Positions 1 to 64,000 of a stretch of DNA of 64,000 bases are shown piece after piece. Below the pieces are notes generated by a model. It saw only the letters and a list, made by a program, of their open reading frames with translations, did not search any database and was not told the origin of the DNA. Within the stretch, counting starts at the first letter, position 1. Each line of letters begins with the position of its first letter. Source of the stretch: Heliophilum fasciatum (lineage in GTDB: Bacteria; Bacillota; Desulfitobacteriia; Heliobacteriales; Heliobacteriaceae); assembly GCF_004341395.1 (NCBI RefSeq), contig NZ_SLXT01000015.1, forward strand, positions 1-64,000, read 5' to 3'. Position numbers and translations under genes: made by a program.

Positions 1-96
1 TGCGAAGTCAAAATACCTTTAAATGGTGCAAAATACCATCGAATAATGCGTTTTTTGAATCACCCCTTGGGATGCGGGGGTTTTTAGACAGACTCT
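1..96. mobile_element. Candidate insertion-sequence terminus
   Basis: The first 96 bases end in a GC-rich block followed by a T run and the motif GACAGACTC (88-96). Sequence that reads as part of the following ATPase begins straight after it. An abrupt end of homology next to such a motif is what the tip of an inserted element would leave. No transposase is visible because the window starts here, so the element type is unknown. A simple terminator hairpin (CCCC/GGGG with T run at 62-85) is an alternative reading. Confidence 0.3.
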
Positions 97-108
97 AATA
101 ATCATCAT

Positions 109-1941
109 TTGAAAATAATTGGCCTTTCGAATATTAAAAATAAAGAGAAGAAAATCAATCATATTAAAGAATTCAATATAGATGTTGAATCGCAATTTTG
201 TTTCATAACCGATGGTGATAGTCATAGTATAGATTCTATTGGAAAAAAGAATATCTGGATAAAATTTAATAACATCGACTTTTATTCCTTGGTAGGAGCT
301 TTTAAGGATCATGAAATTTCTGTATACACTGAAAAGCCAAAAAGAGAGGATAAATACATAAAAGGAATCGTGATTTGCCCAGGGGAAAATGGATTTTTAC
401 AAGCGAATCCTAACAAAATAAATAATAAGTTGGTAAAAAAAGACATTCATGATTTCGTAGTAGACTTCTCTAAAGATCTAAATTGCATTATCGGAGGAAG
501 AGGTACTGGAAAAAGTACATTGCTCAATATTATAGAAACTATATTAACATTACAATGTGACAACAAGAAAACTTTAGAGTTTATTTCAAAACATGAATTG
601 ATTTACATAGTTTTTCATTGCGATAACTGTAATTATATCTATTCGTTCGTTCCTCAGGTAGATAAAAATAATTATTATTTGCCTAAAGCATTTAATAAAA
701 AACGAAGTTTCGATGACGGTACAATTTATTTAAGCGATCAATGGTTTACACTCTATAAAATAATAGATGATATAGAAGCTTTGAAATATATCCCTGTACC
801 TCATGATGAAGCTAGAGAAATACTTCATAAAATATATCGAAGAGGTTATTCTGTCAACAAATTAGTAAATAAAATAGAAAAAGGAAAAATAGGCAGTTTT
901 ATTAGGGATACTGTGATGTACGGAATTAACTACCAAAAATTAAATGATTATATTAAAATGTTGATTGAGACCCCGAAAAGAAGTGTTAACAAATTTTTGC
1001 AAGATAACATATCGTCAATAATAAAGACGATGAATGAACAGAAAGAAATAGTGCACAATAAAATTTCGAGTTACAATAATTCGCAGAATTTTATAATAAT
1101 TAAGTATTCTCCCCAGATAGCAGAAACCAGTAGATATCTATCTGAAATAATTGAAAAAATACCAACTAGGGGATATGTAGCTTATACTACTCTGACATGG
1201 AATAATGTTGAGGCGTATTTTCTTCAGTTAGTAGACACATTTGGGTTCCTTGAAACGTTAGAATTGTTTGTTGGTAAAAAGTATAATCACATACACAAAC
1301 ACTTACCTGTTGATAAATTTATCACTGAAAAACTAACTATAGATTTAATCAACTTAGGTATTAGTGAATTGGAAAAGGAAAACATTAAGTCTGTATACGA
1401 AGAAATTAGAAACATGATAATTTCAGATAAAGATATTTTGATTCGTAGTATTGAAAATTGGGTAAATGTAATCGATGATTTTTCTTTGCATTTCAATATT
1501 AATAATAAGGAATCCGTTCGTAATAACTCACCAATTTTCAAAGAGTTAGACGCATTGTCACTTGGTCAAAGAGTTGCTGCTATTCTTTACTTCGTTTTTT
1601 CTTTTGGTTTTCATACTGGAGATAATACACCCTTAGTTATTGACCAACCGGAAGATAATTTAGATAATCAATATATATTCAAAAATCTTACAGGACAATT
1701 ACGTGCAATAAAAAATCAAAGACAAGTTATCGTGGTAACACATAGTTCGACTATCGTTACTAATGCCGATGCTGAACAAGTCATTGTTATGGATTCTGAC
1801 AATAGAATTGGATGGGTTGATGCTAAGGAATACCCATCGAGAGAAACAATAGTTAAGCATATAATTAACTATCTCGAAGGTGGGGTGAAATCATTTAGAA
1901 ACAAAATGGATAAATATAAAGTATATGTCGAGGAATTGTAA
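109..1941 (+). CDS. PHP-associated AAA/SMC-like ATPase, N-terminally truncated
   Basis: The encoded 610 residues carry a Walker A motif GGRGTGKST near residue 129, a long helical middle part, an ABC-type signature SLGQR near 485, a Walker B VIDQPEDNLDN near 510 and a THSS switch near 545. This is the ATPase half of PHP-ATPase (TrlF-like) proteins. The first 70 residues, with GDSHSIDSIG and IKF, resemble only the C-terminal end of a PHP phosphoesterase domain, so most of that domain is missing. The TTG start at 109 has no ribosome site, and the same frame meets a stop at 85-87, where a putative element end lies. The gene is far more AT-rich than the chromosome around it, which suggests horizontal transfer. 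It is probably a remnant; the ATPase family assignment is firm, its biological role is not. Confidence 0.7.
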   Translation: MKIIGLSNIKNKEKKINHIKEFNIDVESQFCFITDGDSHSIDSIGKKNIWIKFNNIDFYSLVGAFKDHEISVYTEKPKREDKYIKGIVICPGENGFLQANPNKINNKLVKKDIHDFVVDFSKDLNCIIGGRGTGKSTLLNIIETILTLQCDNKKTLEFISKHELIYIVFHCDNCNYIYSFVPQVDKNNYYLPKAFNKKRSFDDGTIYLSDQWFTLYKIIDDIEALKYIPVPHDEAREILHKIYRRGYSVNKLVNKIEKGKIGSFIRDTVMYGINYQKLNDYIKMLIETPKRSVNKFLQDNISSIIKTMNEQKEIVHNKISSYNNSQNFIIIKYSPQIAETSRYLSEIIEKIPTRGYVAYTTLTWNNVEAYFLQLVDTFGFLETLELFVGKKYNHIHKHLPVDKFITEKLTIDLINLGISELEKENIKSVYEEIRNMIISDKDILIRSIENWVNVIDDFSLHFNINNKESVRNNSPIFKELDALSLGQRVAAILYFVFSFGFHTGDNTPLVIDQPEDNLDNQYIFKNLTGQLRAIKNQRQVIVVTHSSTIVTNADAEQVIVMDSDNRIGWVDAKEYPSRETIVKHIINYLEGGVKSFRNKMDKYKVYVEEL

Positions 1942-2042
1942 ATAATATCTTGTACTTAACGCCCCACACCCCATTTATTGAATAAAGAGGCAGTTCAGCA
2001 TTACCGCTGGACTACTTTTTATTTTGCGAAGGGCGGTGTTCC

Positions 2043-2717
2043 ATCATCGAAAACCAAAGCGACCTCACGTTAGACCGTATTCACAATATTGACGTTCACG
2101 ACGGACTTCACCGTCTGCCCGACACCAGCATCGATCTCATCATCGCCGATCCGCCATACGGCATCCGTTATCGCAGTAGCAGCCGTCAAAAGAAGTTCAC
2201 CGCAATCCAGAATGACGACGTGATCTTCGCTGACTGGTTGCCCGACGCCTATCGCGTATTGAAACCCGGTGGCGCTCTCTACTGCTATACGCGGTGGGAT
2301 GTGTACCCACAGTGGCATCAGCGTATCGCCCAACTGTTCACCGTTAAAAACTGCATCATCTGGTCAAAGAACGGCGGGGGAATGGGTGATCTTCGCGGCC
2401 AGTACAGTCCGTCACATGAATTTCTAATCTTCACTACGAAAGGTCGACACATTTTGAACGGCAAGCGCATCAGCGACGTGTGGCCGGTAGCCCGTGATGC
2501 CGCTGCTCATCATGTGCACCCCACGCAGAAGCCGGTGAAACTCGCGGAGACGATTATTGCGAAGTCCTCGAACCCCGGAGACACAGTGTTAATCCCTTTC
2601 TGTGGGAGTGGCAGTGACTGCGTGGCCGCGAAGAAACTAGGCCGACGGTTCATCGCGTTCGATGTGGAACAGAGATATATCGATGCCGCAATTAAGAGAG
2701 TAGAGTTAGTAGCTTAA
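2043..2717 (+). CDS. Beta-class DNA adenine methyltransferase, no canonical start codon
   Basis: The frame is open from 1986 to 2717 and encodes a complete-looking small methyltransferase. It has catalytic DPPYG at about 2148, a TRD-like middle, the motif HPTQKPVKL, and the SAM-binding FCGSGSD at about 2599, in the order expected of beta-class (DPPY before FxGxG) N6-adenine enzymes. There is no ATG, GTG or TTG in frame before the GTG at 2220, which lies after the catalytic motif and cannot be the start. A good ribosome site (AAGGGCGG, 2029-2036) sits 6 nt before an ATC at 2043, giving an N-terminus of normal length. Either ATC is used or an ATG has mutated. No restriction enzyme gene is adjacent. 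An orphan phage-type methyltransferase is the likeliest origin. Confidence 0.7.
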   Translation: MIENQSDLTLDRIHNIDVHDGLHRLPDTSIDLIIADPPYGIRYRSSSRQKKFTAIQNDDVIFADWLPDAYRVLKPGGALYCYTRWDVYPQWHQRIAQLFTVKNCIIWSKNGGGMGDLRGQYSPSHEFLIFTTKGRHILNGKRISDVWPVARDAAAHHVHPTQKPVKLAETIIAKSSNPGDTVLIPFCGSGSDCVAAKKLGRRFIAFDVEQRYIDAAIKRVELVA

Positions 2718-2723
2718 ATCGTA

Positions 2724-3263
2724 CTAGTTTTCAAAAGGAAGAATAAGATATAGAAGGAATAATATAACGATAAACCATAATGGGTAAATTGAGACGTATT
2801 TCGCACTTGTGTTCATGAGATAATCAATTATAAAGCCCTCTTCTAAGAAAAGCTCGGAGAATTTAGCCAGAGAAAACATTATAATTGCAGAATTCATAAT
2901 GATTTTAATTAACTGGTCTCTAATTGCTCTTCTATAATTGAATACTGTGATTAGCTGTGCTGTGGTAAAATAATTTATTATTGTGCAAAATGTCTTCTGG
3001 ATTAACCAAGTTGCAAACAGGAACAATAAACAATAAACGCATATAAAAGAAAAAAACACAAAGAATTTAACGAAATAAAAAATAATATTTGGGGTATTGC
3101 CGGGGAGGTGATTTAACGGTATAAGTGATTTTAATTGAGCGAAAGTTTCGTAATCGTAGTGATGTAACAACCAAAAAGGGAACACTGAGATTATGAGTCT
3201 ATTAAATAAAACGGACGGCCTAATTGTTTTTATGAACACTGGGAATATGTGTTCTAAAATCAT
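2724..3263 (-). CDS. Hypothetical AT-rich membrane protein
   Basis: This 179-residue protein shows about four hydrophobic stretches: one near residues 20-35, a strong one near 60-90, one near 120-135 and one near 158-175. There is no signal peptide or recognisable catalytic motif. Base composition is very AT-rich, like the ATPase at 109-1941 and unlike the methyltransferase between them. It is convergent to the methyltransferase, with 6 bases between the two stops. I do not recognise the family. Its setting among transferred genes and transposon scars suggests cargo of the same island, but nothing in the sequence shows a function. Confidence 0.5.
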   Translation of the reverse strand: MILEHIFPVFIKTIRPSVLFNRLIISVFPFWLLHHYDYETFAQLKSLIPLNHLPGNTPNIIFYFVKFFVFFSFICVYCLLFLFATWLIQKTFCTIINYFTTAQLITVFNYRRAIRDQLIKIIMNSAIIMFSLAKFSELFLEEGFIIDYLMNTSAKYVSIYPLWFIVILFLLYLILPFEN

Positions 3264-3367
3264 CTAATCAGCCTCGCTTCATTTTAATGAACTCATAAGA
3301 TCATAAAAATGATATGCGATATAGAATATAATAATGTTAGTATATAGCTTCTTTTAATAAGAATTAT

Positions 3368-3443
3368 GCAGCGAAGCAACTGGGCCGACGGTTCATCGCG
3401 TTCGATATTGAACAGCGATATATCGATGCGGCCAATCAGCGCT
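3368..3443 (+). repeat. Second, partial copy of a methyltransferase C-terminus
   Basis: About 62 bases here match the methyltransferase tail at 2628-2689 with 6 mismatches, and both encode KLGRRFIAFD-type sequence (KQLGRRFIAFD here). The divergence means this is a remnant of a related second methyltransferase rather than a fresh duplication. The copy runs in frame into the IS66 transposase fragment that follows. Confidence 0.75.
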
Positions 3444-3754
3444 TACCATTGAGCACATTTTTGGAAGATGGGCGCATTGAATTGTCGAATAATCGTGCTG
3501 AAAATGCGATCCGCCCCTTTGTCATTGGCCGTAAAGGCTGGCTCTTCGCCGACACGACGAAAGGGGCCACCGCGAGCGCCGTGGTGTACAGCATTGTGGA
3601 AACGGCAAAGGCCAACAACCTGAATGTATTTATGTACCTGGTACATCTTCTGAGCCAATTGCCAGGTGTTGATTTTAATGCTGATCCCTCGCTGCTTGCA
3701 GATTTTATGCCATGGTCGGAAAAGCTCCCGGATTACTGCCGGAAAGTAAAATAG
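3444..3754 (+). pseudogene. IS66 family transposase, C-terminal fragment
   Basis: The frame encodes the conserved end of IS66-type TnpC transposases: FLEDGRIELSNN, then AENAIRPFVIGRKGWLF, then the tail ending in LPDYCRKVK. Intact transposases of this family are about 500 residues, so roughly four fifths, including most of the catalytic domain, is gone. The fragment follows in frame from the methyltransferase remnant, giving a chimeric reading frame of no expected function. No intact IS66 accessory genes (tnpA, tnpB) are present. Confidence 0.8.
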
Positions 3755-3820
3755 GTTAATGTACATGTAAAATCCTGGTACGAAACATCGAGTTCGTACC
3801 GGGATTTGTTTTGCAATGCA

Positions 3821-3840
3821 CCGGAAGATTAAGCGCTTAC
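3821..3840. repeat. IS66 right terminal inverted repeat
   Basis: The minus strand from 3840 begins GTAAGCGCTT, the conserved tip of IS66 elements, 86 bases after the transposase stop. This marks the right boundary of the IS remnant. The same AGCGCTTAC also occurs at 3438-3446, at the methyltransferase/transposase junction. Confidence 0.6.
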
Positions 3841-3888
3841 GAAGGAAGCTCTTAAACCCTAGACCCAAATAACAACAGCAGAAACGCC

Positions 3889-3937
3889 AAAAGCCCCTGT
3901 TCCTCCCGATCCCATCGAGATGAACAAGGGCTTTTTA
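3889..3937. terminator. Terminator after paaK
   Basis: AAAAGCCC pairs with GGGCTTTT, and an inner GTTC/GAAC extends the stem. T runs lie on both sides. It follows the stop of the minus-strand ligase gene at 3956. Confidence 0.6.
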
Positions 3938-3955
3938 TTGTCTTATTTTAATCTT

Positions 3956-5257
3956 CTAATCCTCGTAACGCCGGTCAAAAACCCGCTTTGTCTTTTTCTC
4001 GCTGCGCGGCAAGCTGCCATGCGGAACAGCTTCCACATCAGCCAAGATACCAATCGTCGATTTGATATTTTTCCGGCAATTTTTACTTACTGTCTCCAAG
4101 TCGTGATGGGCATTGGCTTCAACACGAATGAGAATCTGATCTTTGTTGTCGCGGTGTTCCAAGATGATCTGATATTCTGAACTGGCGCCGGCGGTGTGAC
4201 GCAGCACATGGTCGATCTGGCCAGGGTAGATGTTGACCCCTTTGATCTTGATCATATCATCGGTGCGGCCAAGCACGCGGGCGATCATCGGGTAAGGGCT
4301 GCCACAACGGCACTGATGGGGAAGAAGCGTAGTGATGTCCCGCGTCCGGTAACGGATCAGCGGCATGCCTTCTTTGACCAGCGTCGTCAAGACCAGTTCA
4401 CCTTCTTGGCCGGGCGGGAGCACAGCACCCGTCTCGGGATCGATGATCTCGGCGTAGAGATAGTCCGTCCAGAGGTGCATGCCTTGATGCTCGGGACAGT
4501 CAATGGCGATGCCGGGGCCGTAGATCTCCGTTAAGCCGTAGATATCAAAAGTTTCAATGCCCAGCAGTGTTTCGATGCGGTGACGCAATTTGTCGCCCCA
4601 GCGCTCGGAACCAAAAACACCGATGCGCAGTTTGATTTGCTCAAGAATGCCGCGGCGCTCCGCTTCTTCGGCCAGCAAAAGGCCGTAAGAAGAAGTGCCG
4701 ATAAGCACCGACGTTTGCAGGTCTGTCATCATTTCCAACTGCTTATCGGTGTTGCCGGGGCCGGTAGGAATCGTCATGGCGCCGAGTTTTTCCACACCGG
4801 CTTGAAAACCAATGCCGGCCGTCCATAAGCCATAGCCAGGCGTCACTTGCACCCGGTCGCGGCGCTTCACGCCGACAGTCTCCAGGCAACGGGCCATCAT
4901 GATGGCCCAGTCGTCTACATCTTTTTGCGTGTACGGTACGATGACCGGTTTGCCCGTTGTTCCCGACGACGAGTGAATACGTACAACCTCTTCTTCCGGA
5001 ACAGCCATCAACCCCAGAGGATAGCCGTCGCGGAGATCTTGCTTGGTCGTAAAAGGAAGCCGGGAAAAATCGGCAAGCGTACGGATATCGCTGGGAGTAA
5101 TGCCGGCTTCGGTCAGGCGCTGGCGATAAAAAGGGCTGCCATGAAAGGCCCGATCCATGGTGATGCGTAACTGCGGCAGTTGTTGAGCCGTAAGGGATGA
5201 AAAATCGATCGGGGTATGTTCAGGGGATACAGTGTTGGTCAGTTGGGGAACGGCCAT
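3956..5257 (-). CDS. paaK: Phenylacetate-CoA ligase family protein
   Basis: The 433-residue product is full length for the AMP-forming aryl-acetate CoA ligases. The ATP-binding loop SSSGTTGKP lies at residues 96-104, the adenylate-forming motif YGLTEIYGPG near 240, YRTRD near 305, and a C-terminal PaaK-type domain ends the protein. It activates phenylacetate or related aryl acids to CoA thioesters with ATP. The gene lies downstream of iorA-iorB on the same strand, and that pair makes aryl-acetyl-CoA from aryl pyruvates, so the ligase probably shares this pathway, in either direction. The start ATG at 5257 follows a GAGGAG ribosome site. Substrate preference (phenylacetate or indoleacetate) cannot be read from sequence. 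Confidence 0.88.
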   Translation of the reverse strand: MAVPQLTNTVSPEHTPIDFSSLTAQQLPQLRITMDRAFHGSPFYRQRLTEAGITPSDIRTLADFSRLPFTTKQDLRDGYPLGLMAVPEEEVVRIHSSSGTTGKPVIVPYTQKDVDDWAIMMARCLETVGVKRRDRVQVTPGYGLWTAGIGFQAGVEKLGAMTIPTGPGNTDKQLEMMTDLQTSVLIGTSSYGLLLAEEAERRGILEQIKLRIGVFGSERWGDKLRHRIETLLGIETFDIYGLTEIYGPGIAIDCPEHQGMHLWTDYLYAEIIDPETGAVLPPGQEGELVLTTLVKEGMPLIRYRTRDITTLLPHQCRCGSPYPMIARVLGRTDDMIKIKGVNIYPGQIDHVLRHTAGASSEYQIILEHRDNKDQILIRVEANAHHDLETVSKNCRKNIKSTIGILADVEAVPHGSLPRSEKKTKRVFDRRYED

Positions 5258-5284
5258 TGAATATCGTCTCCTCTTACACTCGGC

Positions 5285-5307
5285 AGTGCTTTATGCAACA
5301 AAGCACT
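5285..5307. promoter_or_regulatory. Inverted repeat upstream of paaK
   Basis: Perfect 8-bp arms AGTGCTTT and AAAGCACT are separated by 7 bases and lie 28 bp before the paaK start. It could be an operator or an RNA hairpin in the paaK leader. Confidence 0.4.
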
Positions 5308-5474
5308 TCTGTAAAATAAGCTCCGCTCGGCTCATGGCCGTGCTATTTGTTGATGCTTGGCGGGATGATGAATCCCGGCAGGTCAACATTGTTTGACTTT
5401 TAGGATATCAAAGGCGGGAATGGGGAACAAGTCTTTTTTGTTTCCCTTTCTGCTGAAGCTTCAAGCCGCGATAT

Positions 5475-5554
5475 CGATGGCAGTGATCAACGATGGCGGT
5501 GATCCAACGATGTAGTGATTATCGATGACAGCGCTCAACGATGGCGGTGATCAG
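5475..5554. repeat. Five imperfect 16-bp tandem repeats
   Basis: Units of consensus CGATGGCGGTGATCAA start at 5475, 5491, 5508, 5523 and 5539, with lengths 15-17. They fill the end of the iorB-paaK gap, and the last one overlaps the iorB stop codon by a few bases. The rest of the gap (5258-5474) holds the inverted repeat at 5285 and a GGGAAC/GTTTCCC hairpin at 5422-5445. Confidence 0.65.
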
Positions 5555-6198
5555 CCACAAGACGGCGCCGTTGTCATCAGCGCCTGTCCGGCAGCAAAAG
5601 CTGATTGATTGACGGCGTGAAGCTTGGGTGGCAACACGGTGGTGGCGCCTTGCCAGAGTTGTTCAGCCGTAAAAGGCAGGTTCGGAAGTGTGGAGAACGC
5701 GCCAAGCATGACCATGTTTGTTGCTTTGCTGCTGCCGGCTTCGATCGCCGCCGCCGTGGCATCAAAGAGGCAGGCCCGTGATCCTTGCTGTTGCAAAAAG
5801 TCCATAATGGCTGCTTGATTGTATTGCGTCATGCCGCTGGCCACGCCGGGCGGGATGATCGGCCGGCAATTGATCAGGGCTTGACCGGCAGGGTGGAGCT
5901 TAGGCCAACCGCGCAAGCTTTCGGCTAACTCCAGGCTCAGCAAGATCTGCGCTGTACCGTCGCCAATCAAGGGGCCACCCAGATCGCGGCCGATTTTGAT
6001 ATGGCTGACAACAACGCCTTCGCGCTGGGCCATGCCGATGGTCTCGGAAGTACGCACTTCATAGCCAGCGATGATCGCTGCTTCGGCCATGATGCGCGAT
6101 GCCAATACACCGCCTTGACCGCCGACACCGGTGATGATGATCGCCCAGTTCGATGGCGTTACGTTTTCTGTCTGTAGACTGTTGCCGTTTTTATTCAT
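5551..6198 (-). CDS. iorB: Indolepyruvate ferredoxin oxidoreductase, beta subunit
   Basis: The 215 residues match the gamma-type domain of 2-oxoacid:ferredoxin oxidoreductases, with the glycine-rich GVGGQGGVLASR at about residues 24-35 and the TSETIGMAQREG stretch after it. With IorA it converts aryl pyruvates such as indolepyruvate to aryl-acetyl-CoA, CO2 and reduced ferredoxin, in the cytoplasm. The ATG at 6198 directly abuts the iorA stop (TAGATG), so the two subunits are translationally coupled. Length is normal for the family. This is usually part of aromatic amino acid catabolism in anaerobes. Confidence 0.9.
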   Translation of the reverse strand: MNKNGNSLQTENVTPSNWAIIITGVGGQGGVLASRIMAEAAIIAGYEVRTSETIGMAQREGVVVSHIKIGRDLGGPLIGDGTAQILLSLELAESLRGWPKLHPAGQALINCRPIIPPGVASGMTQYNQAAIMDFLQQQGSRACLFDATAAAIEAGSSKATNMVMLGAFSTLPNLPFTAEQLWQGATTVLPPKLHAVNQSAFAAGQALMTTAPSCG

Positions 6199-8127
6199 CT
6201 ATATTTCCTCCCGGACGATGGCCCCGAACGGACAAGCTTGGGCGCAGGTGCCACAACCAAAGCATTTTTCCGGAACGATACGTACCGGTGGGTTGGTATC
6301 CGTTGCTTCGGCGCTGTCATCGGCGACGATGGCCGGACAGCCGTATTTTTTCAGGCAAATACCGCAGAGGCGGCAAGCTTCTTGATCGATACGGTAGGTA
6401 CCAAGCCGGCGAACGATAGCGACGCATTCCCGGCGAGCGATGACGACGGAAACGCCGTCATGAGCGATCGCCTCTTTGGCTGCCGCCATGGTTGCCGCCA
6501 GATCATAAGCGTCAACGGTGCGTACCCATTGTACTCCGCAGGCACGGACGATTTGCTCAATGTCCGGTAAAAAGGTTGGTTCGGCCATCGCCGTAATGCC
6601 CAGGCCCGGATGCGGTTGATGGCCCGTCATGGCCGTAGTCCGGTTGTCGAGGATCACCAAGGTCATCTTGGCCCGGTTGTAGACCGCATTGATCAGGGGC
6701 GGGATACCGGAGTGAAAGAAGGTCGAATCACCGAGAAAGGCCACGTGCGGCCGATCCGGTTCCACATGGGAAAAACCGGCCGCCATCGCTGGGGCCGCAC
6801 CCATGCAGAGGCAGGTGTCGGTGGCGTTGAGCGGCGGCATAGCGCCAAGGGTGTAGCAGCCGATATCGCCGGTAAATACACTTTTTTTGCTACGGGTGGC
6901 CCGGCTAAAAGCGTAAAAAACCGAACGGTGGCCGCAACCGGCGCAAAGGATCGGTGTGCGTAGCGGGAGCGGCGGCAAAGCAGCCGACGTGACGGACTCG
7001 ACGGCTATACCGGCCTGATCCGGCGAAGCCAACAGCCCGGCCGCTTGTAAGCGCTGTTGCAGGCGCGGCAAAAGCAGATCCAGGGAGAATTCGCCTTCCC
7101 GCGGCAGATCGCCCGAGTGTTTGCCGTAGACCGGCAGGGGGTTGCCGGCGCGTTGTAAAGCGACGATGATCTGCTCTTCGATCACCGGTTCTTGCTCTTC
7201 CACAACCAAAAGCGCTTGTTTGCCTTGCAAGTAGGCTAGGATAGGCGCCACATCCAGGGGGACCGGGGCGCTGACGTGATAGACCGGCAGCGAAAGGCCA
7301 AGCAGGGCCAAAGTTTCGCGGATATAGTTCAAGGAGACACCGCCGGTGATGATGGCCAGCGGGGCATCATGGTTACCTTCAAGCGGCGTTGCTGCGCCTT
7401 GGCCCGGTTCCGCCGTGATCAGCCGGTTGAACTGACGCTCATTAACCCATTGGCGCATGGCCTCTTGCTGTGCATTGAGCCAGCGGTGTTTTTTCGCTGA
7501 TAAAGCCGGCAGGATGACCCATTTCGGATCTTTTTCAAAGTAAGTCGCTGGGCGCGGCTCTGTCGGCCGGGCCGGTGGTGTAAAGGCCACATCTTGACAG
7601 ACATGGCACACCCGTGTGGTCGGGCGCAGGATGACCGGCACTTGCAGTGTTTCTGAAAGTTCAAAAGCAGCTTGCGTCAAAGCCAGCGCTTCGGCAGGGG
7701 TAGCCGGATCAAAAACCGGCAGCTTCGCAAAACGGGCAAAAAGCCGTGTGTCTTGTTCGGTTTGGGAAGAGTGCGGTCCCGGGTCATCGGCCACGACCAG
7801 CACTAAACCGCCTTTGACCCCCAGATAAGCTAACGTCATCAACGGGTCCGAAGCGACATTTAAGCCGACCTGCTTCATGCAGGTCATAGCCCGAGCACCG
7901 GACCAAGAAGCAGCGATGGCTGTTTCAAGAGCAACTTTTTCATTGACCGACCATTCGGCATAGATCTGATAGTCCTTCGCATGACGAAGGATCGTTTCTG
8001 TAACTTCTGTCGACGGGGTGCCCGGATAGGAAGCGACAACACGCACACCGGCGGCGATGGCCCCCCAGGCAATCGCTTCATTGCCCATCAGCAAGCGTCG
8101 CGCCTTTGTAAGATTTGATGATTGCAT
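6199..8127 (-). CDS. iorA: Indolepyruvate ferredoxin oxidoreductase, alpha subunit
   Basis: This TPP-dependent large subunit has an N-terminal pyrimidine-binding half (GNEAIAWGAIAAGV, PGTPSTE), a central part, a TPP-binding half with CAGCGHR and GDIGCYTLG, and two C-terminal cysteine clusters, CRLCGICLKKYGCP and CFGCGTCAQACP, which bind 4Fe-4S centres. I place the start at the ATG at 8127, giving 642 residues, because GAAAGGACG lies 8-9 bases before it; the longer frame from 8190 lacks a ribosome site. It forms the first gene of iorA-iorB, with paaK downstream. An 8-bp inverted repeat at 8157-8184 lies in its upstream region and may control it. Confidence 0.92.
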   Translation of the reverse strand: MQSSNLTKARRLLMGNEAIAWGAIAAGVRVVASYPGTPSTEVTETILRHAKDYQIYAEWSVNEKVALETAIAASWSGARAMTCMKQVGLNVASDPLMTLAYLGVKGGLVLVVADDPGPHSSQTEQDTRLFARFAKLPVFDPATPAEALALTQAAFELSETLQVPVILRPTTRVCHVCQDVAFTPPARPTEPRPATYFEKDPKWVILPALSAKKHRWLNAQQEAMRQWVNERQFNRLITAEPGQGAATPLEGNHDAPLAIITGGVSLNYIRETLALLGLSLPVYHVSAPVPLDVAPILAYLQGKQALLVVEEQEPVIEEQIIVALQRAGNPLPVYGKHSGDLPREGEFSLDLLLPRLQQRLQAAGLLASPDQAGIAVESVTSAALPPLPLRTPILCAGCGHRSVFYAFSRATRSKKSVFTGDIGCYTLGAMPPLNATDTCLCMGAAPAMAAGFSHVEPDRPHVAFLGDSTFFHSGIPPLINAVYNRAKMTLVILDNRTTAMTGHQPHPGLGITAMAEPTFLPDIEQIVRACGVQWVRTVDAYDLAATMAAAKEAIAHDGVSVVIARRECVAIVRRLGTYRIDQEACRLCGICLKKYGCPAIVADDSAEATDTNPPVRIVPEKCFGCGTCAQACPFGAIVREEI

Positions 8128-8156
8128 TATGTACGTCCTTTCAAGCAAACTACTAT

Positions 8157-8184
8157 GATCTTTACATAAACAGCGATAAAGATC
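8157..8184. promoter_or_regulatory. Inverted repeat between iorA and asnB
   Basis: Perfect arms GATCTTTA (8157-8164) and TAAAGATC (8177-8184) surround a 12-base loop, 30 bp upstream of the iorA start and in the divergent region with asnB. It is a candidate operator. Confidence 0.45.
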
Positions 8185-8293
8185 AATCATTCATTGCCGT
8201 TTTGCATCAGGAGCCGTTGCACATTTTCCGGACATTCCACATATACTGCCCCGAAGCAGACGTGACAGAGTCCGTATCAAAGGGGTGAAGGCG

Positions 8294-10141
8294 ATGTGTG
8301 GTATTGCCGGATGGGTAGACTGGCATCAGGATCTCACGGGCCAAAAGCAGGAGATCCAGGCGATGACCGAAGCGTTGACCCACCGGGGACCCGATGCCGA
8401 AGGGTATTATGTCTCCAAGGAAACGCTGCTCGGTCATCGGCGTTTAATTGTTGTGGATCCTTCCGGAGGTCAGCAACCGATGACCCGGCAGCAAGGAAAC
8501 CGGCGCTGTGTGATTGTTTATAACGGCGAACTCTACAATACCGAAGCGATCCGTCAGGATCTTCTGGCCCGTGGCTACTCTTTTCGCGCTTATTCCGATA
8601 CGGAAGTGTTGCTGACGGCCTTTATGGAGTGGGGGCCGGACTGCCTGGAACGGCTCAATGGCATTTTCGCCTTTGCCATCTGGGATGAGACCGCCCAAAC
8701 GTTATTTATGGCCCGTGATCGCCTGGGTGTGAAGCCGCTTTTCTACACCCAACAGCGGGGACGCCTGCTTTTTGCTTCCGAACTCAAAAGCTTGCTGGCC
8801 CACCGGGATATTGAGCCGGTGATCGATCCGGAAGGTTTGGCCGAAGTGGTGGCCTTGGGACCGGCACGTACACCGGGCCACGGTGTATTTCACCATATTC
8901 ATGAAGTGCGAGCCGGCTATTGCCTAACCTACACACGGCTGGGGTTGCAAACACTGCCCTACTGGCAGGTACAAAGTCGTCCCCATGAAGACGATTTGAT
9001 TACCACCGTTGCCAACGTGCGCAATCTTCTCGGCGAAGCGGTGGAACGGCAACTGGTTTCTGATGTGCCGGTGTGTACCTTGCTTTCAGGCGGACTGGAT
9101 TCCAGCGCGCTGACGGCCTTGACGGTGCAAACCTATCGCCGCGAGGGGCGCGGCACGGTGCCGACCTTTTCCGTTGATTATCGCGATAACGATCGATACT
9201 TTCAAACAAGTCTCTTTCAGCCGAACGCTGATGCTCCCTGGATTCAACATGTGTCAGCCTATCTGGGCACGGAACATCAGCATGTGATGATCGATACGCC
9301 GCAGTTGGTGGAAGCGCTGCTCCCGGCCATGCAGGGCCGCGATTTGCCGGGCATGGCCGATGTGGATGCATCCTTATTGCTCTTTTGCCGTGAAATCAAA
9401 AAACACGCCACCGTCGCCTTATCGGGCGAGTGTGCTGATGAGATCTTCGGCGGTTATCCCTGGTTTCATCAGCGGCAAGCTTTAGAAGCAGCCGCTTTCC
9501 CGTGGGCGCGAACGGCCGACAATAAGCTCCGCTGCTTTTCGTCGGAACTGCGCCAGACGTTGCAGCCGGAAGCTTATATGGCCCGGCGTTATGAGGAAAC
9601 GATCGCCGAAGTGCCACGGTTGCCCGGTGAAGACCCGGTAGAAGCGCGGCGGCGAGAAATGTTCTATTTGAACATCCAGTGGTTCATGGCGAATTTGCTG
9701 GATCGCAAAGATCGCATGAGCATGGCCACCGGCTTGGAAGTGCGGGTACCTTTTTGCGATCACCACCTTTTGGAGTATGTCTGGAACATCCCTTGGTCGA
9801 TGAAGATGTATAATGGCCGGGAAAAAGGTGTCCTGCGTCTGGCGTTGCAAGGACTTTTACCGGAAGATGTGATCTGGCGCAAGAAAAGCCCCTATCCGAA
9901 AACGCATCACCCTGCCTACTTCATGGCTGTCCGTGACTTGCTGCGGGAACGGCTGTTGGATGGATCATCGCCATTGCTCCCTTTGTTGAATCGTCCGGTG
10001 ATCAATCAACTGATGGTCAGCGATCCTTTGGCTGGCGTCGGTGACCCTTGGTTTGGACAGTTAATGAGTTTGCCGCAACTTTTTGCTTATTTGATACAGA
10101 TGGACGATTGGATGCGTACCTACAAGATACGGCTCATTTGA
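8294..10141 (+). CDS. asnB: Asparagine synthase (glutamine-hydrolysing)
   Basis: The protein starts MCGIAGW, so Cys2 becomes the N-terminal nucleophile of the class II glutaminase domain. The later synthetase domain has the PP-loop SGGLDSS near residue 260 and the typical end with RKKSPYPKTHHP. It transfers the amide of glutamine to aspartate with ATP. I choose the ATG at 8294 (615 residues) over the upstream GTG at 8285, because a free Cys2 is required and AGGGGTGAAGG precedes it. It is divergent from iorA. A terminator follows, so it is a single-gene unit. A specialised amidotransferase role on another substrate cannot be excluded. Confidence 0.9.
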   Translation: MCGIAGWVDWHQDLTGQKQEIQAMTEALTHRGPDAEGYYVSKETLLGHRRLIVVDPSGGQQPMTRQQGNRRCVIVYNGELYNTEAIRQDLLARGYSFRAYSDTEVLLTAFMEWGPDCLERLNGIFAFAIWDETAQTLFMARDRLGVKPLFYTQQRGRLLFASELKSLLAHRDIEPVIDPEGLAEVVALGPARTPGHGVFHHIHEVRAGYCLTYTRLGLQTLPYWQVQSRPHEDDLITTVANVRNLLGEAVERQLVSDVPVCTLLSGGLDSSALTALTVQTYRREGRGTVPTFSVDYRDNDRYFQTSLFQPNADAPWIQHVSAYLGTEHQHVMIDTPQLVEALLPAMQGRDLPGMADVDASLLLFCREIKKHATVALSGECADEIFGGYPWFHQRQALEAAAFPWARTADNKLRCFSSELRQTLQPEAYMARRYEETIAEVPRLPGEDPVEARRREMFYLNIQWFMANLLDRKDRMSMATGLEVRVPFCDHHLLEYVWNIPWSMKMYNGREKGVLRLALQGLLPEDVIWRKKSPYPKTHHPAYFMAVRDLLRERLLDGSSPLLPLLNRPVINQLMVSDPLAGVGDPWFGQLMSLPQLFAYLIQMDDWMRTYKIRLI

Positions 10142-10146
10142 TGGTA

Positions 10147-10184
10147 AAAACTGTTTGGTGTTCGCACCAAGCAGTTTTTTTTTT
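10147..10184 (+). terminator. Terminator after asnB
   Basis: A stem built on CTGTTTGGTG and CACCAAGCAG with a TTCG loop is followed by ten T residues. Confidence 0.85.
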
Positions 10185-10278
10185 GGATAGTGTATTGAAT
10201 ATTGCAAAACCTCATATACTATAAATGGAAATACAATTACGCCCAATTGCTGTTGGAGTGAAGGGAGTTGCTGAAACC

Positions 10279-11088
10279 ATGGTTTCGTTGGAAGCATTAG
10301 CATCAAAAGAAAAGGCGCTCATGCGCTTGGATGAGGAACATCGACGCTACCGGCAGGCATTGGAAGCCGCGTTTACGTTGGCCGAAGAGATGTTGCGTCA
10401 AGCCTTAGAGCCGATGCGCACGGAAATGCAAGCGATGCGTGAGCAGTTGATGTCAGTACATGCGAAGATGGAAGAACGGGCCACGATCGAGACGATCACA
10501 GGCGGAGAACATGACGGGCAAGGGTTGAGTGAGGCCACCGGGCAAGAACCGGTCACCACGCACAGCGCACCTGCGCGCGGCCGGGGGCGGCGCAAGACGA
10601 TTGATACACCGGACAAAGAGCGCAATGCCCGTATTCGTTGGGGCACAACCGAAGAAGAAATCCGGCAGACCGTTTTTGAACAATTGCAATTGCTGGAAAA
10701 GCGGGGCAAGGAGATTACGATCACTACGATCAAAACCGAAGTACCAAGTATGATGCGTTATGTCTATGGTGAACGGGCACTGTTTTGTGGAATCGGTGAT
10801 CTAATCGAAGAATATCGTATGGCGCAAGCGCCGAATGATGGGCAAGACAGCAAAGAAGCAAAAGAAGCGAAAGAGCCGGTGACCGTCATGTCACGCATTG
10901 CTGAATTACCACAACCGGCACCGATCAGCGATAGTGTAAGTGCTTCGCCTAATCCAACATTGCCGATCATGCCGGCTTTTGATTTGGCGGCGCGCAGTGA
11001 AAATGTAGCGGCCATGGAAACGAATGAACGTCCGTTGCTGCAATTAGAAACGGAAACCAGTATTTTTGCAGGGACTGAGTTTCGGTAA
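10279..11088 (+). CDS. Uncharacterised 269-residue protein, charged and partly disordered
   Basis: I do not recognise the family. Residues 1-70 are predicted helical and coiled-coil-like (many E, K, R, L, A). Residues 80-115 are a low-complexity hinge rich in G, T, P and R. Residues 115-180 form the most ordered part, containing RIRWGTTEEEIRQ and MMRYVYGERALF. The last 80 residues are Ala/Pro/Ser-rich. There is no signal or membrane segment. The ATG at 10279 is chosen because GGGAG lies 11 bases upstream; an ATG at 10225 would overlap a likely -10 region. It stands alone between two terminators. A DNA-binding or structural role is only a guess. Confidence 0.55.
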   Translation: MVSLEALASKEKALMRLDEEHRRYRQALEAAFTLAEEMLRQALEPMRTEMQAMREQLMSVHAKMEERATIETITGGEHDGQGLSEATGQEPVTTHSAPARGRGRRKTIDTPDKERNARIRWGTTEEEIRQTVFEQLQLLEKRGKEITITTIKTEVPSMMRYVYGERALFCGIGDLIEEYRMAQAPNDGQDSKEAKEAKEPVTVMSRIAELPQPAPISDSVSASPNPTLPIMPAFDLAARSENVAAMETNERPLLQLETETSIFAGTEFR

Positions 11089-11097
11089 GCGATATGG

Positions 11098-11141
11098 AAA
11101 CCACGAACACAAGGTGGATGCACCGGTGATTCGTGGTTTTT
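11098..11141 (+). terminator. Terminator after the 10279 gene
   Basis: AAACCACGAA pairs with TTCGTGGTTT around an inner GGTG/CACC stem, followed by a short T run. Confidence 0.75.
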
Positions 11142-11189
11142 GTTGTGAGTACGTGCCAATGATCGATAGATCTTTTATATAGCAGGGCG

Positions 11190-11219
11190 TTGACGAACTT
11201 TTCTGCATAGCCCTATAAT
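11190..11219 (+). promoter_or_regulatory. Sigma-A type promoter of livK
   Basis: TTGACG at 11190 and TATAAT at 11214 are separated by 18 bp, 60 bp before the livK start. This is close to the vegetative consensus. Confidence 0.75.
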
Positions 11220-11278
11220 GAGCATAGGTTGCTGGATCCTATGGCAACAATTACAAAGGAAAAAGGAGAGCTGAACGG

Positions 11279-12463
11279 ATGCGCAAAAAACGGATGTGGT
11301 TGCAAGGCTTGGGATTGCTGTTAAGTATGTCTTTGTTGGCCGGCTGCGGTGGCGGCGGGGCAAAGGCCCCCAGCGGTGCGCAAGGTAACGAAATCTTGGT
11401 TGGTGCCAATTTTGAACTGTCAGGGCCGGTAGCGACCTATGGCCAATCGACCTATAATGCCACCGTGCTAGCCTTCGATGAGATCAATGCCAAAGGCGGT
11501 GTCCTGGGCAAACCGATCAAGCTGATCAAGTATGACAATAAATCGGACAAGACGGAATCGGCGAACGTAGCGACCAAGTTGATCACGCAAGATCGCGTAT
11601 CGGTGCTGGTCGGACCGGTAACGTCAGGAAGCACGTTGTCGGTAATTCCTGTAGCCACACAGCATAAGGTTCCGGTGGTAACGCCGACGGCCACATCGCC
11701 CGACGTCACTGTCGATCCCAATACGAAAAAAGTCAATGACTATCTCTTCCGTGCTTGCTTCTTGGATTCGTTCCAAGGCCGGGCGGCTGCGGAATTTGCC
11801 ATGAAGAAAGGCCAAAAAGCAGCGATTTTGATCAGTCAGTCCGATGAATATTCCAAAGGTCTGGGCAAGTACTTCGGTGAGACCTTCAAGGCCAAAGGTG
11901 GCACGATTGTTGCGGAAGAAGCCTTTAATCCAGATGACAATGACTATATGGCTATCTTGACGAAAGTACGCGCCGAAAATCCCGATGTGATCTACCTGCC
12001 GGCCTACTATGAAGCTGTCGGCAAGATTGTGAAACAAGCCCGTGGCCTCGGCATCACGGTGCCCTTTATCGGCAGCGATGGTTGGGATTCGCCGAAATTG
12101 GCGGAAGTGGCCGGTGTGGAAAATTTGAGCAACTGTTTCTTCACGAACCACTACACGCCGCAAGATCCTGATCCGGCGGTACAAGCTTTTGTGAAGGCGT
12201 ATCAAGCGAAGTTTGAAGGTCAAACTCCCGATGCGTTAGCGGCGCTCGCTTATGACGGTGCCCGCCTTGTGGCGGATGCGATCACCCGTGCAGGTTCCAC
12301 TGAGCCGGAAGCGATTAAGCAAGCTTTGGCCGCGACCAAAGATTTCCCGGCTGTGACCGGTAAATTCAGCCTCAATGAGACTCATGATCCGATCAAGGCC
12401 ATTGTCGTGATTGAGCTCAAAGACGGTAAGCAAATTGTGGCTGAAAAGCTGACGGGTTTGTAA
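11279..12463 (+). CDS. livK: Branched-chain amino acid ABC transporter, substrate-binding lipoprotein
   Basis: The 394-residue protein opens with a lipoprotein signal: MRKKR, a hydrophobic run, then LAGC with the modified Cys at about residue 23. The mature part is a two-lobed periplasmic-binding-protein fold of the LivK type (GANFELSGPVATYG near the start, then VLVGPVTSG, then AYDGARL). It captures leucine, isoleucine, valine or related amino acids outside the membrane and hands them to LivHMGF. Its permease genes are 6.8 kb downstream, unlike the usual adjacent layout. It has its own sigma-A promoter and terminator, so it is separately expressed. Confidence 0.9.
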   Translation: MRKKRMWLQGLGLLLSMSLLAGCGGGGAKAPSGAQGNEILVGANFELSGPVATYGQSTYNATVLAFDEINAKGGVLGKPIKLIKYDNKSDKTESANVATKLITQDRVSVLVGPVTSGSTLSVIPVATQHKVPVVTPTATSPDVTVDPNTKKVNDYLFRACFLDSFQGRAAAEFAMKKGQKAAILISQSDEYSKGLGKYFGETFKAKGGTIVAEEAFNPDDNDYMAILTKVRAENPDVIYLPAYYEAVGKIVKQARGLGITVPFIGSDGWDSPKLAEVAGVENLSNCFFTNHYTPQDPDPAVQAFVKAYQAKFEGQTPDALAALAYDGARLVADAITRAGSTEPEAIKQALAATKDFPAVTGKFSLNETHDPIKAIVVIELKDGKQIVAEKLTGL

Positions 12464-12515
12464 AAAAGGCAGTGATGCCGGTAGAGAGCAATAAAAAACG
12501 CTGAATGCCATGGGG

Positions 12516-12558
12516 AAGCGCCTCTTTTATCCAATGGATAAAGGGGGGCGCTTTTTTT
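12516..12558 (+). terminator. Terminator after livK
   Basis: AAGCGCC... and ...GGGCGCTT form a long stem with inner TTTATCC/GGATAAA pairing around AAT, followed by seven T residues. Confidence 0.85.
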
Positions 12559-12820
12559 ATGCTAGCCACTCAGAACCCAATCAAAAACCCAACGGTGAAA
12601 AACGAGCTTTACACCAAGTTAACGTAGGCGGGAAGAGCTGATGCAGGGCTTGTCGGCAACCACAAAACATGGCAAAATCGATCCATCAATAATATCGAGC
12701 GTTCTGTTCGTGAAGGATGAGCAGTTAAAAGACCGGTGTAATTGTGGTGGCCATTGCTTGCTTAACGATTATGTGTAGTAAGAATGTTTATTTCTTGAAG
12801 TTGATAAGGAGGAACAAAAA
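12559..12820 (+). other. Gap with one possible 45-residue reading frame
   Basis: Between the livK terminator and the pentapeptide gene I see no recognised gene. One small frame, 12641-12778, begins at an ATG after GGGAAGAG and ends in a Cys/His-rich tail (CNCGGHCLL). Its spacing to the next gene would allow an operon, but there is no further support. The rest is featureless. Confidence 0.2.
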
Positions 12821-13684
12821 TTGTCCGAGAACAAAACAGACGCATCTTTCTCTAAGAAAAAACGCAGTAATCTGCATTCCGACTGTGAAAACTGTTTTGG
12901 TTTATGCTGTGTTGCACTCTACTTTTCAGCTTCAGAAGGGTTCCCAATCAACAAAGACGCAGGTCAACCTTGCCCAAACCTGAAACAGGACTTTCGTTGT
13001 TGTGTTCATAATAGCCTTTTAGAAAATGGACTTAAAGGTTGTATTGCTTTTGAGTGCTTTGGTGCAGGTCAAAAGGTTGCTCAAGTGAGTTTTGTTAGAC
13101 AGGACTGGCGGAAAGTACCAGCAACCTCTAAACAAATGTTTGAAGTGTTCTTAATCATGAGGCAACTCCATGAACTACTGTGGTATCTCGCAGAAGCGTT
13201 GTCTCTAAAACAGACTACCCCTATACATAATGACCTTAGCTTGATGATCGAAGAGATAGAACGTCTCACTTATCTTAGCCCTAATTTACTAATGGAACTA
13301 GATGTGGCAGAGAATCGGGCAAAGGTTAATACTCTTCTTATAAAAACGAGTGAACTTGTAAGAAATCAAGTTCTTCAAGAGCAGAAGAGTCATCAAAGAC
13401 GTAAGAAAACCTTCAGTCGAGGAGCTGACCTTATTGCTGCCGACCTTAGAAGTATTGACCTCAGAGGGGCTAACTTGAGAGGGGCTTATCTTATTGCTGC
13501 TGATCTCAGAGGGGCCGATCTAAATGGAACCGATTTCATTGGGGCCGATTTCCGAGATGCAGATATTCGAGGTGCTGACCTTAGTAAGAGTATCTTTCTT
13601 ACCCAAGCCCAGCTTAACGTAGCAAAGGGGGATGTTACCACCAAATTACCTCCATTTGTCGCCCGTCCTAGGCACTGGAGCTGA
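12821..13684 (+). CDS. Pentapeptide-repeat protein with Cys-rich N-terminal domain
   Basis: The TTG start follows a strong AAGGAGG, 8-9 bases upstream. Residues 15-75 contain a conserved-looking cysteine pattern (CENCFGLCC, then [16 protein letters not shown]), perhaps a metal site. A helical middle part follows. Residues about 200-265 are tandem A(D/N)LxX pentapeptides such as [10 protein letters not shown], which fold as a right-handed beta-helix. Proteins with this architecture occur in Bacilli and Actinobacteria with unknown function; some pentapeptide proteins protect gyrase, but this N-terminal domain is not typical of those. Composition is more AT-rich than the neighbours. Confidence 0.75.
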
Positions 13685-13738
13685 TCAAAGGAATAGAATC
13701 AAAATGCTATGCATTTTTCCTATATTGCTTTGCATAGC

Positions 13739-13786
13739 AAAACACCGGCTCCGGGCACGTTGTATGCGCCCTGAGCCGGTGTTTTG
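13739..13786. terminator. Bidirectional terminator
   Basis: AAAACACCGGCTC pairs with GAGCCGGTGTTTT, with inner GGGC/GCCC pairing. It lies between the converging pentapeptide gene and the Asn-rich gene. A separate inverted repeat, TGCTATGCA (13705-13713) and TGCATAGCA (13731-13739), lies just before it. Confidence 0.8.
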
Positions 13787-13818
13787 TTTGGTAACGTTTC
13801 GCAACAAATGGTAACGGA

Positions 13819-14367
13819 TTAACCGTTGTTGTTGTTGAGCGGTGCCGTCGTTTTGTTGGGGCTTTTGGCCGGGCTAACGGCGTTGTTCAGGAAATTAGGA
13901 TTCGGCGTGGAGACAAAAGAGCTGTCTTGATTCGAGTCCAGATTGGAAGCGGAAGCATCGCTGCCATAGCTGTTGCCGGTATAGCTGCTGCCAGCATAGT
14001 TGTTGAAGTTGTTGTTGAAAGATGAGTTGGTGGGATTGCTAGCGTAGTTACTGAGATTGGTATCAAAAGCAGCACCAGAGGTCATGCCGTAGGAAGTACC
14101 GGCCGTGTCACCGTAGTAGTTGGCTTGGTTCGTCGAGCCTGCCGGGTTGGCATAGGCATTATTGCCAAAGCTGGCCGTGTTCGCAGCATTGTCCAGGTTG
14201 GCGTTCAAGGAGGAGTTCATGTTGTTTTCCAGGTTGGCTTGGGAACCATAGTTGGTCGCTTCGGAAGTAAAGTTCCCCACGTTATTGTTCATGCTGGCCG
14301 ACGCATTGGGGTTCATTCCTTTGTTCGCCTCTGATTGAAAGTTTCCTTTATTCCCTTTTTGAGCCAT
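13819..14367 (-). CDS. Asn/Ser-rich low-complexity protein, possibly spore-associated
   Basis: This 182-residue protein is dominated by N, S, A, G, T and Y, with very few hydrophobic or charged residues and no membrane segment. Two GNF-SEA motifs (GNFQSEANKG near 8 and GNFTSEATNYG near 31) recall the FASE-type repeats of gamma small acid-soluble spore proteins, and the MA...N-rich start is also similar. The length is about twice that of Bacillus gamma-SASP. A perfect AAAGGAGG precedes the ATG, indicating strong translation. It lies divergently beside the gerABC operon. A spore amino acid store or coat/matrix protein is an inference; I cannot assign the family. Confidence 0.55.
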   Translation of the reverse strand: MAQKGNKGNFQSEANKGMNPNASASMNNNVGNFTSEATNYGSQANLENNMNSSLNANLDNAANTASFGNNAYANPAGSTNQANYYGDTAGTSYGMTSGAAFDTNLSNYASNPTNSSFNNNFNNYAGSSYTGNSYGSDASASNLDSNQDSSFVSTPNPNFLNNAVSPAKSPNKTTAPLNNNNG

Positions 14368-14592
14368 TATTGTTTGCCTCCTTTGTTAATCAGGGTCCCT
14401 CTCTATTGTGGGCAGATGCAAAATCGCTATAAGTCAATGAGGGTGGGAATCCCAACCAACGACGAGAAGGGGAAACAAGAAGGTGAAATCAAGCCCAGCA
14501 GGCACTTCCCCTCGTATAACCATCTTGAAGAAATGCCAAAATAGAACCAGAATTGCCATGACTCTCTCGTACACCACAGGGGGGATGGTTTG

Positions 14593-16437
14593 ATGGGGAA
14601 CTCCGATAACAGCCTCTTTTCAAAGTTGCTTTCCCTGATTTCGTATCATCCACCCAACAAAAACAATTTCGTTTTGCCGGAGAATGAGCCAAGCTCAGGA
14701 AAAAAAAAGCTCAATCGGCGATGGCACCCGCAGAAACCAAAAAAGCTCAACCGGCAATGGCACCCACAGAACTCAAAAAAGGAACCAGAGGGGAAAAACA
14801 TACTTCCAAGCGCTGCTACGTCACAATCCCGACAGTACCAGCAACCCCAGCAGTCCCAAGAAGGTCCATGCCCCCCGAATACACCGGCAGGCGGGAACCG
14901 CGCTCCAATAGCTCCCCCCAGCACAGACATATCCCCCGCTATCACTGACAATTTTCAAAGAATCTACGCCGAATTTGACATTTCCATTAATTCCGATATA
15001 ATCATCCAACAATTCAAAATCAACAACCAAGTTGATGCCTTCCTGGTCTTTATTGGCAACATGGCCGATCGCAAATATATCCAAAGCGCCATATTACGCC
15101 CCATCCGCACGGCCCGGTTTACCAAACAGTCTGCCCGCACGATCACCGTAGACAATCTCGCCGCTGACATCTTGACCGCCCATAGCACCAGTGCAACCTG
15201 CAAATACAGCCATGTGATCAATGCGGTCTTAACCGGGAAGACGGCCCTGTTTGTCGACGGCAGTAACAGCGCCCTGCTTATCGAAACGCAAGGCTACGCC
15301 AAAAGAGAAATTGAGAAACCTTCCACAGAAGCCACTTTGCGCGGCTCCTTCGAGGGGTTTACGGAAACCGTAAGTACCAATGTCACCCAGATACGCCGGC
15401 TCGTCAAAAACAAGCAGTTAATTCACGAAACGATGACCATCGGCAGAACGAGCCCCACTGCCGTATCGATCTTGTATCTCAAAAATATTGCCAACCCAGC
15501 CGTGGTGAGGGAAGTCAAGCGGCGACTGCAAAGCATCAAAACCGATGCACTTGGTGGCAATGGCTTTACCGAGCAATTGATCGAAGACCATCCGATGATG
15601 CTTTTCCCCCAAATTCTCACCACCGAGCGACCCGACCGCACCGCCTTTAATATTCTCGAAGGCAAGGTAGCGATTCTTACCGAGGGCAGTCCCTTTGCGC
15701 TGATCGTGCCGGTCTCGTTCGTTTCCATGTTTCAGACAGCGGAAGAATATCAATTGCGCTGGCCTTATGCGACGCCGCTACGGCTGATCCGGCTGATTGC
15801 CTACTTATTGGCCACGTTTTTACCGGCTTTTTATTTAGGAGCAACGAACTATCATCAGGAACTGTTGCCGACGGACTTAATCATCGCCATCGGCCGTGAC
15901 CGCGAAGGCGTTCCCTTCCCGACACTGGTGGAGATCATTCTCCTGGAAGTATCTTGGGAATTGATCCGTGAAGCCGGCATTCGTGTTCCCGGCGTCATCG
16001 GCTCGACGCTGGGGATTATCGGGGCGTTGATCTTAGGACAGGCGGCGGTAGCAGCGAAAATTGTCAGTCCCATCATGGTGATCATTGTGGCCGTAACGGG
16101 GTTGGGCAACTTCGCCATCCCCAATTACAACTTTGCTTTTGCCCTGCGCCTGCTGCGCTTTTTCTTCCTGATCATGGCCTCGATAGCCGGGTTTTTCGGT
16201 ATTTCCATCGGGATGCTCATCGTCATGGCCGGGACAGCCCGCATCAAAAGCTTTGGCATTCCCTTTATGGCGCCCCTTTGGCCTAAAGCCGCCAGTGATC
16301 GAGACTTACTTGTCCGGGGCTTACTCTGGAAGCAGGAAAAGCGGCCCGATTATGTTAATCCGTTGCAGCGACAAAGACAGCCGAAAATCTCCCGCGGCTG
16401 GGTCAAAGGCAGTCCGCCTAAGGGCTACAAGGAGTGA
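14593..16437 (+). CDS. gerAA: Spore germination receptor subunit A, GerA family
   Basis: The 614-residue product has the GerA-family layout. A soluble N-terminal domain at about 130-370 includes LFVDGSNSALLIETQGY. A membrane part with about five segments after residue 390 includes IPGVIGSTLGIIGALILGQAAV-like sequence. Residues 35-130 form an unusual basic, Pro/Gln-rich extension with a duplicated 12-residue unit (KKLNRxWHPQ, encoded by a 36-bp repeat at 14707 and 14743). It sits in the inner spore membrane and senses germinants with subunits B and C. The ATG at 14593 is preferred over the TTG at 14590 because of its distance from GGGGGG. It is the first gene of gerABC. Confidence 0.88.
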   Translation: MGNSDNSLFSKLLSLISYHPPNKNNFVLPENEPSSGKKKLNRRWHPQKPKKLNRQWHPQNSKKEPEGKNILPSAATSQSRQYQQPQQSQEGPCPPNTPAGGNRAPIAPPSTDISPAITDNFQRIYAEFDISINSDIIIQQFKINNQVDAFLVFIGNMADRKYIQSAILRPIRTARFTKQSARTITVDNLAADILTAHSTSATCKYSHVINAVLTGKTALFVDGSNSALLIETQGYAKREIEKPSTEATLRGSFEGFTETVSTNVTQIRRLVKNKQLIHETMTIGRTSPTAVSILYLKNIANPAVVREVKRRLQSIKTDALGGNGFTEQLIEDHPMMLFPQILTTERPDRTAFNILEGKVAILTEGSPFALIVPVSFVSMFQTAEEYQLRWPYATPLRLIRLIAYLLATFLPAFYLGATNYHQELLPTDLIIAIGRDREGVPFPTLVEIILLEVSWELIREAGIRVPGVIGSTLGIIGALILGQAAVAAKIVSPIMVIIVAVTGLGNFAIPNYNFAFALRLLRFFFLIMASIAGFFGISIGMLIVMAGTARIKSFGIPFMAPLWPKAASDRDLLVRGLLWKQEKRPDYVNPLQRQRQPKISRGWVKGSPPKGYKE

Positions 16438-16444
16438 AGGCACG

Positions 16445-17548
16445 GTGCGTGAAGGCAAGATCGGAGTCCGCGATGCGACCGCTTGGGTATTATTTATGAT
16501 CGTGCCTAAGCTCATGTTGACCAGTCCGAGCGATGTTGCCGAGATGGTCGGTTCGGCCACCTGGCTCATGACACTGATCGCGGTAGCTACGGCACTGCTG
16601 TTATTTTGGTTCGTATCGCATTTATTCAAATGGTTTCCTGGGGAGCATTTTATCGCGATTTTAGAAAATATATTTGGACGTTGGCTCGGCGGACTGCTGG
16701 CCCTGGTGATGGCCGCCACCTTCTTCTATAACGGGGCCATGACGGCACGGGAACTGGAGGCGCTGTTAAAGACATTTTTTCTGCCCCTCAGTCCGCCGGA
16801 GTTTATCCTGCTGTTGATCAGCTTGGCCGTGGCCGCCTTGCTTTACTTTGGCTTTGAATCCTTAAGCCGGACGGCCGGTTTTTTTATGGCTCCCGTTCTT
16901 TGGGGCGTGGTGCTGATCTTTGTGCTGGCCATACCGAATTACCAGTTAGCTTATCTTTTTCCCCTGTTCGGTTATGGCCTTGACAAAACGATCATGACCG
17001 GGCTGATGCGTAATTCCGTCTATGGCGATGTCATTTCCCTGGCCGTGATTGCACCGTCCTTGCAAGGACTCGTTCACTTGCGAAAGTCCGGGATAGCCGG
17101 CGTAGCGATTGCCGGTTTCTTTGTCGCTATGGGGCTGATGTGTTACAGTTTGAACTATTCCTATATTACAGCGAAGGAGAATACGGTACCGCTGTTAATC
17201 ATGGCCCGTGGGATCGAGTTTGGCCGTTTTTTTCAACGGTTTGAGACAATTTTTTTGTTTATCTGGAGCATCAGTTGTGTGCTGATGGTGGCAATCAATC
17301 TCTACATGGCCGCCAGCATTTACGGCAAAGTCTTTCGCATCGATGACCATAAGGTCATGATCTTGCCGTTGGCGCTGATACTGAATTTTGTTGCTCTTTA
17401 TCCCCGGGACTTGGACCAATTAACGACGGTGCATATCCATGGCTTACGAACCTATGGCTGGTTCGTCTATTTCGGCATTCCCTTGGCGGCACTTGGTGTG
17501 GCGTGGATAGGGCGAAAGCGTGGAAAAAGGTACAATGCGAAGAAATAA
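16445..17548 (+). CDS. gerAB: Spore germination receptor subunit B, GerB permease family
   Basis: This 367-residue integral membrane protein has about ten hydrophobic segments and resembles amino acid permeases of the APC type, as GerAB subunits do (VRDATAWVLFMIVPKLML at the start, NYQLAYLFPLFG in the middle). The GTG at 16445 follows AAGGAG, which overlaps the end of gerAA. The gene overlaps gerAC by 14 bases, so A, B and C are coupled. GerB subunits are thought to bind the germinant, often an amino acid. The ligand cannot be inferred here. Confidence 0.88.
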   Translation: MREGKIGVRDATAWVLFMIVPKLMLTSPSDVAEMVGSATWLMTLIAVATALLLFWFVSHLFKWFPGEHFIAILENIFGRWLGGLLALVMAATFFYNGAMTARELEALLKTFFLPLSPPEFILLLISLAVAALLYFGFESLSRTAGFFMAPVLWGVVLIFVLAIPNYQLAYLFPLFGYGLDKTIMTGLMRNSVYGDVISLAVIAPSLQGLVHLRKSGIAGVAIAGFFVAMGLMCYSLNYSYITAKENTVPLLIMARGIEFGRFFQRFETIFLFIWSISCVLMVAINLYMAASIYGKVFRIDDHKVMILPLALILNFVALYPRDLDQLTTVHIHGLRTYGWFVYFGIPLAALGVAWIGRKRGKRYNAKK

Positions 17549-18830
17549 AATCATCATGGTCATCATGCTTCTTTGCTTGTGCGCAGCCGTCAGTGGTTGC
17601 TATGACCGTCGGGAAGTGGAGGACATGGCTTATGTGATTGCCATTGGCGTCGACATCGGCGTTAACGATGGGGTGCGTCTTTCCTTTCAACTTTCCGGCG
17701 GCGGCGGAGCGCAAGCCCAGGGCGGTGCAGGACAAAAAGGTGCCGGTAACCCAATTCAAGCGGAAGCAACCAACGCGGTGTACACCATCGATGCGCCCAG
17801 TTTGTATACCGGACTGAACCAAATCAATACGTTTTCTTCGAAGCAGTTGAATTTGGAGCATGCCAAAATGATCATCTTCTCAGAAGAAATCGCCAAAAGC
17901 GGGATATTAAAAAAATACTTGAAGTCGATGGTTCGTTACCGTGAAATTCGTAAAATCAGCAATGTAGTGGTCGTCAAAGGTAATGCGGAAGAGTTTCTGA
18001 AAGCCAATGTAGTCGTCTTGACCGGTGAGGTTTCCAAAGTGACCCATATGATTCTTAATCTCGAGGGCCAACGAACAGGATTTTTTCCTGTGACCAAACT
18101 TATGGATTTTTATATTGCGACAAAATCTAATATGGAAGATGCGATTATTCCTTTGGGTAGTATGAATCGCTATGAAAACATGCAGGAACCAGGGACAGGA
18201 GAGCAACCGGCAGCTTCCAGCGGAGGTCGCTATGTGGCCGGGGAGTTGCCCCGAAGAGGAGGACAGCGGCGGGAATTTTTCGGTACGGCCGTTTTTCGCG
18301 GTGCCCACATGGTCGGGGAACTGAACGGTGATGAGACACGGGTGCTGTCGATGGTGCGCGGTGACTTTAAACAAGGCTTTTTTACCATGCTTGACCCACA
18401 AAAGGAAAAGCACTCGATTGCACTTGATGTCCGGCTGAATGACAAACCAAAGATCACCGTCGATGTCCGTCAAGATCCGCCGGTGATTCATGTACGGGTC
18501 ACGCTGGAAGGTGATTTCCTGTCCATTCAGAGCGGCATCAATTATGAAAGCTCCGAGCTAAAACCGGTAGTGGAAGAAGCCTTCGCTCAAAATATAAAAG
18601 ATCTGCTTGATCAATTGATCAAAAAATGCCAGCACGAGTACAAGGCTGATATCTTCCGCTTTGGCACGGAAGCGGTGACACACTTTTCGACGATCGGTGA
18701 ATGGGAGCAGTATGAATGGCTCAAGAAGTTTACTGAAGCGCAGGTCACGACGGAAGTATCCTTTATCGTACGCAGAACCGGTACGATTCTGAAGTCAACG
18801 CCTGTCCAAGAAGCGGGAGAGAAAGAATGA
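17535..18830 (+). CDS. gerAC: Spore germination receptor subunit C, lipoprotein, Ger(x)C family
   Basis: The ATG at 17535 starts a lipoprotein signal (MRRNK, hydrophobic core, VSGC with the lipidated Cys near residue 21), followed by YDRREVED, the usual beginning of mature GerC proteins. The 431-residue length is typical. A Gln/Gly-rich insert lies near residue 60 (GGGGAQAQGG) and another hydrophilic loop near 215-240. The C-terminal Ger(x)C domain ends with a cysteine-containing amphipathic region. It anchors to the outer face of the inner spore membrane and completes the receptor. Its stop overlaps the start of the next small gene (ATGA). Confidence 0.88.
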   Translation: MRRNKIIMVIMLLCLCAAVSGCYDRREVEDMAYVIAIGVDIGVNDGVRLSFQLSGGGGAQAQGGAGQKGAGNPIQAEATNAVYTIDAPSLYTGLNQINTFSSKQLNLEHAKMIIFSEEIAKSGILKKYLKSMVRYREIRKISNVVVVKGNAEEFLKANVVVLTGEVSKVTHMILNLEGQRTGFFPVTKLMDFYIATKSNMEDAIIPLGSMNRYENMQEPGTGEQPAASSGGRYVAGELPRRGGQRREFFGTAVFRGAHMVGELNGDETRVLSMVRGDFKQGFFTMLDPQKEKHSIALDVRLNDKPKITVDVRQDPPVIHVRVTLEGDFLSIQSGINYESSELKPVVEEAFAQNIKDLLDQLIKKCQHEYKADIFRFGTEAVTHFSTIGEWEQYEWLKKFTEAQVTTEVSFIVRRTGTILKSTPVQEAGEKE

Positions 18831-18991
18831 TCATTTTCCTTGCCGCCGTTATTGCCTTGATTGTTTATTACACGCTGGACTATGCCCGCTATGCTTGGAA
18901 GCAAAAGAATCGCTCGGCTACAGCCGGCGCGATTCTTTTGGCGATCCTGACGGCAGGTATTCCGATCCTGGGCATCTGGGCTATTAAATAG
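18827..18991 (+). CDS. 54-residue two-helix membrane protein, candidate germinant receptor D subunit
   Basis: An ATG at 18827 overlaps the gerAC stop (ATGA), and the frame runs to a TAG at 18989. The protein has two hydrophobic helices (about residues 2-16 and 33-52) joined by a basic loop (RYAWKQKNR). Small two-helix D proteins are known to be encoded with some GerABC receptors in Bacillus, where they tune receptor output. Position, size, topology and translational coupling all fit this. No distinct sequence motif proves it. A terminator-like hairpin follows at 19019. Confidence 0.65.
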   Translation: MIIFLAAVIALIVYYTLDYARYAWKQKNRSATAGAILLAILTAGIPILGIWAIK

Positions 18992-19015
18992 CAGGGAACA
19001 ACCGATAACCGCACA

Positions 19016-19050
19016 AATGGCAACGTGCTACCGTACACGTTGCCTTTGTA
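19016..19050 (+). terminator. Terminator of the ger operon
   Basis: GGCAACGTG (19019-19027) pairs with CACGTTGCC (19036-19044), followed by a weak T-rich tail. Confidence 0.6.
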
Positions 19051-19071
19051 TTGCTAATTAATCATTCACAA

Positions 19072-19101
19072 TTGACACATGAAAACAACAGACGGTATAA
19101 T
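19072..19101 (+). promoter_or_regulatory. Sigma-A promoter of livHMGF
   Basis: A perfect TTGACA (19072) and a perfect TATAAT (19096) are spaced by 18 bp, 150 bp ahead of livH. Confidence 0.85.
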
Positions 19102-19166
19102 TTTTACAGGAACCAAGAAACTGGTGCCTAAAAAAACCATCCAATACATACCGCAAAAGCGATGTT

Positions 19167-19228
19167 GGGGTCGGACAGTGAAGTTCGCCACGTTGTGCAG
19201 ACTTGATGGTCCGGCCCCTTTTTATTTT
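19167..19228 (+). promoter_or_regulatory. Attenuator-like terminator in the livH leader
   Basis: GGGGTCGGAC (19167-19176) pairs with GTCCGGCCCC (19209-19218, one G-U), followed at once by TTTTTATTTT. It lies between the livH promoter and the livH ribosome site, so transcription must read through it to reach livH. This points to conditional termination; no known riboswitch or T-box motif is visible in the 65 bases before it. Confidence 0.65.
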
Positions 19229-19251
19229 AGGAAGGAGGGGAACGGGGGACG

Positions 19252-20133
19252 ATGGAAGTTTTCTTTCAACAATTGATCAATGGCCTTTCGCTGGGCAGTA
19301 TTTACGCGCTCATTGCCCTGGGTTATACCATGGTCTACGGCATTATTCGTTTGATTAATTTTGCCCATGGTGATGTGTACATGGTGGGGGCTTATGTGGG
19401 CTTTTGGGCGACGACGCAGGGATGGGGCTTTCTCCCGGCCTTGCTATTATCGATGGTCGTCTGCGCTGTTTTGGGGATGGTGATTGAACGCCTGGCTTAC
19501 AAACGCCTGCGGGAAGCGCCGAGGATCGCCGTGCTGATCACGGCCATTGGCGTATCCTTTTTTCTGGAAAGTACTGGTGTCCTGGCCGTGGGGGCCAAAG
19601 TGCGGACGTTCCCCAATGTGTTTCCGGAAGTGAAATTCCAGTTGTTTAACGGTGCCATCGTGGTGACTAACCGTCAACTGGTGATCATGGTCGTCACCGT
19701 CCTGCTGATGCTGCTCTTACAATACATAGTTCATCGCACGAAAATCGGCAAAGCCATGCGGGCAGTGTCCCATGACGCCCAGGCGGCCATGCTCATGGGT
19801 ATCAATGTGAACAATACTGTTTCAGCCACATTCGCCATCGGTTCCGCCTTGGCTGCCGCCGCCGGTGTGCTTGTCGGCGTCTACTACAATGCGATCAACC
19901 CCTATATGGGCATCATGCCGGGTCTAAAAGCCTTTGTAGCCGCCGTTGTCGGCGGTATCGGCGTGATTCCCGGTGCTTTTGTCGGCGGATTGTCGCTCGG
20001 TGTCATCGAAGCGCTCGTCAGTGGCTACGGCAGTTCGCTCTGGCGCGATGCTGTTGCTTTCGCTTTGTTGATCATCATCTTGATCGTCAAACCGTCTGGG
20101 CTTTTTGGCAGCAACGCCCGCGAGAAAGTGTAG
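19252..20133 (+). CDS. livH: Branched-chain amino acid ABC transporter permease LivH
   Basis: The 293-residue membrane protein has about eight hydrophobic segments and the standard LivH start (QQLINGLSLGSIYALIALG) and GYTMVYGIIRLINFAHG motif. It forms one of two membrane channels for branched-chain amino acid uptake. The ATG at 19252 follows AGGAAGGAGGGG. It heads livH-livM-livG-livF, transcribed behind a strong promoter and an attenuator. The binding protein gene livK lies 6.8 kb upstream with its own promoter. Confidence 0.93.
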   Translation: MEVFFQQLINGLSLGSIYALIALGYTMVYGIIRLINFAHGDVYMVGAYVGFWATTQGWGFLPALLLSMVVCAVLGMVIERLAYKRLREAPRIAVLITAIGVSFFLESTGVLAVGAKVRTFPNVFPEVKFQLFNGAIVVTNRQLVIMVVTVLLMLLLQYIVHRTKIGKAMRAVSHDAQAAMLMGINVNNTVSATFAIGSALAAAAGVLVGVYYNAINPYMGIMPGLKAFVAAVVGGIGVIPGAFVGGLSLGVIEALVSGYGSSLWRDAVAFALLIIILIVKPSGLFGSNAREKV

Positions 20134-20143
20134 GTGACTGTTG

Positions 20144-21130
20144 ATGAAAAAAATGTTCTTTTCCCTGCCGAATCTTTTGATGGCCCTTTTGCTGCTGGCT
20201 TTTTACGGGCTCACTTATGCAGGACTGGAGCAAGGCTGGATTGATGACTACTATAAGCTAAACTTGTTTTTGATCTGCATCAACATCATCTTGGCTGTTT
20301 CCCTGAACGTAATCAACGGCATGACCGGTCAATTCTCCATTGGCCACGCTGGGTTTATGGCGATCGGTGCTTATGGTTCGGCGGTCATGACCATGAAGCT
20401 GGGATTCCCCTTTGGTGCTGCTTTGATCGTCGGTGCTGTTGGTGCGGCCTTGGCGGGACTGATTGTCGGCATTCCGACGCTGCGCTTAAAAGGCGACTAC
20501 CTGGCCATCGCTACACTTGGCTTCGGCGAGATCATCCGGGTGATCATTCTCAACATCGAGTATGTCGGCGGTGCTGCCGGCCTGAACGGAATTGCCCAGT
20601 ACACCAACTGGCACTGGATCTTTTTCTTGACTGTCGCCACGGTACTGGTGATCAAGAACTTCATGACCTCGACGCACGGCCGTGCGTGCATCGCTATCCG
20701 CGAAAATGAAATCGCTGCTGAGACGATGGGTGTTGACATTACGCGCTATAAAGTCATCGCCTTTACGATCGGCGCTTTTTTTGCCGGGCTGGCCGGTGCG
20801 CTCCATGCCCATTATTTTTATACGATTCAACCGACCACCTTTGGCTTTATGAAGTCTTTTGATATTCTCGTCTTTGTGGTGCTCGGCGGGCTGGGATCGC
20901 TGACGGGCTCGATCTTGTCGGCGATTGGACTGACCGTGCTTTCGGCATTTTTGCAGGACTATGCTGAACTGCGCATGGTGATCTATTCACTTCTTCTGAT
21001 TATCGTCATGCTCGTACGGCCGCAAGGCTTGATGGGGACAGCGGAGTTTTCCTATCGCGGCGTGGCGAAGTTGTACGATCGCTTGAGCGGCAAGGGAAGG
21101 GGGCCCGGCAATGATACTGCTGTCGGTTAA
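20144..21130 (+). CDS. livM: Branched-chain amino acid ABC transporter permease LivM
   Basis: The 328-residue permease has about ten hydrophobic segments and the LivM signature NGMTGQFSIGHAGFMAIGAY. It partners LivH in the membrane. The ATG at 20144 is 10 bases after the livH stop; a TTG at 20141 is a less likely start. The last 20 bases overlap livG, so translation is coupled. Confidence 0.93.
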   Translation: MKKMFFSLPNLLMALLLLAFYGLTYAGLEQGWIDDYYKLNLFLICINIILAVSLNVINGMTGQFSIGHAGFMAIGAYGSAVMTMKLGFPFGAALIVGAVGAALAGLIVGIPTLRLKGDYLAIATLGFGEIIRVIILNIEYVGGAAGLNGIAQYTNWHWIFFLTVATVLVIKNFMTSTHGRACIAIRENEIAAETMGVDITRYKVIAFTIGAFFAGLAGALHAHYFYTIQPTTFGFMKSFDILVFVVLGGLGSLTGSILSAIGLTVLSAFLQDYAELRMVIYSLLLIIVMLVRPQGLMGTAEFSYRGVAKLYDRLSGKGRGPGNDTAVG

Positions 21131-21893
21131 TCATTTAAGTAAATCCTTTGGTGGCTTAAAAGCGGTATCAGCCGTCAATATGGAACTGCGTATGGGCGAG
21201 TTGGTCGGGCTCATCGGCCCCAACGGCGCCGGCAAGACGACTGTTTTTAACTTGCTGACCGGGGTCTACCAGCCGACGGAAGGTGATATCGCCCTGCGCC
21301 GGCAATCGATCGTTGGCCTCAAGCCCTGGCAGATCAACCAAAGAGGAATTGCCCGCACTTTCCAAAATATCCGCTTGTTCAATAACCTTACGGTTCTGGA
21401 AAACGTGAAAATCGCTTATCACCAGCACGCCAGTTATGGCATCGCTTCGGCGATTTTGCGCTTGCCTGGTTTTTACAAGGGCGAAGACGATATGAGCCAA
21501 AAGGGCATTGAACTGCTCAAGATTTTCAAGCTCGAGCATAAAAAAGATGAGCTGGCCAAGAATTTGCCTTATGGGGAGCAGCGCCGCTTGGAGATCGCTC
21601 GGGCCATGGCCGCTCAGCCGCAACTGTTGCTCTTGGACGAACCGGCGGCCGGCATGAACCCTCAGGAAACGGCCGAGTTGATGGATATGATCCGCTGGGT
21701 ACGACAAAATTTTGACATGACCATACTCTTGATCGAGCATGACATGGCGCTGGTCATGGGCATCTGCGAACGGATCTATGTGCTCGATTACGGTCAGATC
21801 ATTGCCGAGGGAACACCGGCGGAGATCAAGAGCAATCGCAAGGTGATCGAAGCCTATCTCGGGGAGGACATCAGCCATGCTCACGGTTCGTAA
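21111..21893 (+). CDS. livG: Branched-chain amino acid ABC transporter ATPase LivG
   Basis: This 260-residue ABC ATPase has Walker A GPNGAGKT near residue 36, a Q-loop region with FQNIRLF, signature YGEQRRLEIARA near 160, Walker B LLLLDEPAAGMNP near 180 and the switch His in LLIEHDM. The NPQET stretch and the length mark the LivG type. It hydrolyses ATP on the inner membrane face with LivF to drive uptake. The start overlaps the end of livM by 20 bases, and its end overlaps livF by 17. Confidence 0.93.
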   Translation: MILLSVNHLSKSFGGLKAVSAVNMELRMGELVGLIGPNGAGKTTVFNLLTGVYQPTEGDIALRRQSIVGLKPWQINQRGIARTFQNIRLFNNLTVLENVKIAYHQHASYGIASAILRLPGFYKGEDDMSQKGIELLKIFKLEHKKDELAKNLPYGEQRRLEIARAMAAQPQLLLLDEPAAGMNPQETAELMDMIRWVRQNFDMTILLIEHDMALVMGICERIYVLDYGQIIAEGTPAEIKSNRKVIEAYLGEDISHAHGS

Positions 21894-22581
21894 TCTCCAT
21901 GTCTATTACGGGGCGATTCACGCCTTAAAAGGCGTTTCCCTTCAGGTGGAAGAAGGTGAAATCGTTACCCTGATCGGCGCTAACGGTGCCGGCAAGACAA
22001 CGACGCTCCATACGCTTTCGGGCCTTTTAAAACCAAGAGAAGGAGAGATTCTCTTTCAAGGTCAAAACATTGCTGGCATGGCCGCCCAAAAGATCGTCGC
22101 CCTCGGCCTATCGCAAGTGCCGGAAGGGCGCCGTGTTTTTGCCAATATGACCGTCCTGGAGAACCTGGAATTGGGTGCTTTTTTACGCAAAGACGCAGCG
22201 GGGATTAAAGAAGATATGGAGAAAGTCTTTGTACGCTTTCCTCGACTGCAAGAGCGGATCAAGCAACTGGCCGGAACGCTTTCCGGCGGGGAGCAGCAGA
22301 TGCTGGCGATGGGACGGGCCTTGATGTCCCGGCCGAAGTTGCTGCTGTTAGACGAGCCTTCCATGGGCTTGGCACCGCTGTTGGTCAAGGAGATCTTTTC
22401 GATCATCAAGGAGATCAATGCGGCCGGCACGACGATTTTGCTGATTGAGCAAAATGCCCACATGGCCTTATCGATCGCCCAAAAGGCCTATGTGATGGAG
22501 ACCGGTAAAATCGTACTTTCCGGTCCGGCCAACGAACTGGCCCAAAGTGAAGAAGTGCAAAAGGCCTATCTCGGTGGATAA
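21877..22581 (+). CDS. livF: Branched-chain amino acid ABC transporter ATPase LivF
   Basis: The 234-residue ABC ATPase has Walker A GANGAGKTT near residue 34, signature LSGGEQQMLAMGRAL near 136 and Walker B LLLLDEPSMGLAP near 156. VPEGRRVFANMTVLENLELGA is typical of LivF. It is the last gene of the transporter operon and pairs with LivG. Confidence 0.93.
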   Translation: MLTVRNLHVYYGAIHALKGVSLQVEEGEIVTLIGANGAGKTTTLHTLSGLLKPREGEILFQGQNIAGMAAQKIVALGLSQVPEGRRVFANMTVLENLELGAFLRKDAAGIKEDMEKVFVRFPRLQERIKQLAGTLSGGEQQMLAMGRALMSRPKLLLLDEPSMGLAPLLVKEIFSIIKEINAAGTTILLIEQNAHMALSIAQKAYVMETGKIVLSGPANELAQSEEVQKAYLGG

Positions 22582-22699
22582 CGAAACGGTGTAACGGGCT
22601 TGCGTAGTGGTCGGTGACGATTGCACTTGATGGCAGTGACGATGAAGTGAATCGGTACTTGTTGGAAGTGCATGAACTTGTTGCAAGGAGGCGGCAAGG

Positions 22700-23272
22700 A
22701 TGGTGACGATCGATCGTACTAATGGATTGGGAAACAATGTGGATCGACTGGCTTCGACAACGGTGGGCAAAGGCGTCGGCAGTGCCGGTGCCAGTTTTGA
22801 CAATGTGCTGATGGATCGCCTGCAGCAGGCGGCGAAAGCGGAACTGGAGCGAACCCAAGGAGGCACGAATGGTGCGCAAACCGCTCAGCCTGGGGGTGGA
22901 ACGCAAGCAACGGGGGAGCAATCTCCGGCAGCAGGCACAGGGTCGGTAGCGGGAAACCCGGATATGGAAAAACAAAAAGCACGCTTGAAAGCGATGTGCC
23001 AGGAGTTTGAAGCGGTGTTTCTGCAGCAGATGCTTAAAGGGATGCGCAACACGGTCATGAAATCGGATCTCGTTCCAGAATCGCCGGGCCGTGACATTTG
23101 GGAAAGTATGCGCGATGAAGAATATGCCAAGACGATGGCCAAGAGCAATCAAGTGGGATTGTCGACGCTACTTTACAACCAATTAAGCCGTACCCTAGAG
23201 GGAACCACTGCCCCGCCGGCCACAGCGGCAACCGGACCCGTTGAAGCAAGCAAAAAGGATTCGGAAACATAA
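22700..23272 (+). CDS. flgJ: Flagellar rod-binding protein, FlgJ N-terminal domain
   Basis: Residues about 95-165 match the rod-binding domain of FlgJ, with CQEFEAVFLQQMLKGMR and the SPGRDIWESMRDEEYAKTMA stretch. The first 90 residues are a Gly/Gln-rich linker. There is no muramidase domain, as in many Firmicutes and alphaproteobacterial versions. It should assist assembly of the flagellar rod through the wall. It follows AAGGAGG and lies alone between livF and a terminator, away from any flagellar operon in this window. Confidence 0.8.
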   Translation: MVTIDRTNGLGNNVDRLASTTVGKGVGSAGASFDNVLMDRLQQAAKAELERTQGGTNGAQTAQPGGGTQATGEQSPAAGTGSVAGNPDMEKQKARLKAMCQEFEAVFLQQMLKGMRNTVMKSDLVPESPGRDIWESMRDEEYAKTMAKSNQVGLSTLLYNQLSRTLEGTTAPPATAATGPVEASKKDSET

Positions 23273-23283
23273 AGCCAATCAGC

Positions 23284-23315
23284 AGACTGTTCTCGCGGGA
23301 GAGCAGTCTTTTTTT
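23284..23315 (+). terminator. Terminator after the FlgJ-like gene
   Basis: AGACTG-TTCTC pairs with GGAGA-CAGTCT and is followed by seven T residues. Confidence 0.85.
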
Positions 23316-23398
23316 GCGCTCTTTTCCACTATGCAGGAACAAAGTCCTGTGAGAACGAAATACAATCGGTAGAGCCGAGCCAAAAGGAGGCATGGATC

Positions 23399-25867
23399 TT
23401 GAGTAAAAAATCAAAGGGCAAGCTTCCGGAGGAAGCACAACGGTTGCAACCAACCCAATTGCAAGCCTATTGTGATCCTGCTGATTTTGCGTTTACCACG
23501 ACCGATGAAATTGAGCCGCTGGGCACGGGGATCATCGGACAACCACGTGCATTGCGGGCGATGGAGTTTGGTCTTGCTGCTAAGCATTCCGGGTATCATA
23601 TTTTTATCTCCGGTCCCAGCGGCACAGGGAAAATGACCTTTGCCCAAGCCGTTGCGCGCCAGGTCGCTGAGCATGAGCCGGCACCACAGGATATTTGCTA
23701 TGTCAATCATTTTGCCAAGCCTGATCAACCGCGGGTACTTCATTTTGCGGCCGGTCAGGGGACCCTGTTCCGGAACGAAGTAAAAAAGCTGATCCAGGAT
23801 TATCAGGATGGGCTGCGCAAGGTACTTGGCAGTAAGGACTATGAAGCCAAGCGGATCGAGTACCTGCGCCGGATCGAAGAGCAAATGAATGAACTGTTGC
23901 AGGAAATGGAAGAGATTGCTGCCGGTGAAGGATTTCTCTTAAAAAAAGGGGCGAACGGCTTTTTTCCCGTACCGATGGGCCAAGACGGCAAGGGCTTGAC
24001 AAAAGAGGAATTCGAGGCGCTTGACGAAGCGACGCAAAAACACATTCAAATGAAGGAGTCGCGCCTGGAGGGGCTGTTGACTGATATCGCGCGCCGTTCC
24101 CGCCAATTGCAAGCCGTAGCAGGTCAATGGTTGCGCGGGTTCGAGCGTCAAGCAGCGACGGATACGATCGATCAACAACTTCAGGGACTGTTGGAGAAGT
24201 ATGCCGAAGCGCCGCAGGTGATGGAATATCTGCAAGCGTTGCGAGATGATGTGATTGAGCATCTTGACGACTTTAAAGTGATCGAAGAAGGGGAAAGTGA
24301 TGAAGGAGCGACGCCGCTGGCGTTGTTGACGAAGGCGCAAAAAGCATCAAGGGTACGCTATGATGTCAATGTGCTGGTGGCGACGGTGCCGGATAAGGGT
24401 GCCCCGGTGATCGTCGAAAACAACCCGACCTATCCGCATCTCTTCGGCAAGGTTGATTATCGTTCCTTATTCGGCAATTGGGTCACTGATTTCACGATGC
24501 TCAAGCCTGGCGCTGTTCATCTGGCTAACGGCGGCTATCTGATCGTACCGGCCCTGGCGCTGCTCTCGGAACCGGGTGCCTGGGACGGACTGAAACGGAT
24601 CCTCAAATCGGGGGAAATCCGCATCGAGAATTTAAGCGATCATCTGGGGTTGTCCTTGTCGGCATCGCTCAAACCGGAACCGGTGCCGGTCAATGTCAAA
24701 GTGATTCTGCACGGTTCGGCCCGCATTTATCATTTGCTGTATGCATTAGATGAAGATTTTCGCAAATATTTTAAGGTACGTGTCGACTTTGATGAAGTGA
24801 TGGAGCGCAATCAAGAGACGATGGCGCAGTACGCGGGTTTTATCCGTTCCCTCGCGGAGCGCGAAGGGTTGCCGGCTTTTACGGCTAGGGGGGTGGCGCG
24901 CATTATCGATGAGTCGAGCCGGATGGTCGCCGATCAAACCAAGCTGTCGGCCCACTTTGACGTGATCAAGGGCTGGGTGCTGGAAGCCGCCCACTGGGCA
25001 CCGCCTGGTGCCTTAGTTGATGCGGCCCATGTGGACCAGGCGATCTGGGAGCGCCGGTATCGTCATGACAGCAGTGAACGGCGGATACGGGAGGAAACCT
25101 TGCGCGGCACGTTGATGATCGCCACGGAGGGACAGGTGATCGGCCAGGTCAACGGGTTAGCCGTTTTGGATCTGAATGACTATCGTTTTGGTAAACCGTC
25201 ACGGATCACCGCCCGTTCCTACCTGGGTCGTGAGGGCGTCATCCATATTGAACGGGAAACCCAGATGAGTGGACAAAGCCACGATAAAGGTATCTTGACG
25301 CTTGCGTCTTTCTTCGCAGCACGCTTTGCCCGGGAGCGTCCCGTCGCCTTTGCCGCGACGATCACCTTTGAACAACTTTATGGCGGGATCGACGGAGACT
25401 CGGCGTCGGTGGCTGAGCTTTGCGCACTTATGTCGGCCATTGGGGAGCTTCCCCTGCGCCAGGATCTCGCCGTTACCGGCTCCGTCAATCAACATGGTGA
25501 AGTACAGCCGATTGGCGGCGTCAATGAAAAAATCGAAGGCTTTTTCCGTATTTGCCAAGCTCGTGGGTTGACAGGGCAGCAGGGCGTAATCATCCCGGCG
25601 TTGAATCAACCGCATTTGATGTTGAGCCGGGAGGTGATCGATGCGGTCAGGCAAGGAACGTTTCATGTGTTCTCAGTGACAACGGCCGATCAAGCGATGG
25701 CCCTGCTCACCGGACTGCCACCGGGGAAAACCGGCAAAAATGGGCAGTGGAGCGAAGGGTCTTTTAACCGGGCTGTGAGCGATGCGCTGGAGCGTATGCA
25801 TCAAGCTTGGCAGGATGTGCGACGAACGAACCGGATCAAAGGAAGCGGACAACGTAAGGATGGATAA
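23399..25867 (+). CDS. Lon-like ATP-binding protease
   Basis: The 822-residue product belongs to the Lon-type AAA proteases that lack the LonA N-domain. A P-loop GPSGTGKMT lies near residue 72, a helical insertion runs about 130-310, and a second ATPase-like part spans 330-550. The C-terminal Lon protease domain holds the catalytic Ser in GDSASVAEL near 667 and Lys in NEKIEGFF near 710. It is expected to degrade damaged or regulatory proteins in the cytoplasm. The residue after the P-loop Lys is Met where Ser/Thr is usual, so ATP binding may be weakened. The TTG at 23399 is chosen because AAAGGAGG lies 8 bases before it. Confidence 0.87.
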   Translation: MSKKSKGKLPEEAQRLQPTQLQAYCDPADFAFTTTDEIEPLGTGIIGQPRALRAMEFGLAAKHSGYHIFISGPSGTGKMTFAQAVARQVAEHEPAPQDICYVNHFAKPDQPRVLHFAAGQGTLFRNEVKKLIQDYQDGLRKVLGSKDYEAKRIEYLRRIEEQMNELLQEMEEIAAGEGFLLKKGANGFFPVPMGQDGKGLTKEEFEALDEATQKHIQMKESRLEGLLTDIARRSRQLQAVAGQWLRGFERQAATDTIDQQLQGLLEKYAEAPQVMEYLQALRDDVIEHLDDFKVIEEGESDEGATPLALLTKAQKASRVRYDVNVLVATVPDKGAPVIVENNPTYPHLFGKVDYRSLFGNWVTDFTMLKPGAVHLANGGYLIVPALALLSEPGAWDGLKRILKSGEIRIENLSDHLGLSLSASLKPEPVPVNVKVILHGSARIYHLLYALDEDFRKYFKVRVDFDEVMERNQETMAQYAGFIRSLAEREGLPAFTARGVARIIDESSRMVADQTKLSAHFDVIKGWVLEAAHWAPPGALVDAAHVDQAIWERRYRHDSSERRIREETLRGTLMIATEGQVIGQVNGLAVLDLNDYRFGKPSRITARSYLGREGVIHIERETQMSGQSHDKGILTLASFFAARFARERPVAFAATITFEQLYGGIDGDSASVAELCALMSAIGELPLRQDLAVTGSVNQHGEVQPIGGVNEKIEGFFRICQARGLTGQQGVIIPALNQPHLMLSREVIDAVRQGTFHVFSVTTADQAMALLTGLPPGKTGKNGQWSEGSFNRAVSDALERMHQAWQDVRRTNRIKGSGQRKDG

Positions 25868-25869
25868 TT

Positions 25870-27180
25870 TTGTTGCTACCAATCCATGATCGTCAAGAAC
25901 GACCGATTATCGTGGTACTTTTGATCGCCTTGATTCTGCGCTTGACCGTGGGTTTTTTTCAAGGGCCGACGCTGACGTTACACAGTGATGATCAAGCCTA
26001 TCTGCAGTGTGCCTTGCGCTGGCTGGAAACGGGGACGATGACCTTTGGCTCGGAGCGGCCGACAGCTTTTGTGGGGCCGCTTTTCCCAGGTTTTTTGGCC
26101 GTGCTTTTGGCTGTTTTCGGCGGTGATGACAGCGGGGTGCAGGCCATCCGTTACGTACAGGTGTTGATGGGTACGGCGATCGTCTATCTTACCTACCGCC
26201 TGGGCTGCGCTGTTGCCGATCAGCGTACGGCCTTACTCGCCGCGCTGGTCATGGCGCTCTATCCACCGAATATTTTGGTCAACGGCCTGATTTTGACGGA
26301 GACCTTGTTTACGTTGTTGCTGCTCGGTGGGCTTTTTTTGCTTGTACGGATTGTCGAAGATGATGGTTTTGCCGACTTATCCTTTTGGCTGCGCTGGGGC
26401 ATCTTCGGGGTTTATACGGCGCTGTTAGCGCTGACGCGAGCGACGGCGGCGCTGTACCCGATCCTGTTTGTGCTGTATCTCTGGTGGGTACGGCGCTGGA
26501 CGTTGCGGCGCTGTTTGCAGGGGGCCGCGGTTTTCGCCTTGGCCTTTAGTTTGGTGATGGCCCCTTGGTGGGTGCGCAATTACGTGCAGTTTGATCAGGT
26601 GATCCTCTTTTCTTCCGGTGCCGGCGAACCGTTGCTGATGGGCACTTATGTGGAAATGGAAGGCCTGGATGATCCGGCATCGCTGGGCTGGCCTGCCGGT
26701 ACCGATGAGATCGATACGCAGCAAAAGTACAAGGTGCTGGCGATGGAACGATTGCGCACGCTGGTGCCGGAGGAACCGGGGCGGTACCTTTGGTGGTATA
26801 CTTGGGGCAAGTTCGCGGCCATGTGGGGCCATGCGTTTATGTGGCCGCCGATCTGGATGGCGATCTATCCTTATGTCGAAATGGTCCATCTGTTTTTGAT
26901 GGCCGGAGCCGTACTGGGCATTGGGTGGGCACTGGTACGCCTGGTACGCGCCCCCGTGCCGGGCAGGAGCGGAAGGGACCGCATCGCCGGTGACCCTTGG
27001 AGCGGTGCCGGACAACTGCAAATGCCCTTGCTTTGGTTGTCCCTGCTGGGCTATTATTCAGTAGTGTATATTGCTTATTTTGCTTTTCCCCGTTACCATA
27101 TTCCTTTATTACCGATTGTTTTTTTATTTACGGCCTATGCCTGGGTCTCTCTTTATGACTGGATGATGGATAGGCCTTGA
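25870..27180 (+). CDS. GT39/PMT-like membrane glycosyltransferase
   Basis: The 436-residue protein has about ten hydrophobic segments. An acidic pair in the first extracytoplasmic loop (HSDDQAYL, near residue 38) is the hallmark of GT-C enzymes such as PMT and ArnT. These use polyprenyl-phosphate sugars to glycosylate proteins or envelope lipids outside the membrane. The TTG start follows GTAAGGATGG. It follows the Lon-like gene by 2 bases and precedes FmdB by 20 bases, suggesting one transcript. The acceptor is unknown. Confidence 0.75.
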   Translation: MLLPIHDRQERPIIVVLLIALILRLTVGFFQGPTLTLHSDDQAYLQCALRWLETGTMTFGSERPTAFVGPLFPGFLAVLLAVFGGDDSGVQAIRYVQVLMGTAIVYLTYRLGCAVADQRTALLAALVMALYPPNILVNGLILTETLFTLLLLGGLFLLVRIVEDDGFADLSFWLRWGIFGVYTALLALTRATAALYPILFVLYLWWVRRWTLRRCLQGAAVFALAFSLVMAPWWVRNYVQFDQVILFSSGAGEPLLMGTYVEMEGLDDPASLGWPAGTDEIDTQQKYKVLAMERLRTLVPEEPGRYLWWYTWGKFAAMWGHAFMWPPIWMAIYPYVEMVHLFLMAGAVLGIGWALVRLVRAPVPGRSGRDRIAGDPWSGAGQLQMPLLWLSLLGYYSVVYIAYFAFPRYHIPLLPIVFLFTAYAWVSLYDWMMDRP

Positions 27181-27200
27181 TCAGAGGAGGACAAGAGAAT

Positions 27201-27452
27201 ATGCCCATTTATGAGTATCGTTGTTTGGACTGTGGAAAGGTGTTTTCATTGCTACGTTCATACCAGCAGCGGGATGATCAAGCCCTTTGCCCCCACTGTC
27301 AATCGGATCAGTTAAAGCGATTGATGAGCAGTATCGGTATGGTCAGCGTCAAGGCATCGGGCGGCTCCTGTGCCAGCGGTGATTGCGCCAGCGGCGCCTG
27401 TGATTTCGGCTCCTGCAGCACCGGTGCCTGCGGATTCGGCGGTTGTCACTGA
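27201..27452 (+). CDS. FmdB family zinc-ribbon protein
   Basis: The 83-residue protein starts MPIYEYRCLDCGKVF, with a second pair CPHC near residue 38, the two CxxC knuckles of a zinc ribbon. The tail is a Gly/Ser/Cys repeat region (GDCASGACDFGSC) ending in GCH, which could bind more metal. FmdB was named as a putative regulator in formamidase gene sets, but the function of most members is unknown. The ATG at 27201 follows GAGGAGG. Confidence 0.85.
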   Translation: MPIYEYRCLDCGKVFSLLRSYQQRDDQALCPHCQSDQLKRLMSSIGMVSVKASGGSCASGDCASGACDFGSCSTGACGFGGCH

Positions 27453-27531
27453 CCTAAGGCAGGGAAAGGCCCACTGATTGTCGAACATTGACGCGAAGAA
27501 TCACGGAATGAATGGGAGAAGGAGTCAACCG

Positions 27532-28224
27532 ATGCGAAATGCAGCGCGAGAACGTAAAGCGGTCGTTATTTTGTCGGGCGGGCTTGATTCCACGGTCTGC
27601 ATGGCAGCAGCCGTCAGTGTGGGCTTGAAGGTGTATGGCCTGACCTTCGATTATGGGCAACGTCACCGCCGGGAACTTAAGGCGGCAGCGGCGGTGGCTC
27701 GTCACTATGGCGTGGAACATACGGTGGTGTCATTACCCGATATTTTTGCCAGTAATGCCTTGACGAAGGAATTGAACAAGTTGGAAGTGAGCGGCGAGAT
27801 ACGGGCAGGAATTCCTGCCACCTATGTACCGGCCCGCAATATTCTTTTTCTCAGTTATGGCTTGGCTTGGGCGGAAAATGTCGGTGCGGAGCAAATCTAT
27901 ATCGGTGTTAATGCCACTGATTACACGGGATACCCTGATTGCCGACCGGCCTTTATCGAGGCTTTTCAACAGATGATTGAAGTGGGAACGGAAGCCGGGT
28001 TGAACGGTCGGGCGATTCAGATATGTGCACCACTGATGCAAATGACCAAAAAAGAGATCATACAATGGGGTATCGAGTTAAAAGCGCCCTTGGGATTAAC
28101 GCATACGTGCTATCAAAATGCCGAACCGCCTTGCGGTGTCTGTGACAGTTGCCGCTTGCGTAAAGCCGGCTTTGCCGAAGCCGGCAAGGTGGATCCCCTG
28201 TCCTTCCGGCCGATGTTGGACTGA
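27532..28224 (+). CDS. queC: 7-cyano-7-deazaguanine synthase
   Basis: QueC converts 7-carboxy-7-deazaguanine to preQ0 with ammonia and ATP in queuosine synthesis. The 230 residues contain the PP-loop SGGLDSTVC near residue 15, FDYGQRHRRE near 40, and the zinc-binding cysteine set CYQNAEPPCGVCDSC near 195. The ATG at 27532 is preceded by AAGGAG at 7 bases; the longer frame has no such site. The other que genes are not in this window. Confidence 0.93.
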   Translation: MRNAARERKAVVILSGGLDSTVCMAAAVSVGLKVYGLTFDYGQRHRRELKAAAAVARHYGVEHTVVSLPDIFASNALTKELNKLEVSGEIRAGIPATYVPARNILFLSYGLAWAENVGAEQIYIGVNATDYTGYPDCRPAFIEAFQQMIEVGTEAGLNGRAIQICAPLMQMTKKEIIQWGIELKAPLGLTHTCYQNAEPPCGVCDSCRLRKAGFAEAGKVDPLSFRPMLD

Positions 28225-28248
28225 CCGGCGCAGGGGAGGGTGAGGGCA

Positions 28249-29013
28249 TTGTTGCAGTACCGCTACGACGGCAGTTTTGAAGGTTTGTTAACGGCCGTGT
28301 TTGAAGCGTATCGGCGCCGTGAATTTCCTGAACAGATCTGTTCCGAAGAGGAAGCTTCGCTGGGGTTATTCACAGAACCGGTGGTGATCACCACTGATCC
28401 GGCCAAAGCGGAACGCGTGTACCGTTCGATCGGTGAACGCATCTCGCCGCAGGCGCTGCACCATGTGACCTATGCTTTTCTTTCGGAACTGCCGGGCCGT
28501 GAAGATGCGGTTTTGGGTTATTTGCGCTTAGGTTGGCAAGTGGGCTCGGCCGTTGATGCTTGTCTTACTGAAGATGCCGTGGCCGAAGTCCATCGGTTGA
28601 GTGCCAAAGTGCGTCATGAGCGCCATCGCTTGCTGGGGTTGATTCGCTTTCGTCTCCTGCCTGGTGACGTTTACTATGCACCGGTTTCCCCGGATCATCA
28701 GGTGGTTGCGTTGCTGGCGCCGCATTTTGCCGAACGGCTGGCTGATCAACGCTGGGTGATTCATGATCTCAAGCGCGGGCTGGCGGTGATGTATACGGCC
28801 AGGAAGTGGATCGTGACGGATATTGGCGGTACACCTTGGGGTGGTGCCGATCTGTCGGTACAGGTGGTCGCTGAAGATGAAGCGCTTTTTCAGCAACTTT
28901 GGCAAGGTTATTTTACGAACATTGCTGTTGAAGGCCGAACGAACCGCAAATTGCAGCGGCGTTGCATGCCCAAACGTTATTGGCCTTACTTGATTGAAAA
29001 GGTTAACTCGTGA
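28249..29013 (+). CDS. TIGR03915 / DUF4130 family putative DNA metabolism protein
   Basis: The protein begins LLQYRYDGSFEGLLTAVFEAY, and the middle contains LRLGWQVG and KVRHERHRLLGLIRF. These match a family that is usually encoded beside a radical-SAM protein (TIGR03916) of putative DNA repair or modification function. The C-terminal half resembles the uracil-DNA-glycosylase-linked DUF4130 region (PHFAERLADQRWVIHDL). A GGAGGG at 28235 favours the TTG at 28249 over the GTG at 28240, which touches the ribosome site. Its radical-SAM partner is not adjacent. Biochemical role is unknown. Confidence 0.75.
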   Translation: MLQYRYDGSFEGLLTAVFEAYRRREFPEQICSEEEASLGLFTEPVVITTDPAKAERVYRSIGERISPQALHHVTYAFLSELPGREDAVLGYLRLGWQVGSAVDACLTEDAVAEVHRLSAKVRHERHRLLGLIRFRLLPGDVYYAPVSPDHQVVALLAPHFAERLADQRWVIHDLKRGLAVMYTARKWIVTDIGGTPWGGADLSVQVVAEDEALFQQLWQGYFTNIAVEGRTNRKLQRRCMPKRYWPYLIEKVNS

Positions 29014-29034
29014 AAATCATGAGAAAGGCAGGCA

Positions 29035-29328
29035 ATGCCCATGATCCGCAAGAAAAAGCTCGAAGAATGGCTAATGGAACTGGAGTCCCATCCGTTTTTG
29101 GCTAAGAAAATGGAATTGAAAAAAGAAGAAGAAGACTTGGAATTTCGTTTGTCTGTATTAGAAGCTACGTATTACAATGCGCATACGAAGCCAAAAATTA
29201 TCAAAGATATGCATGATCGGATCCATGATGTGCGTGTAAAAATCCGCGATGTAAACACAAGAATCAATGAAGAACGGTTAGACGAGATCATCTCCGTCGT
29301 TCGAGGAGAATTAGAAAAATTAAAATAA
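29035..29328 (+). CDS. Small coiled-coil protein, unknown function
   Basis: This 97-residue protein is almost entirely helical and charged, with heptad-like stretches (KKMELKKEEEDLEFRLSVLE and VRVKIRDVNTRINEERLDEI). It has no signal, membrane segment or known motif. It follows the preceding gene by 21 bases with AAAGG upstream, and a strong terminator follows. I do not recognise a family. Confidence 0.65.
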   Translation: MPMIRKKKLEEWLMELESHPFLAKKMELKKEEEDLEFRLSVLEATYYNAHTKPKIIKDMHDRIHDVRVKIRDVNTRINEERLDEIISVVRGELEKLK

Positions 29329-29342
29329 TCGACGAAAAGATG

Positions 29343-29380
29343 AAAAGACCTCGCCCTTTCCTTTGGCGAGGTCTTTTCAT
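29343..29380. terminator. Bidirectional terminator
   Basis: AAAAGACCTCGCC and GGCGAGGTCTTTT form a perfect stem with T runs on both strands. It separates two converging genes. Confidence 0.9.
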
Positions 29381-29407
29381 GTACCAATAATTGGTCCAAA
29401 TCATAAA

Positions 29408-30406
29408 CTACTGCACGGGCAATGATTGGAAGGTGTAGCCCTGGGCGCGGCATTCATTGATCAATTGGGGCAGCATCATCGCATTATCCTCGGAAACGGC
29501 ATGGAGCAAGATCACCGCACCGGGATGAAGCTGCTTCAGGACTTTTGGTAAGGCGGCGGTGGCACCGACTTGACGATCCACTTCCCAATCCTTGTAAGCG
29601 ATGCTCCAAAAAACCGTTTGCATTCCCAGATCATGGGCGAGAGCGACGTTGTGCAGGTTATAGCGGCCCATCGGCGGCCGGTAGTGGCGGGGGGCTCGTC
29701 CCGTCAATTGGGCGACTTTTTCACTTAGTTTATTGAATTGGGCTTTTTGTTTTTCATCATCTAATGTCGTCATATCCGGGTGGTCGTAACTGTGGTTGCC
29801 GACAGCGAAACCTAATTCAGCCATGCGCCGTACCAGATCGGGATGTTCATTGACGAACTGACCGGTGACAAAAAAAGTGGCCGGCACATTCATCGATGAT
29901 AAGGTATCTAAGATCTGCGGTGTAAAGCCGTTTTCGTAGCCTTCGTCGAAGGTCAAGTAAAGCGCAGTGCCACTGTCGGGAATGTGATAAAGTGCTTGAT
30001 AAGGCCGTAAGGGATCGACCATGTCGCGGGGCCAAAGGGGAGCCACACCGGTGCGGTGACTAGGGATCCACCAGTCTTTGCCGGCTGTGACCGGCACATC
30101 TTGAGCCGGGAGGGCCGGTCCGGGAACTGCCGAGTCTGCGGTGGCGGTAACCGCGACGGCCTTAGGCGTCGTCGTCGGAACGACGGGGGTTGCCGCTGGC
30201 GGTGCAGGCCTTTCCAGGGAAGTAGGGCTCACCGCGGCGGCACTACCGGTCGTGCCGGATGGTTTGGCCGGTTGCACCCAAGGGGCCTGTTGATTTTGTC
30301 CAGCATCAACAGCCTTGGGATGATCGGGAGAGCAGCCTGCCAACTGCAGCGGGATAGCCAGCAGCAGCGGCAGTAGGAGGAACGGGCTACGGCGAGCGGT
30401 ACACAT
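29408..30406 (-). CDS. PdaA-like polysaccharide deacetylase, lipoprotein
   Basis: The 332-residue protein has a lipoprotein signal (LAGC, Cys near residue 25), a Pro/Ala/Thr-rich linker to about residue 115, and a NodB deacetylase domain. The metal-site motif reads TFDEGYENG near 155, HSYDHPDM near 205 and RPPMGRY near 245. TFDEGYENG in place of TFDDG is typical of the PdaA group, which acts on N-acetylmuramic acid to make muramic delta-lactam in spore cortex. That fits a spore former, but the lipid anchor and linker leave open a vegetative wall role. AAGGAG lies before the ATG at 30406. Confidence 0.85.
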   Translation of the reverse strand: MCTARRSPFLLLPLLLAIPLQLAGCSPDHPKAVDAGQNQQAPWVQPAKPSGTTGSAAAVSPTSLERPAPPAATPVVPTTTPKAVAVTATADSAVPGPALPAQDVPVTAGKDWWIPSHRTGVAPLWPRDMVDPLRPYQALYHIPDSGTALYLTFDEGYENGFTPQILDTLSSMNVPATFFVTGQFVNEHPDLVRRMAELGFAVGNHSYDHPDMTTLDDEKQKAQFNKLSEKVAQLTGRAPRHYRPPMGRYNLHNVALAHDLGMQTVFWSIAYKDWEVDRQVGATAALPKVLKQLHPGAVILLHAVSEDNAMMLPQLINECRAQGYTFQSLPVQ

Positions 30407-30493
30407 TTTCGATTGCTCCTTGCATCATCATCTGCCTTCATTCTACCTTATTTCCGCAAATTTCGACATCATGCTTTTGCGTTGTGCAGGCGG

Positions 30494-30523
30494 TTGACGC
30501 ACCGTTAATACCCATGATAGGAT
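30494..30523 (+). promoter_or_regulatory. Possible promoter of lysA
   Basis: TTGACG (30494) and TAGGAT (30518) are separated by 18 bp. No lysine riboswitch motif is visible between it and lysA. Confidence 0.4.
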
Positions 30524-30670
30524 TATTAGCGAAATTACGTCACTGTGCAGCGATGATGCTGGCAGCGTAGGGTCAGCACGTAGGGGTTTACGATAGGGTT
30601 GATCATGACCGCTGGGCGCGAACTCGGCGGTTTTCCTTATGGTCAGGAGCAAAAAAAAGGGGATGGCGGA

Positions 30671-31984
30671 ATGAAACTGCATGGAACAAGTCAAGTAAAC
30701 GAGCAAGGTCAACTTTGCATCGGCGGCGTCGAAGCGACCGAATTGGTCAAGCAATTCGGCAGCCCGCTTTATGTCATGGATGAAGCAGCGATCCGGGCTA
30801 ATTGCCAAGCCTACTATCAAGGTTTTGTGGCGTCCGGCGCCGGTGAAGTGATCTATGCTTCCAAAGCGTTTATGACGATGGCCATGTGCCGTTTGATTGA
30901 AAGCGAAGGCTTGGGCCTCGACGTGGTATCCGGCGGCGAACTTTATACGGCGAAGCAAGCCGGGTTCCCGATGGAGCGCGTCTATTTCCACGGCAATAAC
31001 AAAACTGACGAAGAATTGGCGCTGGCCCTCGACTACGGCATTGGCTGCATCGTCGTTGACAACCATTTTGAAATGAAACGCCTCGATAAGCTGGCCGGTG
31101 AGCGCGGCGTCAAAGTGCCCGTTTTGCTGCGCATCACGCCCGGTATCGATTGCCATACGCATGATTTTGTCCGTACCGGTCAAATCGACTCCAAGTTTGG
31201 TTTTACCTTACCGACCGGTCAAGCAGCCGAAGCGGTTGGTGCGGTGCTGGCTTGCGAGAACCTGGACTTCCTCGGTGTACACTGCCATATCGGTTCGCAA
31301 ATCTTTGAACTGGCTTCTTTCCAATATGCCGCTGAAGTGATGATGGGCTTTGCTGATGAGTTGCGGGCGAAGTTTGGCTGCACGATTCGTGTGCTTAACT
31401 TGGGTGGCGGTTTTGGCATTCGTTATACGGAAAAAGATGATCCTGCTGATGTGGCCGATTATGCTCGCCTCGTTATCGAAGCGGTACAGCAAGAAGCGCA
31501 AAAACGCAACATGCCTGTACCGAAACTGGTGGTGGAACCGGGCCGTTCGATCGTGGCTACGGCCGGCACGACGCTCTACACGGTGGGCTCGATCAAAGAG
31601 ATCACCGGTGTGCGTAAGTATGTCGCTGTCGACGGCGGCATGACCGACAATCCCCGTCCGGCCCTCTATGGTTCTAAGTATGAAGCACTGTTGGCCAACA
31701 AAGCGAACCAGCCTAACGAAGAAGTGGTGACGATTACCGGCAAGTGCTGTGAGTCCGGCGATATGCTGATCTGGGATCTGTCGCTGCCGAAGGTGGAAAG
31801 CGGCGATATCCTGGCCGTAACTTGTACCGGCGCTTATAACTATGCCATGTCGATGAATTATAACCGCATTGGTCGCCCCGCCGTTGTCTTTGTCCGTGAC
31901 GGCGAAGGATCTGTTGTGGTTAAGCGCGAGACTTGGGAAGACTTGGTGCGTAACGATCAAATCCCGGCGTCCATGCTGCGGTAA
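30671..31984 (+). CDS. lysA: Diaminopimelate decarboxylase
   Basis: LysA decarboxylates meso-diaminopimelate to lysine using PLP. The 437-residue protein shows the PLP lysine motif YASKAF near residue 60, HNKT-type HGNNKT near 107, the HCHIGSQI motif near 205, GGGFGIRY near 245, and the CESGDM active-site stretch near 362. The ATG at 30671 follows GGATGGCGGA; an upstream in-frame ATG-like start at 30599 would add 24 poorly conserved residues. It has a likely own promoter and a terminator, so it is a single gene. It is divergent from the deacetylase. Confidence 0.93.
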   Translation: MKLHGTSQVNEQGQLCIGGVEATELVKQFGSPLYVMDEAAIRANCQAYYQGFVASGAGEVIYASKAFMTMAMCRLIESEGLGLDVVSGGELYTAKQAGFPMERVYFHGNNKTDEELALALDYGIGCIVVDNHFEMKRLDKLAGERGVKVPVLLRITPGIDCHTHDFVRTGQIDSKFGFTLPTGQAAEAVGAVLACENLDFLGVHCHIGSQIFELASFQYAAEVMMGFADELRAKFGCTIRVLNLGGGFGIRYTEKDDPADVADYARLVIEAVQQEAQKRNMPVPKLVVEPGRSIVATAGTTLYTVGSIKEITGVRKYVAVDGGMTDNPRPALYGSKYEALLANKANQPNEEVVTITGKCCESGDMLIWDLSLPKVESGDILAVTCTGAYNYAMSMNYNRIGRPAVVFVRDGEGSVVVKRETWEDLVRNDQIPASMLR

Positions 31985-32025
31985 CCAAAGATAAGACATA
32001 AGCGCTGATGTTGTCAGCAAATTAA

Positions 32026-32058
32026 GCAGTTCATCGCGGTGAACTGCATTTTCTTTTT
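32026..32058 (+). terminator. Terminator after lysA
   Basis: GCAGTTCA pairs with TGAACTGC around TCGCGG and is followed by a T-rich run. Confidence 0.85.
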
Positions 32059-32074
32059 ATCGAAAAGGAAAACG

Positions 32075-32083
32075 TGCTATAAT
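32075..32083 (+). promoter_or_regulatory. Extended -10 promoter of the DHH-CBS fusion gene
   Basis: TGCTATAAT is an exact extended -10 element 28 bp before the start codon. The -35 region overlaps the lysA terminator tail. Confidence 0.6.
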
Positions 32084-32110
32084 TTGCCCGATGAATGATG
32101 ATGAGGACGG

Positions 32111-34786
32111 ATGGCTTTGGATATTATCCTGACCCATATCAATACTGATTTTGATGGTCTGGCTTCGGTCGTAGCCGCTCATAAGTTATTTCCCCGGGCC
32201 CGTCCGGTGTTGCCCCATAAGATGGGTGCCAATGTGCAGGAATTTATGGCGCTGCATAAAGACAGCCTCGGCTTTATTCCGGCCAAAGAAGTGGTAGCCG
32301 GCAAAGTGCGGCGCATCATCATGGTCGATACCAAAGTAGCGTCGCGGGTAGGTCCGTTAGGGGCGCTTTTGGCGAATCCGAAAGTGGAAACCTATGTGTA
32401 TGATCATCATCCGGTAGGTGATGATGATGTGCAGGCCAATCACCTGGTACGAGAAGATGTCGGGGCAACGACAACGCTCTTGGTCGAGATCATCCGCCGC
32501 CGCCATCTGCCCCTTTCTTCCTTTGAAGCAACCGTATTGGCGCTGGGCATTTATGAAGATACAGGGAGCTTAATGTTTTCCACGACGACAGTCCGTGATG
32601 TATTAGCGGCAGCCTATTTGTTAGAAAAAGGGGCCAATCTGGCGGTGGTTGCTCATTTTATCGATCGGCCCTTGTGCCCGGAGCAAAAGGCGCTGCTGCG
32701 GGCCATCGGTGATCGGGCGATGACGCTGACTGTTGGCGGTGTCCGCGTCGTGGTGACGTCAGCCGAACTGGATGAGTATGTGGAAGGGTTAGCGCTGTTG
32801 GTGCATCGGCAGGTAGAGATTGAAGGCAGTGACGTTTTTATCGCTGTGGTGCGCATGGAAGGCCGGGTTTATGTGGTGGGACGCAGTCGTGTGGAAGAGG
32901 TGCATGTCCACGAATTATTGCGCCCCTTTGGCGGCGGTGGGCACAGTGCGGCGGCGGCAGCCACCATCAAAGGGGGGAACGTCAAGCAGATCCTCAACCA
33001 GATCGTACAGCAACTGCAACACACGATCCATCCACTCATGGGTGCTCGTGAGATCATGTCGTCGCCGGTCAAGACGGTGACACCGGCAACAACGGTCGAT
33101 GAAGCCGGCAAAGTGTTGTTGCGCTATGGCCATTCCGGGATGCCCGTGCTGGATGGTGAAAAGCTCGTCGGTGTAATCAGCCGGCGCGACCTGGATAAAG
33201 CCGGATTGCATGGACTGCGTCACGCGCCGGTCAAAGGGTTCATGTCCCGTAAAGTGATCTCCATCCCTCCCGAAACTACGCTGGCGGAGATTCAACGGCT
33301 GATGATCGAACATGATATCGGTCGGTTACCGGTCATGGAACAAGGCAAGCTGGTGGGGATTGTTTCCCGCACCGATGTATTGCGCATGCTTCATGGTGAA
33401 AGCACGCCGGTTCAATACCGAGCTAATTTCTGTTCTGTGCCCGGCGGCGGAGCCAATGCTCTTCGGCCGGAAGGATCGTTGCGAGCCCAACTGGAAGAAC
33501 GGTTGCCGCCGGCGCTCTGGCAACTCTTACAAGATGTAAGTGAACTGGCGGAGCGCATGAACTGCGGTGTTTATGTAGTCGGTGGCTTTGTGCGCGATCT
33601 GCTGCTGAAGGTCAATAATTTAGATATTGACTTGGTTGTGGAAGGCGACGGGATCGCTTTTGCTACGGCTTTGGCGGTGCAACTGGGCGGGCGGGTGAAA
33701 ACGCACGAGAAATTCGGGACGGCCGTCGTTGTCTGGGGCCAGCAAAAGATCGATGTGGCCACGGCACGGCGCGAATTTTATCAATACCCGGCGGCGCTGC
33801 CGCAGGTGGAAGCGTCCAATTTGCGTCAAGATCTTTATCGCCGTGATTTTACGATCAATGCGCTGGCCATCTGCCTCAATCAAAGGCGTTTTGGCGAACT
33901 GATCGACTTTTTCTGTGGCCAGCGCGATCTGGAGCAAGGATTCATCCGGGTGCTCTATAACCTGAGTTTTGTGGAGGATCCGACGCGGATCTTGCGGGCC
34001 ATTCGTTTTGAACAGCGCTATGGTTTTCAGATTGAGCCGGAAACGTTGCTCTTTGCCCGGGAGGCGATTGCGCGGCAGATGATCAAAGAATTGTCTTATG
34101 ATCGCCTGTTCGCTGAACTGGTGTTGATTCTCTCGGAAGCCAATCCGGCACCGGCGTTGCGGCGGATCACGGAACTGGGGATCTGGCAGTACTTGATGCC
34201 GGAACTGGTCTGGACCGAGCGGGTCGAGTCTGAGTTACTGGCGGTACCGCCCCTGTTGGCAGCGATGGATACGGCTGGTCTGGGCCTTCCCGCACGCCCC
34301 TGGATGGTTTATTTGCTGGTGTTGACACGGCGCTTGCGCAGGGAAAGCATCGAAGCCGTCGGGACACGCTATCCCTTGCGCCAGCGTTTGCGCCAGGCCA
34401 TGCAGACGCTGGCGGAAATGGGCGATGCCGTTGATGAATGCTTGAGCCAGTGGCTGGAAGCACCGTCACCGAGCCAGTTGGAGTCGCTGTTGTCCGGTTG
34501 GATCCTGGAAGCAACCATTGCGCTGCTGGTTGGGCGCCCACCGGCCGAGGCGATTGCGATCGTCCGGGCTTGGCAGCAGGTGCAGGCAGTGCGTCCCTTG
34601 CTGAACGGTCAGGATTTGCAGACGCTGGGGCTCCGGCCGGGACCGGAATTTGCTCGGATCTTACAGCAGTTACGCAAGGCCCGCCTCGACGGGCAGGTGC
34701 ATGATCGCGATGATGAGTGGGCACTGGTGAAGCAGTGGTTGGCGGAACAGGCAAGCAAAAAAAAGCCAGGAGGTACCCATGTTTGA
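32111..34786 (+). CDS. tRNA nucleotidyltransferase fused to DHH and CBS domains
   Basis: This 891-residue protein has an N-terminal DHH phosphoesterase part (THINTDFDG near residue 8, YDHHPVGDDD near 97), a DHHA1 part with GGGGHSAAAAA near 275, two CBS domains (about 314-425) and a C-terminal polymerase part. The last part has GGFVRDLLL near 491 and LDIDLVVEGDG just after it, followed by the RNA-binding helices (FVEDPTRILRAIRFEQRYG). The nucleotidyltransferase half is that of A-adding or CCA-adding enzymes that mature tRNA 3' ends. In some bacteria the fused form is A-adding and works with a separate CC-adding enzyme. The CBS pair may sense adenine nucleotides. It overlaps the next gene by 8 bases. 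Confidence 0.88.
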   Translation: MALDIILTHINTDFDGLASVVAAHKLFPRARPVLPHKMGANVQEFMALHKDSLGFIPAKEVVAGKVRRIIMVDTKVASRVGPLGALLANPKVETYVYDHHPVGDDDVQANHLVREDVGATTTLLVEIIRRRHLPLSSFEATVLALGIYEDTGSLMFSTTTVRDVLAAAYLLEKGANLAVVAHFIDRPLCPEQKALLRAIGDRAMTLTVGGVRVVVTSAELDEYVEGLALLVHRQVEIEGSDVFIAVVRMEGRVYVVGRSRVEEVHVHELLRPFGGGGHSAAAAATIKGGNVKQILNQIVQQLQHTIHPLMGAREIMSSPVKTVTPATTVDEAGKVLLRYGHSGMPVLDGEKLVGVISRRDLDKAGLHGLRHAPVKGFMSRKVISIPPETTLAEIQRLMIEHDIGRLPVMEQGKLVGIVSRTDVLRMLHGESTPVQYRANFCSVPGGGANALRPEGSLRAQLEERLPPALWQLLQDVSELAERMNCGVYVVGGFVRDLLLKVNNLDIDLVVEGDGIAFATALAVQLGGRVKTHEKFGTAVVVWGQQKIDVATARREFYQYPAALPQVEASNLRQDLYRRDFTINALAICLNQRRFGELIDFFCGQRDLEQGFIRVLYNLSFVEDPTRILRAIRFEQRYGFQIEPETLLFAREAIARQMIKELSYDRLFAELVLILSEANPAPALRRITELGIWQYLMPELVWTERVESELLAVPPLLAAMDTAGLGLPARPWMVYLLVLTRRLRRESIEAVGTRYPLRQRLRQAMQTLAEMGDAVDECLSQWLEAPSPSQLESLLSGWILEATIALLVGRPPAEAIAIVRAWQQVQAVRPLLNGQDLQTLGLRPGPEFARILQQLRKARLDGQVHDRDDEWALVKQWLAEQASKKKPGGTHV

Positions 34787-35408
34787 CTTTAGCGTAGAGG
34801 GCATCGTGGCACGAGTTCCGGCGATTTTAATTGGGCTGGCGCTCCACGAATATGCCCACGGCAAGGCAGCGTCGCTCTTAGGCGACCCTACCCCGGCGCG
34901 GGAAGGACGGTTGACCATTAACCCACTGAAGCATCTTGACCCGATTGGTACGCTGATGCTCTTGATTGCACCGATCGGCTGGGCCAAGCCGGTCAATGTC
35001 AATCCTTATCTGATGCGCGGATCGATCAAAACATCGATGATGTTGGTGGCCGCTGCCGGGCCGGCTATGAATGTGTTGCTCGCCTTGGCCAGTGCGGTAT
35101 TGTTTTACGGTCTGGTAGGAGGGCCGGAACTGGAGTTGATCTTGCAGTATATGCTGATCATCAACCTCTCCCTGGCTGTCTTTAACTTGCTGCCGATTCC
35201 GCCGCTCGATGGCTCAAAGGTATTGGCCGGGTTACTGCCCGATCGCTATGGGCAATTCCTGGGGCCTCTCGAGCAGTACGGGTCGCTGATTCTGTTGTTG
35301 GCGATTATGACGGGTGTCGCCGAGTGGGTGATTGGACCGGCCATGAAGCTGCTTTTGTATGGTTTTGTCGCGCCGGTCGGGCGAGCGATTGGAACACTGA
35401 TTTTTTAA
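34779..35408 (+). CDS. Site-2 protease family (M50) membrane metalloprotease
   Basis: The 209-residue protein has the zinc motif HEYAHG near residue 23 in the first hydrophobic segment and the third ligand in NLLPIPPLDGSK near 140. There are about five membrane segments. These short M50 proteases of the YwhC/Rip type cleave membrane substrates within the bilayer; the target is unknown. The ATG lies inside the end of the preceding gene, after AGGAGG. The trpS start follows by 24 bases. Confidence 0.88.
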   Translation: MFDFSVEGIVARVPAILIGLALHEYAHGKAASLLGDPTPAREGRLTINPLKHLDPIGTLMLLIAPIGWAKPVNVNPYLMRGSIKTSMMLVAAAGPAMNVLLALASAVLFYGLVGGPELELILQYMLIINLSLAVFNLLPIPPLDGSKVLAGLLPDRYGQFLGPLEQYGSLILLLAIMTGVAEWVIGPAMKLLLYGFVAPVGRAIGTLIF

Positions 35409-35432
35409 ATAATGTGAGAGGGGTTTTTATAC

Positions 35433-36449
35433 GTGGGTGCAATGGTGCCAAAGGGTAAGATTTTCAGCGGCATGCGGCCAACAGGGCGACTGCATATCGG
35501 TCATTTAAGTGTGCTGCAAAACTGGATTCGCTTGCAGCAGGATTACGACTGTGTTTTTTCCATTGTCGATTGGCATGCCTTAACCACATCCTTTGAAGAT
35601 GTACAGGCCATGCAGACGAATATCCGTGAGATTGCCCTGGATTGGCTTTCCGCCGGCCTGGACCCGGAAATCAGCCCGATCAGCGTCCAATCGCAAGTCA
35701 AAGAGCATGCGGAACTGCACTTGCTGTTTTCGATGATGACGCCGGTCAGCTGGTTGGAACGCTGTCCGACCTATAAGGATCAGTTGCAGCAATTTGGCCT
35801 CAAGGGCAAAGAGATCAATATGTACGGCTTCTTGGGCTATCCCATGTTGATGACGGCCGACATTTTGCTGTACCTGGCGGATCATGTGCCGGTAGGTCAA
35901 GATCAACTGCCGCATATTGAGATCTCCCGGGAAGTGGCACGGCGCTTTAACTTCCTCTACCAAGTGGAGCTTTTCCCGGAACCACAGGCGATCTTGTCAG
36001 AAGTGCCCTTGCTGCCGGGCATCGACGGTCTGAAGATGAGCAAGTCCTACGGCAATGACATTGCCCTGTCGGCATCGGCAGCGGAATTGAAGGAAAAAGT
36101 GCGCCTTATGGTCACCGATCCGGCGCGGGTACGCAAAACCGATCCGGGAAATCCCGAGGTTTGCATCGTCCACACCTATCACAAGATCTACAGTACGGCG
36201 GAAGAAGTGGCCGAGATTGAAGAAGGTTGCCGCAACGCCACGATCGGTTGCGTCGCTTGCAAACAAGCGTTGGCAGCCAAGTTGGAAAACATGCTTGGGC
36301 CGATCCGGGAGCGCCGGGAAGCACTTTTGGCTCATCCCGGGCGCATCGATGAAATCTTAGCGGAAGGTTCGCGCCAGGCACGGCAAAAGGCAGCCGTGAC
36401 GATGAATTTGACCCGTGAAGCCATGGGTGTACGTGGTGTCTTGGATTAG
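35433..36449 (+). CDS. trpS: Tryptophan-tRNA ligase
   Basis: The 338-residue class I synthetase has the HIGH motif at residues 21-24 (RLHIGHLS) and KMSKSYGN near 201. It charges tRNA-Trp. The GTG at 35433 follows GAGAGGGG by about 11 bases; an ATG at 35442 is the alternative. There is no T-box leader: only 24 bases separate it from the M50 protease gene, so it is expressed within this run of genes and not by uncharged tRNA sensing. Confidence 0.94.
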   Translation: MGAMVPKGKIFSGMRPTGRLHIGHLSVLQNWIRLQQDYDCVFSIVDWHALTTSFEDVQAMQTNIREIALDWLSAGLDPEISPISVQSQVKEHAELHLLFSMMTPVSWLERCPTYKDQLQQFGLKGKEINMYGFLGYPMLMTADILLYLADHVPVGQDQLPHIEISREVARRFNFLYQVELFPEPQAILSEVPLLPGIDGLKMSKSYGNDIALSASAAELKEKVRLMVTDPARVRKTDPGNPEVCIVHTYHKIYSTAEEVAEIEEGCRNATIGCVACKQALAAKLENMLGPIRERREALLAHPGRIDEILAEGSRQARQKAAVTMNLTREAMGVRGVLD

Positions 36450-36452
36450 GGG

Positions 36453-37190
36453 ATGGCATACCAGGTCAATTTGCCGGTTTTTGAAGGACCTTTTGATCTG
36501 CTCTACCACTTGATTGAAAAGCATGAAGTGGATATTTACGATATTCCGATTGCGCAGATCGCCGAGGAGTATCTGGCCTACTTGCGCCAGATGGACGAAC
36601 TGGATCTGGAAGTAGCCAGTTCGTTTGTGGTGATGGCGGCGCAACTGTTGTCGATCAAAGCGAGGATGCTTTTGCCGGCGCCAACCATGGAAGGTGATAG
36701 CGGCGGTGAACCGGAACCGGTCGATCCGCGGGCAGAGTTGGTGGAGCGTTTGCTGGAATACCGCAAGTTCAAGGCCGTCGCCGAGGTGCTCAAGGCGCAG
36801 GAAGGCATCGCGGCGCAAGTCTATCCGCGCGTCGTCGATCCAGCATCGCTGGCCCATTTATTTCGGGAAGTTAACCCCTTGGAAGGCGTGATGATGGGCG
36901 ATCTGCTGGCGGCGCTGCAAAAAGCACTGCGCCGCCAGCGCCGTGACGAGATGGTCGCTGATGTGCCGCGGGAAGAAGTGTCGGTGCAGCAGCGCATGAA
37001 TGAGGTCTTGGCGAATCTGCAACAAACACCGGCTGAACCGGCTCCGTTGGAACGTTTTTTCACGGGCAATCACTATCGTGATGAGTTGATCGTCACTTTT
37101 TTAGCGCTCTTGGAGTTGGTGCGTTTGCGCCGCATCCGTCTTTTGCAGCGGGAAACACTGGGAGCGATTTACGTATTGCTCAGGGAGTGA
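36453..37190 (+). CDS. scpA: Segregation and condensation protein A
   Basis: ScpA is the kleisin that bridges SMC heads and works with ScpB in chromosome segregation. The 245 residues have the N-terminal FEGPFDLLYHLIEKHEVDI motif, a variable middle, and a C-terminal winged helix (VTFLALLELVRLRRI). It is adjacent to scpB, as in most Firmicutes, with 4 bases between them. The start is 3 bases after the trpS stop. Confidence 0.94.
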   Translation: MAYQVNLPVFEGPFDLLYHLIEKHEVDIYDIPIAQIAEEYLAYLRQMDELDLEVASSFVVMAAQLLSIKARMLLPAPTMEGDSGGEPEPVDPRAELVERLLEYRKFKAVAEVLKAQEGIAAQVYPRVVDPASLAHLFREVNPLEGVMMGDLLAALQKALRRQRRDEMVADVPREEVSVQQRMNEVLANLQQTPAEPAPLERFFTGNHYRDELIVTFLALLELVRLRRIRLLQRETLGAIYVLLRE

Positions 37191-37194
37191 GGTT

Positions 37195-37761
37195 ATGTTT
37201 GCCCAGGAGATGAAAGGCGCCGTGGAAGCGCTTTTGTTTGTGTCGGGGGAGCCGCTGCCGCTGGAGACGCTGGCTAAGATCACCGGGATCGAAGCCGGTG
37301 AACTGGCTGAGTTGCTGGCAGGGATGGCTGAGGAATATGCCGGACAAAAGCGCGGGTGGCGGCTGGAAGAAGTGGCCGGCGGGTATCGCCTGGTAACCTG
37401 CCCGGAGTACGCGCCCTATATTGAGCAGTTATTGCAGCATCCCAAGGCGGGCTTGTCCCATGCTGCCTTGGAAACGCTGGCGATCATTGCCTATCGCCAG
37501 CCGGTGACGCGCTTGGAAATTGAGCAGATTCGCGGTGTGAAAGCCGATCACTCCCTGGCGAATTTGTTGGGCAAGAACTTGATCTGTGAGGTCGGGCGCA
37601 AGGAAACGCTGGGTCGGCCGATCTTATACGGTACGACGGAAGAGTTTTTGCGCCATTTTGGCTTGCGCCAGACTGAAGAATTACCGAAACTTGATGAAGT
37701 TTTTGTGCAAGAAGAGATACCTTTATTTGCGGAGCAACCGGTAGGGGATGAGAAGGAGTGA
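37195..37761 (+). CDS. scpB: Segregation and condensation protein B
   Basis: ScpB dimers bind the ScpA kleisin. The 188 residues contain two winged-helix domains, with ALLFVSGEPLPLETLAKI near the start and ALETLAIIAYRQPVTRLEIEQIRG near 100, which is the most conserved part of the family. It directly follows scpA, so the pair is co-translated. The C-terminal acidic tail is short and variable, as usual. Confidence 0.93.
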   Translation: MFAQEMKGAVEALLFVSGEPLPLETLAKITGIEAGELAELLAGMAEEYAGQKRGWRLEEVAGGYRLVTCPEYAPYIEQLLQHPKAGLSHAALETLAIIAYRQPVTRLEIEQIRGVKADHSLANLLGKNLICEVGRKETLGRPILYGTTEEFLRHFGLRQTEELPKLDEVFVQEEIPLFAEQPVGDEKE

Positions 37762-37767
37762 TCGGTC

Positions 37768-38628
37768 ATGGTGCCAGTTCGCCAGACATTGACGTTACCA
37801 CATATGAAGTTATCTTATCTGGAGTGGCGGCCGTCCGATGGGGTTGAACGTCCGCCCCTTTTGCTGTTACATGGGTTAGGCGATCACGCGCTGGTCTGGT
37901 CGGATTTGGCTGAGCGATGGGCCGATCGTTTTCATGTGATTGCGCCGGACATGCATGGGCATGGTGAGAGCAGCAAGCTGGACCGTGGCTATACCTTTCC
38001 GGAAGTCATTGGCGACTTGGAAGCTTTGCTGGATCATCTGGGTTGGGCGAAAGCGCACATTCTTGGTCATTCCTGGGCAGGCAAGCTGGCACCGATCTGG
38101 GCGCGGATGCATCCAGGGCGCTTTGCCAGCATGATCTTGGTCGACCCGATCTTTATTGTAAAAATGCCGGCCGTGATGAAGGTGATCTTTCCCATTCTTT
38201 ATCGTGTGCTGGACAGCATGAAAGGGATGGGGCCGTTTGCTACGTATGAGGAAGCGGAAGCATTAGCCCGCACGCTTCGGCAGTATCAAGGCTGGAGCCC
38301 TTTGCAAGAGCAGGTCTTTCGCCAGGGCATGGAGCAAAAACCGGATGGTCGCTGGGGCAGTAAGTTCGTGGTGGCAGCGCGCAATCAGATCTTCGAAGAT
38401 GTGATGAAAGTGCCGGGACTGACGGTGCCCCTGACGATGCCGACGCTTTTTGTGCGTCCGGAGCAAGGCGTGAATCGCATGACTTGGCAAATGAAGCCGT
38501 ACCACCAGTTCTTGAAAAATTTGACGGTAGCCATGGTGCCAGGTAATCACTGGCCCTACCTGGTGGAGCATGCGGCTTTTTATCAAGCCGTCGATGCTTT
38601 TTTAATGAAACAAGTAAAGCAGGCGTAA
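37768..38628 (+). CDS. Alpha/beta hydrolase
   Basis: The 286 residues show a typical alpha/beta hydrolase: oxyanion loop LLLHGLGDHALVW near residue 33, PDMHGHGES near 60, nucleophile elbow GHSWAG near 95, and a late His in VPGNHWPYL near 257. There is no signal peptide. The catalytic acid is probably around 220-230. The substrate is unknown; position between scpB and folD in a run of housekeeping genes gives no hint. Confidence 0.8.
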   Translation: MVPVRQTLTLPHMKLSYLEWRPSDGVERPPLLLLHGLGDHALVWSDLAERWADRFHVIAPDMHGHGESSKLDRGYTFPEVIGDLEALLDHLGWAKAHILGHSWAGKLAPIWARMHPGRFASMILVDPIFIVKMPAVMKVIFPILYRVLDSMKGMGPFATYEEAEALARTLRQYQGWSPLQEQVFRQGMEQKPDGRWGSKFVVAARNQIFEDVMKVPGLTVPLTMPTLFVRPEQGVNRMTWQMKPYHQFLKNLTVAMVPGNHWPYLVEHAAFYQAVDAFLMKQVKQA

Positions 38629-38652
38629 TCACAGAAAAAGGCGGTATGAACG

Positions 38653-39504
38653 ATGGGCGCAGTTTTGATTGATGGTAAGCAGGTAGCAGCTTCGTTGCGG
38701 GAGGCGTTGATCCGTGAAGTCGCTGAGGTAACGGCGCAGGGAATTGTGCCGAAATTGGCTGTTGTTTTGGTCGGTGATGATCCGGCATCGGTGGTGTATG
38801 CACGGAGTAAGGAGAAGGCGGCAGCCAAAGTAGGGATCGCTTATGAATTGCATCACTTACCGGGAACAACTGCGGAAGCGGATGTGCTGGCCCTGGTAGC
38901 TCAGCTTAATCAGGATAAGACGGTTCACGGCATCTTAGTGGAATTACCGCTGCCGAAAGGTATGGATAAACAGCGGGTGATGGCGGCCGTTGATCCCCTG
39001 AAAGATGTCGATGGAATGCATCCGGCCAATCGCGGTGCGCTGCTTAGCGATGCACCGGCCCTGGTGGCAGCGACGCCGCTGAGCTGCATTGCTTTGCTCG
39101 ATCATGCCGGTGTGGATCTGAACGGTAAGCGCGTTGTGTTAGTTGGCCGGGGAGAAACGGTAGGCAAACCGTTGTTTTTCCTCTTATTGAAGCGCAACGC
39201 CACAGTGACGGTCTGTCATACGCGGACGCGTGATATGGCCGCCGAAGTGCGCCGTGGTGAGATTGTCATTGCTGCTGCCGGCAAAGCGGGCTTGATCACC
39301 AAGGACATGGTGGCACCGGGAGCCATCGTAATCGACGCAGGGATTAACGAAACGCCGGAAGGCGGTATTACCGGTGACGTTGCGCCAGATGTAGCGGAAG
39401 CGGCTGGCATGCTTTCACCGGTGCCCGGTGGTGTTGGTTCCTGCACAACGGTGTTGTTATTTCACAATGTGTTGCGCGGCCTGAAAATGCAGCATGGGTT
39501 GTAA
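38653..39504 (+). CDS. folD: Methylenetetrahydrofolate dehydrogenase / methenyl-THF cyclohydrolase
   Basis: FolD interconverts 5,10-methylene-, methenyl- and 10-formyl-tetrahydrofolate using NADP. The 283 residues include YARSKEKAAAKVGI with the catalytic Lys near residue 58, the PLPKGMDKQRVM stretch, the NADP loop GRGETVGKPL near 165 and PVPGGVGSCTT near the end. In most FolD the loop is GRSxIVGxP; the RGETVG version here is a minor variant. It sits beside a cyclodeaminase-type gene, pointing to one-carbon metabolism. Confidence 0.93.
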   Translation: MGAVLIDGKQVAASLREALIREVAEVTAQGIVPKLAVVLVGDDPASVVYARSKEKAAAKVGIAYELHHLPGTTAEADVLALVAQLNQDKTVHGILVELPLPKGMDKQRVMAAVDPLKDVDGMHPANRGALLSDAPALVAATPLSCIALLDHAGVDLNGKRVVLVGRGETVGKPLFFLLLKRNATVTVCHTRTRDMAAEVRRGEIVIAAAGKAGLITKDMVAPGAIVIDAGINETPEGGITGDVAPDVAEAAGMLSPVPGGVGSCTTVLLFHNVLRGLKMQHGL

Positions 39505-39563
39505 GCACGAACCCAATTCATTGAGCGAATCGAATGCGAAGGAAACGGTAGGGAGGCTGTTGG

Positions 39564-40193
39564 ATGAGTACTCTTTTTGATTTGTCCTTACGTGATGTGC
39601 TGGCGGTGGCATCTTCGGCGGAACCAACGCCGGGCGGTGGATCGGTGGCGGCGCTTGCCGGGATGTTTGCGACATCGATGGTCTCCATGGTCGCGAATTT
39701 AACGATCGGCAAGGATAAGTACAAAGATGTAGAAGCCCAAATCGAAGCATTGCGAGCACAGGCGCTGGCCGTCAGTGCTGATTTGGAACGGCTGGTGCAG
39801 GAAGATATGCATGCCTTTGCCGGTTATATGGCAGCCATTCGTATGCCCAAATGCACCGATGCGGAGCGTTGTCATCGGCAAGCGGCCATGAAGGCAGCAG
39901 CAGTGAACGCAACGGAAGTACCGCTGGCGATTGCCGCTGCTTGTCTGGAAGGCTTACGTATCGCTGAGGCTCTGGCACCCATCGGCAGCAAACTGGCTAT
40001 CTCCGATGTCGGTGTAGGCGCTTACCTTGGTGAAGCAGCACTAAAAGCAGCGCTGCTAAGCGTCGAGATCAATTTACCCGCCATCGATGATGCTGCCTAT
40101 GTAGCGGGGATACGGGACAAGATGACGCAACTCGTCGCGGAAGCAGCCAAGCTGCAAGCATCGGCTGTATCGATAGTGCGTGAGCGGATGTAG
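39564..40193 (+). CDS. fchA: Cyclodeaminase/cyclohydrolase family protein
   Basis: The 209 residues match FchA/FTCD cyclodeaminase proteins: LRDVLAVASSAEPTPGGGSVAALAG at the start, then MVSMVANLTIG and, near residue 150, SDVGVGAYLGEAALKAA. They act on formimino- or methenyl-tetrahydrofolate. Together with folD it suggests formyl-folate handling in acetyl-CoA pathway or purine catabolism. Which reaction is carried out cannot be told from sequence. Confidence 0.85.
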   Translation: MSTLFDLSLRDVLAVASSAEPTPGGGSVAALAGMFATSMVSMVANLTIGKDKYKDVEAQIEALRAQALAVSADLERLVQEDMHAFAGYMAAIRMPKCTDAERCHRQAAMKAAAVNATEVPLAIAAACLEGLRIAEALAPIGSKLAISDVGVGAYLGEAALKAALLSVEINLPAIDDAAYVAGIRDKMTQLVAEAAKLQASAVSIVRERM

Positions 40194-40297
40194 CACAGGC
40201 GCTACTGATGTTTCTGGAAGGAAACGACTGCGATAAAGGTTAAAGTGACGGTTTTCCGGGAATACTATCCTTCTGAAGCGAGAGGGTGGCGGGAACC

Positions 40298-41149
40298 GTG
40301 AAAGAAGTGGGGATGTGGCTGCTGACTGCCGGAGGTTTGCTTCTGGCAGCAGTAGCTTTTTTTTTATGGATACCGATTCGGTTTCATCTGACCTACAATT
40401 CACAGGAAGGCGGGCGGCTGACCGGATCGATTGCCGGACGGATCATCTCGATCTGGGGTGCCCGTCCCGGGGAAGAAAGTGCCTTGCCGTGGAGCAAAGT
40501 GATGATGCGTATCCGCTCATGGCGGCCTGATCAAGAAAGTGGAAGGATGCGCATGAGTGGGCGGCGAATGTATCGGCTGGTTACACCGTGGCTGCGTAGT
40601 TTTTGGGGGTATCTGGGCGCCCATCGCCAAGCGATCCGGGTACAGCGGTTACACTGGAAGATACACATCGGCGGTCGTGATGCGATGGAGACAGCACTGG
40701 CGATCGGTGCGGCCTGGACCGTTGTACTCAATCTCTGGCGGGTGGCACGCTCGCGCTGTGATGCTCATCAAGGGGATGTAAATTTTCAGATCAAACCGGA
40801 TTTTGCGGGCCTGCGCTGGCAGATGGAAGTGGATTGTATAGCAACCTTCCGCATCGGCTATATTATCCATGCTGGATTATGGCATGTGTCTCATCGTCGA
40901 GGCATGGAACGAAAAGGGAGTGACGTTGCGAATGAATCATCCAATCGAAGGTCTGATGCGTACCGCAATGGAGAGTATCAAAGAGATGGTCGACGTGAAT
41001 ACCGTCGTGGGGGACGCGGTCCACGCACCCGACGGGAGTTTGATTATTCCCGTTTCCCGCGTGGCCTGCGGGTTCGGCGTCGGGGGAACGGAATTCGAGC
41101 CGGAGAACCAGACAACCGCCGAAATCGGTCTGGGCTTTGGCGGCGGTAG
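40298..41149 (+). CDS. ytfI: DUF2953 (YtfI-like) membrane-anchored protein with long overlapping tail
   Basis: The protein begins with one membrane segment (about residues 5-25), followed by FHLTYNSQEGG and a DUF2953-type body ending with MEVDCIATFRIGYIIHAG near residue 195. In spore formers this protein is encoded just before ytfJ, and the pair is sporulation-related. The reading frame continues 218 bases into ytfJ in another frame, adding an Arg/Gly-rich tail that looks like translated antiphase ytfJ sequence. The GTG at 40298 is chosen by spacing from GAGAGGG. A deletion near the ytfJ start or a real overlapping tail are both possible. Confidence 0.65.
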   Translation: MKEVGMWLLTAGGLLLAAVAFFLWIPIRFHLTYNSQEGGRLTGSIAGRIISIWGARPGEESALPWSKVMMRIRSWRPDQESGRMRMSGRRMYRLVTPWLRSFWGYLGAHRQAIRVQRLHWKIHIGGRDAMETALAIGAAWTVVLNLWRVARSRCDAHQGDVNFQIKPDFAGLRWQMEVDCIATFRIGYIIHAGLWHVSHRRGMERKGSDVANESSNRRSDAYRNGEYQRDGRREYRRGGRGPRTRREFDYSRFPRGLRVRRRGNGIRAGEPDNRRNRSGLWRR

Positions 41150-41369
41150 CGGTGCCGGCGTTTCGGTGCAACCGGTCGGCTTTTTGGTTGTCAACCAAGG
41201 ACAGGTGCGCATGTTGCCGGTAGATGGCAGCGCTGTTGTGGATCGCCTGGTGGACTTGGCTCCGCAGATGATGGATCGCTTGCGTGATTTGGTCTTGCGC
41301 GATGATGAGCCAACGGTGACTGTCCATCACTGTGAGCATCACGAAGAACCGGCAGCGCCAACGTATTGA
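40932..41369 (+). CDS. ytfJ: GerW family sporulation protein YtfJ
   Basis: The 145-residue protein has the family core: MESIKEMVDVNTVVGDAV near the start, IPVSRVACGFGVGG, the Gly-rich GLGFGGGSGAG and VQPVGFLVV. YtfJ/GerW is a forespore protein required for normal germination with some nutrients. The ATG at 40932 (or a TTG at 40926) follows AAAGGGAG; the longer frame from 40869 lies within ytfI. A strong terminator follows. Confidence 0.9.
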   Translation: MNHPIEGLMRTAMESIKEMVDVNTVVGDAVHAPDGSLIIPVSRVACGFGVGGTEFEPENQTTAEIGLGFGGGSGAGVSVQPVGFLVVNQGQVRMLPVDGSAVVDRLVDLAPQMMDRLRDLVLRDDEPTVTVHHCEHHEEPAAPTY

Positions 41370-41377
41370 TCGTGGAA

Positions 41378-41422
41378 TAAAGGCCGTAACTTCCTGACTT
41401 CAAAAGGAAGTTACGGCCTTTA
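41378..41422 (+). terminator. Terminator after ytfJ
   Basis: AAAGGCCGTAACTTCC pairs perfectly with GGAAGTTACGGCCTTT. Confidence 0.85.
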
Positions 41423-41442
41423 TGGACAGTATGGCTATGTTT

Positions 41443-41547
41443 AAAAAGATAATTATAATGATATTTTTAACTCTATTATTATAGTGTTTAGATGGATTCT
41501 CCTAATAGTTTAATAATTTATTGACAAATAGAAAAAAGATAATTATA
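41443..41547. repeat. 15-bp direct repeat in the cheA upstream region
   Basis: AAAAAGATAATTATA occurs at 41443-41457 and again at 41533-41547, exactly 90 bp apart, the second copy overlapping the -10 element. The 41423-41671 gap is AT-rich and holds only these repeats, the promoter and the cheA ribosome site. Confidence 0.55.
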
Positions 41548-41549
41548 GT
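41521..41549 (+). promoter_or_regulatory. Promoter of the chemotaxis operon
   Basis: TTGACA at 41521 and TATAGT at 41544 are separated by 17 bp, matching sigma-A rather than the sigma-D motif often used for chemotaxis genes. The transcript leader would be about 115 bases. Confidence 0.75.
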
Positions 41550-41671
41550 TATCACATAGGAGGGATCTGTTCATCATAAAAAAAAATAGATCTAACAGTA
41601 AATGATTTTTTAGCTCCTGAAAATAGATTTTTATCGTGTTAAAAGAAAAAACGCTAAGGGGGGCGATGCGG

Positions 41672-43780
41672 ATGTCTAATCAAGAGTATACCGATACGAT
41701 GCTCGAAGTATACATTTTTGAAGCGTCACAACTGATTGAGCAGCTTGAAGTAGTGATCATGGAGAATGAGAAATCAAGTTGTTATACCTCCGAAGCAATC
41801 AATGAAATTTTCCGAATTATGCACACCATTAAAGGATCCTCTTCCATGATGTTTTTTACGAACATCTCTTCGGTTGCTCACAAGCTGGAAGATCTGTTTT
41901 TTTACTTACGTGAACAAAAACCGGAGCATGTGGACTGTTCGAGTCTTTCCGATCTCGTTTTCGAAGGTGTCGATTTTATTAAAGTCGAGATTGAAAAGAT
42001 CAAGGCCGGTGATCGACCCGATGGCGAAGTGGACTCTCTTCTCGATAAGATCAATGATTTTCTGGCACAGTTAAAACAGATCAATGAAAATTCAGTGCCA
42101 ACGGCTCCTAGTATGATAAACGCTACGGTGTCCGGTAACAGCAAAACAGAAACAGTAAGCAAAACAGAAACGGTAAGTACGCCAAGCCAACAGTTCTACA
42201 TACCGCCCGATCAAGCATCGCTGGCCGGACAACAGAAAGTATTTAAAGCAACAGTCTTTTTTGATGAAGGCTGTGAAATGGAAAATATCCGGGCCTATAC
42301 GATGATTCACCATCTGAAAGAATTGACCCATGATATCATTCATCTGCCGGCAGATATTATCAATGATGAACAAAGTATCCAAGTGATTCGTGAACAAGGA
42401 TTTACGATTTATACGCGGGTTAGCAAGACCTATGCGGAAATCCATGAGCATTTCATGCAAACGATCTTCCTGAAAGACTTGCAATTAATTGAGCTTCCCG
42501 ACAATGGTGATGTTTTCCCGGTTGAAACACCACAAACGGTACTGGTCGCTGAAAGCCCCGTGATCGTCCCAGCCCTTCCGGATAAAAAGGGCGAAAAAGA
42601 AGCGGTTGGACAAAGCATTATCAGCGTCAATGTGCAGAAACTGGATAAACTGATGGACTTAGTCGGTGAGATGGTCATTGCTGAGGCCATGGTATCGCAG
42701 AACCCCGACCTTGACGGATTAACACTCGTTAACTTTCACAAAGCAGCGCGACAACTTCATAAAATTACGACGGAAATACAAGATATCGTCATGTCGATTC
42801 GCATGGTCCCTCTTGCCAATACGTTTCAAAAAATGCACCGCATTGTTCGCGATATGTCCAAGAAATTGAATAAGGAAGTGGAACTGAAGATCAACGGTGA
42901 ACAGACCGAAGTCGATAAAAATATCATTGAGCACATATCGGACCCCTTGATGCATCTTGTGCGCAATGCTGTTGATCATGGGATTGAAAGTGCTGTAGAA
43001 CGGATTGACAAAGGCAAGCCAGCTAAAGGCACCGTGTTCTTGGAAGCGCAAAATGCCGGCAGTGATGTGCTGGTGACCATCAAAGATGACGGCAAAGGAC
43101 TAAACAAAGCGAAGATTCTGGAAAAAGCAAGGAAAAACAATCAACTGACCCGGCCTGAAGCGGAAATGACCGATAGAGATATTTACAACTTGATCCTGCT
43201 TCCCGGTTTATCGACGAAAGATCAAGTCACGGAATTTTCCGGACGCGGTGTCGGTATGGACGTAGTGACTAAAAATATCGAGACCGTCGGTGGCTCCGTA
43301 TCGGTGATGAGTGCCGAAGGGAGCGGCACCACGATAACCTTAAAGATTCCGCTGACCCTGGCGATCATCGACGGCATGAATGTACGGGTGGGCACAGCCC
43401 GTTACACCATTCCGACAACGGCGATCATGGAATCTTTTCGACCGAGCGTTGGGGAACTGATCACCGACCCCAATGGTAACGAAATGATCATGGTGCGGGG
43501 CCAGTGCTATCCTATCTTACGCTTACATGAACACTATCATGTGGAAAATGCCGAAACGGACATTACCCAAGGTATTTTAATTATGGTTAGCCAAGATGAA
43601 AAATACGTTTGTATTTTTGCCGATGAGCTCTTAGGGCAGCAGCAAGTTGTTGTAAAAGCACTCCCCAACTACATCAAGAAAACCAAAAAGATTGGAGGGT
43701 TAGCCGGCTGTACGTTGCTTGGTGACGGTAGCATCAGTTTGATTCTGGACATCGCGGGACTGCTACATAGGCGTACGTAA
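41672..43780 (+). CDS. cheA: Chemotaxis histidine kinase CheA
   Basis: The 702-residue protein has the usual P1-P5 order: phosphotransfer domain with HTIKGSS near residue 47, a P2-like CheY-binding domain around 195-285, dimerisation helices near 330-400, ATPase motifs (LVRNAVDHG near 430, DDGKGLN, GRGVGMDVV) and a CheW-like end. It phosphorylates CheY and CheB in response to receptors. The ATG at 41672 lies 8 bases after AAGGGGGG; the ATG at 41666 is too close. It begins a cheA-cheW-mcp-cheR-cheB-cheD run. Confidence 0.94.
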   Translation: MSNQEYTDTMLEVYIFEASQLIEQLEVVIMENEKSSCYTSEAINEIFRIMHTIKGSSSMMFFTNISSVAHKLEDLFFYLREQKPEHVDCSSLSDLVFEGVDFIKVEIEKIKAGDRPDGEVDSLLDKINDFLAQLKQINENSVPTAPSMINATVSGNSKTETVSKTETVSTPSQQFYIPPDQASLAGQQKVFKATVFFDEGCEMENIRAYTMIHHLKELTHDIIHLPADIINDEQSIQVIREQGFTIYTRVSKTYAEIHEHFMQTIFLKDLQLIELPDNGDVFPVETPQTVLVAESPVIVPALPDKKGEKEAVGQSIISVNVQKLDKLMDLVGEMVIAEAMVSQNPDLDGLTLVNFHKAARQLHKITTEIQDIVMSIRMVPLANTFQKMHRIVRDMSKKLNKEVELKINGEQTEVDKNIIEHISDPLMHLVRNAVDHGIESAVERIDKGKPAKGTVFLEAQNAGSDVLVTIKDDGKGLNKAKILEKARKNNQLTRPEAEMTDRDIYNLILLPGLSTKDQVTEFSGRGVGMDVVTKNIETVGGSVSVMSAEGSGTTITLKIPLTLAIIDGMNVRVGTARYTIPTTAIMESFRPSVGELITDPNGNEMIMVRGQCYPILRLHEHYHVENAETDITQGILIMVSQDEKYVCIFADELLGQQQVVVKALPNYIKKTKKIGGLAGCTLLGDGSISLILDIAGLLHRRT

Positions 43781-43814
43781 CTCACCGGAACGCCTCAAGA
43801 AAGGAGACCTGACC

Positions 43815-44306
43815 ATGAGCGATTTACTTGTTGCCGATATGGACGAAATCATCGAAGATACGCAAAAAGATAAATATCTGACGTTTACCTTAGGCAATGA
43901 ATCCTACGGAGTCGAGATTAAGTTTGTCACCGAAATTATCGGTGTGCAGCCGATCACCGAAGTCCCGGAAATGCCTGAATACATCAAGGGAATTATCAAC
44001 CTGCGCGGCAAAATTATTCCTGTCATGGATGTACGGTTGCGCTTTCACAAAGCTTTTCAAGAATACAATGATCGGACATGCATTGTCGTGATTGATGTGA
44101 AAGACACATCCATCGGGTTGATCGTCGATCGGGTAACGGAAGTCTTGTCCATACCGGATACAGAAATTGTGACTCCTCCGGAAATGAGCAAAGGAAACCG
44201 CGAATACATCAAAGGGGTCGGCAAAGTCGGGCAAGAGGTTAAGCTGATCTTGGATTGCGATAAGCTGCTCAATGAACAGGAAGCCGAAGAAATTAACCAT
44301 CGATAA
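43815..44306 (+). CDS. cheW: Chemotaxis coupling protein CheW
   Basis: The 163-residue protein carries the conserved GNESYGVEI near residue 30, PEMPEYIKGIINLRGKIIPVMD near 55 and the end motif KGVGKVGQ. It links CheA to receptors in the membrane-associated array. AAGGAGA precedes the ATG. It lies directly downstream of cheA. Confidence 0.95.
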   Translation: MSDLLVADMDEIIEDTQKDKYLTFTLGNESYGVEIKFVTEIIGVQPITEVPEMPEYIKGIINLRGKIIPVMDVRLRFHKAFQEYNDRTCIVVIDVKDTSIGLIVDRVTEVLSIPDTEIVTPPEMSKGNREYIKGVGKVGQEVKLILDCDKLLNEQEAEEINHR

Positions 44307-44324
44307 TGAATGGGGGTAGTGAAA

Positions 44325-46028
44325 ATGAAATGGTTTAAAAACCTGAAAATCGGTGTGAAATTGATCGTCAGTTTTATCATTGTGGCCATGATTGCCGGGG
44401 TGGTCGGCATCATTGGGGTCTTAAATATCAATAAGATCGATAAGAACTACAGCGATTTATATACAAACTACGGGATTGCCCTGACCGACATCGCTGATGC
44501 GTCGCTCGATTATCAACGGATACGGGTGAATTTACGGGATTTATTATTGCATAAAGGGCAAGATCGACAAATCTATGTAAATACCATTAAAGACTTAGAT
44601 AAGAAAAAAGAAGAAAGCTTGGCAAGATTCGAAAAATCGTTGCAAACAGACGAAGCGAAAAAAGAATTTGCCAAATTAAAGGCCGCTGTTGAAAATTATG
44701 CGCCGTTGCAACAGAAAGTTATTGATTTAGCGTTAGCCGGTCAAGAAGAACAAGCATTAGCAGTTTTGGGTGAAGGAAAACATCTGGCTGACGAAGTAAA
44801 CAATGGCATTAACACCTTATTTGAGCTCAAAGATAACGGCGGTAAAGCGCAAGTGGTCGTGTACTCCGAAGAGTCAAGTTCAACCATAACGACGATGATC
44901 ATTATCGTAGTCATTGCCGTCATCATCGCTATCGCTCTTGGCTTCGTGCTTTCCCGCATGATCAGCAATCCCATTAAAGAAATGGTTGGTGTGGCGGAAA
45001 AAATCGCTGATGGCAATCTCGATGTGGATGTAACCGTCGATACCAAAGATGAGATTGGTATCTTGGCCGTCGCCTTCCGGCAAATGACCAATAACTTAAA
45101 TGAAGTCATGTCTAATATCAGCACCGCTTCCGAGCAGGTATCGGCAGGCGCCAAGCAAGTATCGGACTCCAGCATGTCCCTGTCCCAAGGAACAACAGAG
45201 CAAGCCAGTTCGATCGAAGAATTGACCGCTTCGCTGGAAGAAATCTCGTCGCAAACCCGGATGAATGCCGACAGTGCCAGCGAAGCCAACAGCCTGGCCG
45301 AAAAAGCCAAAGACAATGCGGCGCAAGGCAATGAACAGATGAAACATATGCTCCAGGCCATGGATGACATCAACGATTCCTCCAGCAATATTTCCAAGAT
45401 CATCAAAGTCATCGATGAAATTGCCTTCCAAACGAACATATTGGCGCTGAATGCGGCCGTCGAAGCGGCCCGCGCCGGACAGCACGGCAAAGGTTTTGCT
45501 GTCGTTGCCGAAGAAGTTCGCAACTTAGCTGCTCGTTCGGCCAATGCCGCGAAAGAAACAACAGCCATGATCGAAGGCTCGATCAAAAAGGTTGAAGAAG
45601 GGACCAAAATCGCCAACCATACGGCTGAGGCACTCAATCAAATCGTGGAAGGTGTTGCCCACGTAGCCGAACTGGTCAGCAACATCGCCGTAGCTTCCAA
45701 TGAACAGGCTTCCGGCATTGCCCAGATCAATCAAGGGATCATGCAAGTATCGCAAGTGGTGCAAGCGAACTCGGCAACCTCCGAAGAAAGCGCCGCTGCC
45801 AGCGAAGAATTGGCCAGCCAAGCAGAAATGCTTAGCCAACAAGTTGCTCGTTTTCGCTTACGGAGAACAACCGGTAACGGCTCTTACCGCCGCATGGAAG
45901 ATCTGAATCCCGATGTGCTCCGGGTGCTTGAACAAATGGGCAATCAGCGCCCGGCCAATGATGGTCAGGAGCGGACAACCAATTCGAAAAAAATCATCTT
46001 GAGTGATCGCGAGTTCGGTAAATACTGA
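44325..46028 (+). CDS. Methyl-accepting chemotaxis protein
   Basis: The 567-residue receptor has a first membrane segment (about residues 10-33), a four-helix-bundle sensor with [13 protein letters not shown] near 70, a second membrane segment (about 190-212), a HAMP domain and a long signalling coiled coil. The hairpin tip has [23 protein letters not shown] near 370. The ATG at 44325 follows GGGGG at 8 bases. It is the only receptor in the window; its ligand is unknown. A hairpin of 10-bp arms (46058-46088) follows it. Confidence 0.93.
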
Positions 46029-46057
46029 CGCGTTGTGACCACCTTCGCTGTCGATTC

Positions 46058-46088
46058 GTAGGGAGAGGGCCGTTAGCTCTCTCCCTAC
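46058..46088 (+). repeat. Intercistronic hairpin between mcp and cheR
   Basis: GTAGGGAGAG pairs with CTCTCCCTAC, with GGC/GCT inside. There is no T run, so it may protect or process mRNA rather than terminate. Confidence 0.6.
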
Positions 46089-46106
46089 TCAAAGGTAGGT
46101 GACAAA

Positions 46107-46919
46107 ATGCCCGACATTACCGGAAAAGGGTTTCGGCAACTTACGGAGTACATAAAAAATAATTATGGAATTCACCTCAAAGACGAGAAAAAAACCCTTG
46201 TCCATGGCCGGCTCCATCAGATCTTAGAAAGCAAAAAACTTAACAGTCTTGGGGAATATTATGAGTATATTTTGGCAGACAAGACCGGTGAAGCTGTCGA
46301 GACATTGCTTAATAAAATTACGACGAACCACACTTTTTTTATGCGTGAAGCCGAACACTTTTATTTCTTTCGCGATAAAGTGTTGCCCTTTTTGTCCAGT
46401 ACTGTGAAAAGCAAAGATTTGCGCATTTGGAGTGCTGCCTGTTCTTCCGGTGAAGAGTCCTACACCTTAGCGATGCTGATTGATGAGTTTCTAGATAAAG
46501 ACAAACCAAACTGGGACGCCAAAATCTTAGCGACGGACATATCCGATAAAGTACTGACGATCGCCCGGCAAGGAATTTACAGCAATGACCGTATCGCACC
46601 GTTGCCATTATCATGGAAAATCAAGTACTTCACGAAGATTAATCAAGAAAATTCCGCCGTTATCGAAGCGATCAAGCGCGAAGTGATTTACCGGAAATTC
46701 AATCTTATGGATACCTTCCCTTTTCGCAAGAATTTCCATGTCATCTTCTGTCGCAATGTGATGATTTATTTCGACACGCCAACCAAAGAAGCATTAATTC
46801 GAAAATTCTATAACTCGTTGGAACATGGCGGATACTTGTTTGTTGGACTATCAGAATCCGTAAATCGAGAAACAACTCAGTTTAAATATATAATGCCGTC
46901 GGTTTACCGCAAAGAGTAG
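46107..46919 (+). CDS. cheR: Chemotaxis methyltransferase CheR
   Basis: The 270-residue protein has an N-terminal helical domain and a SAM-binding domain with WSAACSSGEE near residue 110, ATDISDKVL near 140 and FCRNVMIYF near 210. It methylates glutamates on receptors for adaptation. GGTAGGTGA precedes the ATG. It works against CheB, encoded next. Confidence 0.94.
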   Translation: MPDITGKGFRQLTEYIKNNYGIHLKDEKKTLVHGRLHQILESKKLNSLGEYYEYILADKTGEAVETLLNKITTNHTFFMREAEHFYFFRDKVLPFLSSTVKSKDLRIWSAACSSGEESYTLAMLIDEFLDKDKPNWDAKILATDISDKVLTIARQGIYSNDRIAPLPLSWKIKYFTKINQENSAVIEAIKREVIYRKFNLMDTFPFRKNFHVIFCRNVMIYFDTPTKEALIRKFYNSLEHGGYLFVGLSESVNRETTQFKYIMPSVYRKE

Positions 46920-47026
46920 CGATGGTTGTTACCTAAGAAAAAGTGACAATTGTTACAGTCAAATAATGAACGCAAGACAATTGGCGTTACAAGTAGCAAT
47001 CGTCGCCGCGCAAGTGAGGGAATCGT

Positions 47027-48055
47027 ATGGGTGAAAACAGGAAAATTCGAGTGCTTGTCGTTGACGATAGTCTGCTGTTTCGTGAAGTCTTATCGATGGG
47101 GATCTCTTCTGATCCAGCTATTGAAGTTGTAGCCAGAGCGATCGATCCCTTTGATGCACGAGATAAAATCCTCGCTTTTGAGCCGGATGTAATGACTTGT
47201 GATGTCGAAATGCCCAAAATGAATGGTGTAGAATTTATCCGGCGGCTTTTACCACAGTATCATTTGCCCACCATTGTGGTCAGTTCCGTGAGTGAAGCCG
47301 TTTTTGATGCCATGAATGCCGGGGCTGTTGACTTTGTCACGAAGCCGAATGTGAACTCTCCTCAAAGTGTGAAGGAGTTTATGCGGGACTTGATCAGCAA
47401 GATTAAGGTGGCCGCCCAAGCCAAGGTGGCACCGGAGCCATTGCGTCTGGTAAGTACAGAAGTGCTCAGTGGTACCGTTGATCGTAGCAAAAAGATTATC
47501 GCGATTGGCGCGTCCACCGGTGGAACGGAAGCGATCGCTCATCTGCTCAAATCGTTGCCCAGTAACAATATGCCGGGGATGGTGATTGTTCAACATATAC
47601 CACCGGCTTTTTCCAGGATGTTCGCTGATCGACTGAATAACCAGACCGCGTTTACCGTTAAAGAAGCACAATCCGGTGATATTGTCGAGTCCGGAAAGGT
47701 GCTCATCGCTCCCGGAGATCAGCACATGCGCATTCGGAGAGTGGCAGATCGTTATAAAGTAGAAGTTTTTCCAGGAGATAAGATCAATGGTCATTGCCCA
47801 TCGGTGGATGTTCTTTTTGAATCGGTAGCCAAGGAAGCCGGCAATCAGGCCATTGGCATGATTTTGACCGGCATGGGCTATGATGGTGCCCGAGGATTAC
47901 TAACGATGCGCAGGAAAGGCGCACGAACGCTGGGGCAAGATGAACGCTCAGCGGTAGTGTATGGGATGCCTAAAGTAGCCTTTGATATCGGTGCTGTGGA
48001 GAAGCAAGGTGCGTTGTCCAACCTTCCCGAAATGTTATTGGCGCTTCTAAAGTAG
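47027..48055 (+). CDS. cheB: Chemotaxis methylesterase CheB
   Basis: The 342-residue protein has an N-terminal receiver domain (VVDDSLLFREV, phospho-Asp in CDVEMPKMNG near 57) and a C-terminal methylesterase domain. The catalytic Ser is in GASTGGTEA near 164, His in QHIPPAFS near 190, and Asp in GMGYDGARG near 287. It removes methyl groups from receptors and is activated by CheA. cheD follows 9 bases later. Confidence 0.94.
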   Translation: MGENRKIRVLVVDDSLLFREVLSMGISSDPAIEVVARAIDPFDARDKILAFEPDVMTCDVEMPKMNGVEFIRRLLPQYHLPTIVVSSVSEAVFDAMNAGAVDFVTKPNVNSPQSVKEFMRDLISKIKVAAQAKVAPEPLRLVSTEVLSGTVDRSKKIIAIGASTGGTEAIAHLLKSLPSNNMPGMVIVQHIPPAFSRMFADRLNNQTAFTVKEAQSGDIVESGKVLIAPGDQHMRIRRVADRYKVEVFPGDKINGHCPSVDVLFESVAKEAGNQAIGMILTGMGYDGARGLLTMRRKGARTLGQDERSAVVYGMPKVAFDIGAVEKQGALSNLPEMLLALLK

Positions 48056-48064
48056 GTGGATTCG

Positions 48065-48535
48065 ATGGAAAAGGTTATCGGTATCGGTGAATTCGGCATA
48101 TCCAACCAAGTTAACGATACGATTCGAACCTATGCCTTGGCTTCTTGTGTAGCCATTACGGTCTATAGTTCGAAAAAAAAAGTCGCCGGCATGATTCATG
48201 TAGCGCTGCCCATGCCCGGCGAAAAAAACCTGCACAAATTAGGCTTGGCCTATTTCGCCACCACCGGCATTCCTTTGTTGTTTGAACGGTTATACAACAT
48301 TTATGGTTGCAGCAAGGATGAATTGAAAATCCATATGTATGGTGGGGCTGATTCTATTCGTCAGGATGATCAATTTCGTATTGGTATGAGAAATGTCGAG
48401 GCGGCAAGAAGTACCTTGGCCGAGTTGAACCTGATGATTCACCACGCCGAGGTCGGTGGAACATGTAGCCGAACGTTATTGATGGAAGTAGCAACAGGCA
48501 AAGTCCAAGTAACGACCCAACCGTTGTCGATCTAG
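48065..48535 (+). CDS. cheD: Chemoreceptor glutamine deamidase CheD
   Basis: The 156-residue protein has the CheD catalytic pattern: LASCVAITVY with Cys near residue 25 and GMIHVALP with His near 44. It deamidates receptor glutamines and in Firmicutes usually binds CheC. No cheC is seen in this window. TAGGTGG precedes the ATG at 48065. Confidence 0.92.
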   Translation: MEKVIGIGEFGISNQVNDTIRTYALASCVAITVYSSKKKVAGMIHVALPMPGEKNLHKLGLAYFATTGIPLLFERLYNIYGCSKDELKIHMYGGADSIRQDDQFRIGMRNVEAARSTLAELNLMIHHAEVGGTCSRTLLMEVATGKVQVTTQPLSI

Positions 48536-48552
48536 AAAGACAGGTGTCGGCG

Positions 48553-50517
48553 ATGAAAGAGATTTTGAACTACGAAGATCAAGACCATGCGAAGGAGCGC
48601 ATGGCTGCAGCGTTACGTTGCATTGGTGACGGCGTGATCATCACCGATGTGCAAGGCATCGTTGAGTACATGAACGCATCGGCTGAGCAGATCACCGGTT
48701 GGTCTGATAACACTGCTTTGGGCCGGCATTTTGATGATGTATTCCAAATCATCCACTACCAGACCGGGGAACCGATGATCGGTCCGCTGGCTGAATCCTT
48801 GCAAACAGGGGAAGCGGTAGGTCTTCAAAAAGATGCAACGCTGGTCGCCAAAAATGGATCCAAATATTACGTATCGGCAAGTTGCTCGTCGATCAAAGAT
48901 ACAGACGGCGTTTTCGCTGGATTTATTGTTGTTTTTCGTGACATTACACGTATCAAAAAAATGGAAAAAGAATTATGGGCAGAACGCAATAAATTACAAG
49001 TACTTAAGGAAGAAGCGGAAGCGGCTAATAAAGTAAAAAGTGAATTTTTGGCGAATATGAGCCATGAGATTCGAACACCGTTAAATGGTATTGTTGGCAT
49101 GGTCGATCTGACGCTTATGACGGATTTATCGGCGGAACAGCGGGAAAATCTGAATGTAGCCAAAGGGTGTGCGATCTCACTGCTTACGGTGATCAATGAC
49201 ATTTTGGATTTTTCTAAAATGGAGGCCGGTAAGTTAACCGTCGAAAAGATCGACTTCGATATTGAAAAGTTATTTGAAGAAATCATCAAAGCACACTTGG
49301 GCACAACTCGCAAAAAAAATCTGGCCATTGCCAGTCACTTGTCGCCGCATATTCCGCGCTTTCTCAAGGGCGATCCGATACGATTGCAGCAGGTACTCAA
49401 CAACCTGATCAACAATGCGATCAAATTTACGGAGCAAGGAACGATCACGGTTGTTGGCGAGGTAACTAAGCGAGATGACGAAGAGGTGGAAATCCAATTT
49501 TCCATCACCGACACGGGGATTGGTATTACGCAAAAAGATCAAGAAAAGCTCTTTAAGAATTTTAGCCAAGTCGATGGTTCGATTACACGCAAATTTGGCG
49601 GTACTGGGTTAGGGTTGGTCATTTCCAAGCAGCTTGTGGAGATCATGGGCGGTTCGATGCGCGTGCAAAGCGAGCTTGGCAAGGGTAGTACCTTTTCCTT
49701 CTTGTTGCCCTATACGATCGGCAACCGGCCTGCCGCGAAGACATCACCGCTGAGCATAGCGAAAAAAACCAGCAAGCCCTTGTATCTACTGCTGGTTGAG
49801 GATAACCGGGTAAACCAAATGGTGATTTCGCAAGTGCTTACGGCAATAGGCCATAAAGTGGATTTGGCGTTCAATGGCCTGGAAGGTGTGAAAATGGCCG
49901 CAACCCACGCCTATGATGTGATTTTAATGGATATCCAAATGCCGGAGATGAATGGTGTAGAGGCAACCCAGTGCATTCGGGAGATGGAAGGAAAAAATCG
50001 GCACACGCCGATCATTGCGTTGACGGCCCATGCCATACAAAGCGATCGTGAGCGCTTTCTGGCCAGCGGAATGGATGAATATATTGCCAAGCCTGTCGAT
50101 CTAGAAAGATTGACGCACCTTTTGGAATGGGTTACCGATAGCAAAGATAAGCCGGAACTTTCTTTGAATGCAAGCGCCAGAATTGATGCGAACGGTGAGA
50201 TTACTTTTGGCGAGTCCCAGGGATGCCGAAGCCGGGAGGAACTGGTCCCGGTGATCAGGGAAATGGTCCGGTGGATCCGGGAATTACGGGACATCATTGC
50301 CAGTGATGATGTACTCGCCGTTGAAGAAGCGGCCCATCAAATCAAAGAATTGGCCAACCTTATCGACGCGGAAGTGCTTAAAGGCCTTGCTTTTAAGATT
50401 CAGCTGATGGCCCGGCGCGGCGATCTGCCGAAGGCTTTGGAACAAGTGACGATGCTGGAATGTGAATTTGAAGCGTATCAAAATGGTTTGTATTGTGGGG
50501 AGGTGAAAACATGCTGA
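48553..50517 (+). CDS. Hybrid sensor histidine kinase with PAS, receiver and Hpt-like domains
   Basis: The 654-residue cytoplasmic protein has a PAS domain (about 15-140), a short coiled coil, a HisKA domain with MSHEIRTPLNG near 170, an HATPase domain (NNLINNAIKFT, DTGIGI, GGTGLGL), a receiver domain with VEDNRVNQM near 415 and phospho-Asp in LMDIQMPEMNG near 460, and a C-terminal Hpt-like domain with HQIKELANLI near 595. No membrane segment is visible, so it senses an internal signal through PAS. It is next to a receiver protein whose start overlaps its stop. Together they look like a phosphorelay attached to the chemotaxis genes. Confidence 0.9.
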   Translation: MKEILNYEDQDHAKERMAAALRCIGDGVIITDVQGIVEYMNASAEQITGWSDNTALGRHFDDVFQIIHYQTGEPMIGPLAESLQTGEAVGLQKDATLVAKNGSKYYVSASCSSIKDTDGVFAGFIVVFRDITRIKKMEKELWAERNKLQVLKEEAEAANKVKSEFLANMSHEIRTPLNGIVGMVDLTLMTDLSAEQRENLNVAKGCAISLLTVINDILDFSKMEAGKLTVEKIDFDIEKLFEEIIKAHLGTTRKKNLAIASHLSPHIPRFLKGDPIRLQQVLNNLINNAIKFTEQGTITVVGEVTKRDDEEVEIQFSITDTGIGITQKDQEKLFKNFSQVDGSITRKFGGTGLGLVISKQLVEIMGGSMRVQSELGKGSTFSFLLPYTIGNRPAAKTSPLSIAKKTSKPLYLLLVEDNRVNQMVISQVLTAIGHKVDLAFNGLEGVKMAATHAYDVILMDIQMPEMNGVEATQCIREMEGKNRHTPIIALTAHAIQSDRERFLASGMDEYIAKPVDLERLTHLLEWVTDSKDKPELSLNASARIDANGEITFGESQGCRSREELVPVIREMVRWIRELRDIIASDDVLAVEEAAHQIKELANLIDAEVLKGLAFKIQLMARRGDLPKALEQVTMLECEFEAYQNGLYCGEVKTC

Positions 50518-50915
50518 AAATTTTAATTGCCGAAGATGATTTTGTCAGCAGGAAGTTTTTGGCCAAAATTTTTTCTCAGTATGGTGAAGTGGATACTGTC
50601 TTCGATGGTTTGGAAGCGGTCGACGCCTATATGATGGCCATGCGAGAAAAAGAACCCTATGACTTGATTTGCTTGGACATTATGATGCCCAAAGCCGACG
50701 GTCTCAAAGTCTTGAAGGCGATTCGTGATCTGGAAACGCAACATAAAGTGGCAACGGAAGATCGCGCCAAAATCATTATGACGACGGCACTATCTGATGA
50801 GTCTTATGTCCAAAAGGCTTTTGCGGATGGTTGTCAGGCTTATGCAGCCAAGCCGATCGATGTAGCGAAATTAGTGGAGGTCATGAGCAAATTAGGTTTT
50901 TCCTTGAATAGCTGA
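50511..50915 (+). CDS. Stand-alone response regulator receiver protein
   Basis: This 134-residue protein is a receiver domain only: acidic pair EDD at 8-10, phospho-Asp in CLDIMMPKADG near 55, Thr in MTTAL and Lys in AAKPID near 110. There is no output domain, so it resembles CheY or Spo0F-type proteins. It overlaps the kinase gene by 7 bases and may be its phospho-acceptor. A strong terminator follows, closing the operon. Confidence 0.9.
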   Translation: MLKILIAEDDFVSRKFLAKIFSQYGEVDTVFDGLEAVDAYMMAMREKEPYDLICLDIMMPKADGLKVLKAIRDLETQHKVATEDRAKIIMTTALSDESYVQKAFADGCQAYAAKPIDVAKLVEVMSKLGFSLNS

Positions 50916-50934
50916 GGGGAAAGCGAAAAATGAG

Positions 50935-50990
50935 AAGACGCCGTCCAGCGATGCTCCCTAGGGGGGGCGATGGACGGCGTCTTTCTTTTA
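50935..50990. terminator. Bidirectional terminator after the chemotaxis genes
   Basis: AAGACGCCGTCCA pairs with TGGACGGCGTCTT, with inner CTCCC/GGGGG pairing. T-rich runs lie on both sides, serving the converging PBP gene as well. Confidence 0.9.
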
Positions 50991-51008
50991 CGAGCGAATG
51001 GAACTGAC

Positions 51009-53255
51009 TTATGGGGTTAACGGTTCAGGCGATGCCGGTGTTGAAGAGGGGGACGGCGAAGAAGATGAAGACGGTGCAGCAGATGTTGCCGGAGGTGTTG
51101 GAGTCGATGGGGTAGTCGGTGGGGTTTCCACAGGGACAACCGGAGTAGGCGCTAATATGGTCACCGAAGGTGTTTCCCCTGGGGGGGAGGAAGGTGGTAG
51201 CGGTGTGGCGGGCTGGGACCCTGGTGCCGGCATGGGCAAGGTTGTTGCCGGCGGTGATGATGGTGTTGATTTTGGTTTTGGCGACCAACTTCCCGGCCCG
51301 AGAAAACGGGAAGGACGGGGAGAGGTGTAATTCTCGGGCGGGTCAAAGGATTGTACCGGGGCGTCTTTCAATGCTGTGGAGAGAATGGCTTGAAAAATCT
51401 CTGCCGGATAGGAACCGCCGTAGATCTGGTTGAGATAGTGGCGGGCATCGGTGCGATCGTACCCCATCCAAACGGCACAGGTCAGTTCCGGTGTGTAGCC
51501 TACAAACCAAGCATCTTTGTTGCCTTTTTTAGTGACATTTTGGAATTCCGCTACCGGAGGGAGTTCGGTCGTGCCGGTCTTACCGGCAACCGGGCGTCCC
51601 AGCCGTGCTCGTGAACCGGTACCCCATTCTACGGTGGCCGTCAGCATCTCGGTCATGCGATAGGCTGCTGCCGGTGAAAGCACTTGCTGCGGTGTGGAAT
51701 CAAAGGAGTAGGTCTTGCCGGCTGCATCGACCACTTTGGTAACGGCACGAGGTTCAATGTAATTGCCGCGGTTGGCGATGGCGGCGTAAGCGCCGGCCAT
51801 CTGCAGCGGTGATACGCCGTTACTTAAACCGCCGAGGGCAAGAGAAAGATAAACCTCATTGGGATTCAGGTTAAGGCCGACACTGTTGGCAAATTTCACA
51901 CCGTTGGCTGGGCCGATGAGCTTGTAAAGATAAACGGCCGGTAAGTTGATGGAATAGGCAACGGCTTGCCGTAGGGTAACGGGGCCGCGAAACTGTCCGT
52001 CATAGTTGACTGGTGCATAGCCGCTGTAGTCCATCGGCATGTCCGTGATCGTGTCATCGGGAGAAAAGCCTTGTTCCATCGCCGGGGCATACACGAGAAT
52101 CGGCTTAATGACGGAACCGGGTTGGCGGCGCAATTGGCTGGCCCGGTTAAAGCTGCGGTTGCCCTCATAGCTGCGGCCACCGCCAAGCCCGCGAATCTCG
52201 CCGGAACGATGATCAACGACGGCCACAGCCGCTTGAATCAATTGATCTTCCGGACCGGGGGGGAAGTGGTTGGTGTCAGCTAAGGTTTGTTCTGTGGTTT
52301 GCTGGATCAGGGGATCCATGGCGGTGTAGATTTTCAAGCCGCCTTGATAGACTTGATCCTCCGGGAAGTTGTGGCGATGGACCAGTTCATCAATGACATA
52401 GTCGATGTAGGCTGCGTAGGTTTTGTCGGCGGCCGACGTGTGCAACTGCTCTGGTAATGGCTCTCGCTTGGCTTTTTCATACTGAAATTCGCTGATCATG
52501 TTGTTTTTGGCCATGACGCTTAAAATCGTGTTACGCCGCTCCCGGGCGTTCTCGGGGTTGTTATTCGGTGTGTAATAGCTGGGACGGCGAGGGATGGCCG
52601 CGAGCAAGGCCGATTCAGCGGCATTCAAGTCTTTGGCATCTTTACCGAAGTAGAGCTGGGATGCTGCTTGGATGCCGTAAGCACCGTTACCAAAGTAAAT
52701 GCGGTTCAGATACATTTCCAGGATTTGATCTTTGGTGAACATGCTTTCTACCCGAATCGAGAGCATTGCTTCATGGGCTTTACGGCGTAAGGTTTTTTCA
52801 TTGGTAAGAAAAGCATTTTTGATCAGTTGCTGCGTAATGGTGCTGGCTCCTTGTGAGTACCGTCCATCTTGAAGGTTGGTGACCAGGGCACGAAAGATGG
52901 CGCGGACATCGATGCCTTGATGATCATAAAAACGCAAGTCTTCGGCAGCCAGGATCGCGTTTTTCATGGTCTCGGGTACTTGCTCGAGGGGGATGGGCAA
53001 GCGATTTTGATGGCCATGCAGCGTTGTGACTACGGCGCCGTTACGGTCATACACTTGGGATGTAGCTGCAAGGGAACCAAGAGTCGTGGCATCAAACTTC
53101 GGCAAATCGCGCAGGAGATAAAAAACGGAGGCGCTGCCGGCAATGACCAGCATTGACAGGGTGATGAGAAGAGCATAGACAAGCTTAAACAACCAGGATG
53201 GCTTTGGTTTCGGCGCAGGAGGCCGTTGTTCCGTTTGTTCCGTGGTTTCCGTCAT
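51009..53255 (-). CDS. Class A penicillin-binding protein (transglycosylase/transpeptidase)
   Basis: The 748-residue protein has a cytoplasmic Pro/Lys-rich start, a membrane anchor at about 22-45, a GT51 transglycosylase domain (AAEDLRFYDHQGID near 108, GASTITQQLIKN near 136, RKAHEAMLS) and a transpeptidase domain. The latter has SXXK in RQPGSVIKPI near 385, SxN YSINLP near 440 and KTGTT near 564. The last about 100 residues are a Pro/Ser/Thr-rich tail. It polymerises and cross-links peptidoglycan on the outer membrane face. AAAGGAG and GGGAG precede the ATG at 53255. Confidence 0.92.
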   Translation of the reverse strand: MTETTEQTEQRPPAPKPKPSWLFKLVYALLITLSMLVIAGSASVFYLLRDLPKFDATTLGSLAATSQVYDRNGAVVTTLHGHQNRLPIPLEQVPETMKNAILAAEDLRFYDHQGIDVRAIFRALVTNLQDGRYSQGASTITQQLIKNAFLTNEKTLRRKAHEAMLSIRVESMFTKDQILEMYLNRIYFGNGAYGIQAASQLYFGKDAKDLNAAESALLAAIPRRPSYYTPNNNPENARERRNTILSVMAKNNMISEFQYEKAKREPLPEQLHTSAADKTYAAYIDYVIDELVHRHNFPEDQVYQGGLKIYTAMDPLIQQTTEQTLADTNHFPPGPEDQLIQAAVAVVDHRSGEIRGLGGGRSYEGNRSFNRASQLRRQPGSVIKPILVYAPAMEQGFSPDDTITDMPMDYSGYAPVNYDGQFRGPVTLRQAVAYSINLPAVYLYKLIGPANGVKFANSVGLNLNPNEVYLSLALGGLSNGVSPLQMAGAYAAIANRGNYIEPRAVTKVVDAAGKTYSFDSTPQQVLSPAAAYRMTEMLTATVEWGTGSRARLGRPVAGKTGTTELPPVAEFQNVTKKGNKDAWFVGYTPELTCAVWMGYDRTDARHYLNQIYGGSYPAEIFQAILSTALKDAPVQSFDPPENYTSPRPSRFLGPGSWSPKPKSTPSSPPATTLPMPAPGSQPATPLPPSSPPGETPSVTILAPTPVVPVETPPTTPSTPTPPATSAAPSSSSSPSPSSTPASPEPLTP

Positions 53256-53442
53256 CGCTCCCTATTGACTCCTTTCTTGGCTATGTCTTTTTCTATTCTC
53301 GATCCATGGCAATATATCCTCCCAATATATTACATAGGGTTGATTTTTCTTGGTTCTGGCCTGTCCGAGCGCTTCATAAGATTGGCAATAGCAGTGATCA
53401 TCCGGTATGGGGGAATCAGGGGAGCAGGAAGGGGTTACCAAG

Positions 53443-54039
53443 ATGAATGTGATCTGGCTTTTTTTTCTGCTTAGCGGTATGGGTGTGGCGATGGTGCGCG
53501 GCGATGTGGGAACGATCACCCAGGGGGCGCTGAAAGGGGCCGAACTGGCGGTGGAAGTCGCTCTAGGTTTGATCGGCGCCATGGCCCTCTGGCTGGGCAT
53601 GATGCGCATTGCCCAGGAAGCGGGATTGATTCATCTGTTAGCTCGCATAACACGGCCCTTGATGGTTCGCTTGTTTCCATCGATTCCACCGGGGCACCCG
53701 GCATTGGGACAAATCATCTTGAACTTAAGCGCCAATGTGCTGGGGCTAGGCAGTGCAGCCACACCTTTTGGCATGAAGGCGATGAAGGAAATGCAAGCGC
53801 TCAATGGCAACCGCAGTGAAGCCTCGGAAGCCATGTGTACGTTTTTAGCACTGAACACCTCTTGTATCACGCTGGTACCGGCGACCATCATTGCGGTTCG
53901 CTTGGCCGCCGGCTCAACGGCACCGACAGAAATCGTCGGGCCGACGATCGCCGCGACGACGGTAGGTATGTCGGTGGCGGTAACGGCCGATTGGTTGTTA
54001 CGTAGATATTTTCGGCGGCGAGGTGGCAGGGTATGCTAG
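53443..54039 (+). CDS. spmA: Spore maturation protein A
   Basis: SpmA is a nucleoside-recognition-domain membrane protein needed for full spore core dehydration. The 198-residue protein has about four membrane segments and the conserved NLSANVLGLGSAATPFGMKAMKEMQ-type motif near residue 105. The ATG at 53443 lies 9 bases after AAGGGG. The end overlaps spmB by 7 bases, the usual spmAB arrangement. Confidence 0.93.
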   Translation: MNVIWLFFLLSGMGVAMVRGDVGTITQGALKGAELAVEVALGLIGAMALWLGMMRIAQEAGLIHLLARITRPLMVRLFPSIPPGHPALGQIILNLSANVLGLGSAATPFGMKAMKEMQALNGNRSEASEAMCTFLALNTSCITLVPATIIAVRLAAGSTAPTEIVGPTIAATTVGMSVAVTADWLLRRYFRRRGGRVC

Positions 54040-54575
54040 TAGGAATCTTGGATCCCCTTTCGCGCTGGATGGTACCGCTGTTGTTTTTGGTGATTTTATT
54101 GGCGGGGGCCTGGCGGCGCATCAAAGTGTATGAAGCGTTTGTGTCCGGTGCGAAGGAAGGTTTTACGATCGCTATTCAATTGATCCCCTATCTGGTGGCC
54201 ATGCTGGTTGCCTTGGGGATATTTCGTGAGAGCGGTGCGATGGATTTGGTCATGGGCGCCATTAGACCGGTAACGAACCTGATGGGGATCCCGTCGGAGA
54301 TTTTGCCGCTGGCGATCATGCGGCCTTTATCCGGCAGCGGCGCACTGGGAGTTGCGACGGAACTGATTAACACCTTTGGACCGGACTCGATGATCGGCCG
54401 ACTAGCTTCGACGATGCAGGGCACGACGGATACGACTTTTTTTGTCTTGACCATCTATTTTGGCGCCGTAGGTGTGCAACGCTATCGTTATAGTTTGTTT
54501 ACGGGACTGCTGGCTGATGTGACGAGTTTTTTGGCATCGGTTTATTTTTGTAACTTATGGTTCGGAGCGGCGTAA
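54033..54575 (+). CDS. spmB: Spore maturation protein B
   Basis: The 180-residue partner of SpmA has about five hydrophobic segments and the conserved PLSGSGALGVATELI and STMQGTTDTTFFVLTIYFGAVG motifs. It overlaps spmA and is followed by a terminator. Mutants of this pair in Bacillus make spores with higher core water. It is expected in the forespore or mother cell membrane. Confidence 0.93.
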   Translation: MLVGILDPLSRWMVPLLFLVILLAGAWRRIKVYEAFVSGAKEGFTIAIQLIPYLVAMLVALGIFRESGAMDLVMGAIRPVTNLMGIPSEILPLAIMRPLSGSGALGVATELINTFGPDSMIGRLASTMQGTTDTTFFVLTIYFGAVGVQRYRYSLFTGLLADVTSFLASVYFCNLWFGAA

Positions 54576-54576
54576 G

Positions 54577-54625
54577 GCAAGCTGTCCCACCGGTAGGGGC
54601 AGCTTGTTTCATTTTTTGATGAATT
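54577..54625 (+). terminator. Terminator after spmB
   Basis: GCAAGCTG-CCC pairs with GGG-CAGCTTG, followed by a T-rich run. Confidence 0.75.
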
Positions 54626-54679
54626 TTGTTAAGATAGCGAAGATTCAGAAACAAAGTACTTTTAAGAACAAGGGTTTTG

Positions 54680-54770
54680 TGGTAGAATACAGGTAAGGTA
54701 ATGAATTGTTTGTTAATTCAGAAAAAAGAAATTTTATCCAGGTTGATTGCAAAGTTTGTCTTTTACCTGT
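54680..54770 (+). promoter_or_regulatory. Extended -10 promoter and structured leader
   Basis: TGGTAGAAT (54680-54688) is an extended -10 element. Just after it, ACAGGTAA (54689-54696) can pair with TTACCTGT (54763-54770), enclosing a smaller TGAATT/AATTCA hairpin (54702-54720). The gap 54576-54903 holds only this and the preceding terminator; the leader to the next gene is about 200 bases. I cannot match it to a known riboswitch. Confidence 0.45.
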
Positions 54771-54903
54771 CTGCAACTGCATGAACAGAGAAGTATACCT
54801 GATACTGGATAACGAACACAGCACCTCGAATAACGATGATGAGGGGTAACTGGTAAGCTATGAACCACAAACCACGAGAGACAAGTGAGAAAGGAGGCTT
54901 GCT

Positions 54904-55170
54904 ATGGCGCTGATTGTTACACAAATTTTTCATCCGGGCGATCGCGTGATTACCTACAATGAACGGCACGGTACGGTAGTCGATGTGGTCTGGGATGATC
55001 ATGGTATTGATTTTCTGCTGGTACGTATTGATGACATGTCCGGAGAGTATGCTTATGAATTAGACGAAGTTCGCCATCACGATGAAGTGCCGAAAAGCAA
55101 GACAGAAGGAGAATCCTTTCGTCTAAGTAAAAAACCACCGGTGGCGCCTAAGAAGCGGACGACTGCGTAA
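54904..55170 (+). CDS. Small conserved-looking protein of unknown function
   Basis: The 88-residue protein starts MALIVTQIFHPGDRVITYN and contains YNERHGTVVDVVWDDHG, a pattern of short beta strands like small SH3 or KOW-type barrels. The tail is basic (KKPPVAPKKRTT) and could touch nucleic acid. AAAGGAGG lies 7 bases before the ATG. It is flanked by its own leader and a strong terminator, so it is a single gene. I do not recognise the family. Confidence 0.65.
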   Translation: MALIVTQIFHPGDRVITYNERHGTVVDVVWDDHGIDFLLVRIDDMSGEYAYELDEVRHHDEVPKSKTEGESFRLSKKPPVAPKKRTTA

Positions 55171-55200
55171 GGAATCGCTAAGCGGTTATGGGGGGATACA

Positions 55201-55242
55201 ACAGACCTGAATGGCAAGTTTTTGCCGATCAGGTCTGTTTTG
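55201..55242 (+). terminator. Terminator of the 54904 gene
   Basis: ACAGACCTGA pairs with TCAGGTCTGT around a nested GGCAA/TTGCC stem, followed by TTTT. Confidence 0.8.
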
Positions 55243-55271
55243 TGTTGGTATTTGGCGGTTGCCCTTAATCA

Positions 55272-55280
55272 TGGTATAGT
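55272..55280 (+). promoter_or_regulatory. Extended -10 promoter of rluB
   Basis: TGGTATAGT is a good extended -10 element about 50 bp before the rluB start; the -35 is poor. Confidence 0.5.
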
Positions 55281-55331
55281 GAATAGTGATAAGCTACGGA
55301 GCGGGAGGGAACGAGAACGCAAGGAATTCGT

Positions 55332-56081
55332 TTGCAAAAAGTACTGGCTTCCTATGGTGTGGCCTCACGGCGTGAGGCAGAAGGAATGATCTTAGACGGC
55401 CGTGTTCGCGTCAATGGTCAAGTGGTGACGGAACTGGGCCGTCGTGTGTCGCCGGAAGTGGATCTTATTGAGGTCGATGGGCGAGTGTTGGAGAGCCGGG
55501 AGCACTTTGTTTATTATGTGCTGCATAAACCGATCGGCGTGGTTACGACAGTGCGCGATCCGCAAGGACGGCCGACGGTGATTGAACTGGTGCCTGTACG
55601 GGAACGGATTTATCCGGTAGGGCGCTTGGATCAAGATACAACAGGTGTGCTGTTGTTAACCAATGACGGTGATCTGGCTTATCGGTTGACCCATCCCCGT
55701 TATGGTGTCCAAAAACGTTATCGAGCACTGGTGCGCGGCGTGGTGTCCGAGGGAACCCTTCAAGATCTGGCTCGAGGCGTGTTTTTGGAAGACGGCGTCA
55801 CCGCGCCGGCGAAAGTACAGCGGATGCGGCAAGAAGAGAATCGGACAGAACTGGAACTGACCATCCATGAAGGCCGTAACCGGCAGGTGCGCCGCATGCT
55901 CGGTGTCGTTGGTCATCCGGTGATCAGTTTGCGACGATTGGCTTTTGGGCCGATCGGGCTGGGGTCATTGCTGCCCGGGCAATACCGTGCGTTAAGTACG
56001 CAGGAAGTGAAACAGTTACAACAAGCGGCCGGTCTGACCGGTGCACCAAAGCGTACGGAAGTAAGGCAGGAAGAATCATAA
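55332..56081 (+). CDS. rluB: Ribosomal large subunit pseudouridine synthase B
   Basis: RluB-type enzymes convert a uridine in 23S rRNA helix 89 to pseudouridine. The 249 residues have an N-terminal S4 domain (LQKVLASYGVASRREAEGMI) and the catalytic motif GRLDQDTTGVLLLTNDG with the Asp near residue 100, plus the family end motif EGRNRQVRRML. The TTG start at 55332 is 7 bases after AAGGA. RluB and RsuA/RluF are hard to separate by sequence alone. It sits beside spmAB, a common Firmicutes order. Confidence 0.9.
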   Translation: MQKVLASYGVASRREAEGMILDGRVRVNGQVVTELGRRVSPEVDLIEVDGRVLESREHFVYYVLHKPIGVVTTVRDPQGRPTVIELVPVRERIYPVGRLDQDTTGVLLLTNDGDLAYRLTHPRYGVQKRYRALVRGVVSEGTLQDLARGVFLEDGVTAPAKVQRMRQEENRTELELTIHEGRNRQVRRMLGVVGHPVISLRRLAFGPIGLGSLLPGQYRALSTQEVKQLQQAAGLTGAPKRTEVRQEES

Positions 56082-56093
56082 GGAGTGAATCCA

Positions 56094-56687
56094 ATGCGAC
56101 CACAACTGACACAGGGGCTGGTACAGGTCTACACGGGGAATAGCAAAGGCAAAACCACAGCGTCACTGGGCTTGGCGCTTCGGGCGATTGGCCATGGCTT
56201 TCGTGTCTATATCATTCAGTTTATGAAGGGCAGCACTTATTATGGAGAGCTTTTTTCGGTACAACGGCTGTACCCGGAGATCCAAATTGCCCAGTATGGC
56301 CGCAATTGCCAGTTTGATTCGATGATCCGCCAGGGCGAGATGACGTGCACTGGCTGCGGTCATTGTTTTGTTCGCAAAGGGGAAGCTACCGAGCAGGACC
56401 GTGCCGGTGCTCAGTTTGCCATGCAACGTGCCCGCGAGGTGATGGCCAGCGGTGAATTTGACTTGGTGATTCTTGATGAATTATCGAATGCTCTTTATTT
56501 CGAATTAATCACCTTAGAGGAAGCGCTGGACTTGATTAGGTCGAAACCGGAAAAAGTCGAATTGATCATCACCGGACGGAATGCACCGCAAGAAATTCAA
56601 GATGCGGCTCATCTGGTGACGGAGATGCGGGAAATCAAGCATCCCTACCAGATCGGTGTACCGAGCCGGCGGGGGATTGAATATTAG
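56094..56687 (+). CDS. cobO: Cob(I)alamin adenosyltransferase, CobO/BtuR type, with a Cys cluster
   Basis: The 197-residue protein has the P-loop GNSKGKTTASLGLALRA near residue 15 and the DLVILDELSNAL motif near 123, the CobO/BtuR family core that transfers adenosyl from ATP to corrinoids. A short inserted stretch TCTGCGHCF near residue 84 gives three closely spaced cysteines (CxxCxxC), which may bind metal or a cluster. AAGGAG lies before the ATG at 56094. No other cobalamin genes are in this window. Confidence 0.88.
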   Translation: MRPQLTQGLVQVYTGNSKGKTTASLGLALRAIGHGFRVYIIQFMKGSTYYGELFSVQRLYPEIQIAQYGRNCQFDSMIRQGEMTCTGCGHCFVRKGEATEQDRAGAQFAMQRAREVMASGEFDLVILDELSNALYFELITLEEALDLIRSKPEKVELIITGRNAPQEIQDAAHLVTEMREIKHPYQIGVPSRRGIEY

Positions 56688-56700
56688 GAGACGCGTTTAG

Positions 56701-57975
56701 ATGGAACAAGTAATCGTAGTCGGTGGCGGTGCCGCCGGTTTGATGGCGGCCATTATGGCGGCACGGGCCGGAGCCAAGGTCTTGTTGTTGGAGCGGAATG
56801 ATCGCTTGGGTAAAAAGCTGTTGATTACCGGTAAAGGCCGGTGCAATGTGACCAACGCCGGTGATCTGCAGGAGATCATTCGCAACTTGCCGGGCAATGG
56901 CCGGTTTTTGCATACGGCGTTGCGGCGCTTTGATGCTTCGGCGGTAATGCACTTTTTCGAAGAGGAATTAGGCGTACCGCTGAAGGTGGAACGAGGAGCA
57001 CGGGTTTTTCCGCAAAGTGATCGGGCCATGGACGTCGTCGACGGGCTGATCGGCGAACTCAAGCGGCTTAAAGTGACGGTACGTACGGGGTGCCGCGTTT
57101 CGCGCATCACTTATGAGGCACCCTGTTGGCAGGTCCGTTCGGATCGCGGCGAACGCTGGGAAGGAAGGGCGCTGATCATTGCCACCGGCGGCAATACCTA
57201 TCCGGGTACAGGCAGCAGCGGTGATGGCTTTCGTCTGGCCCAGGAAGTGGGCCATCAGGTCACAGCATTACGGCCGTCGCTGGTGCCGCTGGTCACGGCC
57301 GAGCCTTGGGTCAAGGAATTGCAGGGACTGGCCCTTAAAAATGTGCGCGTTACTTTATTTGATCCCAACGGCCGCAAACTGGGCGAGGACTTTGGAGAAA
57401 TGCTTTTTGCTCATTTTGGTGTGACCGGGCCGATCATTTTGAGTTTGAGCAAAGCGGCAACAGACGAATGGGAACGTCAAGGCATGGATCGGGCGCTTCA
57501 GCCCTTGCGCCTACGGATCAATTTGAAACCGGCCTTGACGATGGAACAGTTGGATTCTCGTATCCAACGGGATTTTGGCGAGTACCAGCGTAGGCAGTTT
57601 AAGAATGCCTTGACGGATTTGCTGCCTCGTTCCATGATCCCGGTAATCATCGCTCTTTCCGGTATCCATGAAGACAAGTATGTGCACCAGATCACACGAG
57701 CCGAACGGTTGCGGTTGGTGGAACTGTTGACGGGATTGACCGTAACGGTGACGGGGCACCGGCCGATGAGCGAAGCGATTGTGACGGCCGGCGGTATCGC
57801 GATCAAGGAAATCGATCCCAAGACGATGGCCAGCAAAAAGCTGCCGGGGTTATACTTTGCCGGTGAAGTGGTCGATGTAGACGGCTATACCGGAGGCTTT
57901 AATCTCCAGGCTGCCTGGTCCATGGGGGCCGCTGCAGGACAAGCGGCAGCGGCGCAGGTACTGGAGTTCGAATAA
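56701..57975 (+). CDS. HI0933-family FAD-dependent oxidoreductase
   Basis: The 424 residues have the dinucleotide-binding VGGGAAGLMAAIMAARAG at the start, GKGRCNVTNAGD near 50, GGNTYPGTGSSGDGF near 162 and the C-terminal GGFNLQAAWSMG. This is the HI0933/YhiN/BaiN-like family of flavoproteins. Some members act in bile-acid or fatty-acid dehydroxylation, but most are uncharacterised. It follows the adenosyltransferase gene by 13 bases and precedes a hutP-like gene by 29. Confidence 0.85.
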   Translation: MEQVIVVGGGAAGLMAAIMAARAGAKVLLLERNDRLGKKLLITGKGRCNVTNAGDLQEIIRNLPGNGRFLHTALRRFDASAVMHFFEEELGVPLKVERGARVFPQSDRAMDVVDGLIGELKRLKVTVRTGCRVSRITYEAPCWQVRSDRGERWEGRALIIATGGNTYPGTGSSGDGFRLAQEVGHQVTALRPSLVPLVTAEPWVKELQGLALKNVRVTLFDPNGRKLGEDFGEMLFAHFGVTGPIILSLSKAATDEWERQGMDRALQPLRLRINLKPALTMEQLDSRIQRDFGEYQRRQFKNALTDLLPRSMIPVIIALSGIHEDKYVHQITRAERLRLVELLTGLTVTVTGHRPMSEAIVTAGGIAIKEIDPKTMASKKLPGLYFAGEVVDVDGYTGGFNLQAAWSMGAAAGQAAAAQVLEFE

Positions 57976-58004
57976 AAGCAACCTTGGCAGGAGGGACGAG
58001 GGCG

Positions 58005-58423
58005 ATGAGTAGTAATCCGGCCAGTAAGCGCGTGGCGGCAGCGGCGCTGCGCTTAGCCATGAGTGAAAGCCGCGAAGAGGAGCATCAACTGCGGCGACAC
58101 TTTGGCGAAGAAGGCATCCGCACAGCTGCTGTTGATTATGGCGGCGAATTTGTTTCGGCCGTAAAAAAGATCATCGAACGGGCTGTTGTAGCAGCGAAGC
58201 GAGAAGGTGTGATCCGTGACAGCCATCCCGAAGAGGGGCGGTAGCCGGTGCGACTCATGAGGCGATGATGCAGATCATGCCTAAGGCGGTAGGATTGAAT
58301 GTTGGTGGCAAGGTAGGGGTAGCCCGTTTTCAAGATCATATCAGTGTAGCTGTGTTCTTTGGCATTGGGTTGCTGCATTTAGATGAAGTGGCTGTCGGGA
58401 TGGGGCACCGGGCAGCATTATAG
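58005..58423 (+). pseudogene. hutP: HutP-family RNA-binding regulator, frameshifted
   Basis: The first frame (58005-58244) gives RLAMSESREEEHQLRRHF and SAVKKIIERAVVAAKREGVIRD, and a second frame (58241-58423) continues with GLNVGGKVGVARF, DHISVAVFFGIGLLHLDEVAVGMGHRA and a stop. Together they make a normal HutP-like protein of about 140 residues. HutP is a ligand-dependent RNA-binding antiterminator that reads NAG triplets. The break is at GAGGGGCGG (58232-58241): one extra G would restore the frame (E-G-A-V-A). So this is a one-base deletion in a G run, or a sequencing error. AGGAGGG lies before the ATG at 58005. The next gene is aroH. Confidence 0.8.
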
Positions 58424-58432
58424 GCCATCGTG

Positions 58433-58470
58433 TAGTAGAATAGTAGAGTAGTAACGTTGTAGCGTAGCAG
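58433..58470 (+). promoter_or_regulatory. UAG/GAG-rich run upstream of aroH
   Basis: TAG begins at 58433, 58436, 58441, 58444, 58449, 58460 and 58465, with GAG at 58446 and CAG at 58468. This is a dense set of NAG triplets in the 116-base hutP-aroH gap. It may be an RNA-protein binding site (TRAP or HutP type), or just a low-complexity stretch. Confidence 0.45.
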
Positions 58471-58539
58471 CGTTGATTGGCGCGGCTATGGTTAAAAGCG
58501 CATGAATGTCGGGGGAAACATTGTAGGGAGGTAGGCGGC

Positions 58540-58917
58540 ATGAGTCAGGTTTATCTACGGGGTTTACGTGGTGCGATTACGATTGAGGAAAACAGTAAAA
58601 AAGCGATACAGCAAGGGACGCGCGAGTTGTTACTGGAACTGGTCGATGCCAATGATCTGGTGACGGAAGATATTGCGTCGGTTTTTTTTTCGGTGACGCC
58701 TGATTTGAATGCTGATTTCCCAGCTTATACAGCACGGGAGCTTGGCTGGCTGGGAGTGCCTTTGATGTGTTTTCGTGAAATTGATGTGCCTGGTGCGTTG
58801 CCGATGTGCATTCGTGTGTTGATTCATGTGAATACCGGTAAAGCGCAAGATGAGATGGTCCATGTCTATCTGGGCGGTGCGACGAGCTTGCGTCCGGACT
58901 TGAGTTCCCGCACGTAA
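58540..58917 (+). CDS. aroH: Chorismate mutase, AroH type
   Basis: The 125-residue protein is a monofunctional AroH-type enzyme that converts chorismate to prephenate for Phe/Tyr synthesis. It has the RGLRGAITIEENSK motif at the start, SVFFSVTPDLNADFPA near residue 47 and LGVPLMCFREIDVPG near 70. AGGGAGG precedes the ATG at 58540. It lies before the trp leader, which carries its own promoter, so it competes with the trp enzymes for chorismate. Confidence 0.93.
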   Translation: MSQVYLRGLRGAITIEENSKKAIQQGTRELLLELVDANDLVTEDIASVFFSVTPDLNADFPAYTARELGWLGVPLMCFREIDVPGALPMCIRVLIHVNTGKAQDEMVHVYLGGATSLRPDLSSRT

Positions 58918-58940
58918 TTGTAAGGATGGTTTTTCATGGG

Positions 58941-58970
58941 TTGACAGTTTGTGCAACCTTATGGTAAATT
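58941..58970 (+). promoter_or_regulatory. trp operon promoter
   Basis: TTGACA (58941) and TAAATT (58965) are separated by 18 bp. The triplet-repeat leader starts about 7 bases after the -10. Confidence 0.75.
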
Positions 58971-58976
58971 AGCAAC

Positions 58977-59028
58977 GAGTAGAGTAGAGAAGTTGAGTTG
59001 AGTAAGAGTTGAGTCGAGCGGAGAGAAG
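58977..59028 (+). promoter_or_regulatory. TRAP-like (G/U)AG repeat site in the trpE leader
   Basis: GAG begins at 58977, 58982, 58987, 58995, 59000, 59006, 59011, 59016 and 59021, with AAG at 58990 and 59026. Spacing is mostly 5 nt, once 6. TRAP (MtrB) binds about eleven GAG/UAG triplets separated by 2-3 bases, so this fits closely. A terminator follows at 59060. Confidence 0.8.
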
Positions 59029-59059
59029 CGGGTTTTTTACGCGTATTTTTGTACGGGTG

Positions 59060-59093
59060 AAGACTGGTTTACTTCGGTAGACCAGTCTTTTTT
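59060..59093 (+). terminator. trp leader attenuator terminator
   Basis: A 13-bp stem (AAGACTGGTTTAC with GTAGACCAGTCTT, one G-U) is capped by TTCG and followed by six T residues, 50 bases before trpE. Placed after the repeat site, it is the expected attenuator. Confidence 0.88.
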
Positions 59094-59143
59094 GCGCACT
59101 TTTTTACCTTGATTTGCCTATAGAGAGAGGATGTGGCTTTCTG

Positions 59144-60625
59144 GTGGCGCAAGCGATGTCATTGGCGCTTTTTCAAGAACTAAGCCAAAAGTACCGGTTT
59201 GTTCCGGTGGATATTTCCTTCCATGCTGATCTGGAAACGCCGATCACTTTGTTCCGCAAGCTTGTTGGCGATGGATTGGGTTACCTGTTGGAAAGTGTGG
59301 AGCGGGGCACCGTCATTGGCCGCTATTCTTTCATTGGCAGTGATCCCCTCGATTTTTTCCGTTGTCCGGCGACCGCCGAGGCAGAAGGGGCAGCGAAGGA
59401 AGGAACTGCGAAGGAAGGTAGCGATCCTCTGAGCAAGGTGAAACGCTGGATCGCTGATCAGCAGGTGGCGCCGTTGCCTACGGATGCGGGATTGCCGCCT
59501 TTTTACGGCGGTGGCGTTGGCTATTTTGGCTATGATCTCACGCGCCATTATGAGCGGTTACCGGAACGGGCCGCTGATGACCGGCAATTGCCGGAGGCCT
59601 CGCTGATGATCACGCGGGATACGTTGATCATCGATCATCTACGCCATCGCTGCACCTTGGTGCACCTGGCGGAAGCCGGTGACGAGCAGGCCTACGGCCG
59701 AGCACAAGACCACTTGATGACGACGCTGGAGCGCTTGCGAGATGCCGCGCCGCCAATGGAGCAAAGCGCCAATGCGATCAAGGAACCGCTGGTGATGACA
59801 TCGACCTTTGATCAGGATGCTTTTTGCCGGGCCGTGGAAAAATGCCAAGACTATATCGCTGCCGGTGATATTTTTCAGGTTGTCTTGTCGCAACGGTTTT
59901 CTATGCCCCTTCGTGCTCATCCACTGAATGTGTACCGGGCACTGCGTTCGCTTAATCCGTCGCCCTATCTTTTTTACCTATGTTTGCCTGAGGTAACGCT
60001 GGCCGGATCGTCGCCGGAGCTGCTGGTCCGGGTAGCAGGGGATCACGTGGAAACGCACCCGATCGCCGGAACACGGCGGCGCGGCAAAAATGATGAAGAA
60101 GATGCCCGGTTGGCAGCGGATCTGCTGGCTGATGAAAAAGAGCGGGCGGAACATTTGATGCTCGTTGATCTGGGACGTAACGATATCGGCCGGGTAGCGC
60201 AGGCCGGCACGGTGAAAGTGGAACGGTTTATGGAAGTGGAGAATTACTCGCATGTGATGCACTTGGTCAGCCAAGTTACCGGGAAACTGGCGCCGGAGAT
60301 GGATGCGTTAGATGCGCTGCGCTGTGTGATGCCGGCCGGTACCTTAAGCGGTGCGCCGAAAATCCGGGCGATGGAGATCATTGAGGAACTGGAACCGGTC
60401 CGGCGTGGCCCCTATGGCGGCGCCGTCGGCTATCTCGGTTATGACGGCACGATGGATACTTGTATTGCCATTCGCACGGTGGTGATGCATCGGGGCCGGG
60501 CGGAGATTCAAGTGGGCGCCGGGATCGTGGCCGATTCGGTGCCGGAAGCTGAATATGAGGAAACGATGAATAAAGCGCGGGCGATGTTTGAGGCGATGCG
60601 GCAGGCCGAGGAGGTATGGGCGTGA
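59144..60625 (+). CDS. trpE: Anthranilate synthase component I
   Basis: TrpE makes anthranilate from chorismate, using ammonia from TrpG. The 494-residue protein has the N-terminal Trp-feedback region ([18 protein letters not shown] near 55) and the chorismate-binding domain with [32 protein letters not shown] and [13 protein letters not shown]. Starts at 59114, 59144 and 59156 are in frame; 59144 (GTG) lies closest after AGAGAGG, 13 bases away. The gene follows the TRAP-like leader and attenuator, and its end overlaps trpG by 4 bases. Confidence 0.93.
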
Positions 60626-61203
60626 TTTTGATGATCGACAATTATGACTCCTTTACCTATAACTTGGTGCAGTATTTCCGGGAGTTAGGACAGACACTGC
60701 ATGTAGTGCGTAATGATGCGGTGACTGTCGCTGATGTGGAAAAAATAGCACCTGATTATCTGGTCATTTCGCCGGGGCCTTGCGCACCGGCGCAAGCGGG
60801 CATGTCGATGCCATTAATCGAAGCTTTTGCCGGCACGATCCCCATTCTCGGTGTGTGCCTCGGTCACCAGTCGATCGCCCAGGTCTTTGGCGGTCAGGTG
60901 GTCCGGGCACCGCGTTTGATGCACGGCAAGGTGTCGCCGGTCGAGCATGACGGGCAAACGATGTATGCGGGCTTAAGTAATCCTTTTACGGCGACACGCT
61001 ATCACTCACTGTGCGTACCGGAGGCGACACTGCCTGATTGCCTGGAGGTTTCGGCGCGGACGGCCGAAGGAGAAGTGATGGGACTGCGCCATCGCACCTT
61101 AGCCGTTGAAGGCGTGCAGTTTCATCCGGAGTCGATTCTAACAGTGGAAGGCAAGCAGTTGCTGCATAATTTTTTGAGTTATTATGGGCCGATGCATCAG
61201 TAG
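60622..61203 (+). CDS. trpG: Anthranilate synthase component II, glutamine amidotransferase
   Basis: The 193-residue class I amidotransferase has the nucleophile Cys in GVCLGHQS near residue 80 and His in GVQFHPES near 170. It supplies ammonia to TrpE. The GTG at 60622 is 7 bases after GAGGAGG and overlaps the trpE stop (GTGA); the ATG at 60616 is too close to that site. The sequence may also serve PabB for folate synthesis. Confidence 0.93.
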
Positions 61204-61245
61204 CCGATCGTACTGGGCCTAGCTTTAAGCCATGGTGGAAAATAA

Positions 61246-61269
61246 GAGGATGAGGTGAGTCGAGTTGAG
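61246..61269 (+). promoter_or_regulatory. TRAP-like GAG repeats over the trpD ribosome site
   Basis: GAG begins at 61246, 61252, 61257, 61262 and 61267, spaced 5-6 nt, and this set contains the ribosome site (GATGAGGTGAG, 61249-61259) and the TTG start at 61265. Bound protein would block translation of trpD, as known for TRAP at some trp genes. Confidence 0.65.
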
Positions 61270-62347
61270 TAAGGGTATGGAAATTGCACGGGAAAGTTTG
61301 AATACCTTGTTGGCCGGTGAACGTCTCGGCGAAGAACGGGCGCTGGCCGTCATGGATGCGGTGATGGACGGCAATGTGCCGACATCGCAACTGGCAGGCA
61401 TCTTGATCGCACTGCGCTTGCTCGGTGAAGGCGAAGAGGAAATTGCCGGCCTGGCGCGGGCCATGCGCCGCCGAGTTGAACGGGAACTGCAACCCTATCG
61501 AACGAAGGGCTTTGATGTGCTGCAAGATCGAGTCATCGACACCTGCGGTACCGGCGGTGATTGTGCCGGAACGTTTAACATCTCCACGGCGGCAGCGTTG
61601 ATCGTCGCGGCGGCCGGTGTGCCTGTCGCCAAGCATGGCAACCGGGCCGTATCGGGCAAAGCCGGTTCAGCCGATGTGCTGGAAGCGCTGGGGATTGCTG
61701 TCGATGTGTCACCGGCCCTATCGTTTCGCTGTTTAACGGAAACAGGTTTTGGCTTTTTCTTTGCACCGCGCTGTCACCGGGCCATGGCCCATGCGGCGCC
61801 GGCACGGCGGGAATTGGGCGTGCCGACAGTGTTTAATTTGCTGGGGCCACTGACCAATCCGGCCGGTGCGCGCCGGCAACTGCTGGGCATCAACCGCAAT
61901 GCCCGTGTGGGGCTGATGGCGCGGGTACTGGCCCGTCTGGGTGTGCAACATGCCTGGGTTGTTCACGGGCTTGATGGCCTTGATGAGATCAGTTTGACGG
62001 GACCGACGGAAGTGGCCCGTTTGAAAAACGGTGTTGTCGAAGAGACCATCATTGATCCCCACGACTTTGGTTTCTCCTATTGTCGACCGGAAGATTTGCA
62101 GGGCGGAGACAAAGAGCATAATGCCGCCATTGTGCAGTCGGTACTGCGTGGTGTGCCGGGACCGGCCCATGATATTGTGGTGCTTAATGCCGCGGCCGCC
62201 CTTTGTGTAGCTGAGCGTGTCAACGATTTGTCGGAAGGCATCCGATTGGCCCAGGCGATGATTACCGGCGGAGCGGCGAGCCGTCTCTTGGCACGGTTGC
62301 AGCGTTTGACCAACGAACAAACGTTGGAAAATCAAGCGGTAGGATAG
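61265..62347 (+). CDS. trpD: Anthranilate phosphoribosyltransferase
   Basis: TrpD joins anthranilate to PRPP. The 360-residue protein has the N-terminal helical part and the PRPP-binding motif DTCGTGGDCAGTFNIST near residue 97, then KHGNRAVSGKAGSADVLEALG near 125 and FNLLGPLTNPAG near 190. The TTG start at 61265 follows GATGAGGTGAG. GAG repeats overlap this start region and may control its translation. It is 61 bases after trpG. Confidence 0.93.
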   Translation: MSKGMEIARESLNTLLAGERLGEERALAVMDAVMDGNVPTSQLAGILIALRLLGEGEEEIAGLARAMRRRVERELQPYRTKGFDVLQDRVIDTCGTGGDCAGTFNISTAAALIVAAAGVPVAKHGNRAVSGKAGSADVLEALGIAVDVSPALSFRCLTETGFGFFFAPRCHRAMAHAAPARRELGVPTVFNLLGPLTNPAGARRQLLGINRNARVGLMARVLARLGVQHAWVVHGLDGLDEISLTGPTEVARLKNGVVEETIIDPHDFGFSYCRPEDLQGGDKEHNAAIVQSVLRGVPGPAHDIVVLNAAAALCVAERVNDLSEGIRLAQAMITGGAASRLLARLQRLTNEQTLENQAVG

Positions 62348-62373
62348 TCTGACGGCAGATCAAGCTGCATTCC

Positions 62374-62455
62374 AAGTTGCACGCTAAGTTGCACGCTGGT
62401 CCAGCAAACGGCAGTGATCGCCAGGGATCGCAGGAGATCGCCGGAGATCGCCGGA
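62374..62455. repeat. Two short tandem repeats in the trpD-trpC gap
   Basis: AAGTTGCACGCT occurs twice in tandem (62374-62385 and 62386-62397). Four 10-bp units of GATCGCCGGA type follow (62416, 62426, 62436, 62446). The 150-base gap otherwise holds only the trpC ribosome site. Confidence 0.65.
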
Positions 62456-62497
62456 GAAGATCAAGCATAGAAAACAACGCATGCAGGAGGAACCGAT

Positions 62498-63346
62498 GTG
62501 AGCAAAATGGGGCGAAATCAAGAGTACCGACCGGAAGGCTTTTTGGCGACCATGGCGGAACTGCAGGCGGAGCGAGTAAAAAAAGCGCAAGCGGAAGTGG
62601 CGCTGGAGCAGTATCAGGCGTTAGCCCAGGCTACGCCACCTGCCCTTGACTTTGCGCAGGCGCTAACGAGGACGGCCGATGGGCCCTTACGGGTGATTGC
62701 TGAAGTAAAACGCTCATCACCTTCCAAGGGAGCCTTGGCGCCGGTCGCCGACGCCCGGGCGCTAGCGGCGGCTTATATGCAAGGCGGTGCGGCCGCTGTA
62801 TCCATATTGACGGAAGAAGCCTATTTTCATGGCGCTTTGGCCGATCTGCAGCAAGTGCGGCCGGCCTTGGCCATTCCCATGTTACGTAAAGATTTTTTGA
62901 TTGATCCTTATCAGGTTTGGGAGGCTCGTGCCTATGGCGCTGATGCGGTGCTGCTGATTGCTGCTTTGCTCGGGCCGGCCAAACTGACTGAGATGACCGG
63001 GGTGGTCTTGGCGGCAGGAATGCAGCCGCTGATTGAACTCCATGCACCGGCCGAAGTGGCTTGGGCGGAAGCGGCGATTGAAGTTAATGCGAAGGGCTAT
63101 GGTGACCGGCGGCCGGTTGTCGGCGTCAATGCGCGGAACCTCATGACCTTACAGGTCGAACCGGCAAAAGCGTGGGAATTGCTTCGTGCGCTGCCGAACC
63201 ATTGGATTCGCGTGGCTGAAAGCGGTTTGCGCACGCGACAGGACTTGATGGCGGCACGGGAAGCCGGTGCCGATGCCGCTTTGATCGGTGAAGCGCTCGT
63301 TACGTCGGGAGAACCGAGCCGGGCAATTGCGGAACTGATTCGTTGA
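62498..63346 (+). CDS. trpC: Indole-3-glycerol phosphate synthase
   Basis: TrpC makes indole-3-glycerol phosphate. The 282-residue TIM barrel has VIAEVKRSSPSKG near residue 67 (catalytic Lys and Glu region), MLRKDFLIDPYQVWEARAYGADAVLLI near 128, ELHAPAEV near 180 and VGVNARNL near 205. A GTG at 62498 follows AGGAGG by 7 bases. Length is normal. trpF follows. Confidence 0.94.
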   Translation: MSKMGRNQEYRPEGFLATMAELQAERVKKAQAEVALEQYQALAQATPPALDFAQALTRTADGPLRVIAEVKRSSPSKGALAPVADARALAAAYMQGGAAAVSILTEEAYFHGALADLQQVRPALAIPMLRKDFLIDPYQVWEARAYGADAVLLIAALLGPAKLTEMTGVVLAAGMQPLIELHAPAEVAWAEAAIEVNAKGYGDRRPVVGVNARNLMTLQVEPAKAWELLRALPNHWIRVAESGLRTRQDLMAAREAGADAALIGEALVTSGEPSRAIAELIR

Positions 63347-63382
63347 TGCATACAGTTGATGCATACAGAAAGGATGAAAGCG

Positions 63383-64000
63383 ATGCGAGGCCGGCCCCGT
63401 GTAAAAATCTGTGGAATTCGTTCGCTCGTTGATGCCGAGTTGGCCATTAAAGCCGGTGCCCAGGCGATCGCCTTTAATTTTGTACCTACCTCGAAGCGCT
63501 ACATTCACCCGGAGAAGGCGCGGGAAATTATTCAGGTGCTGCCGCCTTATATCTCGGTGGCTGGTGTTTTTGCTGATGAGCCCCGGTACAGCGTGGAAGA
63601 AATCGTTTCGTTTTGCCGGTTAGAAGTGTTACAGTTTCATGGCCATGAAGACCCGGAATACTGCCGGCGCTGGTCCTATCGGATCATCAAAGCCTTTCGC
63701 CTCCGCGCCGAAGGAGCAACAACGGTGTCGGTCGGTGCCTTGGCCAGTTGGGAAGAATTGCTGCGGGAAGCCGGGCGCTATGCAGAAGTGTGTGCTTTTT
63801 TGCTCGATACGGATGTGCCGGGGTTAGGTGGTGCCGGACGTACCTTTGACTGGTCCCTGGTGCAAGGCGATTTGCCGAAACCAGTGATCGTCGGCGGCGG
63901 TTTGACGCCTGATAATGTCGGGGCGGCGATTATGGCGCTGCGGCCCTATGCCGTCGATGTGGCATCGGGCGTGGAAACAAACGGGCAAAAAGACGGTGCC
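63383..64000 (+). CDS. trpF: Phosphoribosylanthranilate isomerase, cut by the window end
   Basis: TrpF isomerises phosphoribosylanthranilate. The visible 206 residues begin MRGRPRVKICGIRS and continue with IAFNFVPTSKRYI near residue 31 and VLQFHGHEDPEYC near 80. The phosphate-binding end GGGLTPDNVG and VDVASGVETNGQKD is reached before the window ends, so only a short tail is missing. The ATG at 63383 is 9 bases after AAAGG; one at 63374 is also in frame. trpB and trpA probably follow. Confidence 0.92.
   Translation, partial: MRGRPRVKICGIRSLVDAELAIKAGAQAIAFNFVPTSKRYIHPEKAREIIQVLPPYISVAGVFADEPRYSVEEIVSFCRLEVLQFHGHEDPEYCRRWSYRIIKAFRLRAEGATTVSVGALASWEELLREAGRYAEVCAFLLDTDVPGLGGAGRTFDWSLVQGDLPKPVIVGGGLTPDNVGAAIMALRPYAVDVASGVETNGQKDGA

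Follow-up and report, generated by a model that had tools for sequence, protein, structure and literature searches.

A predicted TRAP-controlled attenuator and further candidate TRAP sites at tryptophan genes of Heliophilum fasciatum and other heliobacteria

How is the tryptophan operon of Heliophilum fasciatum controlled, and is the GAG-rich leader in front of it a target of TRAP, the tryptophan-activated MtrB ring known from Bacillus subtilis? We addressed this question in a 64,000-nucleotide stretch of DNA (the window), in which all features described below lie on the forward strand. The end of the window holds trpE, encoding anthranilate synthase component I (59114-60625; TIGR00564, 571 bits against a cut-off of 518), trpG, encoding the glutamine amidotransferase of anthranilate synthase (60616-61203), trpD, encoding anthranilate phosphoribosyltransferase from a TTG start (61265-62347), trpC, encoding indole-3-glycerol phosphate synthase (62498-63346), and trpF (63356-64000), which continues past the window end. 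Beyond trpF the contig carries trpB, trpA, DAHP synthase, pheA, tyrA and aroA-like genes, named by reading their sequences, and the operon order 3′ of the leader is trpEGDCFBA. Translation of trpE more likely starts at GTG 59144 than at TTG 59114, and a Shine-Dalgarno-like AGAGAGAGG occupies 59122-59130.

The predicted TRAP-binding array spans 58977-59028. Re-reading the sequence recovered all nine GAG triplets reported in the first-pass annotation, which start at 58977, 58982, 58987, 58995, 59000, 59006, 59011, 59016 and 59021, as well as the AAG triplets that it placed at 58990 and 59026. The same annotation described the triplets as separated by two or three bases; this holds for most of the array and fails at a single 5-nt gap between the triplets at 58987 and 58995. 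In register, the spacers measure 2, 2, 5, 2, 3, 2, 2 and 2 nt, followed by 2 nt before AAG 59026, so that the array ends on AAG, not GAG. AAG 58990 is probably not a repeat because it abuts GAG 58987 with no spacer, and the 5-nt gap would leave about one TRAP position empty, which would give 11 register positions, 10 of them filled by NAG. With a triplet-spacing score of 8.25, the array is the maximum of the window on both strands (next 4.85, then 3.2), and in 2000 dinucleotide shuffles of the segment the best score averaged 2.4 and never exceeded 7.15. About 9-11 NAG triplets, mostly 2-3 nt apart, precede a tryptophan gene here, as they do in a TRAP attenuator.

The protein that this reading presupposes is encoded in the genome. 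A single mtrB gene (G000:C1:170918-171115) lies between genes that read as dnaE-like and accD-like, and its product matches Pfam TrpBP (E = 2.6e-39) and scores 137 bits with the NCBIfam MtrB equivalog, above the curated cut-off of 117. The protein is close to solved TRAP structures; across 11 aligned TRAPs, the Lys/Arg and Thr/His residues that we take, from those structures, to be the RNA and tryptophan contacts are invariant or nearly so. A TRAP gene is present in all nine Heliobacteriaceae genomes searched. A search for anti-TRAP (rtpA, PF15777) gave no match in the H. fasciatum genome and none above the cut-off in the nine family genomes, and three sub-threshold matches in relatives fall inside open frames of 379-394 aa.

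Upstream of the array lies a sigma-70-type promoter that had been overlooked earlier (58941-58970; TTGACA, an 18-nt spacer and TAAATT, with an extended -10 TG), so transcription should start near the first GAG, at about 58975-58978. By eye, most leaders of the family have TTGACA, a 17-nt spacer and TAxxxT, ~6 nt before the first GAG.

Among relatives, the array follows the presence and absence of TRAP, as is expected of a TRAP attenuator. The first-pass annotation had made its reading depend on conservation of the repeat before trpE, and both array and terminator recur there in 9/9 family genomes, each leader having 8-12 GAG/UAG triplets, a spacer and a related terminator. TRAP is encoded in 18 of the 83 genomes of the class; in the TRAP-positive genomes outside the family, arrays precede anthranilate synthase genes, and none of ten TRAP-negative trp loci, each confirmed through the downstream trpD, contains an array scoring 4.5 or more. 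T-boxes above the Rfam threshold occur at four of these ten loci, two of the four in tandem, and their presence at trp operons of TRAP-negative relatives speaks for a different reading of the H. fasciatum leader, as a T-box or a ribosome-mediated (leader peptide) attenuator in which the GAG array would be incidental. We consider this extremely improbable: Rfam matched no family in the window, including T-box RF00230 upstream of trpE, or in the scanned TRAP-positive loci; the predicted transcript start at the array would leave no room for a T-box; and arrays co-occur with TRAP across genomes. The T-box-bearing loci represent the same operon in the same class, and differ in that a T-box senses uncharged tRNA and no TRAP gene is present.

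That TRAP genes occur in some Clostridia had been noted previously. The first-pass annotation's statement that TRAP-controlled trp operons are known mostly from Bacilli and a few Clostridia proved too narrow: 446 stretches encode TRAP relatives, and the best 80 of the 446 are almost all clostridial, including Moorella, Thermincola, Pelotomaculum, Desulfotomaculum relatives and Syntrophomonadaceae. In one TRAP-positive relative outside the family (L036, ~1328-1400), the trpE array is split by the hairpin CCACC-GUUG-GGUGG. Elsewhere, on the reverse strand of L050 (360-490 of the reverse complement), a stretch of ~20 triplets rich in GAGTTA/TAGAGT lies upstream of the trp leader of genome G009 and outside the regular TRAP array of that genome.

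Between the array and trpE lies a terminator, as in a TRAP attenuator. The 13-bp, UUCG-capped stem described previously was borne out (59060-59072 paired with 59077-59089, followed by TTTT; whole element with its T run, 59060-59095), and in an alignment of seven leaders three pairs of its helix are changed on both sides and 98.8% of cells are paired. Folding the leader, as the annotation had suggested, yielded an alternative, mutually exclusive structure: the terminator probability is 0.32 in the free leader and 0.98 when the array is masked. The predicted antiterminator (59019-59076) sets the last repeats and a spacer hairpin against the 5′ arm and loop of the terminator, and in its favoured form CGGAG (59019-59023) pairs with CUUCG (59072-59076) and AAGC (59026-59029) with GGUU, in addition to the spacer hairpin. 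The pairing GAGTAA:TTACTT, suggested in the first-pass annotation as the antiterminator, can form, but we dropped it: the best fold lacks it and instead joins the last repeats and the spacer to the 5′ arm of the terminator. As computed, the antiterminator shares sequence with the array and with the terminator, again as in a TRAP attenuator, and we consider its exact form likely to be as predicted. The tightness of control is uncertain because the unmasked leader still forms the terminator at the probability given above and folding kinetics are ignored in the calculation.

Array-dependent folding is common to the leaders of the relatives. When transcripts truncated at the terminator loop were folded, the last repeats and the spacer paired with the 5′ arm of the terminator in 9/9 heliobacterial leaders, and in the other eight TRAP-positive leaders GAUGAG-type repeats folded against CUCAUUU-type terminator arms, so that each of the 17 folded leaders has a predicted antiterminator that draws on the array. 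These structures lose ~10-28 kcal/mol of stability when the array is masked. The 3′ end of the array pairs with its own terminator arm at -11.9 kcal/mol, with arms from the same clade at -11.5 kcal/mol and with arms from other clades at -8.6 kcal/mol; by these predicted energies, the two elements are co-adapted inside clades.

These results bear on a rival reading in which array-bound TRAP would work chiefly as a roadblock, or terminate transcription directly, at the U-rich stretch, with the RNA switch secondary. B. subtilis TRAP terminates transcription in vivo without the attenuator hairpin (McAdams and Gollnick; PMC3913778), and the spacer of the trpE leader is U-rich; however, the terminator is strong, canonical and kept with compensatory changes, and every leader folded has an alternative pairing that depends on the array, whereas a pure roadblock would need none. 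We regard such a roadblock as unlikely, and favor a B. subtilis-like switch with a stronger terminator because of the computed exclusivity of the folds, the clade-matched pairing and the compensatory changes in the terminator.

Together, these features make it very probable that transcription of trpEGDCFBA is controlled by a TRAP attenuator at 58941-59095. When tryptophan is low, TRAP would be inactive, the last repeats and spacer would bind the terminator 5′ arm, and polymerase would read through into the operon. When tryptophan is ample, the TRAP ring would wrap the 5′-terminal GAG array and take its repeats out of antiterminator pairing, upon which the terminator would fold and transcription would end before trpE.

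The B. subtilis trp attenuator likewise employs a Trp-activated MtrB ring and ~11 NAG triplets 2-3 nt apart, with an antiterminator that overlaps the array and a terminator that precedes trpE. The B. subtilis trp leader has a 5′ stem-loop, whereas in H. fasciatum no such stem-loop would precede the array, which would begin at or near the first transcribed base; further, the antiterminator is predicted here from the last repeats alone plus a local spacer hairpin, and trpG lies inside the trp operon. A TRAP-induced hairpin that sequesters the trpE Shine-Dalgarno sequence is a B. subtilis feature and not a general one, and in a check for such a hairpin the trpE Shine-Dalgarno sequence folded mostly paired both with the array free and with it masked. 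B. subtilis has a weak intrinsic terminator at this place (PMC3913778), where H. fasciatum has a strong 13-bp UUCG stem. In Bacillus halodurans, TRAP is a 12-mer ring with 19 NAG triplets (PMC3184956); that species resembles the heliobacteria in combining TRAP with a NAG array before the trp operon and in having no anti-TRAP (PMC11255114), and the heliobacterial array is shorter.

Pattern searches of the 3.14-Mb genome for (GAGNN)3GAG, which is expected by chance to match 0.06-0.6 times, returned only three loci: the trpE leader, the start of trpD, and the leader of a TrpP-ECF operon. The trpD site, also overlooked earlier, consists of five GAG triplets that overlap the trpD ribosome-binding site and its start codon (61246-61269). 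It is kept in 9/9 heliobacteria, as GAGGTGAGNNGAGATGAG in relatives and AAGGTGAG in one, and is present with different spacing in most other TRAP-positive relatives. The trpD-start score is high in 16/17 TRAP-positive loci versus 0/10 TRAP-negative loci (p = 2e-5, a nominal value, the loci being related).

Whether this cluster is a TRAP target or merely a GAG-rich Shine-Dalgarno region is more evenly balanced than the case of the trpE leader. GAGGUGAG at trpD is itself Shine-Dalgarno-like, ATGAG is a frequent gene start, and a comparable cluster with no obvious tie to tryptophan stands at the start of mfd in two genomes. Further, the cluster has 4-6 repeats in heliobacteria, under the seven that B. 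subtilis TRAP is reported to need for stable binding (PMC4027176). Set against this are the retention of the cluster throughout the heliobacteria, its division between TRAP-positive and TRAP-negative loci, uncorrected for relatedness, and its place among just three four-GAG sites in the H. fasciatum genome. We therefore give the Shine-Dalgarno reading somewhat less than even weight and lean toward a TRAP target, a preference kept modest because the repeats are fewer than the seven quoted for B. subtilis TRAP. Acting through this shorter cluster over the ribosome-binding site, TRAP would probably repress trpD translation. We found no earlier report of a TRAP-like site at trpD in the literature.

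The third locus is the leader of an operon encoding TrpP (PF17099) and an ECF ATPase, where a split array of 4-5 and 5-7 repeats is followed by a terminator; control of transcription is therefore predicted, unlike at B. subtilis trpP, and TRAP probably also attenuates this tryptophan ECF transporter operon. The leader (L010:1435-1620; G000:C3, off the window) is kept in six heliobacterial genomes, and a hairpin lies just 5′ of the array in some of them. In three Heliomicrobium genomes (L108, L191 and L192; GAGGAGAGGAGAGACGAG), a GAG cluster covers the start of a TrpB-like gene. The mfd cluster, four GAG triplets directly 5′ of the start codon in two Heliomicrobium genomes (L103:1462 and L104:1465), is perhaps a Shine-Dalgarno region only. 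The remaining four-GAG matches in relatives, three singletons without a trp link, were rejected.

Known TRAP targets in B. subtilis are trpE, trpG, trpP and ycbK (PMC11255114; PMC4347634). At trpG, trpP and ycbK, as at the heliobacterial trpD site, NAG repeats overlap the translation start and direct block of the ribosome is predicted; the B. subtilis sites have ~9 repeats, whereas those at trpD, and at the TrpB-like gene in Heliomicrobium, have 4-6.

From sequence, we infer TRAP binding, termination, a response to tryptophan and repression of trpD, which would place a known TRAP mechanism in a lineage that has been little described and give it a larger predicted regulon. More tentatively, the clostridial TRAP circuit may be layered in a manner not described for Bacillus, a proposal that we put at a little below an even chance: attenuation through a 5′-terminal array at trpE, direct repression of translation through short sites of 4-6 repeats at trpD, a gene internal to the operon, and, in Heliomicrobium, at the TrpB-like gene, and split-array attenuation of TrpP-ECF, all without anti-TRAP. 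In the literature open without subscription we found no report of TRAP or trp control in heliobacteria, and an earlier mention is possible.

The additional sites at trpD, trpP and the TrpB-like gene are the more interesting part of this predicted regulon, more so than the trpE attenuator. With its 4-6 repeats, trpD offers a natural test of the minimum repeat number for TRAP, and trpP a natural test of whether TRAP can use a split array. The alternation of TRAP and T-box within one class points to replacement of the regulator at the same operon. TRAP control, studied almost exclusively in Bacillus, would extend to the phototrophic heliobacteria, and would be family-wide there.
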